A stretch of 64,000 nucleotides of DNA from Acetobacteraceae bacterium H6797 (GCA_015223225.1 JADFCQ010000002.1:372001-436000); one strand, 5' to 3'; counted from the stretch's first letter, positions 1-64,000 are shown. Program-made: numbers and translations. The notes: a model not told the origin generated them from the letters alone.

Positions 1-1025
1 GCCGCTTCAAGGACGATCCGAACGGCAAGGGCGGCGTGCGCGTCGTCAAGCCGGAAGCGGCCAAGGAAAACGCCGCCGCGATGATCGGCCACACGCTGAT
101 CACCAAGCAGACCGGCCCCGAGGGCAAGGTCGTCAACCAAGTCTATATCGAGGCCGGTTGCGACATTAAGCGCGAGCTGTACCTCTCCCTCCTGGTTGAC
201 CGCGAGACCTCGCGCATCACCATCATGGCGTCCACCGAGGGCGGCATGGAAATCGAGGAAGTCGCCGAGAACCATCCGGAGAAGATCCTCAAGGTCGCCG
301 TCGATCCCGCGGCCGGCATCCAGGGCTGGCAGTGCCGCAAGCTCGGCTTCGGCCTGGGCCTGGAAGGCAAGCAGATCGGCGTGTTCACGAAGTTCGTGAC
401 GGCGATGTACAACGCCTTCACCGACCTCGACATGGCGATCGTCGAGATCAACCCGCTGGTCGTGACCGGCGCGGGTGAGATCATCGCGCTCGACGCCAAG
501 GTCTCCTTCGACGACAACGCGCTCTTCCGCCACAAGGAGCTCGAGGCCCTCCGCGACGACACGGAGATGGACCCGAAGGAACTCGAGGCCGTCAAGAACG
601 ACCTCAACTACGTCGCGCTCGACGGTGAGATCGGCTGCATGGTCAACGGCGCCGGCCTTGCCATGGCGACGATGGACATCATCAAGCTCTACGGCTCCTC
701 GCCCGCGAACTTCCTCGACGTCGGCGGCACCGCGACCGCGGCCCGCGTGACCGAGGCCTTCCGGATCATCACCGCGGACGCCAACGTCAAGGCGCTGCTG
801 GTGAACATCTTCGGCGGCATCGCGAAGTGCGACATGATCGCCAACGGCATCGTCGAGGCGGCCAAGACGCTGACCCTCTCGGTTCCGCTGGTCGTGCGCC
901 TCGAGGGCACGAATGTTGAGCTCGGCAAGAAGATCCTGGCCGAGAGCGGCCTGGCGATCATCCCCGCCGACAACCTGGCCGACGCCGCCCAGAAGGTCGT
1001 CGCCGCCGTGAAGAAGGCTGCCTGA
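1..1025 (+). CDS. sucC: Succinyl-CoA synthetase subunit beta (partial, 5' end outside window)
   Basis: Beta subunit of ADP/GDP-forming succinate-CoA ligase, which makes succinate and ATP/GTP from succinyl-CoA in the TCA cycle. The reading frame is already open at base 3, and the GTG at 36 is an internal valine codon, so roughly the first 50 residues (start of the ATP-grasp domain) lie upstream of the window. The visible part has the family's metal and nucleotide site region with the phrase EINPLVVT, and the C-terminal ligase domain with [15 protein letters not shown] and FGGIAKCD. The stop is 2 nt before sucD, so the two subunits are translated together. No damage is visible in the part present. 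Confidence 0.97.
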
Positions 1026-1027
1026 AC

Positions 1028-1918
1028 ATGGCCATTCTCGTCGACAAGCACACGAAGGTCATGACCCAGGGCTTCACCGGCTCGCAGGGTACCTTCCACG
1101 CCGAGCAGGGCATTGCCTACGGCACGAACTATGTCGGTGGCGTGACCCCCGGCAAGGGCGGCCAGACGCATATCGGCCTGCCGGTGTTCAACACCGTTGC
1201 CGAATGCGTCGAGCGCACGGGCGCCGATGCCTCGGTCATCTACGTGCCGCCGCCGTTCGCCGCCGACTCCATCCTGGAGGCGATCGACGCCGAGGTTCCG
1301 CTCATCATCTGCATCACCGAGGGCATCCCCGTCCTCGACATGGTGAAGGTGAAGCGCGCCCTCTCCGGCTCCAAGTCGCGCCTCATCGGCCCGAACTGCC
1401 CGGGTGTCATCACCCCGGAAGCCTGCAAGATCGGCATCATGCCCGGCCATATCCACAAGCGTGGTTCGGTCGGCATCGTGTCGCGCTCGGGCACGCTGAC
1501 CTATGAGGCGGTGGCGCAGACCACGGCGGCCGGCCTCGGCCAGTCCACCTGCGTCGGCATCGGCGGCGACCCGGTCAAGGGCACGGACTTCCAGGAAGTC
1601 CTGGAGATGTTCCTTGCCGACGAAGAGACCAAGCAGATCGTCATGATCGGCGAGATCGGCGGCCAGTCCGAGATCATCGCGGCCGACTTCCTGGGCCGTG
1701 AGAACAAGCCGGGCTCCAAGAACTACAAGCCCGTCGTCGGCTTCATCGCCGGTGCGACCGCCCCTCCGGGCCGCCGCATGGGCCATGCCGGCGCCGTTAT
1801 CTCGGGCGGCAAGGACACCGCGGAAGCCAAGATGGACGCCATGCGCGCCGCCGGCATCTTCGTGGCCGACAGCCCGGCCGCCCTAGGCTCGACCATGGTC
1901 AAGGCCGTCAAGGGCTGA
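1028..1918 (+). CDS. sucD: Succinyl-CoA synthetase subunit alpha
   Basis: Alpha subunit of succinate-CoA ligase; it binds CoA and carries the phosphohistidine intermediate. 296 aa, the usual family length. The N-terminal CoA-binding Rossmann domain shows [13 protein letters not shown] (about residues 15-27), and the active-site histidine is H253 in [12 protein letters not shown]. The ATG lies 2 nt after the sucC stop with little Shine-Dalgarno sequence of its own, which suggests translational coupling. It is followed by a 243-bp gap before sucA that contains a strong hairpin. Complete and ordinary. Confidence 0.98.
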
Positions 1919-2037
1919 GATCGGACAGGGAAGCGATGGGGTCGTACCAACGACAGATGTTGCAACAATGCGCCGTGGCCTCGGCTGCCGCGCATCCTTG
2001 CGGCATCCCATTTGCTTCCCGTTGCGCCTATGTTAAC

Positions 2038-2065
2038 CGACGCCGCCCTGTAATGGGCGGCGTCG
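2038..2065 (+). terminator. Strong hairpin between sucD and sucA, no U-tract
   Basis: An 11-bp perfect stem (CGACGCCGCCC paired with GGGCGGCGTCG) with a TGTAAT loop, about 120 nt after sucD. There is no T-run behind it, so it is not a classic intrinsic terminator. It could be a partial terminator, an mRNA-stabilising 3' end for sucCD, or a processing site. The rest of the 243-bp gap shows only a good ribosome binding site (GAGGAGG just before 2162). Confidence 0.5.
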
Positions 2066-2161
2066 CGCATGTCGCGTGCCGTGCTGGCATGCCTACCTAC
2101 GACGACACCGAACGAATGATGCCGCCCGCGACCCCGACAGGGCACGGGTGAGGAGGATCAA

Positions 2162-5053
2162 ATGGCCGGAGTGGACATTCTCGCGAGCGTGATGACGGGG
2201 GCCAATGCCGCCTTCCTCGCCGATCTCTACGCGCGCTGGATCGAGAAACCCGATAGCGTCGACCCGTCCTTCGCCGAGCTTTTCGAAGCCCTGAACGAAG
2301 ACGCCAAGGCCGTCCTGCTCGATGCCTCCGGTGCCTCCTGGCGCCCCCGCCCGCGCGGCGGCTTCGCGCCCGAGCCCGAAGCGCCGCCGGCACCCAAGGG
2401 TGGCAAGGGTGCCCCCGCTCCTGCCGCTGCCGCCGCGAAGGCCGACCCGGCCGCGAGCCGCCAGCAGGTGCTCGACTCCATCCGCGCCCTGATGTTCATC
2501 CGCGCCTATCGCGTGCGCGGCCATCTGGAAGCCCAGCTCGACCCGCTGCACCTGCAGGTGCCCAAGCCGCATCCTGAGCTGGATCCGAAGACCTACGGCT
2601 TCACCGAGGCCGATCTCGACCGCCCGATCTTCATCGACAACGTGCTCGGCCGCGAAAGCGCGACGATGCGCGAGATCATCTCGATCGTGCGCGCCAGCTA
2701 TTGCGGCGCCATCGGCGTCGAGTTCATGCATATCCAGGACCCCGAGCAGAAGTCCTGGATCCAGCAGAAGTTCGAAGGCGCTCCCTGGACGACGAAGTTC
2801 AAGCCCGAGGACAAGAAGAAGATCCTGGGCCAGCTGACCGAGGCCGAGCATTTCGAGGCCTTCTGCGCCAAGAAATACGTCGGCACGAAGCGCTTCGGCC
2901 TCGAGGGCGGTGAAGCCACCATCCCCTCCGTCCTCGCCGTGATCGAGACCGCTGCCGTCAACGGCGTGAAGGAAATCGCGATCGGCATGGCCCATCGCGG
3001 CCGCCTGAATACCCTCGTGAACGTCGTGAAGAAGCCCTTCGTGAACGTTTTCGCCGAGTTCAAGGGCGGCTCCTACAAGCCCGACGACATCCAGGGCTCG
3101 GGCGACGTGAAGTACCACCTCGGCACCTCGACCGATGTCGAGATCCTGGGCAACAAGGTGCACCTCTCGCTCCAGCCGAACCCGTCGCATCTCGAGGTCG
3201 TGGACCCCGTGGTGGTCGGCAAGGTGCGCGCGCGCCAGGACATGGCGGGCGACACCAAGGGCCGCCGCTCGGTCATGGGCATCCTGCTGCACGGCGACGC
3301 GGCCTTCGCGGGCCAGGGCGTGGTCTATGAGACGCTCGCGATGAGCCAGCTCATCGGCTACCGCACGGGCGGCACCGTCCATATCATCACGAACAACCAG
3401 ATCGGTTTCACCACCGTTCCGGCCCATGCCTATTCCGGCCTCTACGGCACGGACGTGGCCAAGTCGGTCCAGGCGCCGATCCTGCATGTGAACGGCGATG
3501 ACCCGGAAGCGGTCGTCTTCGCCTCGCAGGTCGCGGCCGAGTATCGCATGACCTTCGGCGCCGACGTGGTGCTGGATATCGTCTGCTATCGCCGCCACGG
3601 CCATAACGAGAATGACGAGCCCGCCTTCACGCAGCCGCTGATGTATGCCCGCATCCGCGAGACGCCCACCATCCGCACCAAGTACGCCGCCAAGCTGGTG
3701 GCCGAGAAGGTGATGACGGAGGCCGAGGCCAAGGCGATGCTCGACGACTTCAACGCCAAGCTGGAAGAGGCCTTCCAGGCTTCCGCGAGCTTCAAGCCAA
3801 ACAAGGCCGACTGGCTCGAGGGCCACTGGGCCGGCCTGAAGGCCGCCGGCAGCGACGAGGCCGAAGTCGAGGATCTGACCGCTGTTTCCGAGGATATCCT
3901 GAAGGAAGTCGGCGCGGCCCTGACCCGCGTGCCGGCCGATTTCACGGCCAATGGCAAGATCCTGCGCCAGCTTGAGGCCAAGAAGCAGTCCATCGACACG
4001 GGCGAAGGCATTGACTGGGCGACCGGCGAGGCGCTCGCCTTCGGCACGCTGATGCTCGAAGGCCATCGCATCCGCCTGTCGGGCGAGGACGTGCAGCGCG
4101 GCACCTTCAGCCATCGTCACTGCGTGCTGATCGACCAGAAGACGCAGGCCGAGTACATGCCGCTGAACAACATCCGCGAGGGCCAGCCGCGGATGGAAGC
4201 CTTCAACTCCCTCCTCTCGGAGATGGGCGTTCTGGGCTTCGACTACGGCTATTCGCTCGCGGACCCGAAGACGCTCGTGCTCTGGGAAGGCCAGTTCGGT
4301 GACTTCGCGAACGGCGCGCAGGTGGTGATCGACCAGTTCATCGCCTCCGCCGAGACGAAGTGGCTGCGCATGTCCGGCCTGGTGATGCTGCTGCCGCATG
4401 GCTATGAGGGCCAGGGCCCCGAGCACTCCTCGGCCCGCCTTGAGCGCTATCTGCAGCTCTGCGCCGAGAACAACATGGCGGTCTGCAACTTCACGACGCC
4501 GGCGAACTACTTCCACGCGCTTCGCCGCCAGATGAAGCGCAACTACCGCAAGCCGCTGATCGTGATGTCGCCGAAGTCCCTGCTGCGCCACAAGCTGGCC
4601 GTCAGCAGCCTCTCGGAATTCGGCCCGGGCAGCACCTTCCGCCCTGTCCTGCCCGAGATCGACGCGATCGAGCCCGCTAAGGTGAAGCGCGTCGTGCTCT
4701 GCACCGGCAAGGTCTATTACGACCTGCTGCAGGAGCGCCGCGACAAGGGCGTGAAGGACGTGGCCATCGTGCGCCTCGAGCAGATGTATCCCTTCCCGGA
4801 GAAGTCGCTCTCGGCCGAGCTGGCGAAGTACAAGAACGCCGAGGTCGTATGGTGCCAGGAGGAGCCGGAGAATGCCGGCGCCTGGAACTTCCTCGACCGG
4901 CGCATCGAAAAGGCCCTGAGCAAGATCGACATCAAGGGCAAGCGCCCGAACTATGTCGGCCGTGCGGCCGCGGCGAGCCCGGCCACCGGCCTCGCGAAGA
5001 TCCATCAGCAGCAACAGGAGACCCTGGTGCGGGAAGCGCTGGGCCTCGCCTGA
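2162..5053 (+). CDS. sucA: 2-oxoglutarate dehydrogenase E1 component
   Basis: Thiamine-diphosphate E1 subunit of the 2-oxoglutarate dehydrogenase complex; it decarboxylates 2-oxoglutarate and passes the succinyl group to E2. 963 aa, normal for the family. The N-terminus has the short E1o segment ([17 protein letters not shown]) that contacts E2. A Pro/Ala-rich linker follows near residues 60-95, then the catalytic core with the HRGRLN motif and the ThDP/Mg motif [10 protein letters not shown]...NNQIGF. The start is the ATG at 2162, behind GAGGAGG with 5-nt spacing. It is followed by sucB, and the complex also needs a lipoamide dehydrogenase that is not in this window. Confidence 0.98.
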
Positions 5054-5105
5054 CGGCGAGCCCAGCACCACCTACCCCTCCGCATCCGGCAAGAAGGCGA
5101 CGAGA

Positions 5106-6350
5106 ATGACCGATATCCTGGTTCCCACCCTGGGCGAGAGCGTGAGCAGCGCGACCATTGCGCGCTGGCTGAAGAAGGCGGGCGAGGCTGTGGCCGCCGA
5201 CGAGGCCCTGGTCGAGCTGGAGACCGACAAGGTCACGGTCGAAGTGAACGCGCCGGCTGCTGGCGTGCTCGAGGCGATCGTGGCCCAGGAAGGCGCCGAG
5301 GTTGAGCCGGGCGCCGTGCTCGGCACCATCGCCGCCGGTGGCGCCGCCGCTGCCCCGAAGCCCGCCGCGCCGGCCGCCGCCCCTGCTGCTGCCGCCCCGG
5401 CCGAGCCGAAGGTCGAGGCGCCCCGCGCCGTGACCGGCCCCGTTTCCCGCCCGGGTGGCGGCGAGCATGCGCCGATGCCGGCCGCGGCCAAGCTGATGGC
5501 CGACAACAAGGTCGATGCCGCTTCGGTCGGTGGCACCGGCAAGGACGGCCGCATCACAAAGGGTGACGTGCTCGACTTCCTGGCCCGCCCGGCTTCTGCC
5601 GCCGCCCCGGCGGCCGCCGCCGCGGCCCCGGTGAAGCAGCGCAATCTCGAGGCGGGCGAAGAGCGGGTGAAGATGACCCGCCTGCGCCAGACCATCGCGA
5701 AGCGACTGAAGGAAGCCCAGAACACCGCCGCCATGCTCACCACCTTCAATGAGGTGGACATGAGCGCAGCGATGGCACTCCGCGCCGAGTACAAGGACGT
5801 CTTCGAAAAGAAGCACGGCATCAAGCTCGGCTTCATGTCCTTCTTCGTGAAGGCCTCGATCGCGGCGCTGAAGGAGTTCCCGGCGATCAATGCCGAGATC
5901 GAAGGCGACAGCGTCATCTACAAGAACTTCATCCACATGGGCATCGCCGTCGGTGGTCCGAACGGCCTGGTCGTCCCCGTGCTGAAGAACGCGCAGGACC
6001 TGTCCTTCGCCGGCATCGAGAAGGCCATCAACGGCTTCGGCAAGCGCGCCCGTGACGGCCAGCTCAAAATCGACGAGCTCGCCGGCGGCAGCTTCACGAT
6101 CACCAATGGCGGCATCTACGGCTCGATGATGTCCACTCCGATCCTGAACCCCCCGCAGTCGGGCATCCTCGGGATGCACGCGATCAAGGAGCGGGCGATG
6201 GTCGTGAACGGCAAGATCGAGATCCGCCCGATGATGTATGTGGCCCTCTCCTATGACCACCGGATCGTCGACGGCAAGGAAGCCGTCTCCTTCCTGGTGC
6301 GCCTGAAGGAAGGCATTGAGGACCCGCGCCGTCTGATGCTCGACATCTGA
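5106..6350 (+). CDS. sucB: Dihydrolipoyllysine-residue succinyltransferase, E2 of the 2-oxoglutarate dehydrogenase complex
   Basis: E2 core of the 2-oxoglutarate dehydrogenase complex; it transfers succinyl from ThDP-E1 to CoA. 414 aa. Layout: one lipoyl domain (1-75) with the lipoylated lysine K42 in ETDKVTVEV; an Ala/Pro-rich linker; a peripheral E1/E3-binding domain (about 120-160, with [13 protein letters not shown]); a second Ala linker; then the catalytic domain with SYDHRIVDG, giving the active-site His and Asp. I chose the ATG at 5106 because the protein then begins [12 protein letters not shown] as family members do; the frame is open further upstream into sucA. A terminator follows. 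Confidence 0.98.
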
Positions 6351-6377
6351 TCGGGGCTTAGGCACTGAATTGGGAGA

Positions 6378-6406
6378 GGCCGGAGGGGGAACCTTCCGGC
6401 CCTTTT
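6378..6406 (+). terminator. Intrinsic terminator of the suc operon
   Basis: Stem GGCCGGAGGG / CCTTCCGGCC (10 pairs, one G-T) with a GGAA tetraloop, followed by CTTTT. It lies 28 nt after the sucB stop, where the suc genes meet the convergent permease gene. Confidence 0.85.
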
Positions 6407-6418
6407 CTATGCGACACG

Positions 6419-6515
6419 GGGAAGGCGCTGCCTTCCCGGACCCATCCGCCAAAGGCCTCAGGCCTTTGGAAACCCATTACTGATTGCGGGGTCCGGGGTG
6501 GTCACACCACCCCGG
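6419..6515. repeat. Array of three perfect inverted repeats between convergent genes
   Basis: Three dyads in 97 bp: GGGAAGGC-3 nt-GCCTTCCC (6419-6437); CCAAAGGCCT-1 nt-AGGCCTTTGG (6449-6469); CCGGGGTGG-5 nt-CCACCCCGG (6493-6515). They lie between the suc terminator and the stop of the convergent permease. The style, successive GC-rich dyads joined by short 'GGACCC' and 'AAACCC' spacers, resembles dispersed intergenic repeats of alphaproteobacteria. Only this one copy is in the window, so calling it a repeat family is inference. It may also end transcription coming from the right. Confidence 0.5.
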
Positions 6516-6517
6516 CT

Positions 6518-7336
6518 TCAGCGCCGCCCGGTGCTATCCGCCAACAAATTGCACCCCAGCACCGCCAGCAGGATCGCCAGCCCCGGCCAGAGTGCCGTCA
6601 GCGGCGCCGCGAAGACCATTTCCTGCGCATTGGCCAACATATTCCCCCAGCTCGCGGCGGGCGGGGTGATGCCAAGGCCAAGGAAGCTCAGCACGCTCTC
6701 GGCCAGGATGGCGCCGCCAACCGTCAACGCCGTCGCCACGGCCACGGGCGAGGCCAGGGCGGGCAGGACGTGCCGCCGCAGCAGCCGCGCCTCGGAAACG
6801 CCCAGGGCCCGCGCGGCGCGCACGTGGTCGCGCGCCAGCACGCTCAGGGCCCCTGCCCTCGCCAGCCGCGCGACACCCACCCAGCCGAAGCCGGCGAGGA
6901 TGATCACGATGCGGATCATGTCCGTGGTCAACGCCCCGCGGTCGAGCCCGACCTTGGACGGGTCCATGGCGGCCAGCAGCACCAGCAAGGGCAGCGCCGG
7001 CAGGGCCAGGAGACCGTCCGCGAGGCGCATCAGCACAGCATCCACCCAGCCGCCGCGCCAAGCGGCGACGAGGCCGACCACGGTGCCGATGGTGGAGGCG
7101 ACCAGCGCGGTGGCGAGGCCCACGCCGAGCGAGACGCGGGCGCCATCCATGAGGCGGAGCAGCACGTCACGCCCCAGGTCATCCGTGCCGAGCCAATGGG
7201 TCGCGCTGGGCGGCTCGAAACGGGCGAAGAGATCGGGCTCGTGCGGGTCGAGCCCGAAAAGGCGGGCGGCCAGCGGTGCCAGCAGCCCGGCAAGGGCGAG
7301 AAGGCCGAGCAGGGCAAGGCCGATCCCGCGCTTCAT
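6518..7336 (-). CDS. ABC transporter permease, dipeptide/oligopeptide (DppC/OppC) type
   Basis: Inner-membrane permease of the peptide/nickel ABC importer family. 272 aa with about six hydrophobic segments; the N-terminal loop has HWLGTDDLGRDVLLRLMDG, diagnostic of DppC/OppC proteins, and the EAA loop reads ALGVSEARLLRRHVLPA. Its ATG is 4 nt after the nrdB stop (TAG-GCTC-ATG), so it appears to be the last gene of an nrdB transcript. No partner permease, ATPase or peptide-binding protein lies nearby, so its substrate and partners cannot be told from this window. The family call is firm; the function of an isolated subunit is not. Confidence 0.88.
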   Translation of the reverse strand: MKRGIGLALLGLLALAGLLAPLAARLFGLDPHEPDLFARFEPPSATHWLGTDDLGRDVLLRLMDGARVSLGVGLATALVASTIGTVVGLVAAWRGGWVDAVLMRLADGLLALPALPLLVLLAAMDPSKVGLDRGALTTDMIRIVIILAGFGWVGVARLARAGALSVLARDHVRAARALGVSEARLLRRHVLPALASPVAVATALTVGGAILAESVLSFLGLGITPPAASWGNMLANAQEMVFAAPLTALWPGLAILLAVLGCNLLADSTGRR

Positions 7337-7340
7337 GAGC

Positions 7341-8390
7341 CTATCGGCCCAGCTCGATGCTGCCTTCCGGCTGCGGCGTGGCGAAAACGCCGTCGGCGAA
7401 GGCCTCTTCCCAGGAGCCGGTGGTGCTGGCCTTGGAATATTCCGTCGCCCGGTTCTCGAAGAAATTCGTGTGCTCGATGGCGTTGAGCATCTCGTCGAGC
7501 CAGGGCAGCGGGTTCTTCTCGATATTGTAGATCACGTCCATGCCGAGCTGCTGGAGCCGGCGATCGGCGATGAAGCGGATGTAGCGCTTCACCTCCTCCG
7601 AGGTCAGGCCCTGCACGTCGCCCATCTCGAAGGCGAGGTCGATGAAGGCATCCTCGTGCTCGACGATGGTCTTGCAGATCTCGGTGATCTCGCTGCGCAG
7701 CTCCTCCGTCCAGATCTCCGGGTTCTCCTGGATGAAGGTCCGGAAGAGGCGGATGATCGAGAGGCAATGCAGCGTCTCGTCGCGCACCGACCAGGTGACG
7801 ATCTGGCCCATGCCCTTCATCTTATTGAAGCGCGGGAAGTTCAGGAGGATGGCGAAGGACGCGAAAAGCTGCAGCCCCTCGGTGAAGGCGCCGAAGGCCG
7901 CGAGCGTCTTCGCGATCTCCTTCTTCGAATCCACCGTGAAGGACTGCATGTAGTCGAACTTGTCCTTCATCTCCTTGTATTTGAGGAAGGCTTCGTATTC
8001 GGCTTCCGGGATACCGATAGTGTCCAGCAGATGCGAATAGGCCGCGATGTGGATCGTCTCGATATTCGAGAAGGCCGAGAGCATCATGAGCACTTCAGTC
8101 GGTTTGAAGACCTGGCTGTAGTGCTTCATGTAGCAGTTGTTCACCTCCACGTCCGACTGCGTGAAGAAGCGGAAGATCTGCGTGACGAGGTTGCGCTCCA
8201 CGTCCGACAGGTTCTTCTGCCAATCCTTCACGTCATCTGCCATGGGCACTTCTTCCGGCAGCCAATGCACGCGCTGCTGCATCAGCCAGGCGTCATAGGC
8301 CCAAGGGTAGCGGAAGGGCTTGTAGACCGGGTTGCCGGTCAGAAGGTCCAGTCGGGCCGGCTGTTCGCCGGGAGTATGGCCGTCGGGCAT
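7341..8390 (-). CDS. nrdB: Ribonucleoside-diphosphate reductase subunit beta (class Ia)
   Basis: Radical-generating R2 subunit of ribonucleotide reductase, which makes dNDPs with NrdA. 349 aa. All diiron ligands can be placed by alignment with E. coli NrdB: D80, E111, H114, E171, E205 and H208, with the same spacing (31 between the first two, 34 from E171 to E205). The radical tyrosine is Y118 in ETIHIAAYSH, so this is a tyrosyl-radical enzyme. No N-terminal ATP-cone is present. The gene lies 194 bp downstream of nrdA, and the gap is full of hairpins. The ATG at 8390 is the first in frame, behind a weak AAGG. Confidence 0.97.
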   Translation of the reverse strand: MPDGHTPGEQPARLDLLTGNPVYKPFRYPWAYDAWLMQQRVHWLPEEVPMADDVKDWQKNLSDVERNLVTQIFRFFTQSDVEVNNCYMKHYSQVFKPTEVLMMLSAFSNIETIHIAAYSHLLDTIGIPEAEYEAFLKYKEMKDKFDYMQSFTVDSKKEIAKTLAAFGAFTEGLQLFASFAILLNFPRFNKMKGMGQIVTWSVRDETLHCLSIIRLFRTFIQENPEIWTEELRSEITEICKTIVEHEDAFIDLAFEMGDVQGLTSEEVKRYIRFIADRRLQQLGMDVIYNIEKNPLPWLDEMLNAIEHTNFFENRATEYSKASTTGSWEEAFADGVFATPQPEGSIELGR

Positions 8391-8420
8391 CGTCAGCGCC
8401 TTGCAAGCTGGGGAGTGAGA

Positions 8421-8582
8421 GGCAGGCGGCTGCCTGGGCGGCCCCGGAAGGGCCGCGGCTTGGCCGCATTATGCCGGAAAAGAAGGGGGCCGGGAAAGCG
8501 CGGGCAGACCATGAGCCCGCGCCGCGCCCTCCCGGCCTTCGGGAGGGCCTGGGCCCCAGGCCAGCCTGGCCGGAGGCCAGGC
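8421..8582 (-). other. Hairpin-rich nrdA-nrdB spacer
   Basis: On the nrd strand the order after the nrdA stop is: GCCTGGCC-3 nt-GGCCAGGC (8564-8582), starting 2 nt after the stop; GCCCTCCCG-5 nt-CGGGAGGGC (8526-8548); GCGGCCC-5 nt-GGGCCGC (8438-8456); and GGCAG-4 nt-CTGCC (8421-8434). None has a long U-tract. They may protect the nrdA 3' end, cut down read-through into nrdB, or be processing sites that set the subunit ratio. Confidence 0.5.
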
Positions 8583-8584
8583 CG

Positions 8585-10435
8585 TCACTGGCAGGCGAGG
8601 CATTCCTCGTAATTGTTGCTCTGCTCGCCGCCCGAGACCAGCGGCAGGGCCGGCTGCACCGCCGCCAGGGTCTCCAGCGTGGGCTGCACGGCGACCTTCT
8701 CGCTGATCGTATCCGCGCGCTGGATGGAGAGCGAACGGCAGTAATAGAGCGACTTCACGCCCTTCTTCCATGCCGAGTAATGGATCATGTGCAGGTCGCG
8801 CTTATGCACATTGGCCGGCAGGAAGAGGTTCACCGACTGGCTCTGGCAGATGAAGGGCGTGCGGTCGGCCGCATGCTCGATCACCCAGCGCTGGTCCAGT
8901 TCGATCGCGGTCTTGAAGACCAGCTTCTCCTGCTCGTCCAGGAAGTCCAGGTGCTGGACCGAGCCCTTGTTGACGGTGATCGTCGTCCAGACCTCGTCCG
9001 TGTCCTGTCCGTATTTCGCCAGCACCTTTTTCAGATACGGGTTGCGGACGATGTAGGAGCCCGAGAGCGTCTTGTGGTTGTAGACGTTGGCCGCCACGGG
9101 CTCGATGCCCGGCGAGGCGCCGCCGCAGATGATGGAGATCGAGGCCGTCGGCGCGATCGCCATCTTGTTCGAGAAACGCTCCATGATGCCGTATTCGGCG
9201 GCATCCGGGCAGGGCCCGCGCTCCTCGGCGAGCATCTTGGAGGCGAGGTCGGCCTGGGCACGGATGTGCTTGAACATCCGCTTGTTCCACACCTTCGCGA
9301 TCACGCTCTCGAAGGGCACGTTCTGCTGCTGCAGGAAGGAATGGAAGCCCATCACGCCGAGGCCGACCGAGCGCTCGCGCATCGCGCTGTAGCGGGCCTT
9401 GGCCATGCTGTCCGGCGCGGTGTCGATGAAGTCCTGCAGCACATTGTCGAGGAAGCGCATCACGTCGGGGATGAACTGCGCCTCGTCCTTCCACTCGAAC
9501 CAGGTCTCGAGATTGAGCGAGGAGAGGCAGCAGACCGCCGTTCGCTCCTTGCCATGCTGGTCGATGCCGGTGGGCAGGGTGATCTCGGAGCAGAGGTTCG
9601 AGGTCTTCACCTCGAGGCCCGCGAGCTTCTGGTGCTCGGGGCGGGCGTTATTCACATGGTCCGAATAGACGATATACGGCTCGCCCTGCTCGATGCGGGC
9701 GGTGAGGATGCGGATCCAGAGGCCGCGCGCCGAGATCTTGCGGATGACATGCCCATCCTTGGGGGAGGTCAGCGCCCATTCCTCGTCATTCTCCACCGCG
9801 CGCATGAAGGCGTCGGGGATCAGCACGCCATGGTGCAGGTTCAGCGCCTTGCGGTTCGGGTCGCCACCGGTGGGGCGGCGGATATCCACGAATTCCTCGA
9901 TTTCCGGGTGGCTGACCGGCAGGTAGACGGCGGCCGAGCCACGGCGCAGCGAGCCCTGGGAGATGGCGAGCGTCAGGCTGTCCATCACGCGGATGAAGGG
10001 GACGATGCCCGAGGTCTTGCCGTTCTGGCCCACTTTCTCGCCGATGGAGCGCAGGTTGCCCCAATAGGAGCCAATGCCGCCGCCCTTGGCCGCGAGCCAG
10101 ACATTCTCGTTCCAGAGGCCGACGATGCCGTCGAGGCTGTCATTGGCCTCGTTCAGGAAGCATGAGATGGGCAGGCCGCGCGTGGTGCCGCCATTCGAGA
10201 GAACGGGCGTCGCCGGCATGAACCAGAGCTTGGAAATATAGTCGTAGATGCGCTGGGAATGGGCCGCATCGTCGCCATAGGCGCTGGCGACGCGGGCGAA
10301 GAGGTCCTGATAGCTCTCGCCCGGCATCAGGTAGCGGTCGTCCAAGGTCGCCTTGCCGAAATCGGTCAGAAGGGCGTCGCGCGAATGGTCGACACGGACC
10401 TGACCGTGCCCCTCAAGCTGGACGGCATCAAACAC
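8585..10435 (-). CDS. nrdA: Ribonucleoside-diphosphate reductase subunit alpha (class Ia, no ATP-cone)
   Basis: Catalytic R1 subunit of ribonucleotide reductase. 616 aa from a GTG start at 10435, which sits 7 nt behind AGGAG; the frame is open further upstream but without a ribosome site. Catalytic residues are present: C92 (SCFLNEA), N280-C282-E284 (SNLCSEI) and a cysteine at 302/303 as redox partner. The radical-transfer Tyr pair is in SLYYCRS, and the C-terminal tail ends ECLACQ with the thioredoxin-reactive CxxC. E. coli NrdA is 761 aa; this protein begins just before the catalytic part and lacks the N-terminal ATP-cone that senses ATP/dATP. It pairs with nrdB downstream. Confidence 0.97.
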   Translation of the reverse strand: MFDAVQLEGHGQVRVDHSRDALLTDFGKATLDDRYLMPGESYQDLFARVASAYGDDAAHSQRIYDYISKLWFMPATPVLSNGGTTRGLPISCFLNEANDSLDGIVGLWNENVWLAAKGGGIGSYWGNLRSIGEKVGQNGKTSGIVPFIRVMDSLTLAISQGSLRRGSAAVYLPVSHPEIEEFVDIRRPTGGDPNRKALNLHHGVLIPDAFMRAVENDEEWALTSPKDGHVIRKISARGLWIRILTARIEQGEPYIVYSDHVNNARPEHQKLAGLEVKTSNLCSEITLPTGIDQHGKERTAVCCLSSLNLETWFEWKDEAQFIPDVMRFLDNVLQDFIDTAPDSMAKARYSAMRERSVGLGVMGFHSFLQQQNVPFESVIAKVWNKRMFKHIRAQADLASKMLAEERGPCPDAAEYGIMERFSNKMAIAPTASISIICGGASPGIEPVAANVYNHKTLSGSYIVRNPYLKKVLAKYGQDTDEVWTTITVNKGSVQHLDFLDEQEKLVFKTAIELDQRWVIEHAADRTPFICQSQSVNLFLPANVHKRDLHMIHYSAWKKGVKSLYYCRSLSIQRADTISEKVAVQPTLETLAAVQPALPLVSGGEQSNNYEECLACQ

Positions 10436-10789
10436 GACGGAACTCCTCGAAAACACTCGCGGCCGGGCCGCGTCTTGGCGCCGATCCAAGCACAAGGCAG
10501 GGCCTGCTTCCACCACATATAGAGGGCTTGACGAGCCCGAACCCCAGATGCGGTAAGCCGGGCTGTTGCCTTCCAGTCACAGGCAAACGGCGAGATGCGC
10601 AATGAGTTTCGGCGCGGGCGGGAAACGAAACTCTCCCCAGCGCCGCGATTCATGCGGCTGTTGCACTACTTGCGAGGAGGGCATGGCTGGCGCCGGAACG
10701 CTCTCCGCCAAGCCGCCTAACCCGACGAAAAAACATGGCAGGGCCTTCCCCGCCGCGACGAGTCGCCACAGCCGCCGACTCGCGCGCTG
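10436..10789. other. nrdA upstream region (354 bp without a gene)
   Basis: Lies between the dnaE stop (10790) and the nrdA start. It holds the nrdA ribosome site (GAGGAG, RC of about 10443-10448), an AT-rich CTATATGTGG on the nrd strand near 10513-10522 that could be a -10 element or a weak NrdR box, and a perfect 7-bp dyad CGAGTCG-10 nt-CGACTCG (10759-10782) just after dnaE. A six-T run (10728-10733 on the nrd strand) lies 25 nt beyond that dyad, too far for a classic terminator. No ORF looks coding here. Confidence 0.45.
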
Positions 10790-13700
10790 TCAGCCCGCCT
10801 CGACCTGGGCGATTCCCGGCAGCACCTTCATGGCCTGCGCGAGCCTGGGCGAGACATTGAAGCGGCCCGGCAGCGCCAGTTCCACCTCCTGGCCGGGGCC
10901 GAGGCGCGGGATGATGATGACCGTGCCCTTCCCCCGGCCCTCGCGCTCCAGCAGATCGCGCACCAGGGGCACGGCCTCCTCCTTCTCGATCCAGAGGCGA
11001 AGCTCCTGGCCGATCGATTGCGCGGCCTCGTCCAGCGGCGAGATGTCGGAGGCCGTCAGGCGCAGCGCCTCGCCCTCCATCCGCGCCTCGGCCGTGATCA
11101 GGATGGCGGTGCCTTCCGTGAGATGCTGGCGCGAGCGCAGCAGCACCTCGGAGAAGCAGGTCACTTCGGTGCTGCCGGAAGCGTCGGTGATCTTCACCCA
11201 GGCCATGCGGCTGCCGGTCTTGGTGGTGCGCTCCTTGCTGTTCACCACGGTACCGGCGAGACGCACGCGCGCCGCGCCGCCCTCGGCCTTCTCCGCCACC
11301 TTCACGATGGGGGTCACGCCGAGCTTGCGCAGCACGGGCTTGTATTCGTCGAGCGGATGCGCCGAGAGGTGGAAGCCCACGGCCTCCTGCTCCTGCGAGA
11401 GCTTCTCCAGCGTCGGCCAGTCCGTGACATTGGGCAGGCGCAGGGGTTCGTCGCCCCCGCCCCCGCCGAACAGGCCGATCTGGTTCGAGCCCCGCTCCTC
11501 CGCACTCGCCTGGGCGCGGCGCATCAGCACCTCGGCGCCGGCGAAGACCTTGGCACGATTAGGCTCCAGGCTGTCGAAGGCGCCGGCGCGGGCCAGGTTC
11601 TCGACCTGCATCTTGTTGAGCAGCTTGGGGTCCACGCGCCCGGCGAAATCGGCGAGGCTCTTGAAGGGCTTCCCGGCATCGCGGGCGGCCACCATGTCCT
11701 TCATCGCGCCCAGGCCCACGCGCTTCACGGCGGCGAGGGCGAAGCGGATGCATTCCTTCCCGTCCTCCCGGAACTCCACCGAGAATTCGGCGCGGCTCTT
11801 GTTCACATCGGGCGGCAGGACGGGGATGCCGAGGCGCGAGGCCTCCTGGAGGCAATTCGCGAGCTTGTCGGTCTTGTCGAGATCGAGCGACATCAGCGCC
11901 GCCATGAAGGCGACCGGGTAATTCGCCTTCAGCCAGGCCGTCTGATAGGCGACGAGCGCATAGGCCGCGGCATGGGACTTGTTGAAGCCGTAATCGGCGA
12001 AACGCTCCATCAGGTCGAAGATCTCGCCGGCCTTGGCCGGGTCGATGCCGTTCTTCACCGCGCCTTCGGAGAAGATGACGCGCTGCTTCTCCATCTCCGC
12101 GCGGATTTTCTTGCCCATGGCGCGGCGCAGCAGGTCGGCGCCGCCGAGCGAATAGCCCGCCAGTTCCTGGCTGATGGACATGACCTGCTCCTGATAGACC
12201 AGGATGCCATAGGTTTCTTCCACGAGGCTACGCATCTTGGGATGCGGCGCCTCCCAGGGCTCGCCATGCTTGCGGGCGCAATAGGCGGGGATATTGGCCA
12301 TTGGGCCCGGGCGATAGAGCGCGACCGCCGCGATGAGATCCTCGAAACGGTCGGGCTTCATCATGCGCAGAACGTCGCGCATGCCCTGGCTTTCGAACTG
12401 GAACACGCCGGCCGCGTCGCCCTTGGCCAGCATCTGATAGGTCTTGGCGTCGTCGAGCGGGAGGTGGTCAATATCCACCTCCACATCCTGCTCCTTCAGG
12501 TATTGCAGCGCGCGCTGGATGACGGTGAGGGTCTTCAGCCCGAGGAAGTCGAACTTCACCAGCGACGCGCTCTCGACGTATTTCATCGAGTATTGCGTGA
12601 CGAGGAAGTCCGAGCGCGGATCGCGATAGAGCGGCACGATGTCGATCAGCGGCGTGCGGCCGATGACGACGCCGGCCGCATGGGTCGAGGCGTTGCGGTA
12701 GAGGCCTTCGAGGGGCAGCGCGGTTTCGAGCAGGCGCGCGACGGTCTCGTCCGTGTCGCGCATTTCCTGCAGCCGGGGCTCGCCGTCGATCGCCTGTTGC
12801 AGCGTGACGGGCTTGGCCGGGTTGAAGGGGATCAGCTCGGCGATCTTGTTCACCTGGCCGAAGGGCAGGCCCATGACGCGCCCCACGTCGCGCACCACGG
12901 CCTTGGCCTGGAGACGACCGAAGGTGATGATCTGGCCCACACGGTCGGCGCCATATTCGCGGCGGACGTATTCGATGACCTCTTCGCGCCGGTCCTGGCA
13001 GAAGTCGATGTCGAAATCCGGCATCGAGACGCGCTCGGGGTTCAGGAAGCGCTCGAAGAGAAGGCCGAAGCGGATCGGATCCAGGTCGGTGATGGTCAGC
13101 GCCCAGGCGGCGACGGAACCCGCGCCCGAACCACGGCCCGGCCCGACGGGGATGCCCTGTTCCTTCGCCCATTGGATGAAGTCGGCGACGATGAGGAAGT
13201 AGCCCGAGAAACCCATCTGGGCGATGATGCCCAGTTCGTAATCGAGGCGCTTGTGATACTCGGCGCGCTGTTCCGGCGTCGCCTCCATGGCGTCCAGCCG
13301 GCGGTCGAGCCCCTTGCGCGCCATGTCGAAAACCGTCTCGGTCTCCGTCATGCCCGGCTGCACCTTCGGGCAGAGCGGCAGTTCCGGCTTCTTGGTCTCG
13401 GCCATGACGGCGCAGCGCTTCGCGATGGCGAGCGTGTTGTCGCAGGCCTCGGGCAGATCGGCGAAGAGCGCCCGCATCTGCTCGGCCGATTTGAAATAGG
13501 CCTCGGGCGAAACGTGGCGGCGCTCCGTCTCGGCCAGGGTGCGGCCCTCGGCGATGCAGAGCAGCGCATCATGCGCCTCATGCATCTCGGGCTTGGCGAA
13601 ATAGACGTCATTGGCCGCGACGATCGGCAGTTCGGCATCGTCGGCCAGGGCCAGCAGGCCGGGCTCGACGGCCTTGTCGAGATCGGTGCCGTGGCGGGTC

Positions 13701-14227
13701 AGCTCCACCGCCAGGCGGTTGGGGAAGGCCGCCTTCAGCCGGTTGAGCAGGGCGACGGCCTGCTCCCGCCGCCCTTCGGCCAGAAGCCGTGCGATGGGGC
13801 CGTTCGAGCCGCCGGTGAGCAGGAAGAGCCCCTCGGCATTCTCCTCGATCTGCTGGAGCGTGACGGCCGCCTTGCCCGAGGCATCGTCGCGCAGATAGCC
13901 GAGGGAGGAGAGGCGCTGGAGGTTCTTCAGCCCCGTCGGGTCCATGGCCAGGACGACGAGCGGGTCGGGCGTCAGGCGCTGGAAATCCACACGCTCATCG
14001 GTCTCGGCCCGCGATAGGCCGAGTTGGCAGCCCATGATCGGCTGCACGCCCTTGCCGGAGCAGTATTGGGCGAATTCCAGGGCGCCGAAGCAATTGGCCG
14101 TATCGGTCAGGGCCACGGCCGGCATGCCGGCGTCCTTGGCCATGCCGGCGAGCTTGTCGGCCTTGATGGCCCCCTCGCTGAGTGAATAGGCGGAGTGGAC
14201 GTGGAGGTGAACGAAGCTGTCGGCCAT
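10790..14227 (-). CDS. dnaE: DNA polymerase III subunit alpha
   Basis: Replicative polymerase catalytic subunit of the C family. 1145 aa. It begins with the PHP domain (HLHVHSAYSLSEGA at residues 7-20). The polymerase core contains PDFDIDFCQDRR, giving the catalytic aspartates near residue 400, and the fingers/palm region GRGSGAGSVAAW. A helix-hairpin-helix/OB region follows; the OB part includes VRLAGTVVNSKERTTKTG. This is the replicative DnaE1 type by length and PHP start, rather than the error-prone DnaE2 of imuB cassettes; no imuA/imuB is nearby. The gene diverges from the deaminase gene across 70 bp. Confidence 0.98.
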   Translation of the reverse strand: MADSFVHLHVHSAYSLSEGAIKADKLAGMAKDAGMPAVALTDTANCFGALEFAQYCSGKGVQPIMGCQLGLSRAETDERVDFQRLTPDPLVVLAMDPTGLKNLQRLSSLGYLRDDASGKAAVTLQQIEENAEGLFLLTGGSNGPIARLLAEGRREQAVALLNRLKAAFPNRLAVELTRHGTDLDKAVEPGLLALADDAELPIVAANDVYFAKPEMHEAHDALLCIAEGRTLAETERRHVSPEAYFKSAEQMRALFADLPEACDNTLAIAKRCAVMAETKKPELPLCPKVQPGMTETETVFDMARKGLDRRLDAMEATPEQRAEYHKRLDYELGIIAQMGFSGYFLIVADFIQWAKEQGIPVGPGRGSGAGSVAAWALTITDLDPIRFGLLFERFLNPERVSMPDFDIDFCQDRREEVIEYVRREYGADRVGQIITFGRLQAKAVVRDVGRVMGLPFGQVNKIAELIPFNPAKPVTLQQAIDGEPRLQEMRDTDETVARLLETALPLEGLYRNASTHAAGVVIGRTPLIDIVPLYRDPRSDFLVTQYSMKYVESASLVKFDFLGLKTLTVIQRALQYLKEQDVEVDIDHLPLDDAKTYQMLAKGDAAGVFQFESQGMRDVLRMMKPDRFEDLIAAVALYRPGPMANIPAYCARKHGEPWEAPHPKMRSLVEETYGILVYQEQVMSISQELAGYSLGGADLLRRAMGKKIRAEMEKQRVIFSEGAVKNGIDPAKAGEIFDLMERFADYGFNKSHAAAYALVAYQTAWLKANYPVAFMAALMSLDLDKTDKLANCLQEASRLGIPVLPPDVNKSRAEFSVEFREDGKECIRFALAAVKRVGLGAMKDMVAARDAGKPFKSLADFAGRVDPKLLNKMQVENLARAGAFDSLEPNRAKVFAGAEVLMRRAQASAEERGSNQIGLFGGGGGDEPLRLPNVTDWPTLEKLSQEQEAVGFHLSAHPLDEYKPVLRKLGVTPIVKVAEKAEGGAARVRLAGTVVNSKERTTKTGSRMAWVKITDASGSTEVTCFSEVLLRSRQHLTEGTAILITAEARMEGEALRLTASDISPLDEAAQSIGQELRLWIEKEEAVPLVRDLLEREGRGKGTVIIIPRLGPGQEVELALPGRFNVSPRLAQAMKVLPGIAQVEAG

Positions 14228-14297
14228 GGCCGCAGCCTAGCACAGTCGCGCCCGGCGGGCATTGCCCGATGGCGCGCGGGCGCGCAGCATCGCCCGC

Positions 14298-14786
14298 ATG
14301 CCGGATGCCACACCACAGGACCTCGCCCTGCTCCGCCGTTGCTTCGCTGCCGCGGAAGCGGCCCGGAAGGCCGGCAATCACCCTTTCGCCGCCCTACTGG
14401 CCGATGAAACGGGCGCGGTACTGATCGAGGCGGGCAATGCCTTCGGCGACACGCATGACGCCACCGCCCATGCCGAGCGCCTGGTCGCCACCGAGGCGAG
14501 TCGCCGCTTCGGGGCCGAGCGGCTGCGGCGCTGCACTCTCGTCACCTCGGCCGAGCCCTGCGCCATGTGCGCTGGGGCCACCTATTGGGCGGGGATCGGG
14601 CGCGTGGTCTACGGCCTCTCCGAGCATCGGCTGAAAGAGGAGATCGGGCCGCATCCCGAGAACCTGACGCTCGACCTGCCCTGCCGCACCGTCTTCGCCG
14701 CCGGGCAGCGCGAGGTGGCCGTCATCGGCCCCTTGCTGGAGGAGGAGGCCCTGGTGGCGCATCGGGGCTTCTGGGCCCTGCCATGA
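14298..14786 (+). CDS. Nucleoside/guanine deaminase family protein
   Basis: Zinc-dependent deaminase of the cytidine/deoxycytidylate deaminase superfamily. 162 aa from the ATG at 14298, which gives MPDATPQDLALLRRC; an earlier ATG at 14262 has no better ribosome site. Zinc and proton-shuttle motifs are THDATAHAERL (H-A-E) and SAEPCAMCAG (PCxxC). The C-terminal part resembles guanine deaminase and tRNA-adenosine deaminase relatives. The role may be base salvage, but the true substrate (guanine, cytosine derivative or other) cannot be set from sequence. The last four bases overlap the start of the DMT gene, so the two are translated together. Confidence 0.85.
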   Translation: MPDATPQDLALLRRCFAAAEAARKAGNHPFAALLADETGAVLIEAGNAFGDTHDATAHAERLVATEASRRFGAERLRRCTLVTSAEPCAMCAGATYWAGIGRVVYGLSEHRLKEEIGPHPENLTLDLPCRTVFAAGQREVAVIGPLLEEEALVAHRGFWALP

Positions 14787-15670
14787 CCGCTCCGGTCCGG
14801 CCGGCGGGCGAAGGCGCCGCCGTGGTCTTCGGCGTACTGGCCGTGATCATGTTCAGCAGCAATTTCGTCGCCACCCGGCATGGGCTCGCGCATGGTCTCG
14901 GCCTGCCGGAACTGGCGCTGATCCGTTACGGCGTCTCGGGCCTCATCGCCCTGCCGCTGCTGCTGCGTCTGGGGCTCGGGGGGCTTTCCTGGAAGCAGGT
15001 GGCGCTGCTGGTGGCGCTGGGCGGCATTCCCTATTTCCTCTTCACCGCCATCGGCCTGCTCTTCGCCCCCGCGAGCCATGCGGCGGTGCTGAACCCCGGC
15101 GGCGTGGTGACGGCGGCGCCGCTGCTCGGCTGGCTGCTGCTGCGGGAAAGGCCCTCGCGCAACGTGCTGCTCTGCCTGCCCATTCTCCTGGCCGGGCTGC
15201 TGCTGGTGGGCGGTGCCGGGCTGATGAAGGGCGCGCCCGGCGCCTGGATCGGCGATCTCATCCTCTATGCCAGCGGCGTGCAATGGGCCTGCTACGGCAT
15301 CGCGCTTCGGGCCTGGAACGTGCCGGGGCTGCGAGGGGCCGCGATCATCACCGCGGGCTCCCTCCCCTGGCTGCCCATCCAGGTGCTGGCGCTGGGGCCG
15401 GCGGAATCCATCTCGCCCATTCTCGCCAATCCGGAAGCGGCGCTGATCCAGGTCGTCTTCCAGGGGCTCGTCGTGGGAGTGGGCGGCACCGCGCTCTATT
15501 CCGTCGCCCTCTCCCGCCTCGGGCCGGCGCGGGCGGCCATGTTCCCGCCGCTCGTCCCCGCCCTCGGCACGCTCTGGGCGGCGCTCCTGCTGGGCGAGGT
15601 GGTGACGCTGCCGCAGGTGATCGGCGCCGCGCTGGTCATCCTCGGCATGGTCATCGGCACCAGGCGGTGA
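14783..15670 (+). CDS. EamA/DMT family transporter
   Basis: Inner-membrane drug/metabolite transporter of the ten-TM EamA type. 295 aa, starting at the ATG that overlaps the deaminase stop (ATGA). Two EamA halves are visible: the first around residues 10-140 (SNFVATRHGL; LLLRERPSRNVLL), the second around 150-290 (YGIALRAW; LGTLWAALLLGEVVTLPQVIG). Such proteins mostly export small metabolites, and coupling with the deaminase hints at a base or nucleoside, but this is inference. Confidence 0.88.
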   Translation: MTAPVRPAGEGAAVVFGVLAVIMFSSNFVATRHGLAHGLGLPELALIRYGVSGLIALPLLLRLGLGGLSWKQVALLVALGGIPYFLFTAIGLLFAPASHAAVLNPGGVVTAAPLLGWLLLRERPSRNVLLCLPILLAGLLLVGGAGLMKGAPGAWIGDLILYASGVQWACYGIALRAWNVPGLRGAAIITAGSLPWLPIQVLALGPAESISPILANPEAALIQVVFQGLVVGVGGTALYSVALSRLGPARAAMFPPLVPALGTLWAALLLGEVVTLPQVIGAALVILGMVIGTRR

Positions 15671-15737
15671 CCAATGCTTGACGCGGCGCGCGGGATACCC
15701 GATTTCAACCCGTAACGATAAAACGGGAGAACGGGCG

Positions 15738-16844
15738 ATGCGGAGAAGAGCCTTTGTGGGTGCGGGCGCCCTGCTTCTGGCCGGAGGCCGCACGGCCTTT
15801 GCGCAGCACGCTCATCACGGCGCCCCGCCGCCGCCCGATCAGCTCACCGCCCTGCGCGCTCCAGGCCCCGTCACGCTCACGCCCGAGCAACTCGCCCAGC
15901 GCGGCCTGGAAAGCCCTGCCCCGCCGGGCCCGCCGGGCCGTTGGGAGGCCCGGGCGCCGCTTCCCCTGCCCCGCAGCGAGATGGCCTGGGCCACGGCTTG
16001 GGAGGGGAAGATGCATATCCTCGGCGGCTATGCCGAGCAGCGGGTCGACCGGCCCTATCACCATGTCTATGACCCACGGGCCGATCGCTGGAGCGAGGCG
16101 GCCCCCATCCCGGTCGGGGCCAATCATGTGGGCGTGGTGGCCGATGCGGGGCGGATCTACGCGCTGGGCGGCTTCACCGAGCAGAACCGCGCGGCTCATG
16201 ACGGCGCCTTCGCCTATGAGGTCGCCTCTGACCGTTGGACGCGCATCGCCCCCCTCACCCGCGCACGCGGCGCCGCCGGCGTGGTGGCGCTGAACGGCAA
16301 GATCCACATCATCGGCGGTGCGGCCGACCCGGCGCGCGAACGGGCCTCCATCGGCTGGCACGAGGTCTATGACCCGCAGACCGACCGCTGGGAGCAACGC
16401 AAGGCCCTGCCCGGCGCGCGGGACCATGTGGGCATCGTCGCCCATAACGGCGTGATCCATGTCATCGGCGGGCGATTCAACACCTTCGAGTTCAATACCG
16501 GCCTGCACCACGTCTATCTGCCCGAGCAGGACCAGTGGGTGACGCGCGCTCCCTTGCCCAGCGTGCGTTCGGGCCACGGGCTCGTGGTGGTCAACGGCCG
16601 CTTCTATGCCATGGGCGGCGAGACGGGCCGCTTCGAGAACGGCACGCTGACCGGCACCGTGCATGGCCAGATGGAGAGCTATGACCCGGCGACCGATACC
16701 TGGCAGTCCCATGCCCCCATGCCCACGCCACGGCACGGGCTGGGCGCCGTGGCGCTCGAGGGGCGCATTCATGTGGCGGGCGGCGGGCCGGTGGTCGGCG
16801 GCGGCATCCAGTCCTCGGTGCATGAGGCTTTCCTGCCGGGTTGA
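15738..16844 (+). CDS. Exported Kelch-repeat protein with Tat-type signal
   Basis: 368 aa from the ATG at 15738, behind GGGAGA. The first 23 residues (MRRRAFVGAGALLLAGGRTA...) have the twin-arginine motif RRxFxG, a hydrophobic stretch and an Ala-x-Ala cleavage site, so the protein should be exported, probably folded, to the periplasm. A His-rich stretch follows (QHAHHGAPPP). The rest is five to six Kelch repeats of about 45-50 residues with the GG and Y-x-P..D-x-W pattern (for example YDPRADRWSEAAPIP and YDPATDTWQS), forming a beta-propeller. The same fold occurs in galactose oxidases and sialate mutarotases. No copper-oxidase motif is evident, so function is unknown. Confidence 0.82.
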   Translation: MRRRAFVGAGALLLAGGRTAFAQHAHHGAPPPPDQLTALRAPGPVTLTPEQLAQRGLESPAPPGPPGRWEARAPLPLPRSEMAWATAWEGKMHILGGYAEQRVDRPYHHVYDPRADRWSEAAPIPVGANHVGVVADAGRIYALGGFTEQNRAAHDGAFAYEVASDRWTRIAPLTRARGAAGVVALNGKIHIIGGAADPARERASIGWHEVYDPQTDRWEQRKALPGARDHVGIVAHNGVIHVIGGRFNTFEFNTGLHHVYLPEQDQWVTRAPLPSVRSGHGLVVVNGRFYAMGGETGRFENGTLTGTVHGQMESYDPATDTWQSHAPMPTPRHGLGAVALEGRIHVAGGGPVVGGGIQSSVHEAFLPG

Positions 16845-16901
16845 AAGCCAGCGGCGAAAATAGCCATTGCCATCGGCGCGGGGGGCGTGCCTCTAGGGGC
16901 C

Positions 16902-17873
16902 ATGCCGCTCGTGACCGTGATCGTTCCCAACTACAACCACCGCCCCTATCTCGCCGAACGGCTGGACAGCCTCTTCGCTCAGCGCTTCGAGGATTACGAA
17001 GTGCTGCTGCTCGACGATGCCTCGACCGACGAGAGCCCTGCCTTCCTCGCCACCTATCGGGACCATCCCAAGGTCAGCGGCGTCATCCTGAACAGCGAGA
17101 ATTCAGGCAATACCTTCCATCAATGGAAGAAGGGCATCGCCGCGGCCAAGGGGCGCTACATCTGGCTCGCGGAGTCCGACGACCGCACCGCGCCCACATT
17201 GCTGCCGAGCTTGGTCGCCAAGCTGGAGGCCGACCCATCCTGCGTGCTCGCCTATTGCCAGTCCCGCCGCATCGACAAGGATGGACAGGTGATCGGCGAT
17301 TGGCGCGGCTGGACGGAGCCCCTCGCCCCCGGCCTCTATGACCGCGACTTCGACATGGATGGCGCTGGCTTCGCCGAGCGCCTGCTGCTCCATCGCAACG
17401 TCATCCCCAATGCCAGCGCGGTGCTCTTCCGGCGCGACGCCTATCTGGCCAGCGGCGAGGCCGACCCTTCCATCCGCTATTGCGGCGACTGGTTCGTCTG
17501 GCTGAAGCTCGCCATGCAGGGGCGGATCGCCTTTCATGCCCAGGCGCTCAACGATTTCCGGCAGCACGACAAGAGCGTCATCGCCACGCGCCGGGCGACG
17601 AGCGGCGAGATCTTCCGCAAGAAATACGACCTGATCATGCGCCAGGCCTTCGACCGGCATCTCGATGGGATGAGCGGCCCCGGCACGGACGCCGTCCGCC
17701 GCAAGAACCGCGCGCTGCTGCGGCAGGAAGCGGCGAGCGAAGGGCTGCTGCTGGCGCGGCACAAGCAGGCCGAGGCGGCCGCCTATTTCGCCATGGCCCG
17801 GGACGGTGCCCCTGCGGGCGAGCGGCTGGCGCTCTCGCTGCGGCGGCTATGGGCGGGGCTGCGCGGGCGGTAG
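16902..17873 (+). CDS. Family 2 glycosyltransferase
   Basis: GT-A fold glycosyltransferase, 323 aa from the ATG at 16902 (MPLVTVIVPNYNHRPYL); an in-frame GTG at 16887 is an alternative. N-terminal nucleotide-sugar motifs are IVPNYNH, the LLLDDASTD aspartates and the ESDDRTAP DxD-like metal site. No membrane segment is obvious, so it is probably soluble or peripheral. It stands alone between the Kelch protein and a WYL regulator, with no polysaccharide genes around it, so donor and acceptor are unknown. Its stop codon is immediately followed by a probable operator of the next gene. Confidence 0.9.
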   Translation: MPLVTVIVPNYNHRPYLAERLDSLFAQRFEDYEVLLLDDASTDESPAFLATYRDHPKVSGVILNSENSGNTFHQWKKGIAAAKGRYIWLAESDDRTAPTLLPSLVAKLEADPSCVLAYCQSRRIDKDGQVIGDWRGWTEPLAPGLYDRDFDMDGAGFAERLLLHRNVIPNASAVLFRRDAYLASGEADPSIRYCGDWFVWLKLAMQGRIAFHAQALNDFRQHDKSVIATRRATSGEIFRKKYDLIMRQAFDRHLDGMSGPGTDAVRRKNRALLRQEAASEGLLLARHKQAEAAAYFAMARDGAPAGERLALSLRRLWAGLRGR

Positions 17874-17890
17874 CTGCCACTTTCCGTCAG
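17874..17890. promoter_or_regulatory. Degenerate operator copy upstream of the WYL regulator
   Basis: CTGCCA-CTTTC-CGTCAG, the same 6-5-6 arrangement as the perfect dyad at 18599-18615, with one changed base in each arm. It begins directly after the GT2 stop codon and ends 25 bp before the regulator's ATG. A likely autoregulation site; inference from sequence likeness. Confidence 0.5.
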
Positions 17891-17915
17891 CAGCCGCAGG
17901 CATCATGCTGGGCGC

Positions 17916-18602
17916 ATGTCGCGCTCCGCCCGCCTGCTCGAACTCCTCCAGCTCCTCCGCCGGCATCGCCACCCGGTGAGCGGGCAGGTGCTGGCCGGCG
18001 AGCTGGGAATCTCCCTGCGCAGCCTCTATCGCGACATCGCGACGCTTCAGGCCCAGGGCGCCGATATCCTGGGCGAGGCTGGGGTCGGCTATCTGCTGCG
18101 GCCCGGCTTCATGCTGCCGCCGTTGATGTTCGCGGAGGAGGAGTTGGAGGCGCTGGTGCTCGGCTCGCGCTGGGTGGCCGAACGGGCCGACCCGCGGCTG
18201 GCCAACGCGGCGCGCAATGCGCTGGCCAAGATCGCCGCCGTGCTGCCCAGCGATCTTCGGGAAGCACTGCCCACGACGGGCCTTCTCGTCGGCCCCGCGC
18301 CCGAGGTGCCGCCGGAGCCCGATCTCGCGCTACTGCGCCAGGCGATCCGCAGCGAGCGCAAGCTCATCATCCGCTATCGTGACCCCAAGGGCGAGGAGAC
18401 GCAGCGCGTGCTCTGGCCCTTTGCCCTGGCCTGGTTCGAGCGCGTACGGCTGCTGATGGGCTGGTGCGAGTTGCGGCAGGATTTCCGCGCCTTCCGCACC
18501 GACCGGATCATCGCCGCCGAGCCGAGCGAGGAGCGCTATCCGCGCCGCCGCGCGTTGCTGCTGAAGGAATGGCGAGAGAAGGAGGGCATTACACGCTCCT
18601 GA
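17916..18602 (+). CDS. YafY-type transcriptional regulator (HTH-11, WYL domain)
   Basis: 228 aa. Residues 1-55 form an HTH-11/DeoR-like winged helix (VSGQVLAGELGISLRSLYRDI), and a WYL domain occupies about 135-205 (IRSERKLIIRYRDPKGEETQRVLWPFALAW). WYL regulators respond to small ligands or nucleic acid and control neighbouring genes. The stop codon lies inside a perfect inverted repeat that is also upstream of the VOC gene, and a degenerate copy precedes this gene. It therefore probably controls itself and the VOC protein. The ATG is weakly supported by a ribosome site. Confidence 0.88.
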   Translation: MSRSARLLELLQLLRRHRHPVSGQVLAGELGISLRSLYRDIATLQAQGADILGEAGVGYLLRPGFMLPPLMFAEEELEALVLGSRWVAERADPRLANAARNALAKIAAVLPSDLREALPTTGLLVGPAPEVPPEPDLALLRQAIRSERKLIIRYRDPKGEETQRVLWPFALAWFERVRLLMGWCELRQDFRAFRTDRIIAAEPSEERYPRRRALLLKEWREKEGITRS

Positions 18603-18615
18603 CAAAAACTGTCAG
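18599..18615. promoter_or_regulatory. Perfect dyad CTGACA-N5-TGTCAG, probable WYL-regulator operator
   Basis: Perfect 6-bp arms around AAAAC. It overlaps the regulator's TGA stop and lies 44 bp before the VOC start, a good position for a repressor or activator site. A degenerate copy lies at 17874. Confidence 0.6.
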
Positions 18616-18658
18616 CATCCCGTGAGAAGCTTCGCTCCACCAAACAAGGAGCAAGCCG

Positions 18659-19027
18659 ATGTTCACACCCGACCTGACCATCCTCTACGTCACCGATGCC
18701 GAAGCCAGCGCCCGTTTCTACACGCGTCTGCTGGGCCGCGAGCCTGTCGAGGCCTCGCCCGGCTTCGCGCTCTTCGTCTTCGAGGGCGGGCACAAGCTGG
18801 GGCTCTGGCGCCGCGACGGGGTCGTCCCGCCCGCCACGATGACCGGCGGCGGCACGGAGCTCTGCTTCCTGGCCGAGGACGACGCGGCCCTTGAAGCGTG
18901 CCATGCCGAGTGGGTGGCGCAGGGCCTGAAGATCATTCAGGCGCCGGTGGCGATGGAGTTCGGCACGACCTTCACGGCCCTGGATCCGGACGGGCATCGA
19001 CTCCGGGTGCGCGTGCGGGAGGGGTAA
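18659..19027 (+). CDS. VOC family (glyoxalase/bleomycin-resistance fold) protein
   Basis: 122 aa with the VOC pattern: beta-alpha-beta start (TILYVTDAEASARFYTRLLGREP) and the typical end ALDPDGHRLRVRVREG. VOC proteins include dioxygenases, isomerases and binding proteins; no specific reaction can be named. The ATG at 18659 is preceded by AAGGAG at ideal spacing. It is next to a WYL regulator and downstream of a perfect dyad, and such regulator-VOC pairs are common in proteobacteria. Possibly a stress or detoxification protein. Confidence 0.88.
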   Translation: MFTPDLTILYVTDAEASARFYTRLLGREPVEASPGFALFVFEGGHKLGLWRRDGVVPPATMTGGGTELCFLAEDDAALEACHAEWVAQGLKIIQAPVAMEFGTTFTALDPDGHRLRVRVREG

Positions 19028-19030
19028 TCG

Positions 19031-19579
19031 TCAAGGCGCCAAGGCAGGGGCATCGAGGGGGCAGTCATAGGTCGCCACGAGATAGACCCCTGGCCGCAAG
19101 CGCATCGTCGCCACGATCGGGCAAGCGAGTTCCATGCGGGGCCGCCAGGCTTCCGCGCCCTCGATCGTCATGCTGCGGTCCTGGCTGTCGGCGATGAGAT
19201 AGGCATCGTTGCCGCCGGTCAGTGCCGTGCCCCAGCGATCCCAACGGGTAATGATAGCGTCGCGCCCTTCCGCCTGACGCAACATCTCCTCATGGGCGCG
19301 GGACCAGACCAGGAACCACGCCTCGTCCGCATACCGACGCGACAGTTCATATGTCATGGGAGCCAGGAGCAAAGCCGCCACGCAGATTGCCGCCCGCGCG
19401 CGGCGTCCGGCGCGGATAGCGATGATGAGCGCGACCAGCACCACGAGGCCCAGCGTCGGCAGCAGCATCATGCTCAGCATGAAGGCGCCGAAATCGCGTG
19501 ACATCCCGAATCCCGCCGATAACAGCAGCAACAAAAGCGCGGGTATCGAACGAAGCAGGCGGACCCGGGAGGCCTTCAC
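19031..19579 (-). CDS. Membrane protein of unknown function
   Basis: 182 aa, no family recognised. Three hydrophobic segments are visible in the first half (about 12-26, 33-55 and 63-77), followed by a soluble domain of about 100 residues (EAWFLVWSRAHEEMLR...YLVATYDCPLD) with two Cys (LACPIV and YDCPLD) that could form a disulfide. The start overlaps the LysR stop by 4 bp (ATGA), so it is co-translated with that regulator. It converges with the VOC gene with 3 nt between stops. Its link to sarcosine oxidase is only by position. Confidence 0.7.
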   Translation of the reverse strand: MKASRVRLLRSIPALLLLLLSAGFGMSRDFGAFMLSMMLLPTLGLVVLVALIIAIRAGRRARAAICVAALLLAPMTYELSRRYADEAWFLVWSRAHEEMLRQAEGRDAIITRWDRWGTALTGGNDAYLIADSQDRSMTIEGAEAWRPRMELACPIVATMRLRPGVYLVATYDCPLDAPALAP

Positions 19580-20484
19580 CGCACTGCCAGCGCCTCCCTC
19601 GCAATCGCCGCGACCCGGCCCGGCAGCCCGCCCAGTTCCTTCTCCCGCGCGATCAGCACCAGCCGCCGCATCAGCGCAGGCCCCGGCAACCTGTGCTGGC
19701 TCATTCCCGTCAGGTCAGCGCCATCGAGGCAGAGCGGCGTGGTGATGGCCCAGCCGAGCCCCGCCACGGCCGCCGCGTTCAGCGCCTGCGGCGTGTCGAA
19801 TTCCTGCCGGCGGGGAATGTCGAGCCGCAGCCGCCGCAAATGCCGCTCGATCTCGATACCCGTCAGGGAGCGGGCCGAGAAGCGCAGCAGCGGCAGGGCC
19901 TCGGCCAGGACGAGCAGATCGGCCGGGCGTTCGGGCGGCGGGAGGTTCTCGGGGCAGAGGAGAATATAGGGCTCCTCATGCAGCAACTCGCGCTCCAGCC
20001 CTTCGACATCCTGAAGCTCGTCGGCGCCGATGAAGAGGTCGAGCTGCCGCGTCAGCAGCGCCGTCGCATGGCTGGCGGTGAGGCCGGAGAGGATCGAGCT
20101 CTGTTCGGCCATATCCTTGAGGAAGGCCGCCAGCGGCGCGCTCAGCCGATGCGTCAGGCTATCGACCAGCCCGAGCCGCAGAAGCGGCAATTTCTCCCGC
20201 CCCGCCTGATGCAGCAGTGGCCCGATCTGCCGCGCCTCGGCCAAAAGCATGCTCGCCCGCTGGCGCAGGATGGAGCCCGCCGTGGTCAGCCCAATCGGCC
20301 GCAGCGCCCGGTCGAAGAGCCTGGTGCCGAGCCGCGCCTCCATCTCCGCGACGCTCTGCGACACCGCCGGCTGGGTCAGGCCCAATTGCCGCGCGGCCGG
20401 GGCCATCCCGCCCGCATCGCAGACGGCGAGGAAAATCTCGAGCCCGCGCAGGTCGAAGGCGAGGCTTATAGTCGGCGGCGGCAT
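19576..20484 (-). CDS. LysR family transcriptional regulator
   Basis: 302 aa from the ATG at 20484 (MPPPTISLAFDLRGLEIF); a longer version from 20529 is possible and the frame runs open far upstream. The N-terminal HTH is LEIFLAVCDAGGMAPAARQLGLTQPAVSQSVAEMEARLG, and an effector-binding domain follows from about residue 95. It is divergent from soxBDAG across 96 bp, the usual arrangement for a LysR protein controlling its neighbour. The likely effector would be a substrate or product of sarcosine/methylglycine breakdown (inference). Confidence 0.92.
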   Translation of the reverse strand: MPPPTISLAFDLRGLEIFLAVCDAGGMAPAARQLGLTQPAVSQSVAEMEARLGTRLFDRALRPIGLTTAGSILRQRASMLLAEARQIGPLLHQAGREKLPLLRLGLVDSLTHRLSAPLAAFLKDMAEQSSILSGLTASHATALLTRQLDLFIGADELQDVEGLERELLHEEPYILLCPENLPPPERPADLLVLAEALPLLRFSARSLTGIEIERHLRRLRLDIPRRQEFDTPQALNAAAVAGLGWAITTPLCLDGADLTGMSQHRLPGPALMRRLVLIAREKELGGLPGRVAAIAREALAVR

Positions 20485-20504
20485 CTTAGGGTCCGGGCGT
20501 GATC

Positions 20505-20521
20505 TATAGGCAGAAGTTATA
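20505..20521. promoter_or_regulatory. Candidate LysR site in the divergent LysR-sox region
   Basis: TATA-N9-TATA dyad (20505-20508 and 20518-20521) containing a T-N11-A (T20507, A20519), inside the 96-bp divergent promoter region. Such AT-rich sequence is rare in this GC-rich window. Position and form fit a LysR binding site; short and unproven. Confidence 0.35.
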
Positions 20522-20580
20522 TTCCTCATGCCCATGGCCGCGCTACCCTGACGAGGCACCGTGCCGCGAGGGTTTGGCCT

Positions 20581-21840
20581 TTGTTCGCCGATAAATATTC
20601 GATCTTTTCCGTCATCGCGCAGGCCTTCAACGGCCAGCGCGGCTGGAAGCCCGCCTGGCGCGACGTGGCGCCCCAGGATGAGTATGACGTGGTCATCATC
20701 GGCGGCGGCGGTCATGGCCTCTCCACCGCGCATTACCTGGCGAGCCGCTTCGGCGTCACCAGGGTCGCGGTGCTGGAGCGGGGCTATATCGGCTCGGGCA
20801 ATATCGGGCGGAACACGACCATCATCCGCTCCAACTACCTGCTGCCCGGCAATACGGCCTTCTACGAGCTCTCGATGAAGCTCTGGGAAGGGCTGGAGCA
20901 GGATATCAACTACAATGCCATGGTCAGCCAGCGCGGCGTGCTGAACCTCTATCACAGCGACGGCCAGCGCGACGCCTATGCCCGGCGCGGCAATGCCATG
21001 CGGCTCGCGGGCGTGGATGCGGAACTGCTGGATGCGGCGGCTGTCGAGAAGATGTTGCCCTTCCTCGACCGCGACAATGCGCGCTTCCCCATCAAAGGCG
21101 GGCTGATCCAGCGGCGCGGCGGCACGGTGCGGCATGATGCCGTGGCCTGGGGCTATGCCCGCGCGGCCGACCGTCGCGGCGTGGACATCATCCAGCATTG
21201 CGAGGTCACGGGCATCAAGTTGGAGAATGGCCGCGCCGTGGGTGTGGAGACCTCGCGCGGCCCGATCCGGGCGAAGAAAATCGCCATGGCCGCCGCCGGC
21301 AATTCCTCGACCGTCGCCGCCATGGCCGGGTTGCGCCTGCCGATCGAGACGCATGTGCTGCAGGCCTTCGTCTCTGAGGGCATCAAGCCTTTCATCGACG
21401 GCGTGGTTACTTTCGGCGCCGGGCATTTCTATATCAGCCAATCCGACAAGGGGGGGCTGGTCTTCGGCGGCGATATCGACGGCTACAATACCTACGCCCA
21501 GCGCGGGAACCTTCCCGTGGTCGAGGACGTGCTGGAATCAGGCATGGCGCTGATGCCGCGTATCGGCCGGGTGCGGCTGCTGCGGCAATGGGGCGGGCTG
21601 ATGGATATGTCGATGGATGGCTCGCCCATTATCGACCACACGCCGATCCAGGGCCTCTATCTCAATGCCGGCTGGTGCTACGGCGGCTTCAAGGCCACGC
21701 CCGCCAGCGGCTATTGCTTCGCCCATCTCATCGCGCGCGACGAGCCGCATGAGGTGGCGCGCGAATTGCGCCTCGACCGCTTCGCCAAGGGCCTGGTGGT
21801 CGATGAAAAAGGCATGGGCGCCCAGCCCAACCTGCACTGA
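20581..21840 (+). CDS. soxB: Sarcosine oxidase subunit beta
   Basis: Flavin subunit of heterotetrameric sarcosine oxidase, which oxidises sarcosine to glycine, with the methyl group passed to tetrahydrofolate. 419 aa. FAD site: YDVVIIGGGGHGLSTAHYLA (GxGxxG). The covalent FMN is known to bind a His in this subunit, and the motif RRGGTVRHDAVAWGYA keeps it. The start is taken as TTG at 20581, giving LFADKYSIFSVIAQAF that matches the family N-terminus; no ATG or GTG fits, and a weak GAGGG lies upstream. First gene of soxBDAG. Confidence 0.95.
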   Translation: MFADKYSIFSVIAQAFNGQRGWKPAWRDVAPQDEYDVVIIGGGGHGLSTAHYLASRFGVTRVAVLERGYIGSGNIGRNTTIIRSNYLLPGNTAFYELSMKLWEGLEQDINYNAMVSQRGVLNLYHSDGQRDAYARRGNAMRLAGVDAELLDAAAVEKMLPFLDRDNARFPIKGGLIQRRGGTVRHDAVAWGYARAADRRGVDIIQHCEVTGIKLENGRAVGVETSRGPIRAKKIAMAAAGNSSTVAAMAGLRLPIETHVLQAFVSEGIKPFIDGVVTFGAGHFYISQSDKGGLVFGGDIDGYNTYAQRGNLPVVEDVLESGMALMPRIGRVRLLRQWGGLMDMSMDGSPIIDHTPIQGLYLNAGWCYGGFKATPASGYCFAHLIARDEPHEVARELRLDRFAKGLVVDEKGMGAQPNLH

Positions 21841-21852
21841 GGACGCCGCGAG

Positions 21853-22128
21853 ATGCGCATCAACTGCCCCTGCTGCGGTGAACGCGGCCCCGAGGAATTT
21901 TCCTATCTGGGCGACGCCTCACTGCGCCGCCCCGCCCCCGAGGCGAGCGAGGCCGAATGGGCCGACTACGTCTACCTGCGCGAGAACCCTTCAGGCCGCT
22001 TCAGGGAACTCTGGTATCACAGCGCCGGCTGCCATGCCTGGCTCGTGGTGGAGCGGGACCTGCGCACGCATGAGATTTTCAGCGTCGAATTCGCCCGGGA
22101 TGTCGCCATGAAGGGAGGCGCGGCATGA
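21853..22128 (+). CDS. soxD: Sarcosine oxidase subunit delta
   Basis: Small zinc-binding subunit, 91 aa, usual length. It begins MRINCPCCGERGPEEFSY, with cysteines C5, C7 and C8, and has a second ligand patch WYHSAGCHAW (His and Cys). Its ATG is 12 nt after soxB, and its end overlaps the soxA start by 4 bp. The role is structural within the alpha-beta-gamma-delta complex. Confidence 0.95.
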   Translation: MRINCPCCGERGPEEFSYLGDASLRRPAPEASEAEWADYVYLRENPSGRFRELWYHSAGCHAWLVVERDLRTHEIFSVEFARDVAMKGGAA

Positions 22129-25085
22129 GCCAGAAATCCCGCCTGGCCCATGGCGGCCTGATCGACCGCTCGACGCGGCTTCGCTTCTCCTTCGATGGCA
22201 GCACCTACGAGGGCCATCCGGGCGATACGCTCGCCTCGGCGCTGCTGGCCAATAACGTCCGCCTCGTCGGGCGCTCCTTCAAGTATCACCGCCCGCGCGG
22301 CTTCCTTTCCGCCGGGCCGGAGGAGCCCAATGCGCTCGTCGAGTTGCGTGATGGCGACAGGCGCGAGCCCAATACCCGCGCGACCGTCGCCGAGCTTTTC
22401 GACGGCCTCACCGCCCGCAGCCAGAACCGCTTCCCTTCGCTGCGCTTCGACCTGATGTCGGTGAATTCGCTGCTCTCGCCGATTTTCGCTGCCGGCTTCT
22501 ACTACAAGACCTTCATGTGGCCCGCCTCCTTCTGGGAGAAAGTCTATGAGCCGCTGATCCGCCGCGCCGCGGGCCTCGGCCGCGCCGCCGAGGGGCATGA
22601 CCCGGACAGCTACGAGAAGGCCACCGCGCATTGCGACGTGCTGGTCATCGGCGGCGGCGCCACCGGCCTCATGGCGGCCCTGGCTGCCACGCGCTCCGGT
22701 GCCCGCGTCATTCTCTGCGAGGAGGATTTCCTGCTCGGCGGACGCCTGCTGGCCGAGCGCCAGACCATCGAGGGCAGGCCCGCGCTGGAATGGCTGCGCG
22801 CCGTCGAGGCTGAGTTGGAAGCCGCGCCCGAATGCCGCATCTTGCGCCGCACCTGCGTCTTCGGCGTCTTCGACGGTGCGCAAGCTGCCATCGAGAGAGT
22901 TTCGGACCACCTCCCCGTTCCGCCGCCCTTCCAGCCGCGCCAACGCATGTGGCGCATCCATGCGCGGCGCACCGTGCTGGCGGCCGGTGCCATCGAGCGC
23001 CCGCTGGTCTTCGGCGATAACGACCGCCCCGGCGTGATGCTGGCGGGCGCGGTGCGGACCTATCTCAACCGCTATGGCGTCACGCCCGGCCAGCAGGCCG
23101 TGGTCTTCGCCAATAATGACGATGCCGCGCGCACGGTGGCCGATCTCCATGCGGCAGGCGTGGCCGTGGCCGCCCTTGTCGATGCCCGCGCTGAGCCGGG
23201 AGCGGAAATCCGCGCCATTGCCGAAGCGGCGGGCGCCAGGCTCATCACCGGCGGTGCCATCACCCGCGTGCGTGGCTCCACGGCGCTCAAGGGCGTGGTC
23301 GCGACGGGGGCCGACGGGCGCGAGGTGGCCTTCGATTGCGACCTGCTCGCCATGTCCGGGGGCTGGAGCCCCTCGGTGCATCTCACGGCGCATCACAATG
23401 GCAAGCCGGTCTGGAACGAGAAGCTCGCCGCCTTCCTGCCCGGCGCGACGCCGCCCGGCATGAGCGTCGCGGGGGCCGCCAATGGTGCCTTCGCCCTGGC
23501 CGATTGCCTCGCGACCGGCGCCGAACTCGGCACCCGCGCGGCCGCCGAGGCCGGGTTCCAGACCACCGCTCCCGCCATTCCCTCGACCCCGCCGGAGAGC
23601 ACGGCCATCACGCCGCTCTGGCGCGTGAAGGGCGGCAAGGGCAAGGCGCTAGTCGATTTCCAGCACGACGTGGCCGCAAGCGATGTGGAACTCGCCCATC
23701 GCGAAGGCTTCCGCGCCGTCGAGCATCTCAAGCGCTACACCACGCTCGGCATGGCGACCGACCAGGGCAAGACCGCCTCGGTCAACGGCCTGGCGCTGAT
23801 GGCGGAGCTGACCGAGAAGAGCATCCCCGATACGGGCACCACGCGCTATCGCCCGCCCTATACGCCCGTCTCGCTCGGCGCCCTCGGTGGCGCGCATCGC
23901 GGCAAGGAATTCCGCCCGACGCGCCTCACGCCGACGCATGACTGGGCGAAAGAACAAGGCGCCGTCTTCGTCGAGGCCGGCTACTGGATGCGCGCGCAAT
24001 ATTTCCCGCAGCCCGGCGAGAATGACTGGCTCACCACCGTGAACCGCGAAGTTCTCGCCGTGCGCCAGGATGTCGGCTTCTGTGACGTCACCACCCTCGG
24101 GAAGATCGACATCCAGGGTGCGGATGCCGCGACCTTCCTCGAGCGCGTCTATGTCAATTCCTGGAAGAACCTCCCCATCGGCCGCGCGCGCTACGGCGTG
24201 ATGCTGCGCGAGGACGGGTTCGTCATGGATGACGGCACCACGGCGCGGCTCGGAGAGAACCATTTCCTCATGACCACGACGACGGTGAATGCCGCCAAGG
24301 TCATGCAGCATCTGGAACTCTGCGCGCAGTGGCATTGGCCGGAGCTGGATGTGCAGCTCTCCTCCGTCACCGAGCAATGGGCGCAGATCGCCGTCGCGGG
24401 GCCGAATAGCCGCAAGACCATCGAGGCCCTGCTCGACCCCGGCCAGGATATTTCCGACGCCGCTCTGCCCTATATGGGCTGCGGGCCGATCCATATCGGC
24501 GGGGTGGAGGGACGGTTGTTCCGCCTCTCCTTCTCCGGTGAACTGGCCTATGAAATCGCGCTCCCGGCACGCTACGGCGATGCGCTGGCCCGCGCGCTGC
24601 ATGCGGCGGGTGCGACGCCCTATGGCACCGAGGCGCTGGGCGTCATGCGTGTCGAGAAGGGCCATGCGGCGGGCAATGAACTGAACGGCCAGACCACCGC
24701 CTACGATCTGGGCCTCGGCAAGATGGTCTCGAAGAAGAAGGACTTCATCGGCCGCGCCATGGCCGCGCGCGCCGCGCTGGTCGATCCGGCGCGGATGCGG
24801 CTCGTGGGCTTCAAGCCGGTGGACAAGGCGCAGCGGCTCTATTCCGGCGCGCATTTCATCACCAAGGGCCAGGAAGCCACTACGGCGAACGACCAGGGCT
24901 TCATGACCTCGGTCTGCTTCTCGCCCAATCTCGGCCACTGGATCGGCCTCGGCCTTCTGAAGAACGGCCCTGAGCGGATCGGTGAGATCATCCGCGTCGC
25001 CGACCCGCTGCGCGGCTTCGATTTCGAGGCCGAGGTCTGTTCCCCCGTCTTTGTCGATCCCGAAGGGAAGCGCCTGCATGGTTGA
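22125..25085 (+). CDS. soxA: Sarcosine oxidase subunit alpha
   Basis: 986 aa, full family length. Domains in order: a 2Fe-2S-ferredoxin-like N-terminal domain lacking cluster cysteines (about 15-100, SFKYHRPRGFLSAGPEEPN); a pyridine-nucleotide binding domain with CDVLVIGGGATGLMAALAAT (about 168-187); and a C-terminal GcvT-like aminomethyltransferase domain (about 590-986) that binds folate and forms 5,10-methylene-THF. The ATG overlaps the soxD stop, and soxG overlaps its end. Known partners glyA, folD and purU are not adjacent here. Confidence 0.95.
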   Translation: MSQKSRLAHGGLIDRSTRLRFSFDGSTYEGHPGDTLASALLANNVRLVGRSFKYHRPRGFLSAGPEEPNALVELRDGDRREPNTRATVAELFDGLTARSQNRFPSLRFDLMSVNSLLSPIFAAGFYYKTFMWPASFWEKVYEPLIRRAAGLGRAAEGHDPDSYEKATAHCDVLVIGGGATGLMAALAATRSGARVILCEEDFLLGGRLLAERQTIEGRPALEWLRAVEAELEAAPECRILRRTCVFGVFDGAQAAIERVSDHLPVPPPFQPRQRMWRIHARRTVLAAGAIERPLVFGDNDRPGVMLAGAVRTYLNRYGVTPGQQAVVFANNDDAARTVADLHAAGVAVAALVDARAEPGAEIRAIAEAAGARLITGGAITRVRGSTALKGVVATGADGREVAFDCDLLAMSGGWSPSVHLTAHHNGKPVWNEKLAAFLPGATPPGMSVAGAANGAFALADCLATGAELGTRAAAEAGFQTTAPAIPSTPPESTAITPLWRVKGGKGKALVDFQHDVAASDVELAHREGFRAVEHLKRYTTLGMATDQGKTASVNGLALMAELTEKSIPDTGTTRYRPPYTPVSLGALGGAHRGKEFRPTRLTPTHDWAKEQGAVFVEAGYWMRAQYFPQPGENDWLTTVNREVLAVRQDVGFCDVTTLGKIDIQGADAATFLERVYVNSWKNLPIGRARYGVMLREDGFVMDDGTTARLGENHFLMTTTTVNAAKVMQHLELCAQWHWPELDVQLSSVTEQWAQIAVAGPNSRKTIEALLDPGQDISDAALPYMGCGPIHIGGVEGRLFRLSFSGELAYEIALPARYGDALARALHAAGATPYGTEALGVMRVEKGHAAGNELNGQTTAYDLGLGKMVSKKKDFIGRAMAARAALVDPARMRLVGFKPVDKAQRLYSGAHFITKGQEATTANDQGFMTSVCFSPNLGHWIGLGLLKNGPERIGEIIRVADPLRGFDFEAEVCSPVFVDPEGKRLHG

Positions 25086-25659
25086 GCTCGCCCCCCGCCC
25101 GGCCATCACCCTTCCCACCGGCCGCCACGGCATCCAGGAAGGGCCGGCCGGCGTTACCATCGCGCTCGTCGAAGGGCTCTCGCTCGTCTCCATCGCCGCG
25201 CGGAAGGGCCAGGCGGCGGCGCTGGTCGCGGTCATCGAGCGCGGCTATGGGCTGAGCCTGCCCATGACGCCGCATCGCGTCGGCGGCGCGCGGCAGGCTT
25301 TCGTCTGGGCCGGGCCGGAGCAGTGGCTCGCCCTCGGCACGCCCGGCTTCGCGGCGGCGCTGACGGCCGATCTGGACGGGCTCGCGAGCGTCGTGGACCA
25401 GTCCGACGGCCGGGTGCTGCTGCGCCTTTCGGGCCCGCGCGTGCGCGAGGCGCTGGCCAAGGGCCTCGCCATCGACCTGCATCCGCGCGCCTTCGGCCCC
25501 GGCCAGACGGCGATCAGCCAGATCGCGCATGTTGGTGTACAGATCTGGCAGATCGCCGATGACGCCTACGAAATCGCCGCCTTCCGCGGCTTCGCCGGCA
25601 CCCTCATCCACGCCCTGCTGGAAATGTCCGCCGAATACGGCGTGGATTTTAACCGATAG
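25078..25659 (+). CDS. soxG: Sarcosine oxidase subunit gamma
   Basis: 193 aa from the ATG at 25078, overlapping the soxA end by 8 bp; the frame is open further upstream but MVELAPRPAITLP is the family-like start. GcvT-like small subunit with the conserved end IWQIADDAYEIAAFRGFAGTL. Last gene of soxBDAG; a strong two-way terminator follows within 20 bp. Confidence 0.93.
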   Translation: MVELAPRPAITLPTGRHGIQEGPAGVTIALVEGLSLVSIAARKGQAAALVAVIERGYGLSLPMTPHRVGGARQAFVWAGPEQWLALGTPGFAAALTADLDGLASVVDQSDGRVLLRLSGPRVREALAKGLAIDLHPRAFGPGQTAISQIAHVGVQIWQIADDAYEIAAFRGFAGTLIHALLEMSAEYGVDFNR

Positions 25660-25676
25660 AAAAAAGATGGGGGTCT

Positions 25677-25705
25677 CCGGGGGAATTCCTTCCCCCGGAA
25701 CTTTT
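25677..25705. terminator. Bidirectional intrinsic terminator between soxG and the ABC genes
   Basis: Perfect 9-bp stem CCGGGGGAA / TTCCCCCGG with a TTCC loop. On the + strand CTTTT follows; on the - strand a six-T run lies about 11 nt past the stem. It serves both convergent operons. Confidence 0.85.
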
Positions 25706-25707
25706 CC

Positions 25708-26382
25708 CTACTTCCGCCCCGCAATCGCCCGATGCTCAAGCCGCGACAGGACGCGGACCACCGGCCAAAGCAGGATGAAATAGGCGATCGCTGCCGCCAC
25801 AATGGGCGTCGCGTTATAGGTCACCGCCTGGGCCTGACGCGCCTGGAAGAGCAGTTCCGGCAGGGCCACGACGGAGGCCAGCGAGGTGAGCTTCACCACT
25901 TCCAGCGTATTGCTGACGAGGTCGGGCAGCACGTTGCGCACCGCCTGGGGCAGCACGACGAGCATCATCGACTGCCAGGGCTTCAGCCCCAGCGCGCGGG
26001 CCGCCTCGGGCTGGCCGCGCGGCACGCTGTCGAGCCCGGCGCGCAGCACCTCGCCGTAATAGCTGCCGGTATTGAGGAAGAAGCCGATGGCCACGGCACC
26101 CCAGGGCGAAACCTCGATCCCCGCGAAGGGCAGGCCGGCATAGATGAAGATCAGCAGCACCAGCGGCGGCAGGGCGCGGAACAGGTCCGTCCAGCCCGCC
26201 GTCAGCACGCGCACCGTCTTGTTCGGCGAGCGCGAGAGCAGCGCGAGCGTCAGCCCGCCGATGAGGCCGAGCGGCACGACCATCACAGAGAGCAGCAGCG
26301 TCTGCCCCAGGCCCTGAAGCAGGATTGGCCAGGCCTGCGCGATGATTTCGAAATTGAGGAAGTTGAAGACGAAATCTTCCAT
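25708..26382 (-). CDS. Polar amino-acid ABC transporter permease (HisM/GlnP type), second
   Basis: 224 aa, about five TM helices, HisM/GlnP family. The EAA loop is EAARALGLKPWQSMMLVVLPQA, and LFRALPPLVLLIFIYAG is typical. It lies 3 nt after the partner permease gene. Both proteins start with the similar phrase FVFxFLNxE, so they probably arose by duplication. With its partner it should form the heterodimeric channel. No ATPase gene follows. Confidence 0.92.
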   Translation of the reverse strand: MEDFVFNFLNFEIIAQAWPILLQGLGQTLLLSVMVVPLGLIGGLTLALLSRSPNKTVRVLTAGWTDLFRALPPLVLLIFIYAGLPFAGIEVSPWGAVAIGFFLNTGSYYGEVLRAGLDSVPRGQPEAARALGLKPWQSMMLVVLPQAVRNVLPDLVSNTLEVVKLTSLASVVALPELLFQARQAQAVTYNATPIVAAAIAYFILLWPVVRVLSRLEHRAIAGRK

Positions 26383-26385
26383 CGC

Positions 26386-27066
26386 TCAGCGCCTCCAGGC
26401 GAAGCGGGTCTCGATCCAGCGACCGAGCATCACGACAGGGATGAAGAGCAGCAGATAGGCGATGGCGCCCAGCGTCAGCGGCGAGGGATTGGAGGAGAAG
26501 GCGACGGCCGATTGCGCCGAACCCAGGATCTCCGCCACGCCCACGACCGAGCCCAGCGCCGTGCCCTTGGTGATGGCGATGGTGCGGTTGGTCAGCGGCG
26601 GGATGGTGATGCGCACCGCCTGCGGCAGGATCACGAGGAAGAAGGTCGGCAGGAAGCGCATGCCCATGGCGCGTGATGCCTCCCACTGCCCGGGCGGAAC
26701 GGCGGTGATGCCGGCCCAGAAAATCTCTTCCGAGAAGGCCATGAGCACCAGGGTCAGCGCGAGCCAGGTGGCCTGGAAGCCCGTGAAGCCCAGCCCCAGC
26801 GCCGGCAAGCCGAAGAAGAGCAGGACGATGATGACCAGCGGTGGCAGGGCCCGGAACAGGTCGACGAAGAAAATGATCACCCAGTTGAGCGGCCGGATGC
26901 CGAAGGCGCGCAGCACGGCCAGCAGCAGCCCGAGCGCCAGGCCGCAGACGATGATCAATGCCGCCAGCAAGACCGTCAGCAGGAAGCCTTCCGCGATCTT
27001 CGGAAGGTATCGCCACATTACCTCTGAGTTGAGGAAGGAGAAGACGAAGCCGTCCCAACCCTTCAT
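26386..27066 (-). CDS. Polar amino-acid ABC transporter permease (HisQ/GlnP type), first
   Basis: 226 aa with the same fold as the following gene; LFRALPPLVIIVLLFFGLP and the EAA loop EASRAMGMRFLPTFFLVILPQAV identify the family. It is separated from the binding-protein gene by 106 bp that holds a GC hairpin, and from the next permease by 3 nt. Likely substrate class: polar amino acid or a methylated glycine, the latter inferred only from the sox operon next door. Confidence 0.92.
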   Translation of the reverse strand: MKGWDGFVFSFLNSEVMWRYLPKIAEGFLLTVLLAALIIVCGLALGLLLAVLRAFGIRPLNWVIIFFVDLFRALPPLVIIVLLFFGLPALGLGFTGFQATWLALTLVLMAFSEEIFWAGITAVPPGQWEASRAMGMRFLPTFFLVILPQAVRITIPPLTNRTIAITKGTALGSVVGVAEILGSAQSAVAFSSNPSPLTLGAIAYLLLFIPVVMLGRWIETRFAWRR

Positions 27067-27148
27067 CGCCGGAAATCCTTGTCAAAATAGAAGGGGCAAA
27101 AGCAGACGGGGGACGCTGCCGCGCCCCCCGCCGTCACCCATCAGGCGC

Positions 27149-27165
27149 GGGCCCCGCGGGGGCCC
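27149..27165 (-). other. GC hairpin between binding-protein and permease genes
   Basis: GGGCCCC-GCG-GGGGCCC, perfect 7-bp arms, 8 nt past the binding-protein stop. No U-tract. A typical intercistronic hairpin that keeps the binding-protein message more abundant than the permease message (inference). Confidence 0.55.
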
Positions 27166-27172
27166 GGGCGGT

Positions 27173-28012
27173 TCAGTTGCACTTCAGTTCATGCGGGGTC
27201 GGGTCATAGCCCGACATGCCCGGCACGCCATAGCCCGGGAAGATGGTGTTCTCGGCATCGTCGGCCGCCGGCTCGATGCCGAACCACTTCACGGAGAGCT
27301 TCGCGATGGTGCCGTCCTTCTTCATGCATTCCAGCGCATCCTCGACCTGGTTGCGCAGGGCGACATTGTCGAGGCGGAAGGGGGCGGCCCAATGCGCGCG
27401 GGTCTCCTTGATGACGAAGTCGGGCACGAAGCCCGGCGCGCGCGTCGCGGCATAGCGGATCACGGTATTGCCGCCGAGCACGGCATAGGCGCGGCCGGCC
27501 ATCACGGCCTGCACGGCATCCGGATTGGTGTCGAAGGTCTGCACCGTGAAGCCGTACTTGGCGGCGTTGGCGGCACCCCAGGCGTCATAGGCGCTGCCCT
27601 TGTTCACGGCGATGACCTTGCCCTTGAGGTCCTCGAGGCTCTTGATGGGAGCCGAGCCGCGCTTAATGCCGAACTGGAAGGCCGTGTAGAGATAGCCCTC
27701 GGTGAAGAGCATGCTCTTGGCGCGCTCTTCCGTCACCGTCACCGGCGCGGCCAGGAAGTCGTAGCGGCCCGCATTCATCGCCGGCACCAGGCCCGAGAAG
27801 GAGGCGCTGTCGATGGTGATGGGGCGGCCCATGCGGCGCGCGACCTCGGTGAAGAGGTCGATATTGAAGCCCTCGACGCCGCCGCCCAGCTTCGGGAAGG
27901 CATGCGGGGCGAAGGTGCCGTCCACGGCGGTACGCAGCGGCTCGCCGGACTGGGCAAAGGCAGGGCCTGAGAGGCCGGCAACGAGGCAGAGCGCGGCGAC
28001 AACACGGCGCAT
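27173..28012 (-). CDS. Amino-acid ABC transporter substrate-binding protein
   Basis: 279 aa periplasmic binding protein of family 3. Sec signal peptide at 1-20 (MRRVVAALCLVAGLSGPAFA, cleaved after AFA). SBP-bac-3 features: GFNIDLFTEVARRMGRP and the hinge region GKVIAVNKGSAYDAWG. The ATG is preceded by AAGGGAGA. First gene of a three-gene operon with two permeases and no ATPase. Ligand unknown; the sarcosine oxidase genes nearby make a small amino acid or methylglycine possible but unproven. A GATTGT-TAT-ACAATC dyad lies about 100 bp upstream. Confidence 0.92.
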   Translation of the reverse strand: MRRVVAALCLVAGLSGPAFAQSGEPLRTAVDGTFAPHAFPKLGGGVEGFNIDLFTEVARRMGRPITIDSASFSGLVPAMNAGRYDFLAAPVTVTEERAKSMLFTEGYLYTAFQFGIKRGSAPIKSLEDLKGKVIAVNKGSAYDAWGAANAAKYGFTVQTFDTNPDAVQAVMAGRAYAVLGGNTVIRYAATRAPGFVPDFVIKETRAHWAAPFRLDNVALRNQVEDALECMKKDGTIAKLSVKWFGIEPAADDAENTIFPGYGVPGMSGYDPTPHELKCN

Positions 28013-28115
28013 GGTAGTCTCCCTTCTTCGGAGAGCCCGACGTGCAGGGCTCGATTGGAGCGGACAATCCCATCGCGGACGAAGCCGCGCAACCTCAATG
28101 CGGGGCTCGGATGAC

Positions 28116-28130
28116 GATTGTTATACAATC
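28116..28130. promoter_or_regulatory. Dyad GATTGT-TAT-ACAATC upstream of the ABC operon
   Basis: Perfect 6-bp arms, 3-bp centre, about 100 bp before the binding-protein start and about 100 bp before nth. It resembles the TTGTATACAA-type sites bound by GntR/FCD regulators, and such a regulator is encoded at 32219. AT-rich in a GC-rich region. The link is inference. Confidence 0.45.
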
Positions 28131-28228
28131 CCAGACCATCGGATGGGCACCCTCCCTCTTCCCTGCCTTACAGGCAGGCAAGCTGGGCCATTCCGCCCGC
28201 CGGGCTTCCGGTTTATGCCAATGCCACC

Positions 28229-29014
28229 ATGCCCCGTCGCCCACCCTCCGACGACTCCGCCCCTTCCTCGGCCCCGCCCCCTTCTCCTCGCCCGAAGCCT
28301 CGGGCCAAGGCGCTTCCGGCCCGGCCGGATCATGGCAATGCGCTGGAGCCCCGGCGGGGCCGCCGCATGTCGGCGAAGCAGGCGGGGGAATTCATCCGGG
28401 CGCTGGCCGCCGCCAACCCGGCACCCGAGACCGAGCTGGAATATTCCAGCCCCTATACGCTGCTGGTCGCCGTCGCCCTCTCGGCCCAGGCGACGGATGT
28501 GAGCGTGAACAAGGCGACGCGCACCCTCTTCCCCATCGCCTCCACGCCCGAGGCGATGGTGGCCCTCGGCGTCGAGGGCGTCGCCGAGCATATCCGGCGC
28601 ATTGGCCTGTGGCAGAGCAAGGCGAAGAACGTCGTCGCCCTGTCGCAGATGCTGATCGAGAAATTCGGCGGCGAAGTGCCGGCCGATCGCGCCGCGCTGG
28701 AATCCCTGCCCGGCGTGGGGCGGAAGACGGCCAATGTGGTGCTGAACGTGGCCTTCGGCGAAGAGGCCATGGCGGTCGATACGCATATCTTCCGCCTGGG
28801 CAACCGCACGGGCCTGGCGCCGGGCGATACGCCCCGCGCGGTGGAAGACCAGTTGATGAAGCGCGTGCCGCCCGACCTGCTGCGGGATGCGCATCACTGG
28901 CTCATCCTGCACGGGCGCTATGTCTGCAAGGCGCGGGCGCCGGAATGCTGGCGCTGCGTGGCGCGCGCCTTCTGCAACTACGGGCAGAAGGTCAATGCGC
29001 CACCAGCTCGCTAG
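28229..29014 (+). CDS. nth: Endonuclease III
   Basis: Base-excision DNA glycosylase/AP lyase for oxidised pyrimidines. 261 aa from the ATG at 28229. HhH motif LPGVGRKTANVVLNVAFG holds the catalytic Lys, and VDTHIFRLGNR the catalytic Asp. The [4Fe-4S] ligands C-x6-C-x2-C-x5-C are in the last 25 residues (VCKARAPECWRCVARAFC). The first 50 residues are a Pro/Arg/Ser-rich tail not found in E. coli Nth; a shorter start at MSAKQAGEF is possible. It converges with parE, 6 nt between stops. Confidence 0.96.
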   Translation: MPRRPPSDDSAPSSAPPPSPRPKPRAKALPARPDHGNALEPRRGRRMSAKQAGEFIRALAAANPAPETELEYSSPYTLLVAVALSAQATDVSVNKATRTLFPIASTPEAMVALGVEGVAEHIRRIGLWQSKAKNVVALSQMLIEKFGGEVPADRAALESLPGVGRKTANVVLNVAFGEEAMAVDTHIFRLGNRTGLAPGDTPRAVEDQLMKRVPPDLLRDAHHWLILHGRYVCKARAPECWRCVARAFCNYGQKVNAPPAR

Positions 29015-29020
29015 ATCAGA

Positions 29021-30994
29021 TCAGGCGTCCACTTCCTCGACGTCGAGCGTCGCCGCATTCTCCTGGATGAAGGCGAAGCGGCGCTCGGGCTTGCGGCCCA
29101 TCAGGTCCTCGATCAGCGCCGAGGTCGTCGCCCGCTCCTCATTCGGCAGCACCACCTTCAGCAGCGTGCGCCGCTTCGGGTCCATGGTCGTCTCCTTCAG
29201 GGCGGCGGGCGGCATCTCGCCCAGGCCCTTGAAGCGGCTGACCTCGACCTTCTGGTTCGGCTTAAAGGCACTCTTCTGCAGCTTGTCCTTCTCCGCGTCA
29301 TTCATCGCGTAGATGGTCTTGCCGCCATGCGAGAGGCGGTAGAGCGGCGGCTGGGCAAGATGCACCCGGCCCTGCTTCACCAGTTCCGGCAGTTCCCGAT
29401 AGAAAAAGGTCATGAGCAGGGCGGCGATATGCGCGCCGTCCACATCGGCATCGGTCATGATCACGACGCGGCCGTAGCGCAGGCGGCTCGCGTCGAAATT
29501 CTTGCCCGCGCCGCAGCCCAGGGCCTCGATGAGGTCCTTCAGCTCCTGGTTCTGCTGCAGCTTATCGGCCGAGGCGCTCGCCACGTTCAGGATCTTGCCG
29601 CGCAGGGGCAGCACCGCCTGGGTCTCACGATCCCGCGCCTGCTTGGCCGAGCCGCCGGCCGAGTCACCCTCGACGAGGAAAAGCTCCGTCCCCTCCGCGC
29701 TCTCGCGGGCGCAATCGGCGAGCTTGCCCGGCAGGCGGAGCTTGCGGGTCGCGCTCTTGCGAGGCGTGTCCTTCTGCTCGCGCCGGCGCATGCGCTCCTC
29801 GGCGCGCTCGATACAGAAGGTGAGCAGGTTGCTCGCCGTGGTCGGGTCGCCGGCCAGCCAGTGATCGAACTGGTCGCGCAGCGCGGCCTCGACCAGTTTC
29901 TGAGCCTCGGGGCTGGTCAGCTTGTCCTTGGTCTGACCCTGGAATTGCGGGTCGCGGATGAAGACGGAGAGCATCCCCGCCATGCCCGCCAGCACGTCCT
30001 CGGCGGTGACGTTGCCGGCCCGCTTTTCCTTCTTCAGCTCGCCATAGGCGCGCAGGCCCTTCACCAGCGCATTGCGCAGCCCCGCCTCATGGGTGCCGCC
30101 GAGCGGCGTGGGGATGGTATTGGCATAGGTGTTCTGGAAGCCGTCGCCCTGGTCGAGCCAGGTGATGGCCCATTCCACGCGGCCCTGCTTCTCGGGGAAA
30201 TCCGCCTGCCCGGTCCAGGGGGCGGGCACCACGGTCGAACGCTTCTCCACCGCCGCACCCAGGAAGTCGGCAAGGCCGCCCGGAAAATGCAGCGTGGCCG
30301 TCGCGGGGATGCCCTCCGGCGCCAGCGAGGGGTCGCAGGACCAGCGGATTTCGACGCCGCGATAGAGATAGGCCTTGGAGCGGCAGAAGCGGAACAGCCG
30401 CTCCGCCTTGAACTGGAGGTTCCCGAAAATCTCCGGGTCCGGCTTGAAGCGGATGGTCGTCCCGCGCCGGTTATGGATGGGCCCGGCATTGACCAGCTTC
30501 GTCACCGGCTTCCCGCGCTCGTAGGACTGGGTGAAGAGCGTGCGGTCGCGCGCCACCTCCACATCCAGCCGCTCGGCCAGCGCATTGACCACCGAGGAGC
30601 CGACGCCATGCAGGCCGCCCGAGGTGTCATAGGCCTTGCCCGAGAACTTGCCGCCCGAATGCAGCGTGGTGAGGATCACCTCCAGCGCCGACAGCTTCGG
30701 GAATTTGGGATGCGGATCGACCGGGATGCCGCGCCCGTTGTCGCGCACGATGATCCAGTTGCCCGGCTGCAGCGTGACCTCGATGCGGTCCGCATGGCCG
30801 GCCACGGCCTCGTCCATCGCATTGTCGATCACCTCGGAGGCGAGGTGATGCAGGGCATTCTCGTCCGTGCCGCCGATATACATGCCAGGCCGGCGCCGGA
30901 CGGGCTCGAGCCCCTCCAGAACCTCGATGTCCTTGGCCGAATAGGAGGCGCCGGCCTCGCCCTTGCCGTCGCTCTTGCCGAAGAGATCGTTCAT
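29021..30994 (-). CDS. parE: DNA topoisomerase IV subunit B
   Basis: ATPase/TOPRIM subunit of topoisomerase IV (decatenation). 657 aa. GHKL ATPase: EVIDNAMDEAVAG and DNGRGIPVDPHPKF, then GGLHGVGSSVVNAL. TOPRIM: LVEGDSAGGSAKQARDR and the metal triad MTDADVDGAHI. ParE rather than GyrB by length and by the lack of the long GyrB insertion. Single gene, divergent from the unknown gene at 31168. Confidence 0.95.
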   Translation of the reverse strand: MNDLFGKSDGKGEAGASYSAKDIEVLEGLEPVRRRPGMYIGGTDENALHHLASEVIDNAMDEAVAGHADRIEVTLQPGNWIIVRDNGRGIPVDPHPKFPKLSALEVILTTLHSGGKFSGKAYDTSGGLHGVGSSVVNALAERLDVEVARDRTLFTQSYERGKPVTKLVNAGPIHNRRGTTIRFKPDPEIFGNLQFKAERLFRFCRSKAYLYRGVEIRWSCDPSLAPEGIPATATLHFPGGLADFLGAAVEKRSTVVPAPWTGQADFPEKQGRVEWAITWLDQGDGFQNTYANTIPTPLGGTHEAGLRNALVKGLRAYGELKKEKRAGNVTAEDVLAGMAGMLSVFIRDPQFQGQTKDKLTSPEAQKLVEAALRDQFDHWLAGDPTTASNLLTFCIERAEERMRRREQKDTPRKSATRKLRLPGKLADCARESAEGTELFLVEGDSAGGSAKQARDRETQAVLPLRGKILNVASASADKLQQNQELKDLIEALGCGAGKNFDASRLRYGRVVIMTDADVDGAHIAALLMTFFYRELPELVKQGRVHLAQPPLYRLSHGGKTIYAMNDAEKDKLQKSAFKPNQKVEVSRFKGLGEMPPAALKETTMDPKRRTLLKVVLPNEERATTSALIEDLMGRKPERRFAFIQENAATLDVEEVDA

Positions 30995-31167
30995 GCCTTG
31001 TTCACCATATCGGCAGGCACCCTAACCGGGCGGGCGGGAGAGTCGCAACCTCCTGCCTCGCGGGGGCAGCCCCGGCCGTGGCTCGCACCGCATAGTGTTC
31101 GTGCCGGACGGCAGCTGTCATGCTAGTCAGAATTCCTCCATGCAAGACTGAGGGGCAGGCAGGCGCC

Positions 31168-32124
31168 GTGTCAAAACGCGTTCTCTTCGACAATGGCACC
31201 ACGCTGATCGACCTCGACGAGGAGAGCCTGGGCGGCAAGGCCCTGGCCTTCACCTTCAATGCGGTGGCGGAGAATGATGTCGAGGCACCGGGATTCGGGC
31301 AGCAATTCCTCACCCGGATCGGCCTCTGCACCATCGCGGTGAAGAAGCGGCGCGAGAACTGGTATCAGGACCTTTCGCCCGAGGAACTGGCCGCGGCCAC
31401 CGCCGAGATCCGCGCGCGCTTCCCGCGCTGCTACACCTATGGCGCCAGCATGGGCGCCTATGCGGCGCTGTTCTTCGCCTCGGCGCTCGACGCCCGGGCC
31501 CTGGCCATCTCGCCCCGCATTTCCATCGACCCGCGCTTCCGCCCGACCGATGACGCCCATCTGCCCGATATCGCGGTCATCCACCCGCCCTTGCCCGAGG
31601 TCGCCCAGCCGAAGGCGCGGCATGTCATCGTCTTCGATCCGCATGACAAGGCCGACCTTCATTACGTCCAGACCGAGGTAAAGCCAGCCTTTCCCGAGGC
31701 GCATCTCATCGAATTCCCCTTTTCCGGCCACCCTTCGGCCCTGGCGCTGATGGAAACGCAGCAGTTGAAGCCCCTCGCCCGCGCAGTCTTCCGGGACGCT
31801 CCCCTGCCCGACCGCTACCGGACCACGGGGATCAAGCGCGAGACCGTCAGCGTGCTGAACGAGATGGCGCGATATTGCCTCCAGCGCGGCCGATTGCAGC
31901 GGGGCCTGGCGCTGAGCGACCTGGCCCTCGCCCGCGTCAGCCCGACGAGCGGCTACCGGCGGGAGGTGCTGGCCGTGCGCGCCCAATTGCTGAAGCAGGA
32001 GGAGCTTGCGGCCCAGCAGGCCGCAAGGCCAGTCGAGCCCGTCAGCCTCGCCCGACCGGAGAAGCAGCCTCGCCCCAGTTTCAGCCCAGTCGCCGCCCTG
32101 CGCAGGCTTTTCTCCGCCGGATAG
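31168..32124 (+). CDS. Unknown protein with alpha/beta-hydrolase-like nucleophile motif
   Basis: 318 aa from the GTG at 31168 (VSKRVLFDNGTTLIDLD); the frame can also start at 31120. The motif YTYGASMGAYAALFFASALDARALAIS is a serine-hydrolase nucleophile elbow (GxSxG) followed by a helix, and HVIVFDPHDKADLHY may supply the acid. FPFSGHPSALALMET may carry the His. The C-terminal 90 residues look like a short TPR-like helical part (MARYCLQRGRLQRGLALSDLALARV) and a Pro-rich tail. I do not recognise a named family. It is next to parE and GntR genes, which gives no functional hint. Confidence 0.7.
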   Translation: MSKRVLFDNGTTLIDLDEESLGGKALAFTFNAVAENDVEAPGFGQQFLTRIGLCTIAVKKRRENWYQDLSPEELAAATAEIRARFPRCYTYGASMGAYAALFFASALDARALAISPRISIDPRFRPTDDAHLPDIAVIHPPLPEVAQPKARHVIVFDPHDKADLHYVQTEVKPAFPEAHLIEFPFSGHPSALALMETQQLKPLARAVFRDAPLPDRYRTTGIKRETVSVLNEMARYCLQRGRLQRGLALSDLALARVSPTSGYRREVLAVRAQLLKQEELAAQQAARPVEPVSLARPEKQPRPSFSPVAALRRLFSAG

Positions 32125-32218
32125 GGCCCCGGCGGCGGCACCCTTGCATCCCGTTGCTTACGGCCGTATCCAAATGCCTTGGCCTGTATGGCCACACGCT
32201 GTTCACTCGGATCGATCA

Positions 32219-32905
32219 ATGCAGAAGAAGACGGCCGCCAAAGAGACCGCGCGGCTCGGCAAGTCCACGGGCGCCAGCGCCTATGACCTGCTGCTCGAAG
32301 CCATCGAAGGCGGCGATCTCCCGCCCGGCACCCGCCTGCGCGAGACGGAACTCGCCGCGCGCTTCTCCATCAGCCGCACCCCCGTCCGCGAGGCGCTGAA
32401 ACGGCTGGAGACGCAGGGCCTCGTCGCGCATGAGCCGCATCACGGCGCCATCGTCGCCTGGCTCGATTATACCCAGATGGCCGAGCTCTATTACATGCGC
32501 GAGGTGCTGGAAGGCACCGCCGCCGGCCTCGCCGCCGTGCATGCGACGCCGACCGAGATCGAGGTGCTGCGTGAGATGGTGGCGCGCGATCGCGAAATGC
32601 TGGACGACACCAAGGCCCTGGCCGCCAGCAACCGCGCCTTCCATCGTCAGCTTCATCTCTCGGCGCGGAACCGCTTCCTGTCGCAGACGCTGTCGAACAT
32701 GCGCCTCTCCCTGGCGCTGCTGGCCGGCACCACGCTGAACGTGCCCGATCGCGGCGGCGAGGCGCAGGACGAGCATGGCGCCATCGTGGAAGCCATCGCC
32801 CGGCGCGACCAGGCAGGCGCCGAGGCCGCCGCGCGCGCCCATATCAAGGCGGCCTTCAAGGCGCGGCTGCAACTGATCCAGACGGATGGCGAGCCCGGGG
32901 TCTAA
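32219..32905 (+). CDS. GntR family regulator with FCD domain
   Basis: 228 aa from the ATG at 32219. Winged helix at about 20-80: LPPGTRLRETELAARFSISRTPVREALKRLETQGLV, a standard GntR signature. All-helical FCD ligand domain from about 90 (YYMREVLEGTAAGLAA; NRAFHRQLHLSARN), with His residues that may bind a metal and a carboxylate ligand. Such regulators control amino-acid or organic-acid pathways. It stands alone, and its target may be elsewhere; a site of the right type lies before the ABC operon. Confidence 0.92.
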   Translation: MQKKTAAKETARLGKSTGASAYDLLLEAIEGGDLPPGTRLRETELAARFSISRTPVREALKRLETQGLVAHEPHHGAIVAWLDYTQMAELYYMREVLEGTAAGLAAVHATPTEIEVLREMVARDREMLDDTKALAASNRAFHRQLHLSARNRFLSQTLSNMRLSLALLAGTTLNVPDRGGEAQDEHGAIVEAIARRDQAGAEAAARAHIKAAFKARLQLIQTDGEPGV

Positions 32906-32923
32906 CCCCCGGCTTTCGGTGCG

Positions 32924-33757
32924 TCAGTCGCCGAGAATGGCGGCGTGCAGGATATCCCAGCTCGCCTTGTCCGGCGCGCAGATGAGGCCGCCGCTCGTCA
33001 TGCCCGGCTTATACTCGCTGCCGTCGAAGCGCGCGGAATAGCCGCCCGCCTCGCGATGGATCAGCCAGCCCGGCAGGTGGTCCCAGGGCATCAGCTTGTT
33101 GTAGAGCACCGCATGGGCGCCGCCGGTGGCGATCAGGCGATATTCATGCGCGGCGCAGCGGAAATGCACGCCGCCCGAGAAGCGCGCGAGGCGCTGCGTC
33201 ACGCGCGAGCGCATCGGCTCTTTGAGCCAGGTCCAGGAAACGGCCGCGATCATGCGCTCCAGCGGCACGGGCTCTGCCACCTTCATCTCGCGCCGCTCGC
33301 CCGTGGGCGTCTCGATCCAGGCGCCCTCGCCGCGCAGCGCGATGGCCGTGTCGTCGCCCATCGGGTCATGAATCCAGGCCGCGACCACCTCGCCCTTCAC
33401 CACGGCAGCGGCCATGCAGCCGAAAAGCGGAACGCCGGCGGCGAAATTCGCGGTGCCGTCTACCGGATCGACAACGAAGGCCAAGTCCGCGCCCGCCAGC
33501 TTACCGAGGATGCTCTCATCGGCCGCAGTGGCCTCCTCGCCGACCACGACCACGCCGGGGAAGCGCTTCTGCAACTCGGCGGTGATCACCCGCTCCGCCG
33601 CCTCATCGGCATCGGTCACGAGATCCGTCGGGCCGGACTTGGTGCGGATCGCCCCCGCCGCGAGGCGCCGGAAGCGGGGCAGGATTTCCGCCCGCGAGGC
33701 GTCACGCATCAGATGGGCGATCTCGCTCGCCAGGCGGTGGTCGAAACGGACGGACAT
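32924..33757 (-). CDS. Inositol monophosphatase family protein (histidinol-phosphatase-like)
   Basis: 277 aa Mg-dependent phosphatase. Motifs: VVGEEAT (metal Glu), VDPVDGTANFAAGVP (DPxDGT), and the C-terminal Asp in MPWDHLPGWLIHREAGG. The family covers inositol-1-phosphatase, CysQ and HisN; the WDHLPG and EAGG region fits all, so the substrate cannot be fixed. Its ATG overlaps the hflX stop, which makes it the last gene of the hfq-hflX unit. Confidence 0.9.
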   Translation of the reverse strand: MSVRFDHRLASEIAHLMRDASRAEILPRFRRLAAGAIRTKSGPTDLVTDADEAAERVITAELQKRFPGVVVVGEEATAADESILGKLAGADLAFVVDPVDGTANFAAGVPLFGCMAAAVVKGEVVAAWIHDPMGDDTAIALRGEGAWIETPTGERREMKVAEPVPLERMIAAVSWTWLKEPMRSRVTQRLARFSGGVHFRCAAHEYRLIATGGAHAVLYNKLMPWDHLPGWLIHREAGGYSARFDGSEYKPGMTSGGLICAPDKASWDILHAAILGD

Positions 33758-35160
33758 CAGGACCTCTGCTCGAAGCGGGCTTTATTGGCGGGCGACAGGC
33801 GCACGGTGATATGCACGGCATCATCCGCATCGTCGCGCGCCAGCACCTCGCCATGCTGGTAGAGCCAGGCGATGCCCGCGCCATCGGACGGGGCGAGGTT
33901 GTAGCTGGCCATGACCATGCCGGCGGCGAGCCGCTCGTCCAGCAGGTCCCGCAGCTCGTCCAGCCCCTCGCCGGTCAGCGCGGAGACGGCGATGGCCTGG
34001 CCATCCACCGGCACGGCGCCGATGCCGCCCAGCAGGTCCGCCTTGTTCAGCACCTCGACCAGCCGGCCCTGCCAGGCCTCGTCCAGCGGCGCATCGGGGC
34101 CGGAGGCGAGGTCATGCAGCACGCCCAGCACATCCGCCCGCTGGGAGGAGGTGTCGGGGTGGGAGATGTCCCGCACATGCAGGATGATATCCGCCGCCGC
34201 GACCTCCTCGAGCGTGGCCCGGAAGGCCTCGACGAGCTGGGTCGGCAGGTCGGAGATGAAGCCCACCGTGTCGGAGAGGATCACCATCCGGCCGCTATGG
34301 AGGCGGATGGCGCGCATCGTCGGGTCGAGCGTCGCGAAGAGCTGGTCTTGCGCGTAGACTTCCGCGCCGGTCAGCGCATTGAAGAGCGTGGACTTGCCCG
34401 CATTCGTATAGCCCACCAGGGCCACGACCGGATAAGGCACGCGCGCCCGGGCGCCGCGATGCAGGCCGCGCGTGCGGCGCACCTGCTCCAGCTCCTTCTT
34501 GAGCTTCACGATGCGCTCGCCGATGAGGCGGCGGTCGATCTCGATCTGGCTTTCGCCAGGGCCGCCGAGGAAGCCGAAGCCACCACGCTGACGCTCAAGA
34601 TGGGTCCAGGAGCGGACGAGGCGGGTGCGCTGGTATTCCAGATGCGCCAGCTCGACCTGCAGCGTGCCTTCGCGGGTGCGCGCGCGCTCGCCGAAAATCT
34701 CCAGGATCAGGCCGGTGCGGTCGATGACCTTGCAGCCCCATTCCTTTTCGAGATTGCGCTGTTGCACCGGCGTGAGCGAGGCATCGACCACGGCGACCGT
34801 GATGGATTGCGCCTGGATTTCCTCGCGCACCATATCGACCTGCCCCTCGCCCATGAGGGTGCTGGGCCGGCGCTGCCGGAGCGGGAAAATCGCCTGGTGG
34901 AGGATGGTGAGCCCGATGGAGGCCGCGAGGCCCACGGCCTCCGCCAGCCTTGCCTCGGCCGCGCGTTGCGGCGCCGGGTCCCCGGCATCGCTGCGCGCGG
35001 GGCGCTCATAGGGAAGAACGACGGCCGCACGGGTGGGCCCGGCAGCCGTCTCTCGCGGCTGGCCCGGGCGGTGCGCCGGGCCAGTGTCGTTGGCGGGAGC
35101 CGGTGGGTTCCGGCCCTCACTCTTCGAATCAGTCGGAGGTACCGACAGGATCAACCTCAC
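33757..35160 (-). CDS. hflX: GTPase HflX
   Basis: Ribosome-associated GTPase that splits stalled or hibernating ribosomes. 467 aa. N-terminal HflX domain ([20 protein letters not shown]), coiled linker ([19 protein letters not shown]), then the G domain: G1 [17 protein letters not shown]3 DTVGFI, G4 NKAD. The start used is the GTG at 35160, which overlaps the hfq end by 32 bp; it has no clear ribosome site, so translation may be coupled to hfq. The first 50 residues are low-complexity and the true start may be slightly later. Confidence 0.95.
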
Positions 35161-35470
35161 GTCGCAGCGTCATCGTGGTCTCACGCAACGGGGTGCCGGC
35201 CGCACCACCCGCCGCCGGGGTGGCCCCGGTCTGGGCCTGGGCACCGTCGAACAGCAGGATGGGAGCACCCGGCATCACGGTGCTGATCGCGTGCTTGTAG
35301 ACGAGCTGGGTATGCCCGTCACGACGCAGAAGCACGGAGAAATTGTCGAACCAGGTGATGATCCCCTGCAGCTTCACGCCATTGACGAGGAAGATCGTCA
35401 CGGGGGTCTTCGATTTCCGAACGTGATTCAGGAACACGTCCTGCACGTTCTGGGACTTCTCGGCGGCCAT
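35129..35470 (-). CDS. hfq: RNA chaperone Hfq
   Basis: Hexameric Sm-like RNA chaperone for small RNA pairing. 113 aa. Sm1/Sm2 core: [20 protein letters not shown]...[20 protein letters not shown] with the YKHAI motif. A 35-residue Ala/Gly/Thr-rich tail follows. The ATG has AAGGA 9 nt before it. Standard hfq-hflX pair. Confidence 0.98.
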
Positions 35471-35547
35471 GGGGCTCGGTCCTTCTTGTTGTTGGCACCG
35501 CGTTTATCGCGACGCCTGCCGAAATGGCATGACGCGGCACGGCACCC

Positions 35548-35580
35548 GGTGCTTGGAAGCACCCGGCCGCCCGACGGGCG
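35548..35580 (-). terminator. Two hairpins after the HAD gene
   Basis: CGCCC-GAC-GGGCG (35568-35580), 5 nt after the HAD stop, and GGTGCT-TGGA-AGCACC (35548-35563) next to it. No U-tract; perhaps the end of the dat-HAD transcript before the hfq promoter. Confidence 0.4.
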
Positions 35581-35585
35581 CAAGA

Positions 35586-36251
35586 TCAGCCAGGCCGACC
35601 CTCTTTGGCAAGGGACAAGATGTCTCTGGTCAATTCCTCGCCATCGGCGAAATGGGCGTCCGGTTGCAGCATCATGACACCGCCGTCATGCGCGGCGTCG
35701 CCGAGAAGGATTGCGGAGCAGCCGGCGGCGCGGGCGGCCTGCATATCCACGCCGGTATCGCCGATGAACCAGACGTCACGCCCGGGCGCGATGCCGAGCC
35801 GCGAGAGGGCGAGAAAAATCGCCGAGGGGTCGGGTTTGCCGCGCGGCGTATCCCCCGCACCCACAACCGCGCCGAAGAATCGGTCCCAGCCGAGATGGGC
35901 CGATTCGGCGCGGAGAATGCCGCCCTGCTTGTTCGAGACAACCGCCTGCGGCAGGTAGGAGGCCGCCTCCAGGGCCGTCAGGCTGCCCGGCAGGGGGGTG
36001 AGCACCTTGAGATGGTCCGCATGCACCGCCTCGTAGAAGATGGTGCGCGCCCGCTCCCATTCCGCGCCGAAAAGCGGCGGGAAGGCTTCGGCGAGGGCGA
36101 GGCGGGCGCGGGCCCGGACCTCTTCCTTCGTCCAGAGCGGCAGGCCGAAAGCCGCCAGCGCCGCATTCATCCCCGCCTGAACCCCCGCCCAGGCATCGAC
36201 CAGGGTATTGTCCCAGTCCCAGACGATGGCCTTGGGCGCGGGGGGCTTCAT
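35586..36251 (-). CDS. HAD family hydrolase (phosphoglycolate-phosphatase-like)
   Basis: 221 aa haloacid-dehalogenase phosphatase. Motif I VWDWDNTLVDAW (nucleophile and acid Asp), motif II VVSNKQ, motif III Lys in GKPDPSAIFLAL, motif IV WFIGDTGVDMQAA. A helical cap lies between motifs I and II as in Gph/PpaX proteins. Substrate unknown. It overlaps the D-amino-acid transaminase gene by 4 bp (ATGA), so the two are made together. Confidence 0.9.
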   Translation of the reverse strand: MKPPAPKAIVWDWDNTLVDAWAGVQAGMNAALAAFGLPLWTKEEVRARARLALAEAFPPLFGAEWERARTIFYEAVHADHLKVLTPLPGSLTALEAASYLPQAVVSNKQGGILRAESAHLGWDRFFGAVVGAGDTPRGKPDPSAIFLALSRLGIAPGRDVWFIGDTGVDMQAARAAGCSAILLGDAAHDGGVMMLQPDAHFADGEELTRDILSLAKEGRPG

Positions 36252-37117
36252 GCCGCGTTCTTCAGCCCGCCCGAGACGTGCCGGGCGAAGATCTCGAAGA
36301 GCTGGCGCACCACGGGGCCGACCTTGCCATCGGCCACCGGCACGCCGTCGATCTTCACGATGGGCTTCACGAAGGAGGTGGCCGAGGTGATGAAGGCTTC
36401 GCGCGCCCTCTTCATCTCATCGAGGCTGAAGGCGCGGTCCTCGACGACGAGGCCCGTGCCGTCCAGCTCGGCCAGCAGCGCCGCACGGGTGCAGCCGGGC
36501 AGGATCGCATGGCCCAGCGGCGGGCAGCGGATTACGCCATGCTCGTCCACGATCCAGAAGCTGGTCGCGGCACCCTCGGTCACCATGCCCTTATCGTCAT
36601 AGAGAATGGCCTCCATCGCGCCCTTCTCGCGGGCCGCCTGGCGGGCCATGCAATTGGGCAGGAGGTTGATGGTCTTGATGTCGCGGCGGTCCCAGCGCAG
36701 GTCGGGATGGGTGATGGCCGTCCCGGTCCAGGCATCGACATTGGTCGGATAGTCCTGCACGCGCTTGGCCGTCATCACCAGCGCGGGCGGCACCGGGTTC
36801 TTCGGGAAGGCATGGTCCCGGCGGGCGACGCCGCGGGTGATCTGCATATAGACCAGGCCCTCGGTGATGCGGTTCCGGCGCACCATCTCGGCGATGATCA
36901 GGCGCAGCGCGGCGCGGGACATCGGCATGGGCAGGGCCATCTCGCGGAGCGAGCGCTCCAGCCGGTCCAGATGCAGCTTCTCGTCGATGAAACGGCCGTT
37001 GTGGATATGCACCACTTCGTAGATGCCGTCGCCGAACTGGTAGCCACGGTCCTCGATATTCACGGAGGCATCGCGCTGCGGCACATAGGCGCCGTTCACA
37101 TAGGCAATACGAGACAT
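36248..37117 (-). CDS. dat: D-amino-acid transaminase (class IV PLP enzyme)
   Basis: 289 aa fold-type IV aminotransferase. It begins MSRIAYVNGAYVPQRDASVNIEDRGYQFGDGIYEVV, typical of bacterial Dat; the PLP lysine lies in DIKTINLLPNCMARQAA, and the cofactor phosphate loop in ITSATSFVKPI. In bacteria this supplies D-glutamate/D-alanine or breaks down D-amino acids; branched-chain or 4-amino-4-deoxychorismate relatives are less likely given the N-terminus. It lies downstream of ntrX across 100 bp. Confidence 0.9.
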   Translation of the reverse strand: MSRIAYVNGAYVPQRDASVNIEDRGYQFGDGIYEVVHIHNGRFIDEKLHLDRLERSLREMALPMPMSRAALRLIIAEMVRRNRITEGLVYMQITRGVARRDHAFPKNPVPPALVMTAKRVQDYPTNVDAWTGTAITHPDLRWDRRDIKTINLLPNCMARQAAREKGAMEAILYDDKGMVTEGAATSFWIVDEHGVIRCPPLGHAILPGCTRAALLAELDGTGLVVEDRAFSLDEMKRAREAFITSATSFVKPIVKIDGVPVADGKVGPVVRQLFEIFARHVSGGLKNAA

Positions 37118-37217
37118 TCGCTATCCCCTCTCGGGGCTCCTTGGTGCCCGAGGCATAGAACAGATCGCCGAAGGGCGGAATCGCCCGCCGGCGTGAATCT
37201 GCTCTACGAAATCGGCT

Positions 37218-38618
37218 TTAATCCCCTGCTGGCGCCCTGTCCTCGGCATGGACGCCGAGGAACTTGAGCTTGCGGTGCAGCGCGCTGCGCTCCATGCCCA
37301 CGAAATTGGCCGTGCGGCTGATATTCCCGCCGAAGCGCAGCAGCTGGGCCTCGAGATACTGGCGCTCGAACAGTTCCCGCGCCTCGCGCAGCGGCAGGGT
37401 CATGATCTCGCTCGATCGGTCGAGCTTGAGCATGGCCGGCGCCTGGGAATTCACCTCGGGCGGCAGCATCTCGGCGCGGATGGGCTCACCGGGCCCGCCG
37501 GGGGCCATGATGAGCATCCAGTCGATCATGTTGCGGAGCTGGCGGACATTGCCGGGCCATTCATAGGCCTGAAGCGCCGCCATCGCGTCCTCGCCGATCT
37601 CGCGCGCGGCCATGCCCGAGGCCTCGGCGGAGCGGGCGAGGAAATAGCGGGCGAGCGCCGGCACGTCTTCGCGCCGATCGCGCAGCGCGGGGATGATCAG
37701 CGGCACCACGGCCAGGCGGTAGTAGAGATCCTCGCGGAAGCGCCCCGCTGTGATCTCGGCCTTGAGATCGCGGTTGGTCGTCGCCAGCACGCGGACATCG
37801 ACCTTCACCCGCTGAGCGCCGCCGATGCGCTCGAAACCCTGCTCCTGCAAGGCGCGGACGATCTTGCCCTGGGTCTCCAGCGGCATATCGGCCACTTCGT
37901 CGAGCAGCAGCGTGCCGCCATGAGCGCGTTCCAGAACGCCGGTCCGGCGCGGGGTCTGGTTCGCGGCATCGGCCTCGACGCCGAAAAGCTCCTCCTCGAA
38001 CCGCGCTGGATTGAGCGTGGCGCAGTTCAGGGCGACGAAAGGCGCGTCCGAGCGGCGGGAGCGCGCATGGATCATGCGCGCCGCCACTTCCTTGCCCGCG
38101 CCGGCCGGCCCGGTGATCAGCACGCGCGAGCCGGTGGGCGCCACCTTCTCGATGGCCGAGCGAAGCTGGGAGATGGGCGCGGAATTGCCGAGCAGCTCGA
38201 CCTCCGCCCCCGCGCGCAGCTTCAGTTCGCTGTTCTCGCGCTTGAGCCGGGCGGCCTCCAGCGCGCGCTCAACGATGAGCAGCAGCCGGTCGGACTTGAA
38301 GGGCTTCTCGATGAAGTCATAGGCGCCCTGCTGGATCGCCTGCACAGCGGTCTCGATGGTGCCGTGGCCCGAAATCATCACGACCGGCACCTGCGGCTCC
38401 TCCCGATGGAAGGTGTCGAGGATGCCCAGCCCGTCCAGCTTGGAATTCTGGAGCCAGATATCGAGGATGACCATCGAGGGCCGCCGCGCCCGGAAGGCGG
38501 CGATGGCGGTGTCGCTGTTATGGGCGACGCGCGTCTCGTAGCCCTCGTCCGAGAGGATGCCCTCGATCAGCGCGCGGATGTCCGGCTCGTCGTCGACGAT
38601 CAGGATCTCATGCGCCAT
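37218..38618 (-). CDS. ntrX: Nitrogen regulation response regulator NtrX
   Basis: 466 aa from the ATG at 38618 (MAHEILIVDDEPDIR). Receiver domain with phospho-Asp D53 (ILDIWL), AAA+ domain with Walker A GPAGAGKEVAAR and Walker B LLLDEVADM, and a Fis-type HTH at the end (NISRTANFVGMERSALHRKL). The sigma-54 contact loop GAFTGA is absent: the place after LFG reads VEADAANQTPRRTGVLE. This is known for alphaproteobacterial NtrX and suggests it does not open sigma-54 promoters. It overlaps the ntrY end by 11 bp. Confidence 0.95.
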   Translation of the reverse strand: MAHEILIVDDEPDIRALIEGILSDEGYETRVAHNSDTAIAAFRARRPSMVILDIWLQNSKLDGLGILDTFHREEPQVPVVMISGHGTIETAVQAIQQGAYDFIEKPFKSDRLLLIVERALEAARLKRENSELKLRAGAEVELLGNSAPISQLRSAIEKVAPTGSRVLITGPAGAGKEVAARMIHARSRRSDAPFVALNCATLNPARFEEELFGVEADAANQTPRRTGVLERAHGGTLLLDEVADMPLETQGKIVRALQEQGFERIGGAQRVKVDVRVLATTNRDLKAEITAGRFREDLYYRLAVVPLIIPALRDRREDVPALARYFLARSAEASGMAAREIGEDAMAALQAYEWPGNVRQLRNMIDWMLIMAPGGPGEPIRAEMLPPEVNSQAPAMLKLDRSSEIMTLPLREARELFERQYLEAQLLRFGGNISRTANFVGMERSALHRKLKFLGVHAEDRAPAGD

Positions 38619-40994
38619 GCCGCAGGGCCTCCACTCCTTCCGAACCGACTGCTTGAGTCTGGTCTGCATTGTCGGGCAAGTGCCGTGGGAGAACCAGGAT
38701 GGCTCGCGCGCCCGTCTGGCCCGACTCGTCCGCCGCCCGATCCTCCAGGATCAGCCGGCCCCCATGGTCCTCCATGATCTTCTTCACGATGGCAAGGCCC
38801 AGCCCCGTGCCCTTGGGCTTATGAGTGACATAGGGCTCGGTCAGCCTTTCGCGATCTTCGCCTTTTGGTAGGCCGATACCATCATCCTCGATCACCAGGT
38901 GAAGGTCCTCCCCCTCGCTGCTCACCGTCACGCCGATGGTGCCGATGCGCTCGCCCGTGGCCGGCGGCTCACCGGCCGACTCGGCCGCGTCCCGCGCCGC
39001 CTGATGCCGCATGGCCACCGCATCGGCGGCGTTCTGCAGCAGGTTGGTCAGCGCCTGGCCGAGCAGCCGGCGATCGCATTGGATGGGCGGCAGCCCCTCC
39101 TCGAAGCGTGTGTCGTAGAGAATGTCCGGATGGGCGTCGCGTTGCAGGACGAGTGCCTCGCGGGCGATCTGGGCGAGATTTTCCTCCCGCATCACCGGCT
39201 GCGGCATGCGGGCGAAGGCGGAGAATTCGTCGACCATGCGCCCGATATCGCCGACCTGCCGCACAATGGTGTCGGTGCAGGCGACGAATGTGTCCGGGTC
39301 GTTGGTGATCTGCTTGAGATAGCGCCGCTTCAGCCGTTCGGCCGAGAGCTGGATGGGCGTCAGCGGGTTCTTGATCTCATGGGCGATGCGCCGCGCGACA
39401 TCCGCCCAGGCCGCCTTGCGCTGGGCGGAGAGCAATTCGGTGATGTCGTCGAAGGTCAGAACCAGGCCCACGAGCTGCCCCTGCTGCAGCTCCGCGCCGA
39501 TCCTGGCGAGCAGGGTGCGGCGATTATGCGGCGGCCCGATGGGGATCTGCTCCGTGCGAGACCTTTCGGGGTGGCTCGAGAAGGCCTCGATCAGCGGGGC
39601 GAATTCCGGCACCACCCGGGCGAGCGGCAGGCCGATCGCAGCATCCAGCTCGATGCCCAGCAGCACGCTGGCACTGCGATTGGGCAGGTTGATGCGCCCG
39701 CCGGGATCGAGCCCGATCACGCCGGCGGAGACGCCCGAAAGCACCGTCTCGGTGAAGCGGCGGCGCTCGTCGATCTGGCGATAGGCCTCCATCAGCTCCG
39801 CCCGCTGCGCGCCGAGCTGGCTCGTCATGCGGTTGAAGGCGCGGGAGAGGCTGGCCACCTCGTCATCGGCCAGGCCCTCGACCACGCGCACCGAGAGGTC
39901 GCCCCCGCGCACCCGTTCGGCCGCATGGATGAGGCGGATGATGGGCCTCGCGAGCTGGTTCGCCAGCACGAGGCCGATCAGCACCGCGGCCAGCAGCACC
40001 AGCAACGTCGCGATGGCGAAAATCAGCGCGAAGGTGATCTGCAAGCCCGATCGGTTCCGGTCGAGCTGGTCATATTCCTGGAAGGCCAGCTCCGTTCGCC
40101 GCATGTGCTCGATCACGCCCTGGTCGACCGGGCGGCCGATGAGCAGCATGAGCCCGGGCGGGATATCCAGCCCCACCAGCGCCCTCACCCGGCCCTCGGA
40201 CTCACCCGGCAGCACGGCGACCTCGCCCGAGCGCACCAGTTCCATCGCCCAGGCGGGCGGCGGATCGAGCACGCCGACGGTGGTGAAGCCGGCATGGGCC
40301 ACGACCTTGCCCAGCACGGGGTCGAAGACCACCGCGTCGGTCAGGCCGCGCAGCGAGGTATGGGTCGCGAGCACGCGGGCGAAGCCCAGGGCGTTATCCG
40401 GCAGGAAGACCTGGGCTGCGCGATTGAGGTCGGCGGCCATGGCCAGAGCATCGATGCGGATATTGTTCCGATGCTCTTCCAGATAGGCGCGCGAGGCGAT
40501 CAGGCTCGCCTCCAGCGTGTTGCGCACGCGGTCGCTGAACCAGGCCTGGATGCCGGTATTGAAGAAAATGGCGGAGAAGATCGCGACCGTGAGCGCGGGC
40601 CCGACGGCAACCACGGAGAAGAGCAGCACGAGCCGCGTATGCAGCTTGGAGCCCGCCGAGCCGCGCCGCCGCTCGGCCCAGACGCGCACCAGCCGGCCCG
40701 CGAGCGAGGCGCCTAGCAGGAGCAGCACAGTCGAATTGACCAGGACGATGGCGACGATCTGCCCCGCGCTGGTCGGCCCGATGGGGCTGCCGCCCGAGAG
40801 CAGAACGAAGGTCGCGATGCCCGCGAGCAACGCCGCAACGGCGAGGCCAAGCGTCATGCCGCGCCCGAGCAGCACATCGGCGATACGGCGCACCCAGCTC
40901 TGGCGCGCACGCCCGGCCGCGAGCATGGCGCGGGCTTCGGCACGGCCCCGCCTGCCGCGCCGCTGGAACAGGCGCGAGAGGCGACCGCCCGCCA

Positions 40995-40995
<1 letters not shown>
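38608..40995 (-). CDS. ntrY: Sensor histidine kinase NtrY
   Basis: 795 aa membrane kinase, partner of NtrX. Three hydrophobic segments in the first 150 residues, an extracytoplasmic region, then a further TM (LVLLAAVLIGLVLANQ), HAMP, PAS (GVIGLDPGGRINLPNRSASV), HisKA with phospho-His in RRIAHEIKNPLTPIQLSAER, and HATPase (LLQNAADAV; DDGIGLP; GTGLGLAIVKKI). It starts at 40995, sharing one base with the ntrC stop. Sensing of nitrogen or redox state is known for the family, but the signal is not settled. Confidence 0.96.
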
Positions 40996-42436
<1,441 letters not shown>

Positions 42437-42440
<4 letters not shown>

Positions 42441-43594
42441 GCGTCGATCGGAAAGGGTCGTGAAACGGGCACCGCCGGAGCGATGGGCATGGAAAGGCGG
42501 AAGACGGTCCGCCCCGGCCGGCTGTCGCATTCGATCAGCGCGCCATGATCGGCCACCAGCTTCGCGACGAGGGCGAGGCCGAGCCCCTGCCCCCCACGCT
42601 TGGTGGAGACGAATGGGTCGAAGAGCGAGGCGCGGACCTCGTCGGGGATGCCCCCGCCATTGTCGCGCACCGAGATCTGCAAGGGCAGGTCGACGCGCTC
42701 GGACGAGCCCGGCACGGCGATGCGGACACCATGGTGATAGGCGGTCATCAGATGGATCTCGCCACCGACCGGCGGCGCCGCCTCGGCCGCGTTCTTCACG
42801 AGGTTCAGCAGCACCTGGATCAGCAGATCCCGATTGCCCCAGACGGGGGGAAGCGAGGGGTCGTAATCCTCGTGGATATTGATATGCGCGGCGAAGCCCC
42901 GCTCTGCCACGCGGCGGACATGGTCCAGCACCTCGTGGATATTGACCGGCGCGCATTCCACCGGCCGCTCGCTGAACATGTCCATCCGCTCGACGAGATT
43001 GCGGATGCGGTCCGCCTCGTCCTGGATGAGGGTGCAAAGCTCGCGGTCGCCTTCGCTCGCGCTGCTTTCCAGCAACTGGGCGGCGCCACGGATGCCGGAG
43101 AGCGGGTTCTTCACCTCATGGGCCAGCATCTCGGCCATGGCGGAAGCCCCGCGCGCGGCACCCCGGAAGGTGAGCTGGCGGTCGAGCTTCTGGGCCGTCG
43201 AGCCGTCTTGCAAGGTCAGCACCACGCCGCCGGAGAGTTCGGGCAGCGGCGCGCCGCGCACCGAGACGCCCTGGCGATGCAGCCGCGGGCTTTCCAGCAC
43301 GAGGTCATGGTCGGAGACCGGCGCATCCGTCGCCCGCACCTGCTCGACCAGCGAGAAGACGCGGCTGTCGGTCGGGATCAGATCGCCCAGCGTATGCTGC
43401 GCCAGCGAGGCAACGGAAAGCTGGAAGAAGAGCTCGGCCGGCGGATTGGCGAAGCGGAAGCGGTTATCCGCATCCAGCACCACGACCGGCACCGGCAGCG
43501 CGCCCAGGATGGCCGAGGCCTCCAGCGCCGGGGCCGAGGGGCGCAACGCCCTGGCGATCCCGGCGGCCGCCCGGCGGGCGAGCGTCGAACTCAT
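42437..43594 (-). CDS. ntrB: Nitrogen regulation sensor kinase NtrB (NR(II))
   Basis: 385 aa soluble kinase/phosphatase. PAS domain in the first 130 residues ([23 protein letters not shown]), HisKA phospho-His in [20 protein letters not shown], and HATPase with [20 protein letters not shown] and [10 protein letters not shown]. No TM segment. The stop overlaps ntrC and the start overlaps the dusB end by 4 bp, giving a coupled dusB-ntrB-ntrC unit. Confidence 0.97.
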
Positions 43595-44706
43595 GCGGCG
43601 AGCGCCTCGTCATCGCCCGAACGGGCGGCGCGGCCGGCTTCGCTGTAACGCTCCCGCGTCGCCTCGACGCCCGCTTCCACCAGCGGCTCGTAGAAGGCGC
43701 GGATGGTGTCGATCGCCTGCTCGACCGTATCGGCATGGTTGATCTTCACGCGGAACTCGGCCGAGCCCGGCAGGCCCTTGGAATACCAGGCGACATGCTT
43801 GCGCGCGAGGCGAAGGCCCGGATCGCGGCCGTGATGCTCAAGCATCGCGCCGTAATGGGCCATGAGCGTCGCATATTGCTCGGCGATGCTTGGCTCATCG
43901 GGCAGCACGCCGGTGAGGAGATATTCAGCCACCTGGCGCATCAGCCAGGGGCGGCCATAGGCGCCACGGCCGATCATGACGCCGTCGGCATTGGAGAGGC
44001 GCAGCGCCTCGGCCGCATCCTCCGGGCCCAGGATGTCGCCATTGACGATGACGGGCAGCTTCGTCGCGGCCTTCACCCCGGCCACGAAAGCCCAATCCGC
44101 GACGCCGGTGTAGAACATCTGCCGGGTGCGGCCATGGACCGTCACCATGCGGATGCCGCATTCCTCGGCGATGCGCGCGAGGTTCGGCGCGTTCAACGAA
44201 TTATGGTCCCAGCCCATGCGCATCTTGAGCGTGACCGGGACGGAGACGGCCTTGACCGTCGCCTCGAGGATGCGGGCCGCATGCACCTCATCCTTCATCA
44301 GCGCGGAACCGGCCGACTGGCCGACGGCCACCTTCTTCACCGGGCAGCCGAAATTGATGTCGACGATGGCCGCACCCTTGTCGACCGCCACGCGCGCCGC
44401 CTCGGCCATCACCTGCGGGTCGCAGCCCGCGAGCTGGACGGAGGCCGGGCCGCCGAAACCGTCGATCTCGGCCATTTTCAGCGTGGTGCGGTTCTCCCGG
44501 ACCATGGCGGCGGAGGCGATCATCTCGCTCACCACCATGGGGGCCCCGAGGCCGCGGGCCATGCGGCGGAACGGCAGGTCCGTCACGCCCGACATGGGGG
44601 CGAGGATCACGGGCGCCTCGATCCGCGCGCCGCCGAGGTCGATCGGGGCGATCAGGGGCTTATGGGCCTGCTCGGGCTGGCGATGGGGGGTGGCCATGCT
44701 CATCAT
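43591..44706 (-). CDS. dusB: tRNA-dihydrouridine synthase DusB (NifR3)
   Basis: FMN enzyme that reduces uridines in the tRNA D-loop. About 371 aa. TIM-barrel motifs: VILAPMSGVTDLPFRRMARG, VDINFGCPVKKV with the catalytic Cys, VTVHGRTRQMFYTG, and VNGDILGPEDA with GVMIGRGAYGRPWL. The start is uncertain: three in-frame ATGs lie at 44706, 44703 and 44697 in the run ATGATGAGCATGGCC, none with a clear ribosome site; the frame also extends to 44775. The place before ntrB is the classical nifR3-ntrBC order. Confidence 0.95.
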   Translation of the reverse strand: MMSMATPHRQPEQAHKPLIAPIDLGGARIEAPVILAPMSGVTDLPFRRMARGLGAPMVVSEMIASAAMVRENRTTLKMAEIDGFGGPASVQLAGCDPQVMAEAARVAVDKGAAIVDINFGCPVKKVAVGQSAGSALMKDEVHAARILEATVKAVSVPVTLKMRMGWDHNSLNAPNLARIAEECGIRMVTVHGRTRQMFYTGVADWAFVAGVKAATKLPVIVNGDILGPEDAAEALRLSNADGVMIGRGAYGRPWLMRQVAEYLLTGVLPDEPSIAEQYATLMAHYGAMLEHHGRDPGLRLARKHVAWYSKGLPGSAEFRVKINHADTVEQAIDTIRAFYEPLVEAGVEATRERYSEAGRAARSGDDEALAA

Positions 44707-44894
44707 TTGGGCAATGTAGTCGCCATTCTCTCGCACCGCAACGCGGAGACTTGTCCTGAAACCGGGCAGCCGCAACGCGTGAGGGCAGCGGTTGCCGCAC
44801 GCTTGGGCGATTCCAGGCTTATCACCGGCGCGTGTACGAGACAGGTGCCGGTTTTCCGCGCCACGTTTCCGTCAAGGGGCGCGGATAGGGGCGA

Positions 44895-46082
44895 TCAGCC
44901 CGGCACCAGCAGGCTGACTGCCGCCTGAGCGGCGATCCCCTCTCCACGGCCCGTAAAACCGAGCTTTTCCGTGGTCGTGGCCTTCACCGAGACGCGGCTC
45001 TCCGGCACGCCGAGCATCTCGGCCAACCGGGCGATCATCGCCGGAGCATGGGGCGTGATCTTCGGCCGCTCGCAGATCAGCGTCACGTCGAGATTGCAGA
45101 GAATGGCACCCCGGGCCGCGATCCGCTCCGCCGCATGGCGCAGAAAGCGGGCACTGTCGGCATCCTTCCACTCCGCCTCGCTGGGCGGGAAATGGCGGCC
45201 GATATCCCCCTCGGCCAGGGCGCCGTAGATGGCGTCGCACAGCGCATGGATGCCCACATCCGCGTCCGAATGGCCCGAAAGCCCCAGCGGATGCGGCACC
45301 GTGACGCCGCAAAGCACCAGCGGCCGGCCCTCGACCAGGCGGTGCACGTCGAACCCGGTGCCGGTGCGGGGCAGCATCTGAGCGGTCAGGTCCTGGGTCA
45401 CGCGGTCAAAATCCTCAGGGCGGGTGATCTTGATATTGCGCTCGCTGCCGGGGACCAGCGCCACGGGCAGGCCCGTCGCCTCCAGGAGGGAGGCATCGTC
45501 CGTCCCCTCCAGCTTCGCCGCGCGATGGGCTTCGAGGAAGGGCGCGAAGCGGAAGGCCTGGGGGGTCTGCGCCCGGTAGAGCCCGTCGCGCGGCACCGTC
45601 GTCACGATGAGCCCGCCCTCGCCACGCTTGAGCGTGTCGCTGACGGGCTGGGCCGGGATGGCGCCCGGATGGGTTTCCAGCATGGCGATCAGGCTCGCGA
45701 TGGTGCCGGCGGGCACCACGGGGCGGGCGCCGTCATGCACCAGCACGATATCGGGCGGGTCCTGCGCCAGGGCGGTCAGGCCGGCGGCGACGCTTTCCTG
45801 CCTCGTGGTGCCGCCCGGCACCGGCGGCAGATGCGGCAGCCCGGCCAAAACCTCGGCCACCCGCGCCTCCTCGCCCGGAGGGGCCACGGGCAGCAGCCGC
45901 TCGCACAGCCCTTCGGCCAGCAGCGCCTCGGCCGCGTGGCGCAGCACGGGGCGGCCGAGCAGGGGCGCGAATTGCTTGGGAAGCAGCCCGCCGAAGCGGC
46001 TGCCACGCCCTGCGGCGAGCAGAATCGCCGCCACACGCGGCTTTGAAGCGAGGCTTTGCGAGAGGGAGGGCAGATCGGTCAC
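44895..46082 (-). CDS. ispDF: Bifunctional IspD/IspF, MEP pathway
   Basis: Fused enzyme making 4-diphosphocytidyl-methylerythritol and then methylerythritol cyclodiphosphate for isoprenoids. 395 aa. IspD part (about 15-235): [27 protein letters not shown] and [11 protein letters not shown]. IspF part (about 240-395): [26 protein letters not shown] and [14 protein letters not shown] with zinc ligands. The fusion is the norm in alphaproteobacteria. A 188-bp gap to dusB probably holds the promoter of the ntr unit, though I see no clear box. Confidence 0.97.
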
Positions 46083-46108
46083 GCGCGGGGTGTAGAGCAG
46101 AAAAGGCC

Positions 46109-46128
46109 GAGGGGGGAGGCCCCCCCTT
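46109..46128. other. GC hairpin in the ispDF / 46159 divergent region
   Basis: AGGGGGG-AGGC-CCCCCCT, 7 bp, 27 bp before the ispDF start. On the minus strand a short TTTT lies 8 nt after it, so a leader attenuator is conceivable but weak. Confidence 0.3.
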
Positions 46129-46158
46129 TCCGCTCATCGAGAGCCCCTTCCCTAGGAC

Positions 46159-46686
46159 ATGGCCCAGGCACATATCCCTCCGATGCAAATCCCGACCCGT
46201 GAGGACGCGACAGGCATGATCGCCCATGCCGTGCCGCTGCCGCCCGAAGCCCTGCCGCCCGTCGCGCCCGATGCGCTGATGGAGGCATGGCGCCGCGCGG
46301 CCCAGGCGGCCCGCGCCCATCGCTGGGGGCCGCCGCGAAGCTTCCTTTTTCCGCCCGGCGCGGGGCCTGGGCAGGAGAGCGAGGGCCGGCTCCAGCTCAC
46401 CGACCGGGATGCCTGCTGCTGGGCCGCCTCGGTGGATGGCAGCGTGGGGCTCGACACACTCGGCGGCGTCGCCCTCTGCCTCAGGCTGCTCGCGCTGGTG
46501 GAGTTGCTGGGGCGGGCGCCCTGGGCGGCCGGGCTCTTCGATATCGGCCCGCTCGGCATCGAACTGGACCCGAGATTGCTCGAAGCCGCGGCCAAGCATG
46601 GGCTCGACGGAGACGCGAGGTTCGACGAAAAGCAGATGCGCCGTCTATTCTCGCGCTCACTCTCCGCCGGAGTCGCACCGTCATGA
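46159..46686 (+). CDS. Hypothetical protein
   Basis: 175 aa, no family recognised. Pro-rich beginning, then a stretch with WRRAAQAARAHRWGPPRSFLFPPG and LTDRDACCWAASVDGSVGLDTLGGVALCLRLLALVELLGRAPWAAGLF, where the latter half is one hydrophobic helix, then a charged tail. No signal peptide. It overlaps the next gene (a lipoprotein) by 4 bp, so both are likely made together. Codon use is like its neighbours. Confidence 0.6.
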   Translation: MAQAHIPPMQIPTREDATGMIAHAVPLPPEALPPVAPDALMEAWRRAAQAARAHRWGPPRSFLFPPGAGPGQESEGRLQLTDRDACCWAASVDGSVGLDTLGGVALCLRLLALVELLGRAPWAAGLFDIGPLGIELDPRLLEAAAKHGLDGDARFDEKQMRRLFSRSLSAGVAPS

Positions 46687-46997
46687 AACGCCTGACCCTC
46701 GCCCTGCCCCTGCTCGCGCTGCTGAGCGCCTGCGCCTCCGGCCCGCGCGATCCTGCCGATGCGCAGCGCGAGGCCGCCTGCCGCGCCGAGGCAGAGCGCG
46801 TGATGCGCCTGCAGGACCCGGGCCAGGCGATGCGCGACGATGAGGCCGAGAGCCGCCAGGGCATGCTCGGCACCCAGAACCGCTCCATCTCGACCGGCGT
46901 GCTGAGCCAGCGCTTCGCGCTCCAGCGCCAGACCGAGGATTGCGTGCGCGCCAACCGGCCCGCGCCACAGCCTGTGACGGGGACGCGGGGCTCCTGA
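46683..46997 (+). CDS. Small putative lipoprotein
   Basis: 104 aa. Signal peptide with lipobox: MKRLTLALPLLALLSACASG, cleavage before C17. The mature part is charged and Gln/Arg-rich (DPADAQREAACRAEAERVMRLQDPGQAMRDDEAES) with two further Cys. The short ATG-overlapping start (46683) fits coupling with the previous ORF. Family unknown; probably outer- or inner-membrane anchored in the periplasm. Confidence 0.7.
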   Translation: MKRLTLALPLLALLSACASGPRDPADAQREAACRAEAERVMRLQDPGQAMRDDEAESRQGMLGTQNRSISTGVLSQRFALQRQTEDCVRANRPAPQPVTGTRGS

Positions 46998-47028
46998 CCT
47001 GCCCGCCTTTGGCGCCATAGGGAGGGCG

Positions 47029-48228
47029 CTGTCGACCCGCAACGCGCGGGTTTTCTTCAGCGCCAGCCTCGTCTCCTGGACCGGCCTCTGGATGCACCGC
47101 GTCGCGGTCTCCTGGCTGGCCTGGGAGCTTACCGGCTCGGCTTTCTGGGTCGGGATGGCCGCCTTCTGCGACCTCGTCCCCGCCGTCTTCTTCAGCCCCA
47201 TCGCCGGCGCCGTGGCGGACCGGGTAGACCGGGTGCGGCTGACCATGCTCTCCCAGGCGCTGATCGGGCTGGAGGCCGCGGCGGTGGCCACGCTCACCGC
47301 CTGCGACGCGATCAATATCGGCATCCTGCTGACGCTCGAATTCCTCAACGGCATCAATGCGAGCTTCGCCCAGCCGGCCCGGCAGGCGATGATGCCAGGC
47401 CTCGTACCCAAGGGCGAATTGCCGGCGGCGGTGGCCTGCAACAGCCTGCTCTTCAATGTGGCGCGCTTCTTCGGCCCAGGCCTCGCGGGGCCCATCATCG
47501 CGCTTTATGGCGTGGTGCCGGCCATCGCCTGCAATGCCATCGCCTATACGCTCGCCTGTATCTCCGGCCTCTTCCTGGTGGTCGATCCCGAGGCGCGGCA
47601 GGGGCACAAGGCGAGCAACAGCCTCTTCGGCGAGGTGGCCGAGGGCGTTGTCTATGTGGCGCGGCATCCGGGGCTCGGGCCCATGCTGGCCTTCGCCTCC
47701 GTCACCGCCATCCTGCTGCGCGGCGTGCAGGAGATCCTCCCGCCCTTCGTCGAGCGGGTCTTCGGAAGGGGTGCGGAATCGCTCGCGCTGCTGACGAGCT
47801 GTTTCGCGGTGGGCGCGCTGGTCTCGGGCTTCATCGTGGCCCAGCGCGGGCGGGTGACGGGCGCCTCGCGCATCGCGGTCTATTCCATCCTGGCCCAGGC
47901 GGCCGCCATCGCGCTTTTCGTCGCGACCGATGTCTTCGCCGTCGGCATGGTCGCCGCGGTGCTGATCGGGGCAACCGCCTCGGCCCATGGCATTTCGGTG
48001 CAGCAATTGGCCCAGCATGCCTCCTCGCCTGCCATGCGCGGGCGGATCATCAGCCTCTGGGGCCTGATCAGCCGCGGCGGCCCGGCCATCGGCGCGCTCG
48101 GCCTCGGTGCGCTGGGGGAGGTGTTCGGCCTGCGCTGGCCCACCATGCTTGGCGCCTTCCTCAGCCTTTTCGCCATCGCCTGGGGCATCAGGCGGCTGAG
48201 CACCATGCAGCGCAATCTCGAGGGCTGA
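47029..48228 (+). CDS. MFS transporter (EntS/MFS-3 type)
   Basis: About 399 aa with 10-12 TM helices, major facilitator exporter of the MFS-3 class. The TM2-3 loop signature GAVADRVDRVRLTMLSQ is present. The first ATG (47092) would cut TM1 in half; the frame continues upstream through STRNARVFFSASLVSWTG to a CTG at 47029 with AGGGAGG before it, so a CTG start is proposed. Substrate unknown. It precedes the Gfo/Idh gene and may export a product of that region, which is speculation. Confidence 0.8.
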   Translation: MSTRNARVFFSASLVSWTGLWMHRVAVSWLAWELTGSAFWVGMAAFCDLVPAVFFSPIAGAVADRVDRVRLTMLSQALIGLEAAAVATLTACDAINIGILLTLEFLNGINASFAQPARQAMMPGLVPKGELPAAVACNSLLFNVARFFGPGLAGPIIALYGVVPAIACNAIAYTLACISGLFLVVDPEARQGHKASNSLFGEVAEGVVYVARHPGLGPMLAFASVTAILLRGVQEILPPFVERVFGRGAESLALLTSCFAVGALVSGFIVAQRGRVTGASRIAVYSILAQAAAIALFVATDVFAVGMVAAVLIGATASAHGISVQQLAQHASSPAMRGRIISLWGLISRGGPAIGALGLGALGEVFGLRWPTMLGAFLSLFAIAWGIRRLSTMQRNLEG

Positions 48229-48289
48229 CCGGCTTTCGCCAGCGGCCATGCGGCCTATAGTGCCGCGCGACAGGACAGGAGACGGACGA

Positions 48290-49267
48290 ATGTTGAAAGC
48301 CGCGATCGTGGGCATGGGCCGCTGGGGCCAGACCCTGGTGAACAGCGTGCAGGGCTCGAATTCGGCGGGCATCACCTTCGTCTCCGGCACGACCGGCCGC
48401 CTGGAGCGGGCGCGCGACTATGCCGCCGAGAAGAACATCCGCCTGCTCGACAGCTATGACGCCGTCCTGGCCGATCCCGAGGTGAAGGCCGTGGTGCTGG
48501 CCTCGCCGCACCAGATGCATGCCGAACAGGTGATCGCCGCCGCCAAGGCGGGCAAGCATGTCTTCGTCGAGAAGCCCTTCACCATGAGCAAGGCCTCGGC
48601 CGAGGCGGCGGTCGCGGCCTGCAAGGCGGCCGGCGTGGTGCTGGCGCTGGGCCATAACCGCCGCTTCCTGCCCGCCGTGGCCGAGGTGAAGGCCATGAAG
48701 GCCTCGGGCAAGCTCGGCACGGTGCTGCATGTCGAGGGCCAGTTCAGCGGCCCGGGGGCTGCGGCCTATAAGCCCGGCATGTGGCGCGCGGACCCGACCG
48801 AGAGCCCGCTCGGCGGCATGGGCGGCATGGGCATTCATATGATCGACATGTTCATCAACCTGATGGGCGAGATCGGGCAGGTTTCCGTCATCTCCCAGGC
48901 CCGTGTGCTGGAGAACGGGCTGGACGATACAACCGCCATGCTCTGCCGCTTCAAGGAGGGCGCCACCGGCACCTTCGCAACGCTCGCCCTGGCGCCGCGT
49001 TGCTGGCGCGTGGCCCTCTATGGCACCGAGGGCTGGGTGGAACTGGTGGATCATGAACGCCTCACCTTCCGCCCGCGCGAGGGCGAGGGTTTCGTGAAGG
49101 AATTCCCGAAGACCGATATCGAGGCGGCGGAACTCACCGCCTTCGCCGCCGCCGTGGCGGGCGGGCCCGCCTATCCGCTGCCGGTGGAGCAGGCGATCCA
49201 TGGCGTGGCGGTCTATGAGACCATGATCCGCGCTGCGGCGGCCCAGGGGCCGGTCGCGGTCTACTAG
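48290..49267 (+). CDS. Gfo/Idh/MocA family oxidoreductase
   Basis: 325 aa NAD(P)-dependent sugar/polyol dehydrogenase family protein, from the ATG at 48290 with AGGAGAC before it. Rossmann start MLKAAIVGMGRWGQTLVNS, catalytic GKHVFVEKPFTMS (EKP), and the C-terminal domain with GHNRRFLPAVAEV and GMGIHMIDMFINLMG (His as proton donor). Substrate unknown. The reading frame ends inside a 15-bp tandem repeat. It lies 56 bp before the RibD-type reductase gene and could be the first gene of that operon. Confidence 0.88.
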   Translation: MLKAAIVGMGRWGQTLVNSVQGSNSAGITFVSGTTGRLERARDYAAEKNIRLLDSYDAVLADPEVKAVVLASPHQMHAEQVIAAAKAGKHVFVEKPFTMSKASAEAAVAACKAAGVVLALGHNRRFLPAVAEVKAMKASGKLGTVLHVEGQFSGPGAAAYKPGMWRADPTESPLGGMGGMGIHMIDMFINLMGEIGQVSVISQARVLENGLDDTTAMLCRFKEGATGTFATLALAPRCWRVALYGTEGWVELVDHERLTFRPREGEGFVKEFPKTDIEAAELTAFAAAVAGGPAYPLPVEQAIHGVAVYETMIRAAAAQGPVAVY

Positions 49268-49310
49268 GGCGCAGTCTACTAGGGCCCGGTCTACTAGGGC
49301 GCGGTCTGCT
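49259..49310 (+). repeat. 15-bp tandem repeat at the 3' end of the Gfo/Idh gene
   Basis: Three copies of GTCTACTAGGGCNCN at 49259, 49274 and 49289 plus a partial copy (GTCTGCT) at 49304. The first copy contains the gene's own Val-Tyr-stop; each further copy repeats an in-frame TAG. A recent local duplication by slippage is likely. Confidence 0.9.
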
Positions 49311-49323
49311 GAAGGAGAGGCGC

Positions 49324-50130
49324 TTGGCAGGGATGGACGATAGCGAGGCGGCCGCCTGGGCGGCGCTCTCCGCCCGGCGCGACGGCGCGGGGGCGGCCCT
49401 GCCCGCGCATCCCCTCACCTCGCTTTTCGCGCGGCTTTTCGAGCCGCCCACCGCGCCCGACGGCTGCATCGTCATCGGCCGCCTGGCCCAGACGCTGGAC
49501 GGGCGCATCGCGGCGAGGAACGGCCAGAGCCAATGGATCGGCGGGCCGGGCGACATGCTCCATACCCACCGGCTGCGCGCTCTCTGCCACGCCGTGGTGG
49601 TGGGCGCCGGCACGGTGAAGCATGACGATCCGCAGCTGACCACCCGGCTGGTGGAAGGCCCGAGCCCGCTGCGCGTGGTGATCGATACCGAGCGGCGACT
49701 GGGCACCGAATATCGCGTCTTCGCTCCGGGCGGGCCGCCGACGCTGCTGGCCTGCGCCGAAGACAGGCCCGGCGGCCCCACCCATGGCGTGGCCGAGGTG
49801 CTGAGCCTGCCGCGCTGCGAGATGGCCGGGCTCCGGCTCCCCGCCCTGTTGGCCGCCCTGGCCGCGCGGGGCATCACCCGGATTTTCGTCGAGGGCGGCG
49901 GCATCACCGTCTCCCGCTTCCTCGCCCAGGGGTTGCTGGACCGGCTGCACCTGACCGTCGCCCCCATCATTCTCGGCTCGGGCAAGCCCGCCTTCGCCCT
50001 GCCCGAGGCGCAATGCATCGATGACGGCATCCGCGCGGGCTGGGAGGTGCATCGCGTGGGCGATGACCTGCTCTGCGACCTCGCGCTGAACCGCGCCCGC
50101 CCGCGCATCTGCGACGGGGACGCGCCGTGA
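49324..50130 (+). CDS. RibD C-terminal-type pyrimidine reductase
   Basis: 268 aa, RibD-C/dihydrofolate-reductase fold without the RibD deaminase domain. Features: VIGRLAQTLDGRIAARNGQSQWI (substrate site), VVVGAGTVKHDDPQLTTRLV (typical of RibD) and RIFVEGGGITVSRFLAQG (NADPH glycine motif). In riboflavin synthesis this domain reduces the ribosyl side chain of a pyrimidine amine. The TTG at 49324 sits 3 nt after AAGGAGAGG; the ATG at 49333 is the alternative. First gene of a tight operon with MDR, PTPS-like, GT4 and methyltransferase genes, so it is likely a dedicated pathway enzyme. Confidence 0.88.
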   Translation: MAGMDDSEAAAWAALSARRDGAGAALPAHPLTSLFARLFEPPTAPDGCIVIGRLAQTLDGRIAARNGQSQWIGGPGDMLHTHRLRALCHAVVVGAGTVKHDDPQLTTRLVEGPSPLRVVIDTERRLGTEYRVFAPGGPPTLLACAEDRPGGPTHGVAEVLSLPRCEMAGLRLPALLAALAARGITRIFVEGGGITVSRFLAQGLLDRLHLTVAPIILGSGKPAFALPEAQCIDDGIRAGWEVHRVGDDLLCDLALNRARPRICDGDAP

Positions 50131-51083
50131 CCCAGGCCCGCGCCTTCTGGACCGTGGGGTCCGGACAGGGCGAGATCCGCCCCGAAGCCCTGCCGCCGCG
50201 CGGGGAGGATCAATGCCTCATCCGCGCCCTGGCCAGCGGCGTATCGCGCGGCACCGAGCGCCTCGTCTTCGCGGGCCGTGTGCCGGAGAACCAGCACGCG
50301 ACCATGCGATGCCCGCTTCAGGCCGGCGATTTTCCCTATCCCGTCAAATACGGCTACGCCGCCGTGGGGCTGGTGGAGGAAGGGAAGCACGCCGGGAAGC
50401 GCGTCTTCTGCCTGCATCCGCACCAGGACCGTTTCCTCGCCCCCGAGGGCATGTGCGTGCCCGTGCCCGATGCCCTGCCCGACGCCCGCGCCGTGTTGGG
50501 CGCGAATATGGAAACGGCGGTGAATATCCTCTGGGATGCGCGCCCGGCGCTCGGCGAGAAGGTGCTGGTGATCGGCGCCGGCGTGGTCGGGCTGCTCGCC
50601 GCGAGCCTCGCCGCGAAAGTTCCGGGCATGACGGTGACGGTCTGCGATATCGACCCTTCGCGCCGCGCCATCGCCGAGGCCATGGGCGCAAGCTTCGCCC
50701 TGCCTGAAGAGGCTCCCGGGCAGCAGGAACTCATCATCCATGCCAGTGCCAGCCCGGAAGGTCTGCGGCTGGCCCTCTCGCGCGCCGCCTTCGAGGGCCG
50801 AATTCTCGAAGCTTCCTGGTTCGGCGACAAGCAGGTCGCCCTGCCACTCGGCGAGAGCTTCCACAGCAAGCGGCTGCAGCTGCTCTCCACCCAGGTAGGC
50901 GCCGTTTCGCCCGCCATGCGCGGCCGCCGCGCCTATGCCGATCGCCTGGCGCTCGCCCTCTCGCTGCTGGAAGATGCGCGCTACGATGCGCTGCTGAGCC
51001 CCGAGACGCCCTTCGAGAAACTCCCCGAGGCCATGCCGGCCCTGCTCGCCGGCAATGCCCTCTGCCCCGTTATCCGCTATTGA
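50127..51083 (+). CDS. MDR (zinc-alcohol-dehydrogenase-like) oxidoreductase
   Basis: 318 aa medium-chain dehydrogenase/reductase fold. The NAD(P) motif is KVLVIGAGVVGLLAASLAAK, preceded by a GroES-like half (SGVSRGTERLVFAGRVPE; YPVKYGYAAVGLVEEG). The catalytic zinc ligands of alcohol dehydrogenases (Cys and GHE) are not seen, so it resembles the metal-free branch near bacteriochlorophyllide dehydrogenase BchC. It overlaps the RibD-type gene by 4 bp. Substrate unknown; the operon suggests a small molecule with an alcohol or ketone made from a pterin/pyrimidine precursor. Confidence 0.85.
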   Translation: MTQARAFWTVGSGQGEIRPEALPPRGEDQCLIRALASGVSRGTERLVFAGRVPENQHATMRCPLQAGDFPYPVKYGYAAVGLVEEGKHAGKRVFCLHPHQDRFLAPEGMCVPVPDALPDARAVLGANMETAVNILWDARPALGEKVLVIGAGVVGLLAASLAAKVPGMTVTVCDIDPSRRAIAEAMGASFALPEEAPGQQELIIHASASPEGLRLALSRAAFEGRILEASWFGDKQVALPLGESFHSKRLQLLSTQVGAVSPAMRGRRAYADRLALALSLLEDARYDALLSPETPFEKLPEAMPALLAGNALCPVIRY

Positions 51084-51096
51084 GGACCGCCCCACG

Positions 51097-51495
51097 ATGT
51101 TCAGCCTCACCGTCGCCGACCATGTGATGATCGCCCATTCCTTCGGGGGGGCGGAATTCGGCCCGGCGCAGAAGGTGCATGGCGCGACTTTCGTGGTGGA
51201 GGCCGAGTTCCGCGCGCCGAAGCTCGATCGCCTGAACCTGCTGGTCGATATCGCCGCCGCGCGGGTGGAGCTTCGCAAGATCCTCGACAGTTTCGACTAC
51301 AACAATCTCGACACCCTGCCGCAATTCGCCGGGCAGAACACCACGACCGAATATCTCTGCTTCCATATCCACGGCCTGCTCGTCGCGGCTCTGAAGGAAG
51401 GCAAGCTCGGCAAGGGCGGCGAGGGCGTCACCGCCATCAAGGTGCTGCTGCGCGAGAGCCCCCTCGCCTGGGCCGCCTATGAAGCCGAGGTCTGA
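51097..51495 (+). CDS. 6-pyruvoyl-tetrahydropterin synthase fold protein, degenerate active site
   Basis: 132 aa, PTPS/QueD family by length and fold pattern (MFSLTVADHVMIAHSF start; FDYNNLDTLP; IKVLLRES). Compared with E. coli QueD, zinc His H14 (IAHSF) and H28 (VHGAT) remain, but the third His is A30, the catalytic Cys position is A24, and the catalytic His of LDHHYLN is Y68. The pterin-anchoring Glu (E120) and D67 remain. It should thus not carry out the normal lyase reaction, but it may still bind a pterin. It lies 13 bp after the MDR gene and 3 bp before GT4. Confidence 0.85.
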   Translation: MFSLTVADHVMIAHSFGGAEFGPAQKVHGATFVVEAEFRAPKLDRLNLLVDIAAARVELRKILDSFDYNNLDTLPQFAGQNTTTEYLCFHIHGLLVAALKEGKLGKGGEGVTAIKVLLRESPLAWAAYEAEV

Positions 51496-51498
51496 GCC

Positions 51499-52545
51499 AT
51501 GAAGATCGCGCTCCTCGTCCCGGGCCCCTTCACCATCGTCTCCGGCGGCTACAATTACGACCGCCGCGTGGTCGCCGGGCTCCGCGCCCTCGGCCATGAG
51601 GTGCAGGTGGTGGAGCTGACCGGCCGCCACCCGCTGCCGGATGCGGCGGCCGAGGCCTCGGCGCTCGCCGCACTCGATGCCGTGCCCAAGGATGTCGCGC
51701 TGGTCATCGACGGGCTCGGCCTGCCGGCTCTCGCGAGCCGGGCGCAGGAGCTGGTGGAGCGCGGCGCGGTCGGGCTCATCCATCACCCGACGGCGCTGGA
51801 GCCGGGCTATACCGACGAGGAACGCGAGTCCCTCAAGGCGCGCGAGAAGGCGCTCTTCACCTCGATGAAGGCGCTGATCGCAACCTCGCCGCTGACCGGC
51901 CGGCAGCTCACCGAGGAATTCGCCGTCGATCCCGCCCGCGTCACCATCGTCGAGCCGGGGACGGACCCCGCGCCGCGCAGCGAAGGCTCGAAGAGCGAGG
52001 TGGTGCAGATCCTCACCGTCGCCGTGCTGGTGCCGCGCAAGGGGCATGACGTGCTGCTGCGCGCCCTCGCCCGGCTCACCGACCTGGACTGGCACCAGAC
52101 CTTCGTCGGCAGCCCGCGCGACCCGGTCTATGCGCGCCAGCTCGAAGCCCTGGTGGAGGAACTCGGCCTTACCGGCCGCGTGACCTTCGCGGGCGAGGAA
52201 ACCGACGCGCAGCTCGAGAAGCGTTATGCCGGCGCCGATCTCTTCGCGCTGGCCACCTATTGGGAAGGCTATGGCATGGCCGCGGCCGAGGCCCTGGCCC
52301 GCGGCCTGCCGGTCGCCATCACCGCCGGGGGCGCCATCGCGGAAGTGGTGCCGCCGCAGGCCGGCGTGATCGCCCCGCCGGGCGACCATAACGTGCTCTC
52401 CCGTGCCATGCGCCGCCCCATCGCCGATCCGGACCTGCGCCGCGAGATGGCCGATGCCGCCTGGGAGGCCGGGCAGCGCCTGCCGCGCTGGGACGATCGC
52501 GCGGCGCTCTTCGTCACCGTCATCGAGAAGGCGCTCGCCCCGTGA
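51499..52545 (+). CDS. Family 4 (GT-B) glycosyltransferase
   Basis: 348 aa, no TM segment. N-terminal Rossmann half MKIALLVPGPFTIVSGGYNYDRRV with the GG loop; C-terminal nucleotide-sugar half with AVLVPRKGHDVLLRAL and the retaining GT motif TYWEGYGMAAAEALARGLPV (E-x7-E). Start 3 nt after the PTPS-like gene; the end overlaps the methyltransferase. The donor would be an NDP- or UDP-sugar. The operon makes glycosylation of a small molecule more likely than of a polysaccharide (inference). Confidence 0.9.
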   Translation: MKIALLVPGPFTIVSGGYNYDRRVVAGLRALGHEVQVVELTGRHPLPDAAAEASALAALDAVPKDVALVIDGLGLPALASRAQELVERGAVGLIHHPTALEPGYTDEERESLKAREKALFTSMKALIATSPLTGRQLTEEFAVDPARVTIVEPGTDPAPRSEGSKSEVVQILTVAVLVPRKGHDVLLRALARLTDLDWHQTFVGSPRDPVYARQLEALVEELGLTGRVTFAGEETDAQLEKRYAGADLFALATYWEGYGMAAAEALARGLPVAITAGGAIAEVVPPQAGVIAPPGDHNVLSRAMRRPIADPDLRREMADAAWEAGQRLPRWDDRAALFVTVIEKALAP

Positions 52546-53414
52546 CCGAGGTTTTCGACGGCGACTGGCTGGACCAGCGCGAGGGTTTCGACGCCCAGGC
52601 CCGCTCGCCCGAACTGGCGCTGATGCTGGCCGATGCGCTCCCCGCCCGGCCCCGCCTGCTGGATCTCGGCGCGGGCACCGGCTCGCTCGCGCGCTGGATG
52701 GGGCCGCTCATCGGGCGGTCGCAGGCCTGGACGCTGGTGGATGCCGACCGGCTGCTGATCGAGCGCGCCTTCGTCACCATCAGCGACCGCGCCAATGCCG
52801 TGGGCTGGAACACCACCTGGCCCGGCAAGCGCACGCTGCTGGTGCATTCCCCGCGCGGCACCTGGCGCATCGAGGGGCTCCAGGCCGATCTGCGCGCCAT
52901 TCCGGGCAGCCTGCCACTGCATAATATCGATGCCGTGGTCTGCACCGCGCTTTGCGATCTCGTCTCGGCCGCCTGGGTCGAGAAGATCGCCGCCGCCTGC
53001 GCCGCGCGCCGCCTGCCCTTCTATGCCGCGCTGAATGTCGATGGCCGCGAGCGCTTCATCCCGCCGCATCCGCTCGACGGGCTGGTGATGGGCGGCTTCA
53101 CCCGCGACCAGGGCCGCGACAAGGGCTTCGGCGGCCGCGCGCTCGGGCGACAGGCAACGGCGGCGCTGACGGCGGCCTTCAAGGCGCAGGGTTACGAGGT
53201 GCATCACGCGGCCAGCCCCTGGGTCGCGGGCCCGGGCCATTCCGAATTCGCCGCGACCCTCGCCTGGGGCCATGCCGAGGCGGCGATGAATGCCCTGCCG
53301 CGCGAAAGCGCCCGCATCGAGGCCTGGGCCGAGACGCGCGAACGCCAGGCGGTCAACGGCAAGCTCCAGGCCCGGATCGGCCATACCGATCTCCTGGCGC
53401 TGCCGCCCAAGTAA
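52542..53414 (+). CDS. SAM-dependent methyltransferase (class I)
   Basis: 290 aa, starting at a GTG overlapping the GT4 stop (GTGA). Motif I LLDLGAGTGSLARWMGPL binds SAM, with TLVDAD as the acidic loop and DAVVCTALCDLVSAAWVEK as motif IV region. The C-terminal 90 residues (SPWVAGPGHSEFAATLAWGHAEA) look like a substrate domain. Acceptor unknown; last member of the five-gene pathway operon. The tetronate kinase gene follows after 14 bp and might share the transcript. Confidence 0.88.
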   Translation: MTEVFDGDWLDQREGFDAQARSPELALMLADALPARPRLLDLGAGTGSLARWMGPLIGRSQAWTLVDADRLLIERAFVTISDRANAVGWNTTWPGKRTLLVHSPRGTWRIEGLQADLRAIPGSLPLHNIDAVVCTALCDLVSAAWVEKIAAACAARRLPFYAALNVDGRERFIPPHPLDGLVMGGFTRDQGRDKGFGGRALGRQATAALTAAFKAQGYEVHHAASPWVAGPGHSEFAATLAWGHAEAAMNALPRESARIEAWAETRERQAVNGKLQARIGHTDLLALPPK

Positions 53415-53428
53415 TCAGGATTAGGACT

Positions 53429-54682
53429 ATGCCTCTGCTCGGCTGCATCGCCGATGATTTCACCGGCGCGACGGACCTCGCCTCCATGCTCGTGCGCCAT
53501 GGCATGACGGCGGTGCAGGTGATCGGCGTGCCGCATGGGCCGGTGCCCGAGGCGGATGCGGTGATCATCGCGCTCAAATCCCGCACCATCCCCGCGAAGG
53601 AGGCGATCGCCGAGAGCCTCGCCGCCTGCGACGCGCTGCTGGCCATGGGCGCGAAGCAGATCTTCTTCAAATACTGCTCGACCTTCGACAGCACCGAGGC
53701 GGGCAATATCGGCCCCGTCGCGGATGCGCTGATGAAGCGGCTCGGCGGCTCGCTGGCCGTCGCCTGCCCGGCTTTCCCGGCCAATGGTCGGACGGTGTAT
53801 CTGGGCCATCTCTTCGTCGGCAATGCGCTGCTCAACGAGAGCGGGATGGAGAACCACCCGCTCACGCCCATGACCGACCCCAACCTGCTCCGCGTGCTGA
53901 CGCGGCAGACCGAGGGCGGCGTGGGCCTCGTGCCCTTCCCCGTGGTGCAGCAGGGTGCGGGGGCCATCCGCACCGCCCTGTCGCGCCTAGCCGATTCCGG
54001 GCGGCGCTACGCCATCACCGACGCGGTGACGGATGAGAACCTGATGGCCATCGGCGAGGCCGTGGCGGCCCATCCGCTGGTCACCGGCGGGTCGGGCGTG
54101 GCCATGGGCCTGCCGGGGAATTTCCGCCGTGCCGGGCTGCTGCCCGCGCGTGAGGATGCGGGCGCCTTGCCCCCACGCCAGGGGCTCATGGCCGTGCTCG
54201 CCGGCTCCTGCTCGCGCGCGACCCTCGCCCAGATCGGCTATGCCCGCGCCAGCGACCTGCCGGTGCTGGAACTCGACGCGCTGGCGAAGCCCGATGCGAA
54301 GGAACTCGCGCGCCAAGCCATCGACTGGATGGCGGACAAGCTCTCCACCGAGCGGCCCCTGGTGATCGCGGGCTCGGCCCCGCCCGAGAAGGTCGCCGCC
54401 CTCCAGGCGAAGCTCGGCCGCGAGGCGGCGGGCGCGCTCATCGAGCGGGCACTCTCCCATGTGGCGGAGGAGATGTTCCATCGCGGCGTGGGCCAGCTCG
54501 TGGTGGCGGGCGGGGAGACTTCCGGCGCGGTCGTCTCGCGCCTGGCCGTCACCAGCCTGCGCATCGGCGAGGAGATCGACCCCGGCGTGCCCTGGACCTA
54601 TGCCGCGCCCATCGGCATCCATCTCGCCCTGAAATCGGGAAATTTCGGCGGGCGGGATTTCTTCCTGCGCGCTTTCGATTGA
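53429..54682 (+). CDS. otnK: Four-carbon acid sugar kinase, 3-oxo-tetronate kinase (DUF1537) type
   Basis: 417 aa. The N-terminal half begins LGCIADDFTGATDLASML, the DUF1537 signature; the ATP-binding C-terminal half has LVVAGGETSGAVVSRL and ends SGNFGGRDFFLRAFD. OtnK phosphorylates 3-oxo-tetronate in four-carbon acid-sugar breakdown together with OtnC and OtnI, none of which is visible here. The specific symbol is a guess within the family (4-hydroxythreonine and tetronate kinases are alike). The ATG has GGATTAGGA upstream. Confidence 0.82.
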   Translation: MPLLGCIADDFTGATDLASMLVRHGMTAVQVIGVPHGPVPEADAVIIALKSRTIPAKEAIAESLAACDALLAMGAKQIFFKYCSTFDSTEAGNIGPVADALMKRLGGSLAVACPAFPANGRTVYLGHLFVGNALLNESGMENHPLTPMTDPNLLRVLTRQTEGGVGLVPFPVVQQGAGAIRTALSRLADSGRRYAITDAVTDENLMAIGEAVAAHPLVTGGSGVAMGLPGNFRRAGLLPAREDAGALPPRQGLMAVLAGSCSRATLAQIGYARASDLPVLELDALAKPDAKELARQAIDWMADKLSTERPLVIAGSAPPEKVAALQAKLGREAAGALIERALSHVAEEMFHRGVGQLVVAGGETSGAVVSRLAVTSLRIGEEIDPGVPWTYAAPIGIHLALKSGNFGGRDFFLRAFD

Positions 54683-54685
54683 GAT

Positions 54686-54736
54686 GCTGCTTCATCAGGC
54701 GGGCCGGCGCCTCAGCCGCCAGCCTGATGAAACAGC
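54686..54736. repeat. 51-bp inverted repeat between otnK and mgsA
   Basis: 15-bp arms GCTGCTTCATCAGGC and GCCTGATGAAACAGC with one mismatch and a 21-nt centre that can pair further (GGCC and GGC...GCC). It starts 3 nt after the otnK stop. No U-tract follows. It may be an mRNA-end hairpin or an operator for mgsA. Confidence 0.6.
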
Positions 54737-54812
54737 CTCCGACCTGCGCCCGCTTCCGGCGAAGGCCGGGAGCGTGTATCGCAGGCGCCATCGCTGACCG
54801 CTGGAGCCTCAG

Positions 54813-55211
54813 ATGCCGCTCACCATCTCGATCGTCGCGCATGACCGCATGAAGCCCGCCATGGCCGAATGGGTCGCGCGCCATGCGGCGCATCTCCAGG
54901 GCCATCGCCTGGTCTGCACCGCCACCACAGGCGGCGTGGTGCGCCAGCACTGCCCCGATCTCGACATCACCACGGTGAAGAGCGGCCCGCTCGGCGGCGA
55001 CCAACAGATCGGCGGCATGATAGCCGAAGGGAAGGTCAACGCGCTGATCTTCTTCCCCGACCCCATGACGCCCATGCCCCATGATGTCGACGTGAAGGCT
55101 CTGCTGCGCATCGCGCTGCTGTATGACGTGCCCTGCGCCTTCAACCCGGCGACCGCCGACATGCTCATCGCCGGCGGGCTGCTCGCCGCGAAAGCCCCCT
55201 CGGCGGCCTAA
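54813..55211 (+). CDS. mgsA: Methylglyoxal synthase
   Basis: 132 aa. Turns dihydroxyacetone phosphate into methylglyoxal and phosphate. Family motifs: IVAHDRMKPAMAEWV, TATTGG (phosphate binding), SGPLGGDQQIGGMI with the catalytic Asp, and the catalytic His in FFPDPMTPMPHDVDVKALLR. The frame is complete; the stop overlaps the convergent corC-type stop by 3 bp. The place after a tetronate kinase may be chance. Confidence 0.93.
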   Translation: MPLTISIVAHDRMKPAMAEWVARHAAHLQGHRLVCTATTGGVVRQHCPDLDITTVKSGPLGGDQQIGGMIAEGKVNALIFFPDPMTPMPHDVDVKALLRIALLYDVPCAFNPATADMLIAGGLLAAKAPSAA

Positions 55212-56521
55212 TTCGCGTCGGTCGCGGTCGCGCTGTCATCCGGCGCGACCAGCACCTTATCCACCCGGCGCCCGTCCATATCCACGATCTCGAAGCGCCA
55301 GCCGGACCAGACGATCCGGTCGCCCTCGCGCGGCACCCGCTGCAGCAGCGCCAGCATCAGGCCGGCGACGGTGTGATAGCTGCCTTCGCGCGGCAGCGAG
55401 GGCAGGTCCAGCCGCGCCTTCAACTCGTCGCTGGCCATCATGCCGTCGAGGAGCAAAGAGCCATCATGCCGCTGCACGGCCGGGCCCGGCGTGGGGATCA
55501 GCGCCGGGCCAAGCTCGCCGACGATGGCCTCCAGCAGGTCCGAGGCCGTCACCACGCCCTCGAAGCTCCCATATTCGTCCATGACCAGCGCGATGCCCAC
55601 CGGGTCCACCCGCAGCCGCTCCAGCGCGTCCAGCGCCGAGAGATTGTCGGGCAGCACCATCGGCTGGCGCAGCGCGGCCTGGATGGAAAGCGCCTCGCCG
55701 CGAAGGAGCTGGTCCAGCAGGTCCTTCGCCGCGACCACGCCGAGCACATTGTCGATGCGCCCATCGGCCACGACGAAGCGCGTCACGCCATCGGCGCGGA
55801 TCTGCTGGCTAATCTCCTCCGACGGGTCACCCCGGTCGATCCAGGAGACCTCGTTGCGCGGGGTCATCAATGCGCGCACCGGCTTGTCGGCCAGGCGCAG
55901 CACGCGCTCGATCATGTGCCTCTCCTCGGTCTCGAGCGCGCCGGCCTGGGCGCCCTCGGCGACGACGGCCTTGACCTCCTCTTCCGTCACCGACTGATCC
56001 ACCTGGGCGGAAGCGCCCACGAGCCGCAGCACGAGATTGGAGGATTTGCTCAGCAGCCAGACCATGGGCGCGGAGAAGCGCGCCAGCGCGGCCATGGGCG
56101 GGGCGACTTTGATGGCCACCCCCTCGGGGTTCCGGAGCGCGAGCTGCTTCGGCACCAGCTCGCCCAGGATGAGCGAGAGATAGGTGATCATCAGCACGAC
56201 CAGAAACAGCCCGATTTCCTGGCCATAGGGCGCGACGGAGGGGAACTGCTCGAGCCAGCCGCCGATGCGCTGCGCGATGCCCTGGCCGCCGAAAGCGCCG
56301 GCGAAAACGCCGACCAGCGTGATGCCGACCTGCACCGTGGGCAGGAAGCGGCCTGGGTTCTCAGCCAGGGCCAGGGCCGTCGAAGCGCCCGCCCTGCCCT
56401 GCTTCTGCAGCGCGAGCAGCCTCGCGCGCTTGGCCGAGACGATCGCGAGTTCGCTCATGGCGAAGGCCGCGTTCAGCAGGACCAGCAGGAAAATGACGGC
56501 GATTTCGAAGATTACGGCCAT
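55208..56521 (-). CDS. Hemolysin-related CNNM/CorC family membrane protein
   Basis: 437 aa. DUF21 membrane domain (about 1-190, four hydrophobic segments, IFLLVLLNAAFAMSELAIVSAKRARL), tandem CBS domains (about 205-330, TPRNEVSWIDRGDPSEEI; VMDEYGSFEGVVTASDLLEAI) and the CorC-HlyC domain at the end (about 345-430). Such proteins act in magnesium or cobalt efflux. Starts at an ATG; single gene. Its stop shares bases with mgsA. Confidence 0.92.
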   Translation of the reverse strand: MAVIFEIAVIFLLVLLNAAFAMSELAIVSAKRARLLALQKQGRAGASTALALAENPGRFLPTVQVGITLVGVFAGAFGGQGIAQRIGGWLEQFPSVAPYGQEIGLFLVVLMITYLSLILGELVPKQLALRNPEGVAIKVAPPMAALARFSAPMVWLLSKSSNLVLRLVGASAQVDQSVTEEEVKAVVAEGAQAGALETEERHMIERVLRLADKPVRALMTPRNEVSWIDRGDPSEEISQQIRADGVTRFVVADGRIDNVLGVVAAKDLLDQLLRGEALSIQAALRQPMVLPDNLSALDALERLRVDPVGIALVMDEYGSFEGVVTASDLLEAIVGELGPALIPTPGPAVQRHDGSLLLDGMMASDELKARLDLPSLPREGSYHTVAGLMLALLQRVPREGDRIVWSGWRFEIVDMDGRRVDKVLVAPDDSATATDAN

Positions 56522-56595
56522 GGATAACCCTCCAAGGCCGCTCTCTCTAAGCCATGGGGGGCTCGAGGGCCACCCCGGCTAGCCGGGACAGAATG

Positions 56596-57552
56596 TCAGA
56601 CGACGCCGGCACGGCCCATTTCGAGGAACTTTTCGCGGCGCCGCGCCTTGAGCGTGCCGCCATCGAGCGCCAGCAGCGGCTCGAGGCATTCCTCGATCTT
56701 GTCGCCCACCTTGCGCATGGTGGCCGCGGCATCGCGATGCGCGCCGCCCAGCGGCTCGGGGATAACGGCGTCTATGAGGGCCAGGCGCTTCAGATCCTCG
56801 GCGGTGAGCTTCAGCGCCTCGGCGGCGGTGCTCGCCATGGCGGCGTCGCGCCAGAGGATGGAGGCGCAGCCCTCGGGGCTGATCACCGAATAGATGGCAT
56901 GCTCCAGCATCAGCACGCGGTCAGCCGCGGCCAGCGCGATCGCGCCGCCCGAACCACCCTCGCCGATAATGGTCGCGACGAAGGGCACCGGGGCGTCGAG
57001 CCCGGCCTCGATGGAGCGCGCGATGGCCTCCGCCTGGCCGCGCGCCTCGGCCTCGATGCCCGGGAAGGCGCCAGCCGTATCCACGAAGGAGATGATCGGC
57101 ATGCCGAAGCGGCTCGCCAGTTCCATCAGGCGCTTGGCCTTCCGGTAGCCTTCAGGGCGGGCCATGCCGAAATTATGCTTCACGCGGCTTTCGGTATCGA
57201 TGCCCTTCTCGGTGCCCAGCACCATGACCGAGCGGCCACGGAAGCGGCCCATGCCGCCGATCACGGCAGCATCGTCGGCGAAGGCGCGGTCACCGGCCAG
57301 CGGCGTGAAATCCTCGATCAGCGCCTCGACATAGGCCAGGCACTTGGGCCGCTCCGGATGACGGGCCACCTGCGCCTTCTGCCAGGGCGTGAGCTTGGCA
57401 TAGGTGGTGGCGAGCAGCTTCTCGGCCTTGTCCTGGAGCTTGCCGACCTCGTCCGCCACATCGATCCCGCCGGCATCGGTGGTGCGGCGCAGCTCCTCGA
57501 TCTTGCCTTCCAGCTCGGCGATCGGCTTCTCGAAATCCAGGAAATGACGCAT
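56596..57552 (-). CDS. accA: Acetyl-CoA carboxylase carboxyltransferase subunit alpha
   Basis: 318 aa. Carboxyltransferase alpha subunit of acetyl-CoA carboxylase, first step of fatty-acid synthesis. It starts MRHFLDFEKPIAELEGKIEEL like the family; core motifs are FGMARPEGYRKAKRLMELA, FVDTAGAFPGIEAEARGQ and GEGGSGGAIALAAADRVLMLE. It is a separate gene from accD, as in most proteobacteria. Upstream is a CoA-lyase gene with an inverted repeat between them. Confidence 0.97.
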   Translation of the reverse strand: MRHFLDFEKPIAELEGKIEELRRTTDAGGIDVADEVGKLQDKAEKLLATTYAKLTPWQKAQVARHPERPKCLAYVEALIEDFTPLAGDRAFADDAAVIGGMGRFRGRSVMVLGTEKGIDTESRVKHNFGMARPEGYRKAKRLMELASRFGMPIISFVDTAGAFPGIEAEARGQAEAIARSIEAGLDAPVPFVATIIGEGGSGGAIALAAADRVLMLEHAIYSVISPEGCASILWRDAAMASTAAEALKLTAEDLKRLALIDAVIPEPLGGAHRDAAATMRKVGDKIEECLEPLLALDGGTLKARRREKFLEMGRAGVV

Positions 57553-57598
57553 CGCGGTTCCGTTACGGGTCGTGATCGTAACCAGGCGCTGAGAGTGA

Positions 57599-57622
57599 GG
57601 CAGGGGAGACCCGCCCCCTGCC
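57599..57622 (-). terminator. Hairpin between the CoA-lyase gene and accA
   Basis: GGCAGGGG-8 nt-CCCCTGCC, perfect arms, 42 nt after the CoA-lyase stop and before accA on the same strand. No U-tract. It may end or slow the xerD-lyase transcript. Confidence 0.45.
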
Positions 57623-57663
57623 GACGCCGTGCATGAGCGGTCCCCCTACCGCAATGCGGCGCA

Positions 57664-58590
57664 TCACGCCAGCCCGACGAGCCTCGCCTTGGCGATCAGG
57701 CCCTCTGCCTGGCGAATGGAGGCAATGTCCAGCATGCGGCCGTCGAGCGAGACGGCGCCTCGGCCGCTGGCGGCCCCTTCCTCCATCGCGGCCAGGACGC
57801 GGCGGGCCTTCTCCAGTTCCGCCGGATCGGGGGCGAAAGCGGCATTGGCGGTCGCGACCTGGCCGGGATGGATGCACATCTTGCCCTCGGCCCCGAGCGC
57901 GCGGGCCCGGCGGCAGGCCATGTCCAGCCCCTCCGGATCGCGGAAATCGCCATAGGGACCGTCGATGGGGCGAAGCCCGGCGGCGCGGGCGGCGGTGATC
58001 ATACGGGCCAGGGCGTAATGCCACTGATCGAGCACCACGGAGGTCGCGTAATCGGGGTTCGGGCCGCCGATGGCCGTGGTCCGCATGGCGAGGCTCGCGG
58101 CCAGATCGGCCACGCCCAGATGCAGGCTCTCATTGCGCGGGCTGGCCTTGGCGATGGCCTCCACCTGCGACAGGCCCTCGGCCGTCTCGATGATCAGGCC
58201 GAGGCCCAGCTTCTTCTTACGCCCGGCGGCCATCTCCACCTGGGAGATCAGCGTCTCGGCCACGACAACGTCCTCGGGCCGGTTGGTCTTGGGCAGCATG
58301 ATCACATCGAGCCGCTCGCCGCCGCCCTCGATCAAGGCGATGATGTCCTTATAGAAAAACGGGCTGTCGAGCCCGTTCACGCGCACCGCCAGCGTCTTGC
58401 GGCCCCAATCCACCTCGCTGAGTGCTGCGACGGCCTGGGCGCGGGCGGCATCCTTGGCCTCGAAGGCCACGGCATCCTCCAGGTCGAGGAAGACGGCATC
58501 GGCAGGCCCCGCCGCGGCCTTGGCGAAAAGCTCGGGGCGCGAGGCGGGCACCGCCAATTCGCTGCGATGGGCGCGGGTGGGCCTGGTCAT
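57664..58590 (-). CDS. HpcH/HpaI aldolase family CoA-ester lyase (malyl-CoA lyase/CitE-like)
   Basis: 308 aa TIM-barrel lyase. Motifs: RSELAVPASRPELFAKA (start), FLDLEDAVAFEAKDAARAQ (Glu and Asp for Mg), AVRVNGLDSPFFYKDI, IIETAEGLSQVEAIA, and the end GKMCIHPGQVATANAAFAP. Pattern and length match L-malyl/beta-methylmalyl-CoA lyase and citrate-lyase-like proteins. The exact substrate is not settled by sequence. Its ATG overlaps the xerD stop by 4 bp. Confidence 0.85.
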   Translation of the reverse strand: MTRPTRAHRSELAVPASRPELFAKAAAGPADAVFLDLEDAVAFEAKDAARAQAVAALSEVDWGRKTLAVRVNGLDSPFFYKDIIALIEGGGERLDVIMLPKTNRPEDVVVAETLISQVEMAAGRKKKLGLGLIIETAEGLSQVEAIAKASPRNESLHLGVADLAASLAMRTTAIGGPNPDYATSVVLDQWHYALARMITAARAAGLRPIDGPYGDFRDPEGLDMACRRARALGAEGKMCIHPGQVATANAAFAPDPAELEKARRVLAAMEEGAASGRGAVSLDGRMLDIASIRQAEGLIAKARLVGLA

Positions 58591-59477
58591 TCCGTTTCTC
58601 CCTCATCGGCCAGCGGATGGTGTTTCTCCACCACCTCGCGGAGCCTTTCCTGCAAGACGCGCGTGTAGATCTGCGTGGTCGCGATATCCGCATGGCCGAG
58701 CAGCATCTGCAAACTGCGCAGGTCAGCCCCCCGGCCCAGCAGATGGCTGGCGAAGGAATGGCGCAGCACATGCGGCGAGACCCGCTCGGGCGCGATGCCG
58801 GCGGCCAGCGCGACTTCCTTGAGGATAAGGCCCATAGATTGGCGGGGCAGATGCCCCGCCGCCGCGCGAGAGGGAAAAAGCCAGCGCGAGTGCTTGGACG
58901 GGTCCCGCGCCCCCAGCGCCAAGTCCCGCGCCCGCTGGCTGATGGGCACGAGGCGCTCCTTGCCCCCCTTCCCCTTGATCACCACGAGCGGCGACTCGGC
59001 CCGAAGGGCTGCGAGCGGCAGGGCGATGAGTTCGGAGGCGCGCATCCCCGAGCAATAGAGCAGCTCGACCAGCGCGGCCGCGAGCGGCCCCTTGCGGCCG
59101 GGCAGCGTGGCCGCGGCGGTGATCAGCGCCTCGATCTCGGCCTCGCTCAGCGCCTTGGGCAGGCTCGTGGGCAGGCGCGGGCTGTCGAGAAGCTGCGTCG
59201 GGTCATCCGCGCGGATGCCCTCGCTGGCCAGAAAACGGTGGAACTGCCGGATGCTCGACAGGCGGCGCGCGGCCGTGCGGGCGGAGAGCCCGAGATCGGC
59301 CAATTGCGCCAGATAGCCGCGCAGATGCTCGGCATCGGCCTGGCCCAGTTCCACGCCCTTGGACGAGAGGAAGGCCGCGAGGTCTTCCAGATCGGCCTGA
59401 TAGGCGAGGATGGTGTTCCGCGCGGCGCCGCGCTCGGCGGCGAGCATTTCGAGGAAGGCTTCGGCATGCCGGTTCAT
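58587..59477 (-). CDS. xerD: Tyrosine recombinase XerD
   Basis: 296 aa. Chromosome-dimer resolution at dif with XerC. Core-binding SAM-like N-terminal domain (HAEAFLEMLAAERGAARNTILAYQ), then the catalytic domain: Arg in GMRASELIALPL, Lys in GKGGKERLVPI, HVLRHSFASHLL, and LGHADIATTQIYTRV with the nucleophile Tyr. The ATG at 59477 gives the usual length; the frame extends upstream. A standalone gene without phage context, so a housekeeping recombinase. Confidence 0.92.
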   Translation of the reverse strand: MNRHAEAFLEMLAAERGAARNTILAYQADLEDLAAFLSSKGVELGQADAEHLRGYLAQLADLGLSARTAARRLSSIRQFHRFLASEGIRADDPTQLLDSPRLPTSLPKALSEAEIEALITAAATLPGRKGPLAAALVELLYCSGMRASELIALPLAALRAESPLVVIKGKGGKERLVPISQRARDLALGARDPSKHSRWLFPSRAAAGHLPRQSMGLILKEVALAAGIAPERVSPHVLRHSFASHLLGRGADLRSLQMLLGHADIATTQIYTRVLQERLREVVEKHHPLADEGETE

Positions 59478-59499
59478 GGCGTGGCCGGGCCCGCCAGGC

Positions 59500-59646
59500 T
59501 CAGCGCGGCGCGAAGCGTTCGTTGGGCAGCACCTGCTCCACCGGCTTCGGCGTGACGCTCGGCGGGAAGGCGCCAATCGCCAGGAGGCCGATCCCGGCGG
59601 CCAGGATCAGCACGACAAGGATGAACAGCAAAGGTCGGCGAAACAT
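59500..59646 (-). CDS. 48-aa membrane protein upstream of xerD
   Basis: A small ORF in the gap between aroK-aroB and xerD: one N-terminal TM segment (PLLFILVVLILAAGIGLLAIG, residues 5-25) after FRR, then a short exported tail with PSVTPKPVEQVLPNERFAPR. Stop at 59500, 22 nt before the xerD ATG, so co-transcribed. Frame, Arg-rich positive-inside start and no better ORF support it; no family can be named and it could be a chance ORF. Confidence 0.65.
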   Translation of the reverse strand: MFRRPLLFILVVLILAAGIGLLAIGAFPPSVTPKPVEQVLPNERFAPR

Positions 59647-59700
59647 AGGCCGGCAGGGCTCCCCTCGCGCTTGCGTGTGGCTGTGCTACCCTTGGGCACC

Positions 59701-61407
59701 GTGTCGCGCAACCTAGACCTTTCCCTCGATCCCCAGGCGGATCAACCGCAGCCTGCCCCGAGCTTCGGCGGCAAGGCCCGTTCCATCGTGCTCGTCGGCA
59801 TGCCCGGCGCGGGCAAGAGCGCCATTGGCAAGCGCCTTTCCCAGCGTTTCGGCCTGCCCTTCCGCGATGCGGATACCGAGATCGAGGCCGCCGCCGGCCG
59901 CCCGATCACGGAAATCTTTTCCCGATTCGGGGAGCCGCATTTCCGCGACGGCGAGCGGCGGGTCATCACCCGCCTCGTTTCCGAGGGGCCGCTGGTGCTC
60001 GCGACGGGGGGCGGCGCCTTCGCCGATTCCAAGACCCGGCGGGCCATCGCCACCTCGGGCGCCATCTCCGTCTGGCTGCGCTGCCCGCTGAACGTGCTGG
60101 AGCGGCGCGTGGCCGGGCGCGAGCACCGGCCCATGTTCGTCAACGCCAACCCCCGCGAGGTGCTGCAGCGCCTCGCCGACGCTCGCCACCAACTCTATGC
60201 CGAGGCCGATATCGTGGTGGATTGCGCCGACGAGAGCCCCGAGACCACGACGCGCCGCGTGGAGGAGGCCCTGCTCGCCTGGCAGCCCCCCGCGCGCCTG
60301 CCGGTGAAGCTAAGTGGCGGGCGGGACTATGAGATCGTCATCGGCGAGGGTTTGCTGGCGCGCGCCGGCGGCCTGCTCGCCCCCGTGCTGCCCTCGCGCC
60401 AGGTGGTGGTGGTGACGGATAGCACCGTCGCGGATTTCCACCTGCCGACGCTGCGGGCGGGGCTCGCGGAAGCCGCCATCACCATTCGCCGCGAGATCGT
60501 GGTGCCCGCGGGCGAGGCCAGCAAGAGCTTCGGCCAGCTCGAGCGCGTGCTGGAGGAAATGCTGGCCGCCGGCACCGATCGGAAGACCACCGTGGTCGCC
60601 CTGGGCGGCGGCGTGGTGGGCGACCTTGCCGGTTTCGCGGCGGCGGTCGCCATGCGCGGGCTGCCTTTCGTCCAGATTCCGACCAGCCTGCTGGCGCAGG
60701 TGGATAGTTCGGTCGGCGGCAAGACGGGCATCAATCTCAAGGCGGGCAAAAACCTCGCCGGCGCCTTCCACCAGCCCAAGATGGTGCTGGCCGATACCGG
60801 CGTGCTGGCGACGCTCGCGCCGCGCGAACTACGCGCGGGCTATGCCGAAGTGGCCAAGCACGGGCTGATCCAGGGCCCGCTCTGGGAATGGTGCGAGGAG
60901 CATGGCGCCCAGGCCGTGGCGGGCGGGAGCGAGGCGCTGCGCCATGCCGTGCTCGAATCCTGCCGGCTGAAATCGGGCGTCGTCATCGCCGATGAGCGCG
61001 AGGAGAGCCCCGAGGGCGGCCGCGCGCTGCTCAATCTTGGCCATACCTTCGGCCATGCGCTGGAGGCCGAGTGCGGCTATGACGGCAGCCTGCTTCATGG
61101 CGAGGCGGTGGGGCTGGGCCTCTGGCTGGCGGCCGAACTCTCGGTGCGGCTGGGCCATGCGCCCTCGTCGCTGCCGCAGCGGGTGGAGGCGCATCTGCAT
61201 GCCGTCGGCCTGCCCGCGCGCATCCATGAGCTGAACCGGCGCTTCTCGCTGAGCGCGCTGATGGGCCGCATGGCGAAGGACAAGAAAGTGCGCGACGGCA
61301 AGCTGCGCTTCATTCTGATGAAGGCGCCAGGCCAGGTCTTCACCAGCAGCGACGTGCCTGCGGAACTGGTCGAGACCATCTGGCGCGAGGAAGGCTGCGG
61401 GCCCTGA
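59701..61407 (+). CDS. aroKB: Bifunctional shikimate kinase / 3-dehydroquinate synthase
   Basis: 568 aa from the GTG at 59701 (VSRNLDLSLDPQ). Two shikimate-pathway enzymes in one chain. Shikimate kinase, about 25-195: P-loop GMPGAGKS (33-40), FRDADTEIEAAAG, DGERRVITRL and ATGGGAF. Dehydroquinate synthase, about 205-568: NAD site LGGGVVGDLAGFAAA, zinc region LGHTFGHALEAE with HGEAVGLGL, and metal Glu in GYAEVAKHGL. In most bacteria these are separate genes, often neighbours, so this is a fusion. Divergent from the 48-aa protein across 54 bp. Confidence 0.95.
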   Translation: MSRNLDLSLDPQADQPQPAPSFGGKARSIVLVGMPGAGKSAIGKRLSQRFGLPFRDADTEIEAAAGRPITEIFSRFGEPHFRDGERRVITRLVSEGPLVLATGGGAFADSKTRRAIATSGAISVWLRCPLNVLERRVAGREHRPMFVNANPREVLQRLADARHQLYAEADIVVDCADESPETTTRRVEEALLAWQPPARLPVKLSGGRDYEIVIGEGLLARAGGLLAPVLPSRQVVVVTDSTVADFHLPTLRAGLAEAAITIRREIVVPAGEASKSFGQLERVLEEMLAAGTDRKTTVVALGGGVVGDLAGFAAAVAMRGLPFVQIPTSLLAQVDSSVGGKTGINLKAGKNLAGAFHQPKMVLADTGVLATLAPRELRAGYAEVAKHGLIQGPLWEWCEEHGAQAVAGGSEALRHAVLESCRLKSGVVIADEREESPEGGRALLNLGHTFGHALEAECGYDGSLLHGEAVGLGLWLAAELSVRLGHAPSSLPQRVEAHLHAVGLPARIHELNRRFSLSALMGRMAKDKKVRDGKLRFILMKAPGQVFTSSDVPAELVETIWREEGCGP

Positions 61408-62208
61408 TCAGCCCAGGATGGAGAGCAAGTAGCTGGTCGGGCTGTTGGAACTGCTCGTCGCGGTACCGGCCTGGCTCATGATGTAGCGCTCGGCGATCTT
61501 CTCGGTCTTCTTCTCGTCCTTGAGATCGGCGAGCTTCACGCGCTTCAGCACGGCGGTGCTCTGCGCCTCGAGCGACTGGACGGCGATTTCCTTCGGAATC
61601 CCATAGGCATCGGTGATGACCTCGCGCACCACGGCATTGCCGAGAACATCGTAGACGCTGCCCATCGAGGCGGCCTGTTCCTCGAAATAGAGCGCCTTGG
61701 AAAGGCCCGGCGCGGTCTCATCCAGGCCCGTGCGCCATTGGTATTTGAGATAGCCGTCGATGAGCGATTGCTGGACCTTTTCGTCCTTGAGCCCGTCCAG
61801 GCCCTTTTCGAAGAGGTTCAGTGTCTTGGCGGCATTGGTCCAGCTATCGCTGCCGAGCTTTTCGAGGAAGCCGCCCTTCGCACTGGGGTCGCTCACCAGG
61901 GCCTTCCGGGCGATGCCTTCCATGCCGACCTGATCGGCAAGGCCGAGCGCGGGCAGCAGGAAGCCCATGACCCGCGGATCCTTCAAGGCATCCTCGACCG
62001 TCTTGGCCTTGGCGATGGCCGTCTTGAAACGGTCGATGGCGAGCTTGTTGGCGCCCTCTTTCGCCTCCGCCGCCATGCCCTTCTCTTCCGCGCCATCGGC
62101 TTTGGCGCGGCGGAAAGCGGCAAGGGCGTCGGTATAGTTGCCGGTCGACGTGGTCGCGGTATTGGAAATACCGAAGATCGTCGTCAGGCCGGCATAGATA
62201 TTCGTCAT
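61408..62208 (-). CDS. DUF1217 protein, flagellar cluster
   Basis: 266 aa, Pfam DUF1217-like, often next to flagellar genes in alphaproteobacteria. Repeated helical pieces with GFLEKLGSDSWTNAAKTLNLFEKGLDGL and RYIMSQAG near the end. No signal peptide. Its ATG overlaps the flaF stop by 4 bp, so it is part of the flbT-flaF unit; its stop abuts the aroKB stop directly. Function unknown, perhaps in hook or filament regulation (inference). Confidence 0.8.
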   Translation of the reverse strand: MTNIYAGLTTIFGISNTATTSTGNYTDALAAFRRAKADGAEEKGMAAEAKEGANKLAIDRFKTAIAKAKTVEDALKDPRVMGFLLPALGLADQVGMEGIARKALVSDPSAKGGFLEKLGSDSWTNAAKTLNLFEKGLDGLKDEKVQQSLIDGYLKYQWRTGLDETAPGLSKALYFEEQAASMGSVYDVLGNAVVREVITDAYGIPKEIAVQSLEAQSTAVLKRVKLADLKDEKKTEKIAERYIMSQAGTATSSSNSPTSYLLSILG

Positions 62209-62546
62209 CGACGGCTGCTGAGGCCTATGGCGAGCATGTCGTTGATGTCGATGAGGAAATCGAGATCCGGCTGCGGCTCGTTCAACTCGCGCAGCACCGC
62301 ATGGCTGACCGAGGCGATCTGCGCCCGCAGGTCCACCGGCAAAGCATTGGTCGGGTCCTGGACGACACCGCCGACGGCGAGCCAGAGCCGGCGATTATCG
62401 GCCAGCGCGCGGGCACGGCGCGGCCCGTCATCGTCACGGGAGAGGCGCAGCGCGCCGGAGACGCGGCGGAAGACGTCGGCTTCCTGCAGGCGCGGGTCCA
62501 GCCCGGCGCGGGAGGCGCCATAGGCGCGGGCGGCATTGGAGATCAT
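62205..62546 (-). CDS. flaF: Flagellar biosynthesis regulator FlaF
   Basis: 113 aa, FlaF family. Typical start MISNAARAYGASRAGL and core RALADNRRLWLAVGGVVQDPTNALPVDLRAQI. In Caulobacter FlaF is needed for flagellin translation while FlbT restrains it. It overlaps flbT and DUF1217 by 4 bp on both sides. Confidence 0.93.
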   Translation of the reverse strand: MISNAARAYGASRAGLDPRLQEADVFRRVSGALRLSRDDDGPRRARALADNRRLWLAVGGVVQDPTNALPVDLRAQIASVSHAVLRELNEPQPDLDFLIDINDMLAIGLSSRR

Positions 62547-62986
62547 GCGTCATGCTCCTCGGCCACGGCGTTCATCCCCGGCTGATGGAAGGGCGGCAAG
62601 CCCAGCACCGCCTCCTCATGCCGCATCACGCGCCGCGCGAGGCGCAGGGCCTGGTAGCAGTCATCGGCCTCCGCCGCCGCGAGCGCCCGATCGAGCAATT
62701 CGCGCACGAGGCCCGAGGTGGTGGCCGCCTGGAATTCGCTGATGAGATCGCGCGCGAGATGAAGCCCTGCCTCGCGCTCGTGCTCATCGCCGATATAGGC
62801 GGTCTGCAGCGCGAAATACACGCGCCGCGCAGGGGTGCTCGCAGCTTCCGGCGACATGATCTGCTTGCCGAAAAGAAAGCGGGCACGGGCAGTGAGCTCG
62901 ATCCGCGCGCGATTGCGAAAGCGGATTGGCGCACCGTTGACGACCATGAGATCGCCTTGCCGTAGTTCAAGGACCAGTGTCGACAT
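62543..62986 (-). CDS. flbT: Flagellin mRNA regulator FlbT
   Basis: 147 aa, FlbT family. Core LVLELRQGDLMVVNGAPIRFRNRARIELT and ARFLFGKQIMSPEAASTPARRVYFALQTAYIG. In Caulobacter FlbT binds the leader of flagellin mRNA and promotes its decay. It lies 60 bp after the flagellin gene, so one transcript may carry flagellin, flbT and flaF. Confidence 0.94.
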   Translation of the reverse strand: MSTLVLELRQGDLMVVNGAPIRFRNRARIELTARARFLFGKQIMSPEAASTPARRVYFALQTAYIGDEHEREAGLHLARDLISEFQAATTSGLVRELLDRALAAAEADDCYQALRLARRVMRHEEAVLGLPPFHQPGMNAVAEEHDA

Positions 62987-63046
62987 TCGTCTAGCCTTCT
63001 TGGCACGCGAAGGAAGGGCGACCCGGCGCCGCCCTCCCCGTCGCGA

Positions 63047-63880
63047 TCAACGGAACAGGCTCAACAGGGTCTGCGGTGCCTGGTTGGCGATGCTGAGTGC
63101 CTGGGTGCCGAGCTGCTGCTGAATCTGCAGTGACTGCAGCTTGGCGGATTCCTTGGCGAGATCTGCATCGACCAGCGCACCGAGGCCCGAATTGAGGCTG
63201 TCGATTTTCTCGTTATTGTAGCTGATCTGCTTATCGAGATAGTTGCTGTCGGAACCGAAGGTATTCAGCGCGTCGCTGATGCTGTTCATGATGGTGTCGA
63301 AGTCACCGCCATCGGCCAGAGCGGCCTGCGCCGTCGCGGCATCCGTGGGCGCCGCGGCAACCACCAGGTCCGTCGCACCATCGACGGCCGTCAGCGTATA
63401 GGTCGTGCCGGCTTCGTTGCGGGTCGTGGAGATGTCGCCACCCCCCGCCGCCGTGTCCGTGCTGAGCAGCGAACGGCCGTTATAGGTGGAGTCGGTAATA
63501 TAGTTCTCCACCTGCGTGCGCATCGCGGTGTACTGCGCCTCATATTGCGCGCGCTGATCGGCATTGATGGTGTCATCGGCGAGCTTCACCAGTACACCCT
63601 TGATATCGGACATCGCCGTGCTGACCTTGTTCAGCGCGGAGAGCGTCGTATCCAGAATGCCCTTGGTGCCGCCGATCTGCTCGTTCGCGGACTGCAGACC
63701 CGCGACATCGGCGCGCACGGACTGGGCCACGGCGAAAGCCGCACCGTCATCCTTCGCATCCGCCACGCGCTGACCGGTGGAGATGCGCTTCTGCGTCGCC
63801 GTCAGAGCGTCGTTGGTGCGATTGAGCGACTGAAGAGCCACCATCGCGCCGTTGTTGGTATTGACGGAGTTCAGGGCCAT
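63047..63880 (-). CDS. fliC: Flagellin
   Basis: 277 aa, short flagellin. Conserved N-terminal D0/D1 helices (MALNSVNTNNGAMVALQSLN; KRISTGQRVADAKDDGAAFAVAQSVRADV) and C-terminal helices ending QLGTQALSIANQAPQTLLSLFR; the middle variable domain is small (about 135-205, Thr/Ala-rich). Start at 63880; the frame opens 25 codons earlier but that is the leader. The filament protein is exported by the flagellar secretion system; no chaperone gene is visible. Confidence 0.95.
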   Translation of the reverse strand: MALNSVNTNNGAMVALQSLNRTNDALTATQKRISTGQRVADAKDDGAAFAVAQSVRADVAGLQSANEQIGGTKGILDTTLSALNKVSTAMSDIKGVLVKLADDTINADQRAQYEAQYTAMRTQVENYITDSTYNGRSLLSTDTAAGGGDISTTRNEAGTTYTLTAVDGATDLVVAAAPTDAATAQAALADGGDFDTIMNSISDALNTFGSDSNYLDKQISYNNEKIDSLNSGLGALVDADLAKESAKLQSLQIQQQLGTQALSIANQAPQTLLSLFR

Positions 63881-63903
63881 AGGACCTGCCCCTTTCGATT
63901 TTC

Positions 63904-63919
63904 GGGCCCTTTGGGGCCC
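63904..63919 (-). promoter_or_regulatory. Hairpin in the flagellin mRNA leader
   Basis: GGGCCC-TTTG-GGGCCC, perfect 6-bp arms, 23 nt before the flagellin ATG. Near the ribosome site, and a possible target of FlbT control (inference). No clear sigma-54 or sigma-28 promoter could be read upstream. Confidence 0.4.
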
Positions 63920-64000
63920 AGTTGCGCTCCGCATCTTGCGGTGTGTCGCAACCATCGCAGGGTAGTTATTGCCGATCGGTTAACGCGGACTGCTTATTTT

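Follow-up and report, generated by a model that had tools for sequence, protein, structure and literature searches.

Five genes on the plus strand of an Acetobacteraceae genome, at positions 49324–53414 of the window (the whole 64,000-nt stretch analysed here, G000:C2:372001-436000 of Acetobacteraceae bacterium H6797), are the core genes of a cluster that is conserved in several phyla. They encode a RibD_C reductase (RIBDC), an MDR dehydrogenase, a PTPS-like protein, a GT4 glycosyltransferase and a class I methyltransferase (MT), and we think it likely that they represent the core of a small-molecule pathway leading from the product of GTP cyclohydrolase II (GCH II) through a ribityl-pyrimidine to a glycosylated and methylated compound. 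The pyrimidine made by GCH II would thereby serve another purpose in addition to riboflavin synthesis. The cluster also gives a pathway context, and with it testability, to the crystal structure 3D7J and to a cyclohydrolase variant with a reportedly altered product. A search of open-access papers found no published description of the cluster.

The window sequence contains all five open reading frames where the first-pass annotation had placed them, with the same spacings, and thus as a tight operon; Pfam matches agree with the five families described there. RIBDC (49324–50130, plus strand, starting at TTG 49324 or ATG 49333) is a RibD_C reductase without a deaminase and overlaps by 4 bp the gene for an MDR dehydrogenase that lacks the usual zinc ligands (50127–51083, plus strand, GTG start). 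The PTPS-like protein, a member of the SCO6650 subfamily (51097–51495, plus strand, ATG start), follows after 13 bp; the mechanically derived start of its reading frame, at 51055, is too early. The GT4 glycosyltransferase (51499–52545, plus strand), with the EX7E motif EGYGMAAAE, lies 3 bp further on and overlaps by 4 bp the gene for MT (52542–53414, plus strand, GTG start), a class I SAM methyltransferase of its own family with a DLGAGTG motif. An OtnK-type 3-oxo-tetronate kinase (53429–54682, plus strand; NCBIfam OxoTetrKin, 3e-178) begins 14 bp 3′ of MT and is probably co-transcribed with the five genes.

Using the PTPS-like protein as the marker, an alignment-based scan of genome contigs from one species-level collection found no fewer than 584 loci; 80 of them were retained. 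Members of the subfamily score 8e-45 or better and other PTPS proteins 1e-14 or worse; at 8e-45 or better, the gene is present in 45 of 385 alphaproteobacterial whole genomes sampled and in 27 of 398 whole genomes sampled from the phylum. Plasmid-borne copies occur in Methylosinus, Rhizobium, Palleronia and Streptomyces. Scan loci, plasmid records and genome stretches together provided 134 loci, which were mapped with HMMs built for this analysis and divided into 62 of the window's family (Acetobacteraceae-type) and 72 others; they span Alpha- and Gammaproteobacteria, Actinobacteria, Gemmatimonadota, Acidobacteria and Myxococcota. Gene content was taken from called genes. The loci were picked through the PTPS-like or the MT gene, which makes the presence of PTPS in 100% of them a matter of construction, and the absence of a gene from a locus at a contig end may be due to that end.

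Of the 111 loci in which MDR, PTPS-like, GT4 and MT genes are all present, 109 show them in the same order and on the same strand (50/50 family loci and 59/61 others). RIBDC is present in 113 of the 134 loci (60/62 family, 53/72 others); MDR, GT4 and MT occur in 60, 59 and 50 of the family loci and in 71, 68 and 64 of the others, respectively. Creatininase (23), sulfatase-like (15) and cytochrome b561 (12) genes accompany them among the 72 non-family loci. The families that the first-pass annotation had joined into one pathway therefore travel together, far past the alphaproteobacteria, rather than lying scattered with no shared neighbourhood, and because the order is conserved across phyla, the association goes beyond chance. 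The distances of the five proteins also co-vary (r 0.64–0.90, with relatedness not removed, against shuffle maxima of at most 0.37), and relatedness alone could explain part of this. Viral contigs searched for relatives of MT held none. The OtnK-type kinase, near the core in 55/62 family loci versus 0/72 others, was ruled out as a core member. MFS and Gfo/Idh genes, which had been thought to supply the export step and the sugar, lie beside the operon in 1 of the 134 loci, the window itself; no conserved sugar or export step therefore comes from them, and we do not count them as pathway members.

A GTP cyclohydrolase gene joins the five families as well. GCH II lies in the same stretch in 34 of the 72 non-family loci and retains the cysteines that correspond in alignment to the zinc cysteines of the E. 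coli enzyme. All cyclohydrolases found in the cluster are of type II, with neither cyclohydrolase I nor any other cyclohydrolase family recurring in the 134 mapped loci, which places the entry in the diaminopyrimidine branch and not in pterin synthesis proper. The earlier proposal of a GTP-fed pathway to a pyrimidine or a pterin is thus narrowed: its pyrimidine half gains from the GCH II partner, and its pterin half, with no recurring cyclohydrolase I, is less favoured. RIBDC is missing at 19 and GCH II at 38 of the 72 non-family loci, and neither is therefore strictly required at the locus.

The window's genome has no cyclohydrolase inside the operon. Two GCH II domains were found in this genome, one in a long protein (C2:227141-228286) and one in RibBA, where the zinc cysteines have been lost. 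The enzyme at G000:C2:227141, 196 kb from the operon, is thus the only intact GCH II found; given the state of RibBA, it must serve riboflavin too, and it is probably common to riboflavin synthesis and the operon pathway. Because this enzyme is distant and serves riboflavin, its link to the operon is one that we infer. A cyclohydrolase dedicated to the operon was ruled out in this genome, the RibBA domain being the sole other candidate. The long GCH II occurs in 16/16 family genomes with the PTPS-like gene versus 9/19 without it, a co-occurrence that is confounded by relatedness.

From gene content, conserved order, residue losses and the presence and type of the cyclohydrolase, we infer the following reactions and product. 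GCH II, in the window's genome probably the C2:227141 enzyme, would open GTP, and the starting compound would be 2,5-diamino-6-ribosylaminopyrimidinone phosphate, which is common to riboflavin synthesis. RIBDC would reduce the ribosyl group to a ribityl chain, and the zinc-less MDR enzyme may oxidize or reduce this polyol chain. The PTPS-like protein may use its retained glutamate site to bind the 2-amino-4-oxopyrimidine or a pterin derived from this pyrimidine. Having lost the catalytic Cys, the third zinc His and the Asp-His pair, it would carry out chemistry other than that of PTPS. A sugar would be attached by GT4 and a methyl group by MT. In many other bacteria the set is extended by a CDP-alcohol phosphatidyltransferase and a flippase-like protein, pointing to a membrane-linked form there.

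The MDR protein has a weak Pfam ADH_zinc_N match, and nearly all of 32 members, assigned by motif, carry SRGTE and YGY at the sites expected for CxSD and GHE; the absence of zinc ligands noticed in the window thus extends to its relatives. Its model (pLDDT 94) has polyol and alcohol dehydrogenases as top folds, such as RspB, L-idonate dehydrogenase and sorbitol dehydrogenase. GT4 matches Pfam Glycos_transf_1 at 3e-29, and the EX7E motif is found in the window's protein and in most of 131 members. MT has a weak Pfam class I methyltransferase match and no NCBIfam match, and its model (pLDDT 96) adopts the class I methyltransferase fold with distant matches only. As MT is absent at 12 of the 62 family loci, methylation may not be universal.

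The membrane genes of other lineages bear on the nature of the product. A CDP-alcohol phosphatidyltransferase with a complete DGxxAR motif and PgsA-like HMM matches is present in 40 of the 72 non-family loci and an LPG_synthase_TM flippase-like protein in 24, and three alphaproteobacteria whose fetched locus lacks the transferase have a full match elsewhere in the genome. These genes are what would be expected if, in those lineages, the phosphatidyltransferase, GT4, the flippase-like protein and MT built a glycosylated phospholipid with a ribityl-pyrimidine head group, an explanation that we regard as unlikely. The window locus has no creatininase, phosphatidyltransferase or flippase-like gene, and the transferase was sought and was absent in all 16 family genomes and in the window's own (best score 34 bits, versus 228–298 for true members); for the window's genome the lipid explanation therefore fails unless another enzyme substitutes. 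Rather doubtful, too, is a broader version, in which the cluster product is a pyrimidine or pterin lipid, glycosylated and anchored in the membrane, and the window's family makes a shortened, unanchored form of it; here, the phosphatidyltransferase would join the GTP-derived ribityl-pyrimidine to lipid, GT4 and MT would decorate it and the flippase-like protein would turn it outward.

The PTPS-like protein (Pfam PTPS, 1e-19) belongs with SCO6650 of Streptomyces coelicolor, as indicated both by a profile match of 1.4e-63 and by the motif FGPAQxxHGAT; the solved structure of SCO6650 (3D7J) is labelled uncharacterized. HGA replaces HGH in 135 of 138 called genes, the other three not matching the motif search pattern, and alignments of the 138 reveal no catalytic Cys in the motif. 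The degeneracy first noticed in the window is thus general: the subfamily has lost the catalytic Cys, the third of the usual zinc histidines (two are kept) and the Asp-His pair, and has kept the HG and ES motifs. Invariant residues include the first His, HG, NLD, TE and one Glu, which we take, from QueD, to be the pterin-anchoring site of the family. A 2008 report on 3D7J is said to have described zinc and the catalytic triad as missing and the pterin-binding residues as kept. Subfamilies I–III of the QueD/PTPS family (COG0720) share the fold and the pterin-side motifs with the PTPS-like protein; unlike them, it carries FGPAQxxHGAT in place of HGH with a catalytic Cys or Glu (CxxxHGH, CxxxxxHGH and ExxHGH; PMC5041015). 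The same paper calls the status of a further subfamily, 'PTPS-V', unclear. A second PTPS-family gene of the window's genome, at C3:291742, is separate from the operon.

The retained fold and pterin-anchoring ES motif would suit a true pterin pathway, in which the PTPS-like protein acts on dihydroneopterin triphosphate from GTP cyclohydrolase I and the product is a glycosylated, methylated pterin akin to cyanopterin or biopterin glucoside; cyanobacterial glycosylated pterins with a dedicated glycosyltransferase do exist (PMC3546692). This is improbable, given that the cluster cyclohydrolases are of type II without a recurring type I, and that the whole subfamily lacks the catalytic Cys and third zinc His. 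To our knowledge, a DARPP-type reductase has no place in pterin synthesis either. Cyanopterin, other pterin glycosides and the pepteridine cluster of Photorhabdus likewise combine a GTP-derived ring with tailoring enzymes, and the pepteridine cluster includes a PTPS homologue together with an NRPS-type part (PMC5384830). Cyanopterin-type and pepteridine pathways use GTP cyclohydrolase I, unlike our cluster, and the consulted passages of PMC5384830 and PMC3546692 report neither RibD-C nor a zinc-less form of PTPS for them. GTP cyclohydrolase I with an active PTPS or a pterin aldolase, the mark of a cyanopterin-type pathway, is not found in the cluster.

RIBDC (Pfam RibD_C, 7e-42, no deaminase domain; conserved motifs GxxT, DDP and EGG) has as its best solved relative the DARPP reductase 6p8c (3.1e-25). 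A deaminase-less RibD_C protein near an annotated DARPP reductase, it is of the ArfC/Rib7 type and, judged by sequence, a probable 2,5-diamino-6-ribosylaminopyrimidinone 5′-phosphate reductase. The archaeal and fungal order of riboflavin synthesis (GCH II, or GCH III and ArfB, followed by DARPP reductase) likewise begins with a GCH II-type step and uses a deaminase-less reductase near 6p8c, and actinobacterial clusters have a creatininase-family protein, as ArfB is. Unlike riboflavin synthesis, the cluster has MDR, PTPS-like, GT4 and MT in addition, and its recurrent genes in the mapped loci include no deaminase, lumazine synthase or riboflavin synthase; nor does the operon bring together RibD with a deaminase, RibB, RibH and RibE in the manner of a riboflavin operon. 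Among the four RibD_C matches in the window's genome, the strongest is a full RibD (deaminase and RibD_C) adjoining RibBA at G000:C2:672-675 kb. The case that would have refuted the first-pass reading, RIBDC as the sole riboflavin reductase of this organism, therefore does not apply. RIBDC and GCH II are riboflavin-type enzymes, but it is hardly credible that they are riboflavin-boosting paralogues among chance neighbours, a view contradicted by a neighbourhood whose order is kept across several phyla and by the complete RibD with RibBA elsewhere in the genome, and we know of no role for MDR, PTPS-like, GT4 or MT in riboflavin synthesis.

In the GCH II-fed pathway that we favour, RIBDC is a replaceable member, its place being taken by creatininase in Actinobacteria with a Met/His cyclohydrolase. 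At the alignment position of Tyr105 in E. coli RibA, 28 of the 35 cyclohydrolases read carry Tyr and 7 carry Met or His. All seven Met/His enzymes are from actinobacterial loci with a creatininase, and RIBDC is absent from six of these loci; RIBDC accompanies 26 of the 28 Tyr enzymes, the exceptions being locus L126 and the stand-alone gene of the window's genome, where RIBDC sits elsewhere in the genome. The association between RIBDC absence and Met/His has a Fisher p of ~1e-4, not corrected for relatedness. Met at this site reportedly makes SCO6655 yield a formylated FAPy rather than the diaminopyrimidine, a finding ascribed to Spoonamore in 2006, and ArfB, the FAPy deformylase of archaea, is a member of the creatininase family. 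The actinobacterial creatininases match the ArfB model weakly and the MftE and creatininase models better, all below the cut-off, and a role as FAPy deformylase is our guess. In PMC2853524, SCO6655 appears among the genes listed, as a GTP cyclohydrolase II with expression opposed to the predicted riboflavin flux. As a separate observation, Gammaproteobacteria and others have a more distant creatininase alongside a Tyr-type cyclohydrolase and RIBDC, an arrangement that the deformylase reading does not explain. The same cluster occurs in two Streptomyces loci (L024 and L125), where the cyclohydrolase is of the Met type and a creatininase is present; the window differs from them in having RIBDC, and the cyclohydrolase, of the Tyr type, lies elsewhere in its genome.

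The RibBA protein encoded at the riboflavin locus (L042:7373-8542) carries a GTP cyclohydrolase II (GCH II) domain that lacks the zinc cysteines, and therefore the long GCH II encoded outside the operon (C2:227141) is probably the sole active GCH II.

The family to which the window belongs comprises 62 Acetobacteraceae-type loci. Flagellar genes encoding FlgI, a rod-binding protein and a FlgN-like protein lie near the operon in roughly 37 of these loci (for example, L068:6844-7242, L066:6507-6827 and L089:4211-5320), and in L068 the flagellar neighbour sits about 20 bp upstream of the RibD_C reductase gene. This place is occupied in the window by the MFS and Gfo/Idh genes, and a 15-bp unit (ggtctactagggcgc) is present in about three copies (window 49258-49307) between Gfo/Idh and the reductase gene. 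The methyltransferase gene is missing from some family loci (L064, L066, L067 and L069), with the flanking genes still present.

Within the family, an OtnK-type (3-oxo-tetronate kinase-type) gene (window 53429-54682) is found near the operon, as is a class II aldolase gene (for example, L074:12752-13381) in 43/62 loci; neither gene was found near the operon in any of the 72 loci outside the family. OtnK is followed in the window by a gene for a methylglyoxal synthase-type (MGS-like) protein (54813-55208), which occurs in seven family loci. Genes recurring near the cluster in the 72 non-family loci encode YceI-like (13 loci; L169:5742-6350), cytochrome b561 (12; L022:10567-11097) and sulfatase-like (15; L173:7296-8912) proteins.
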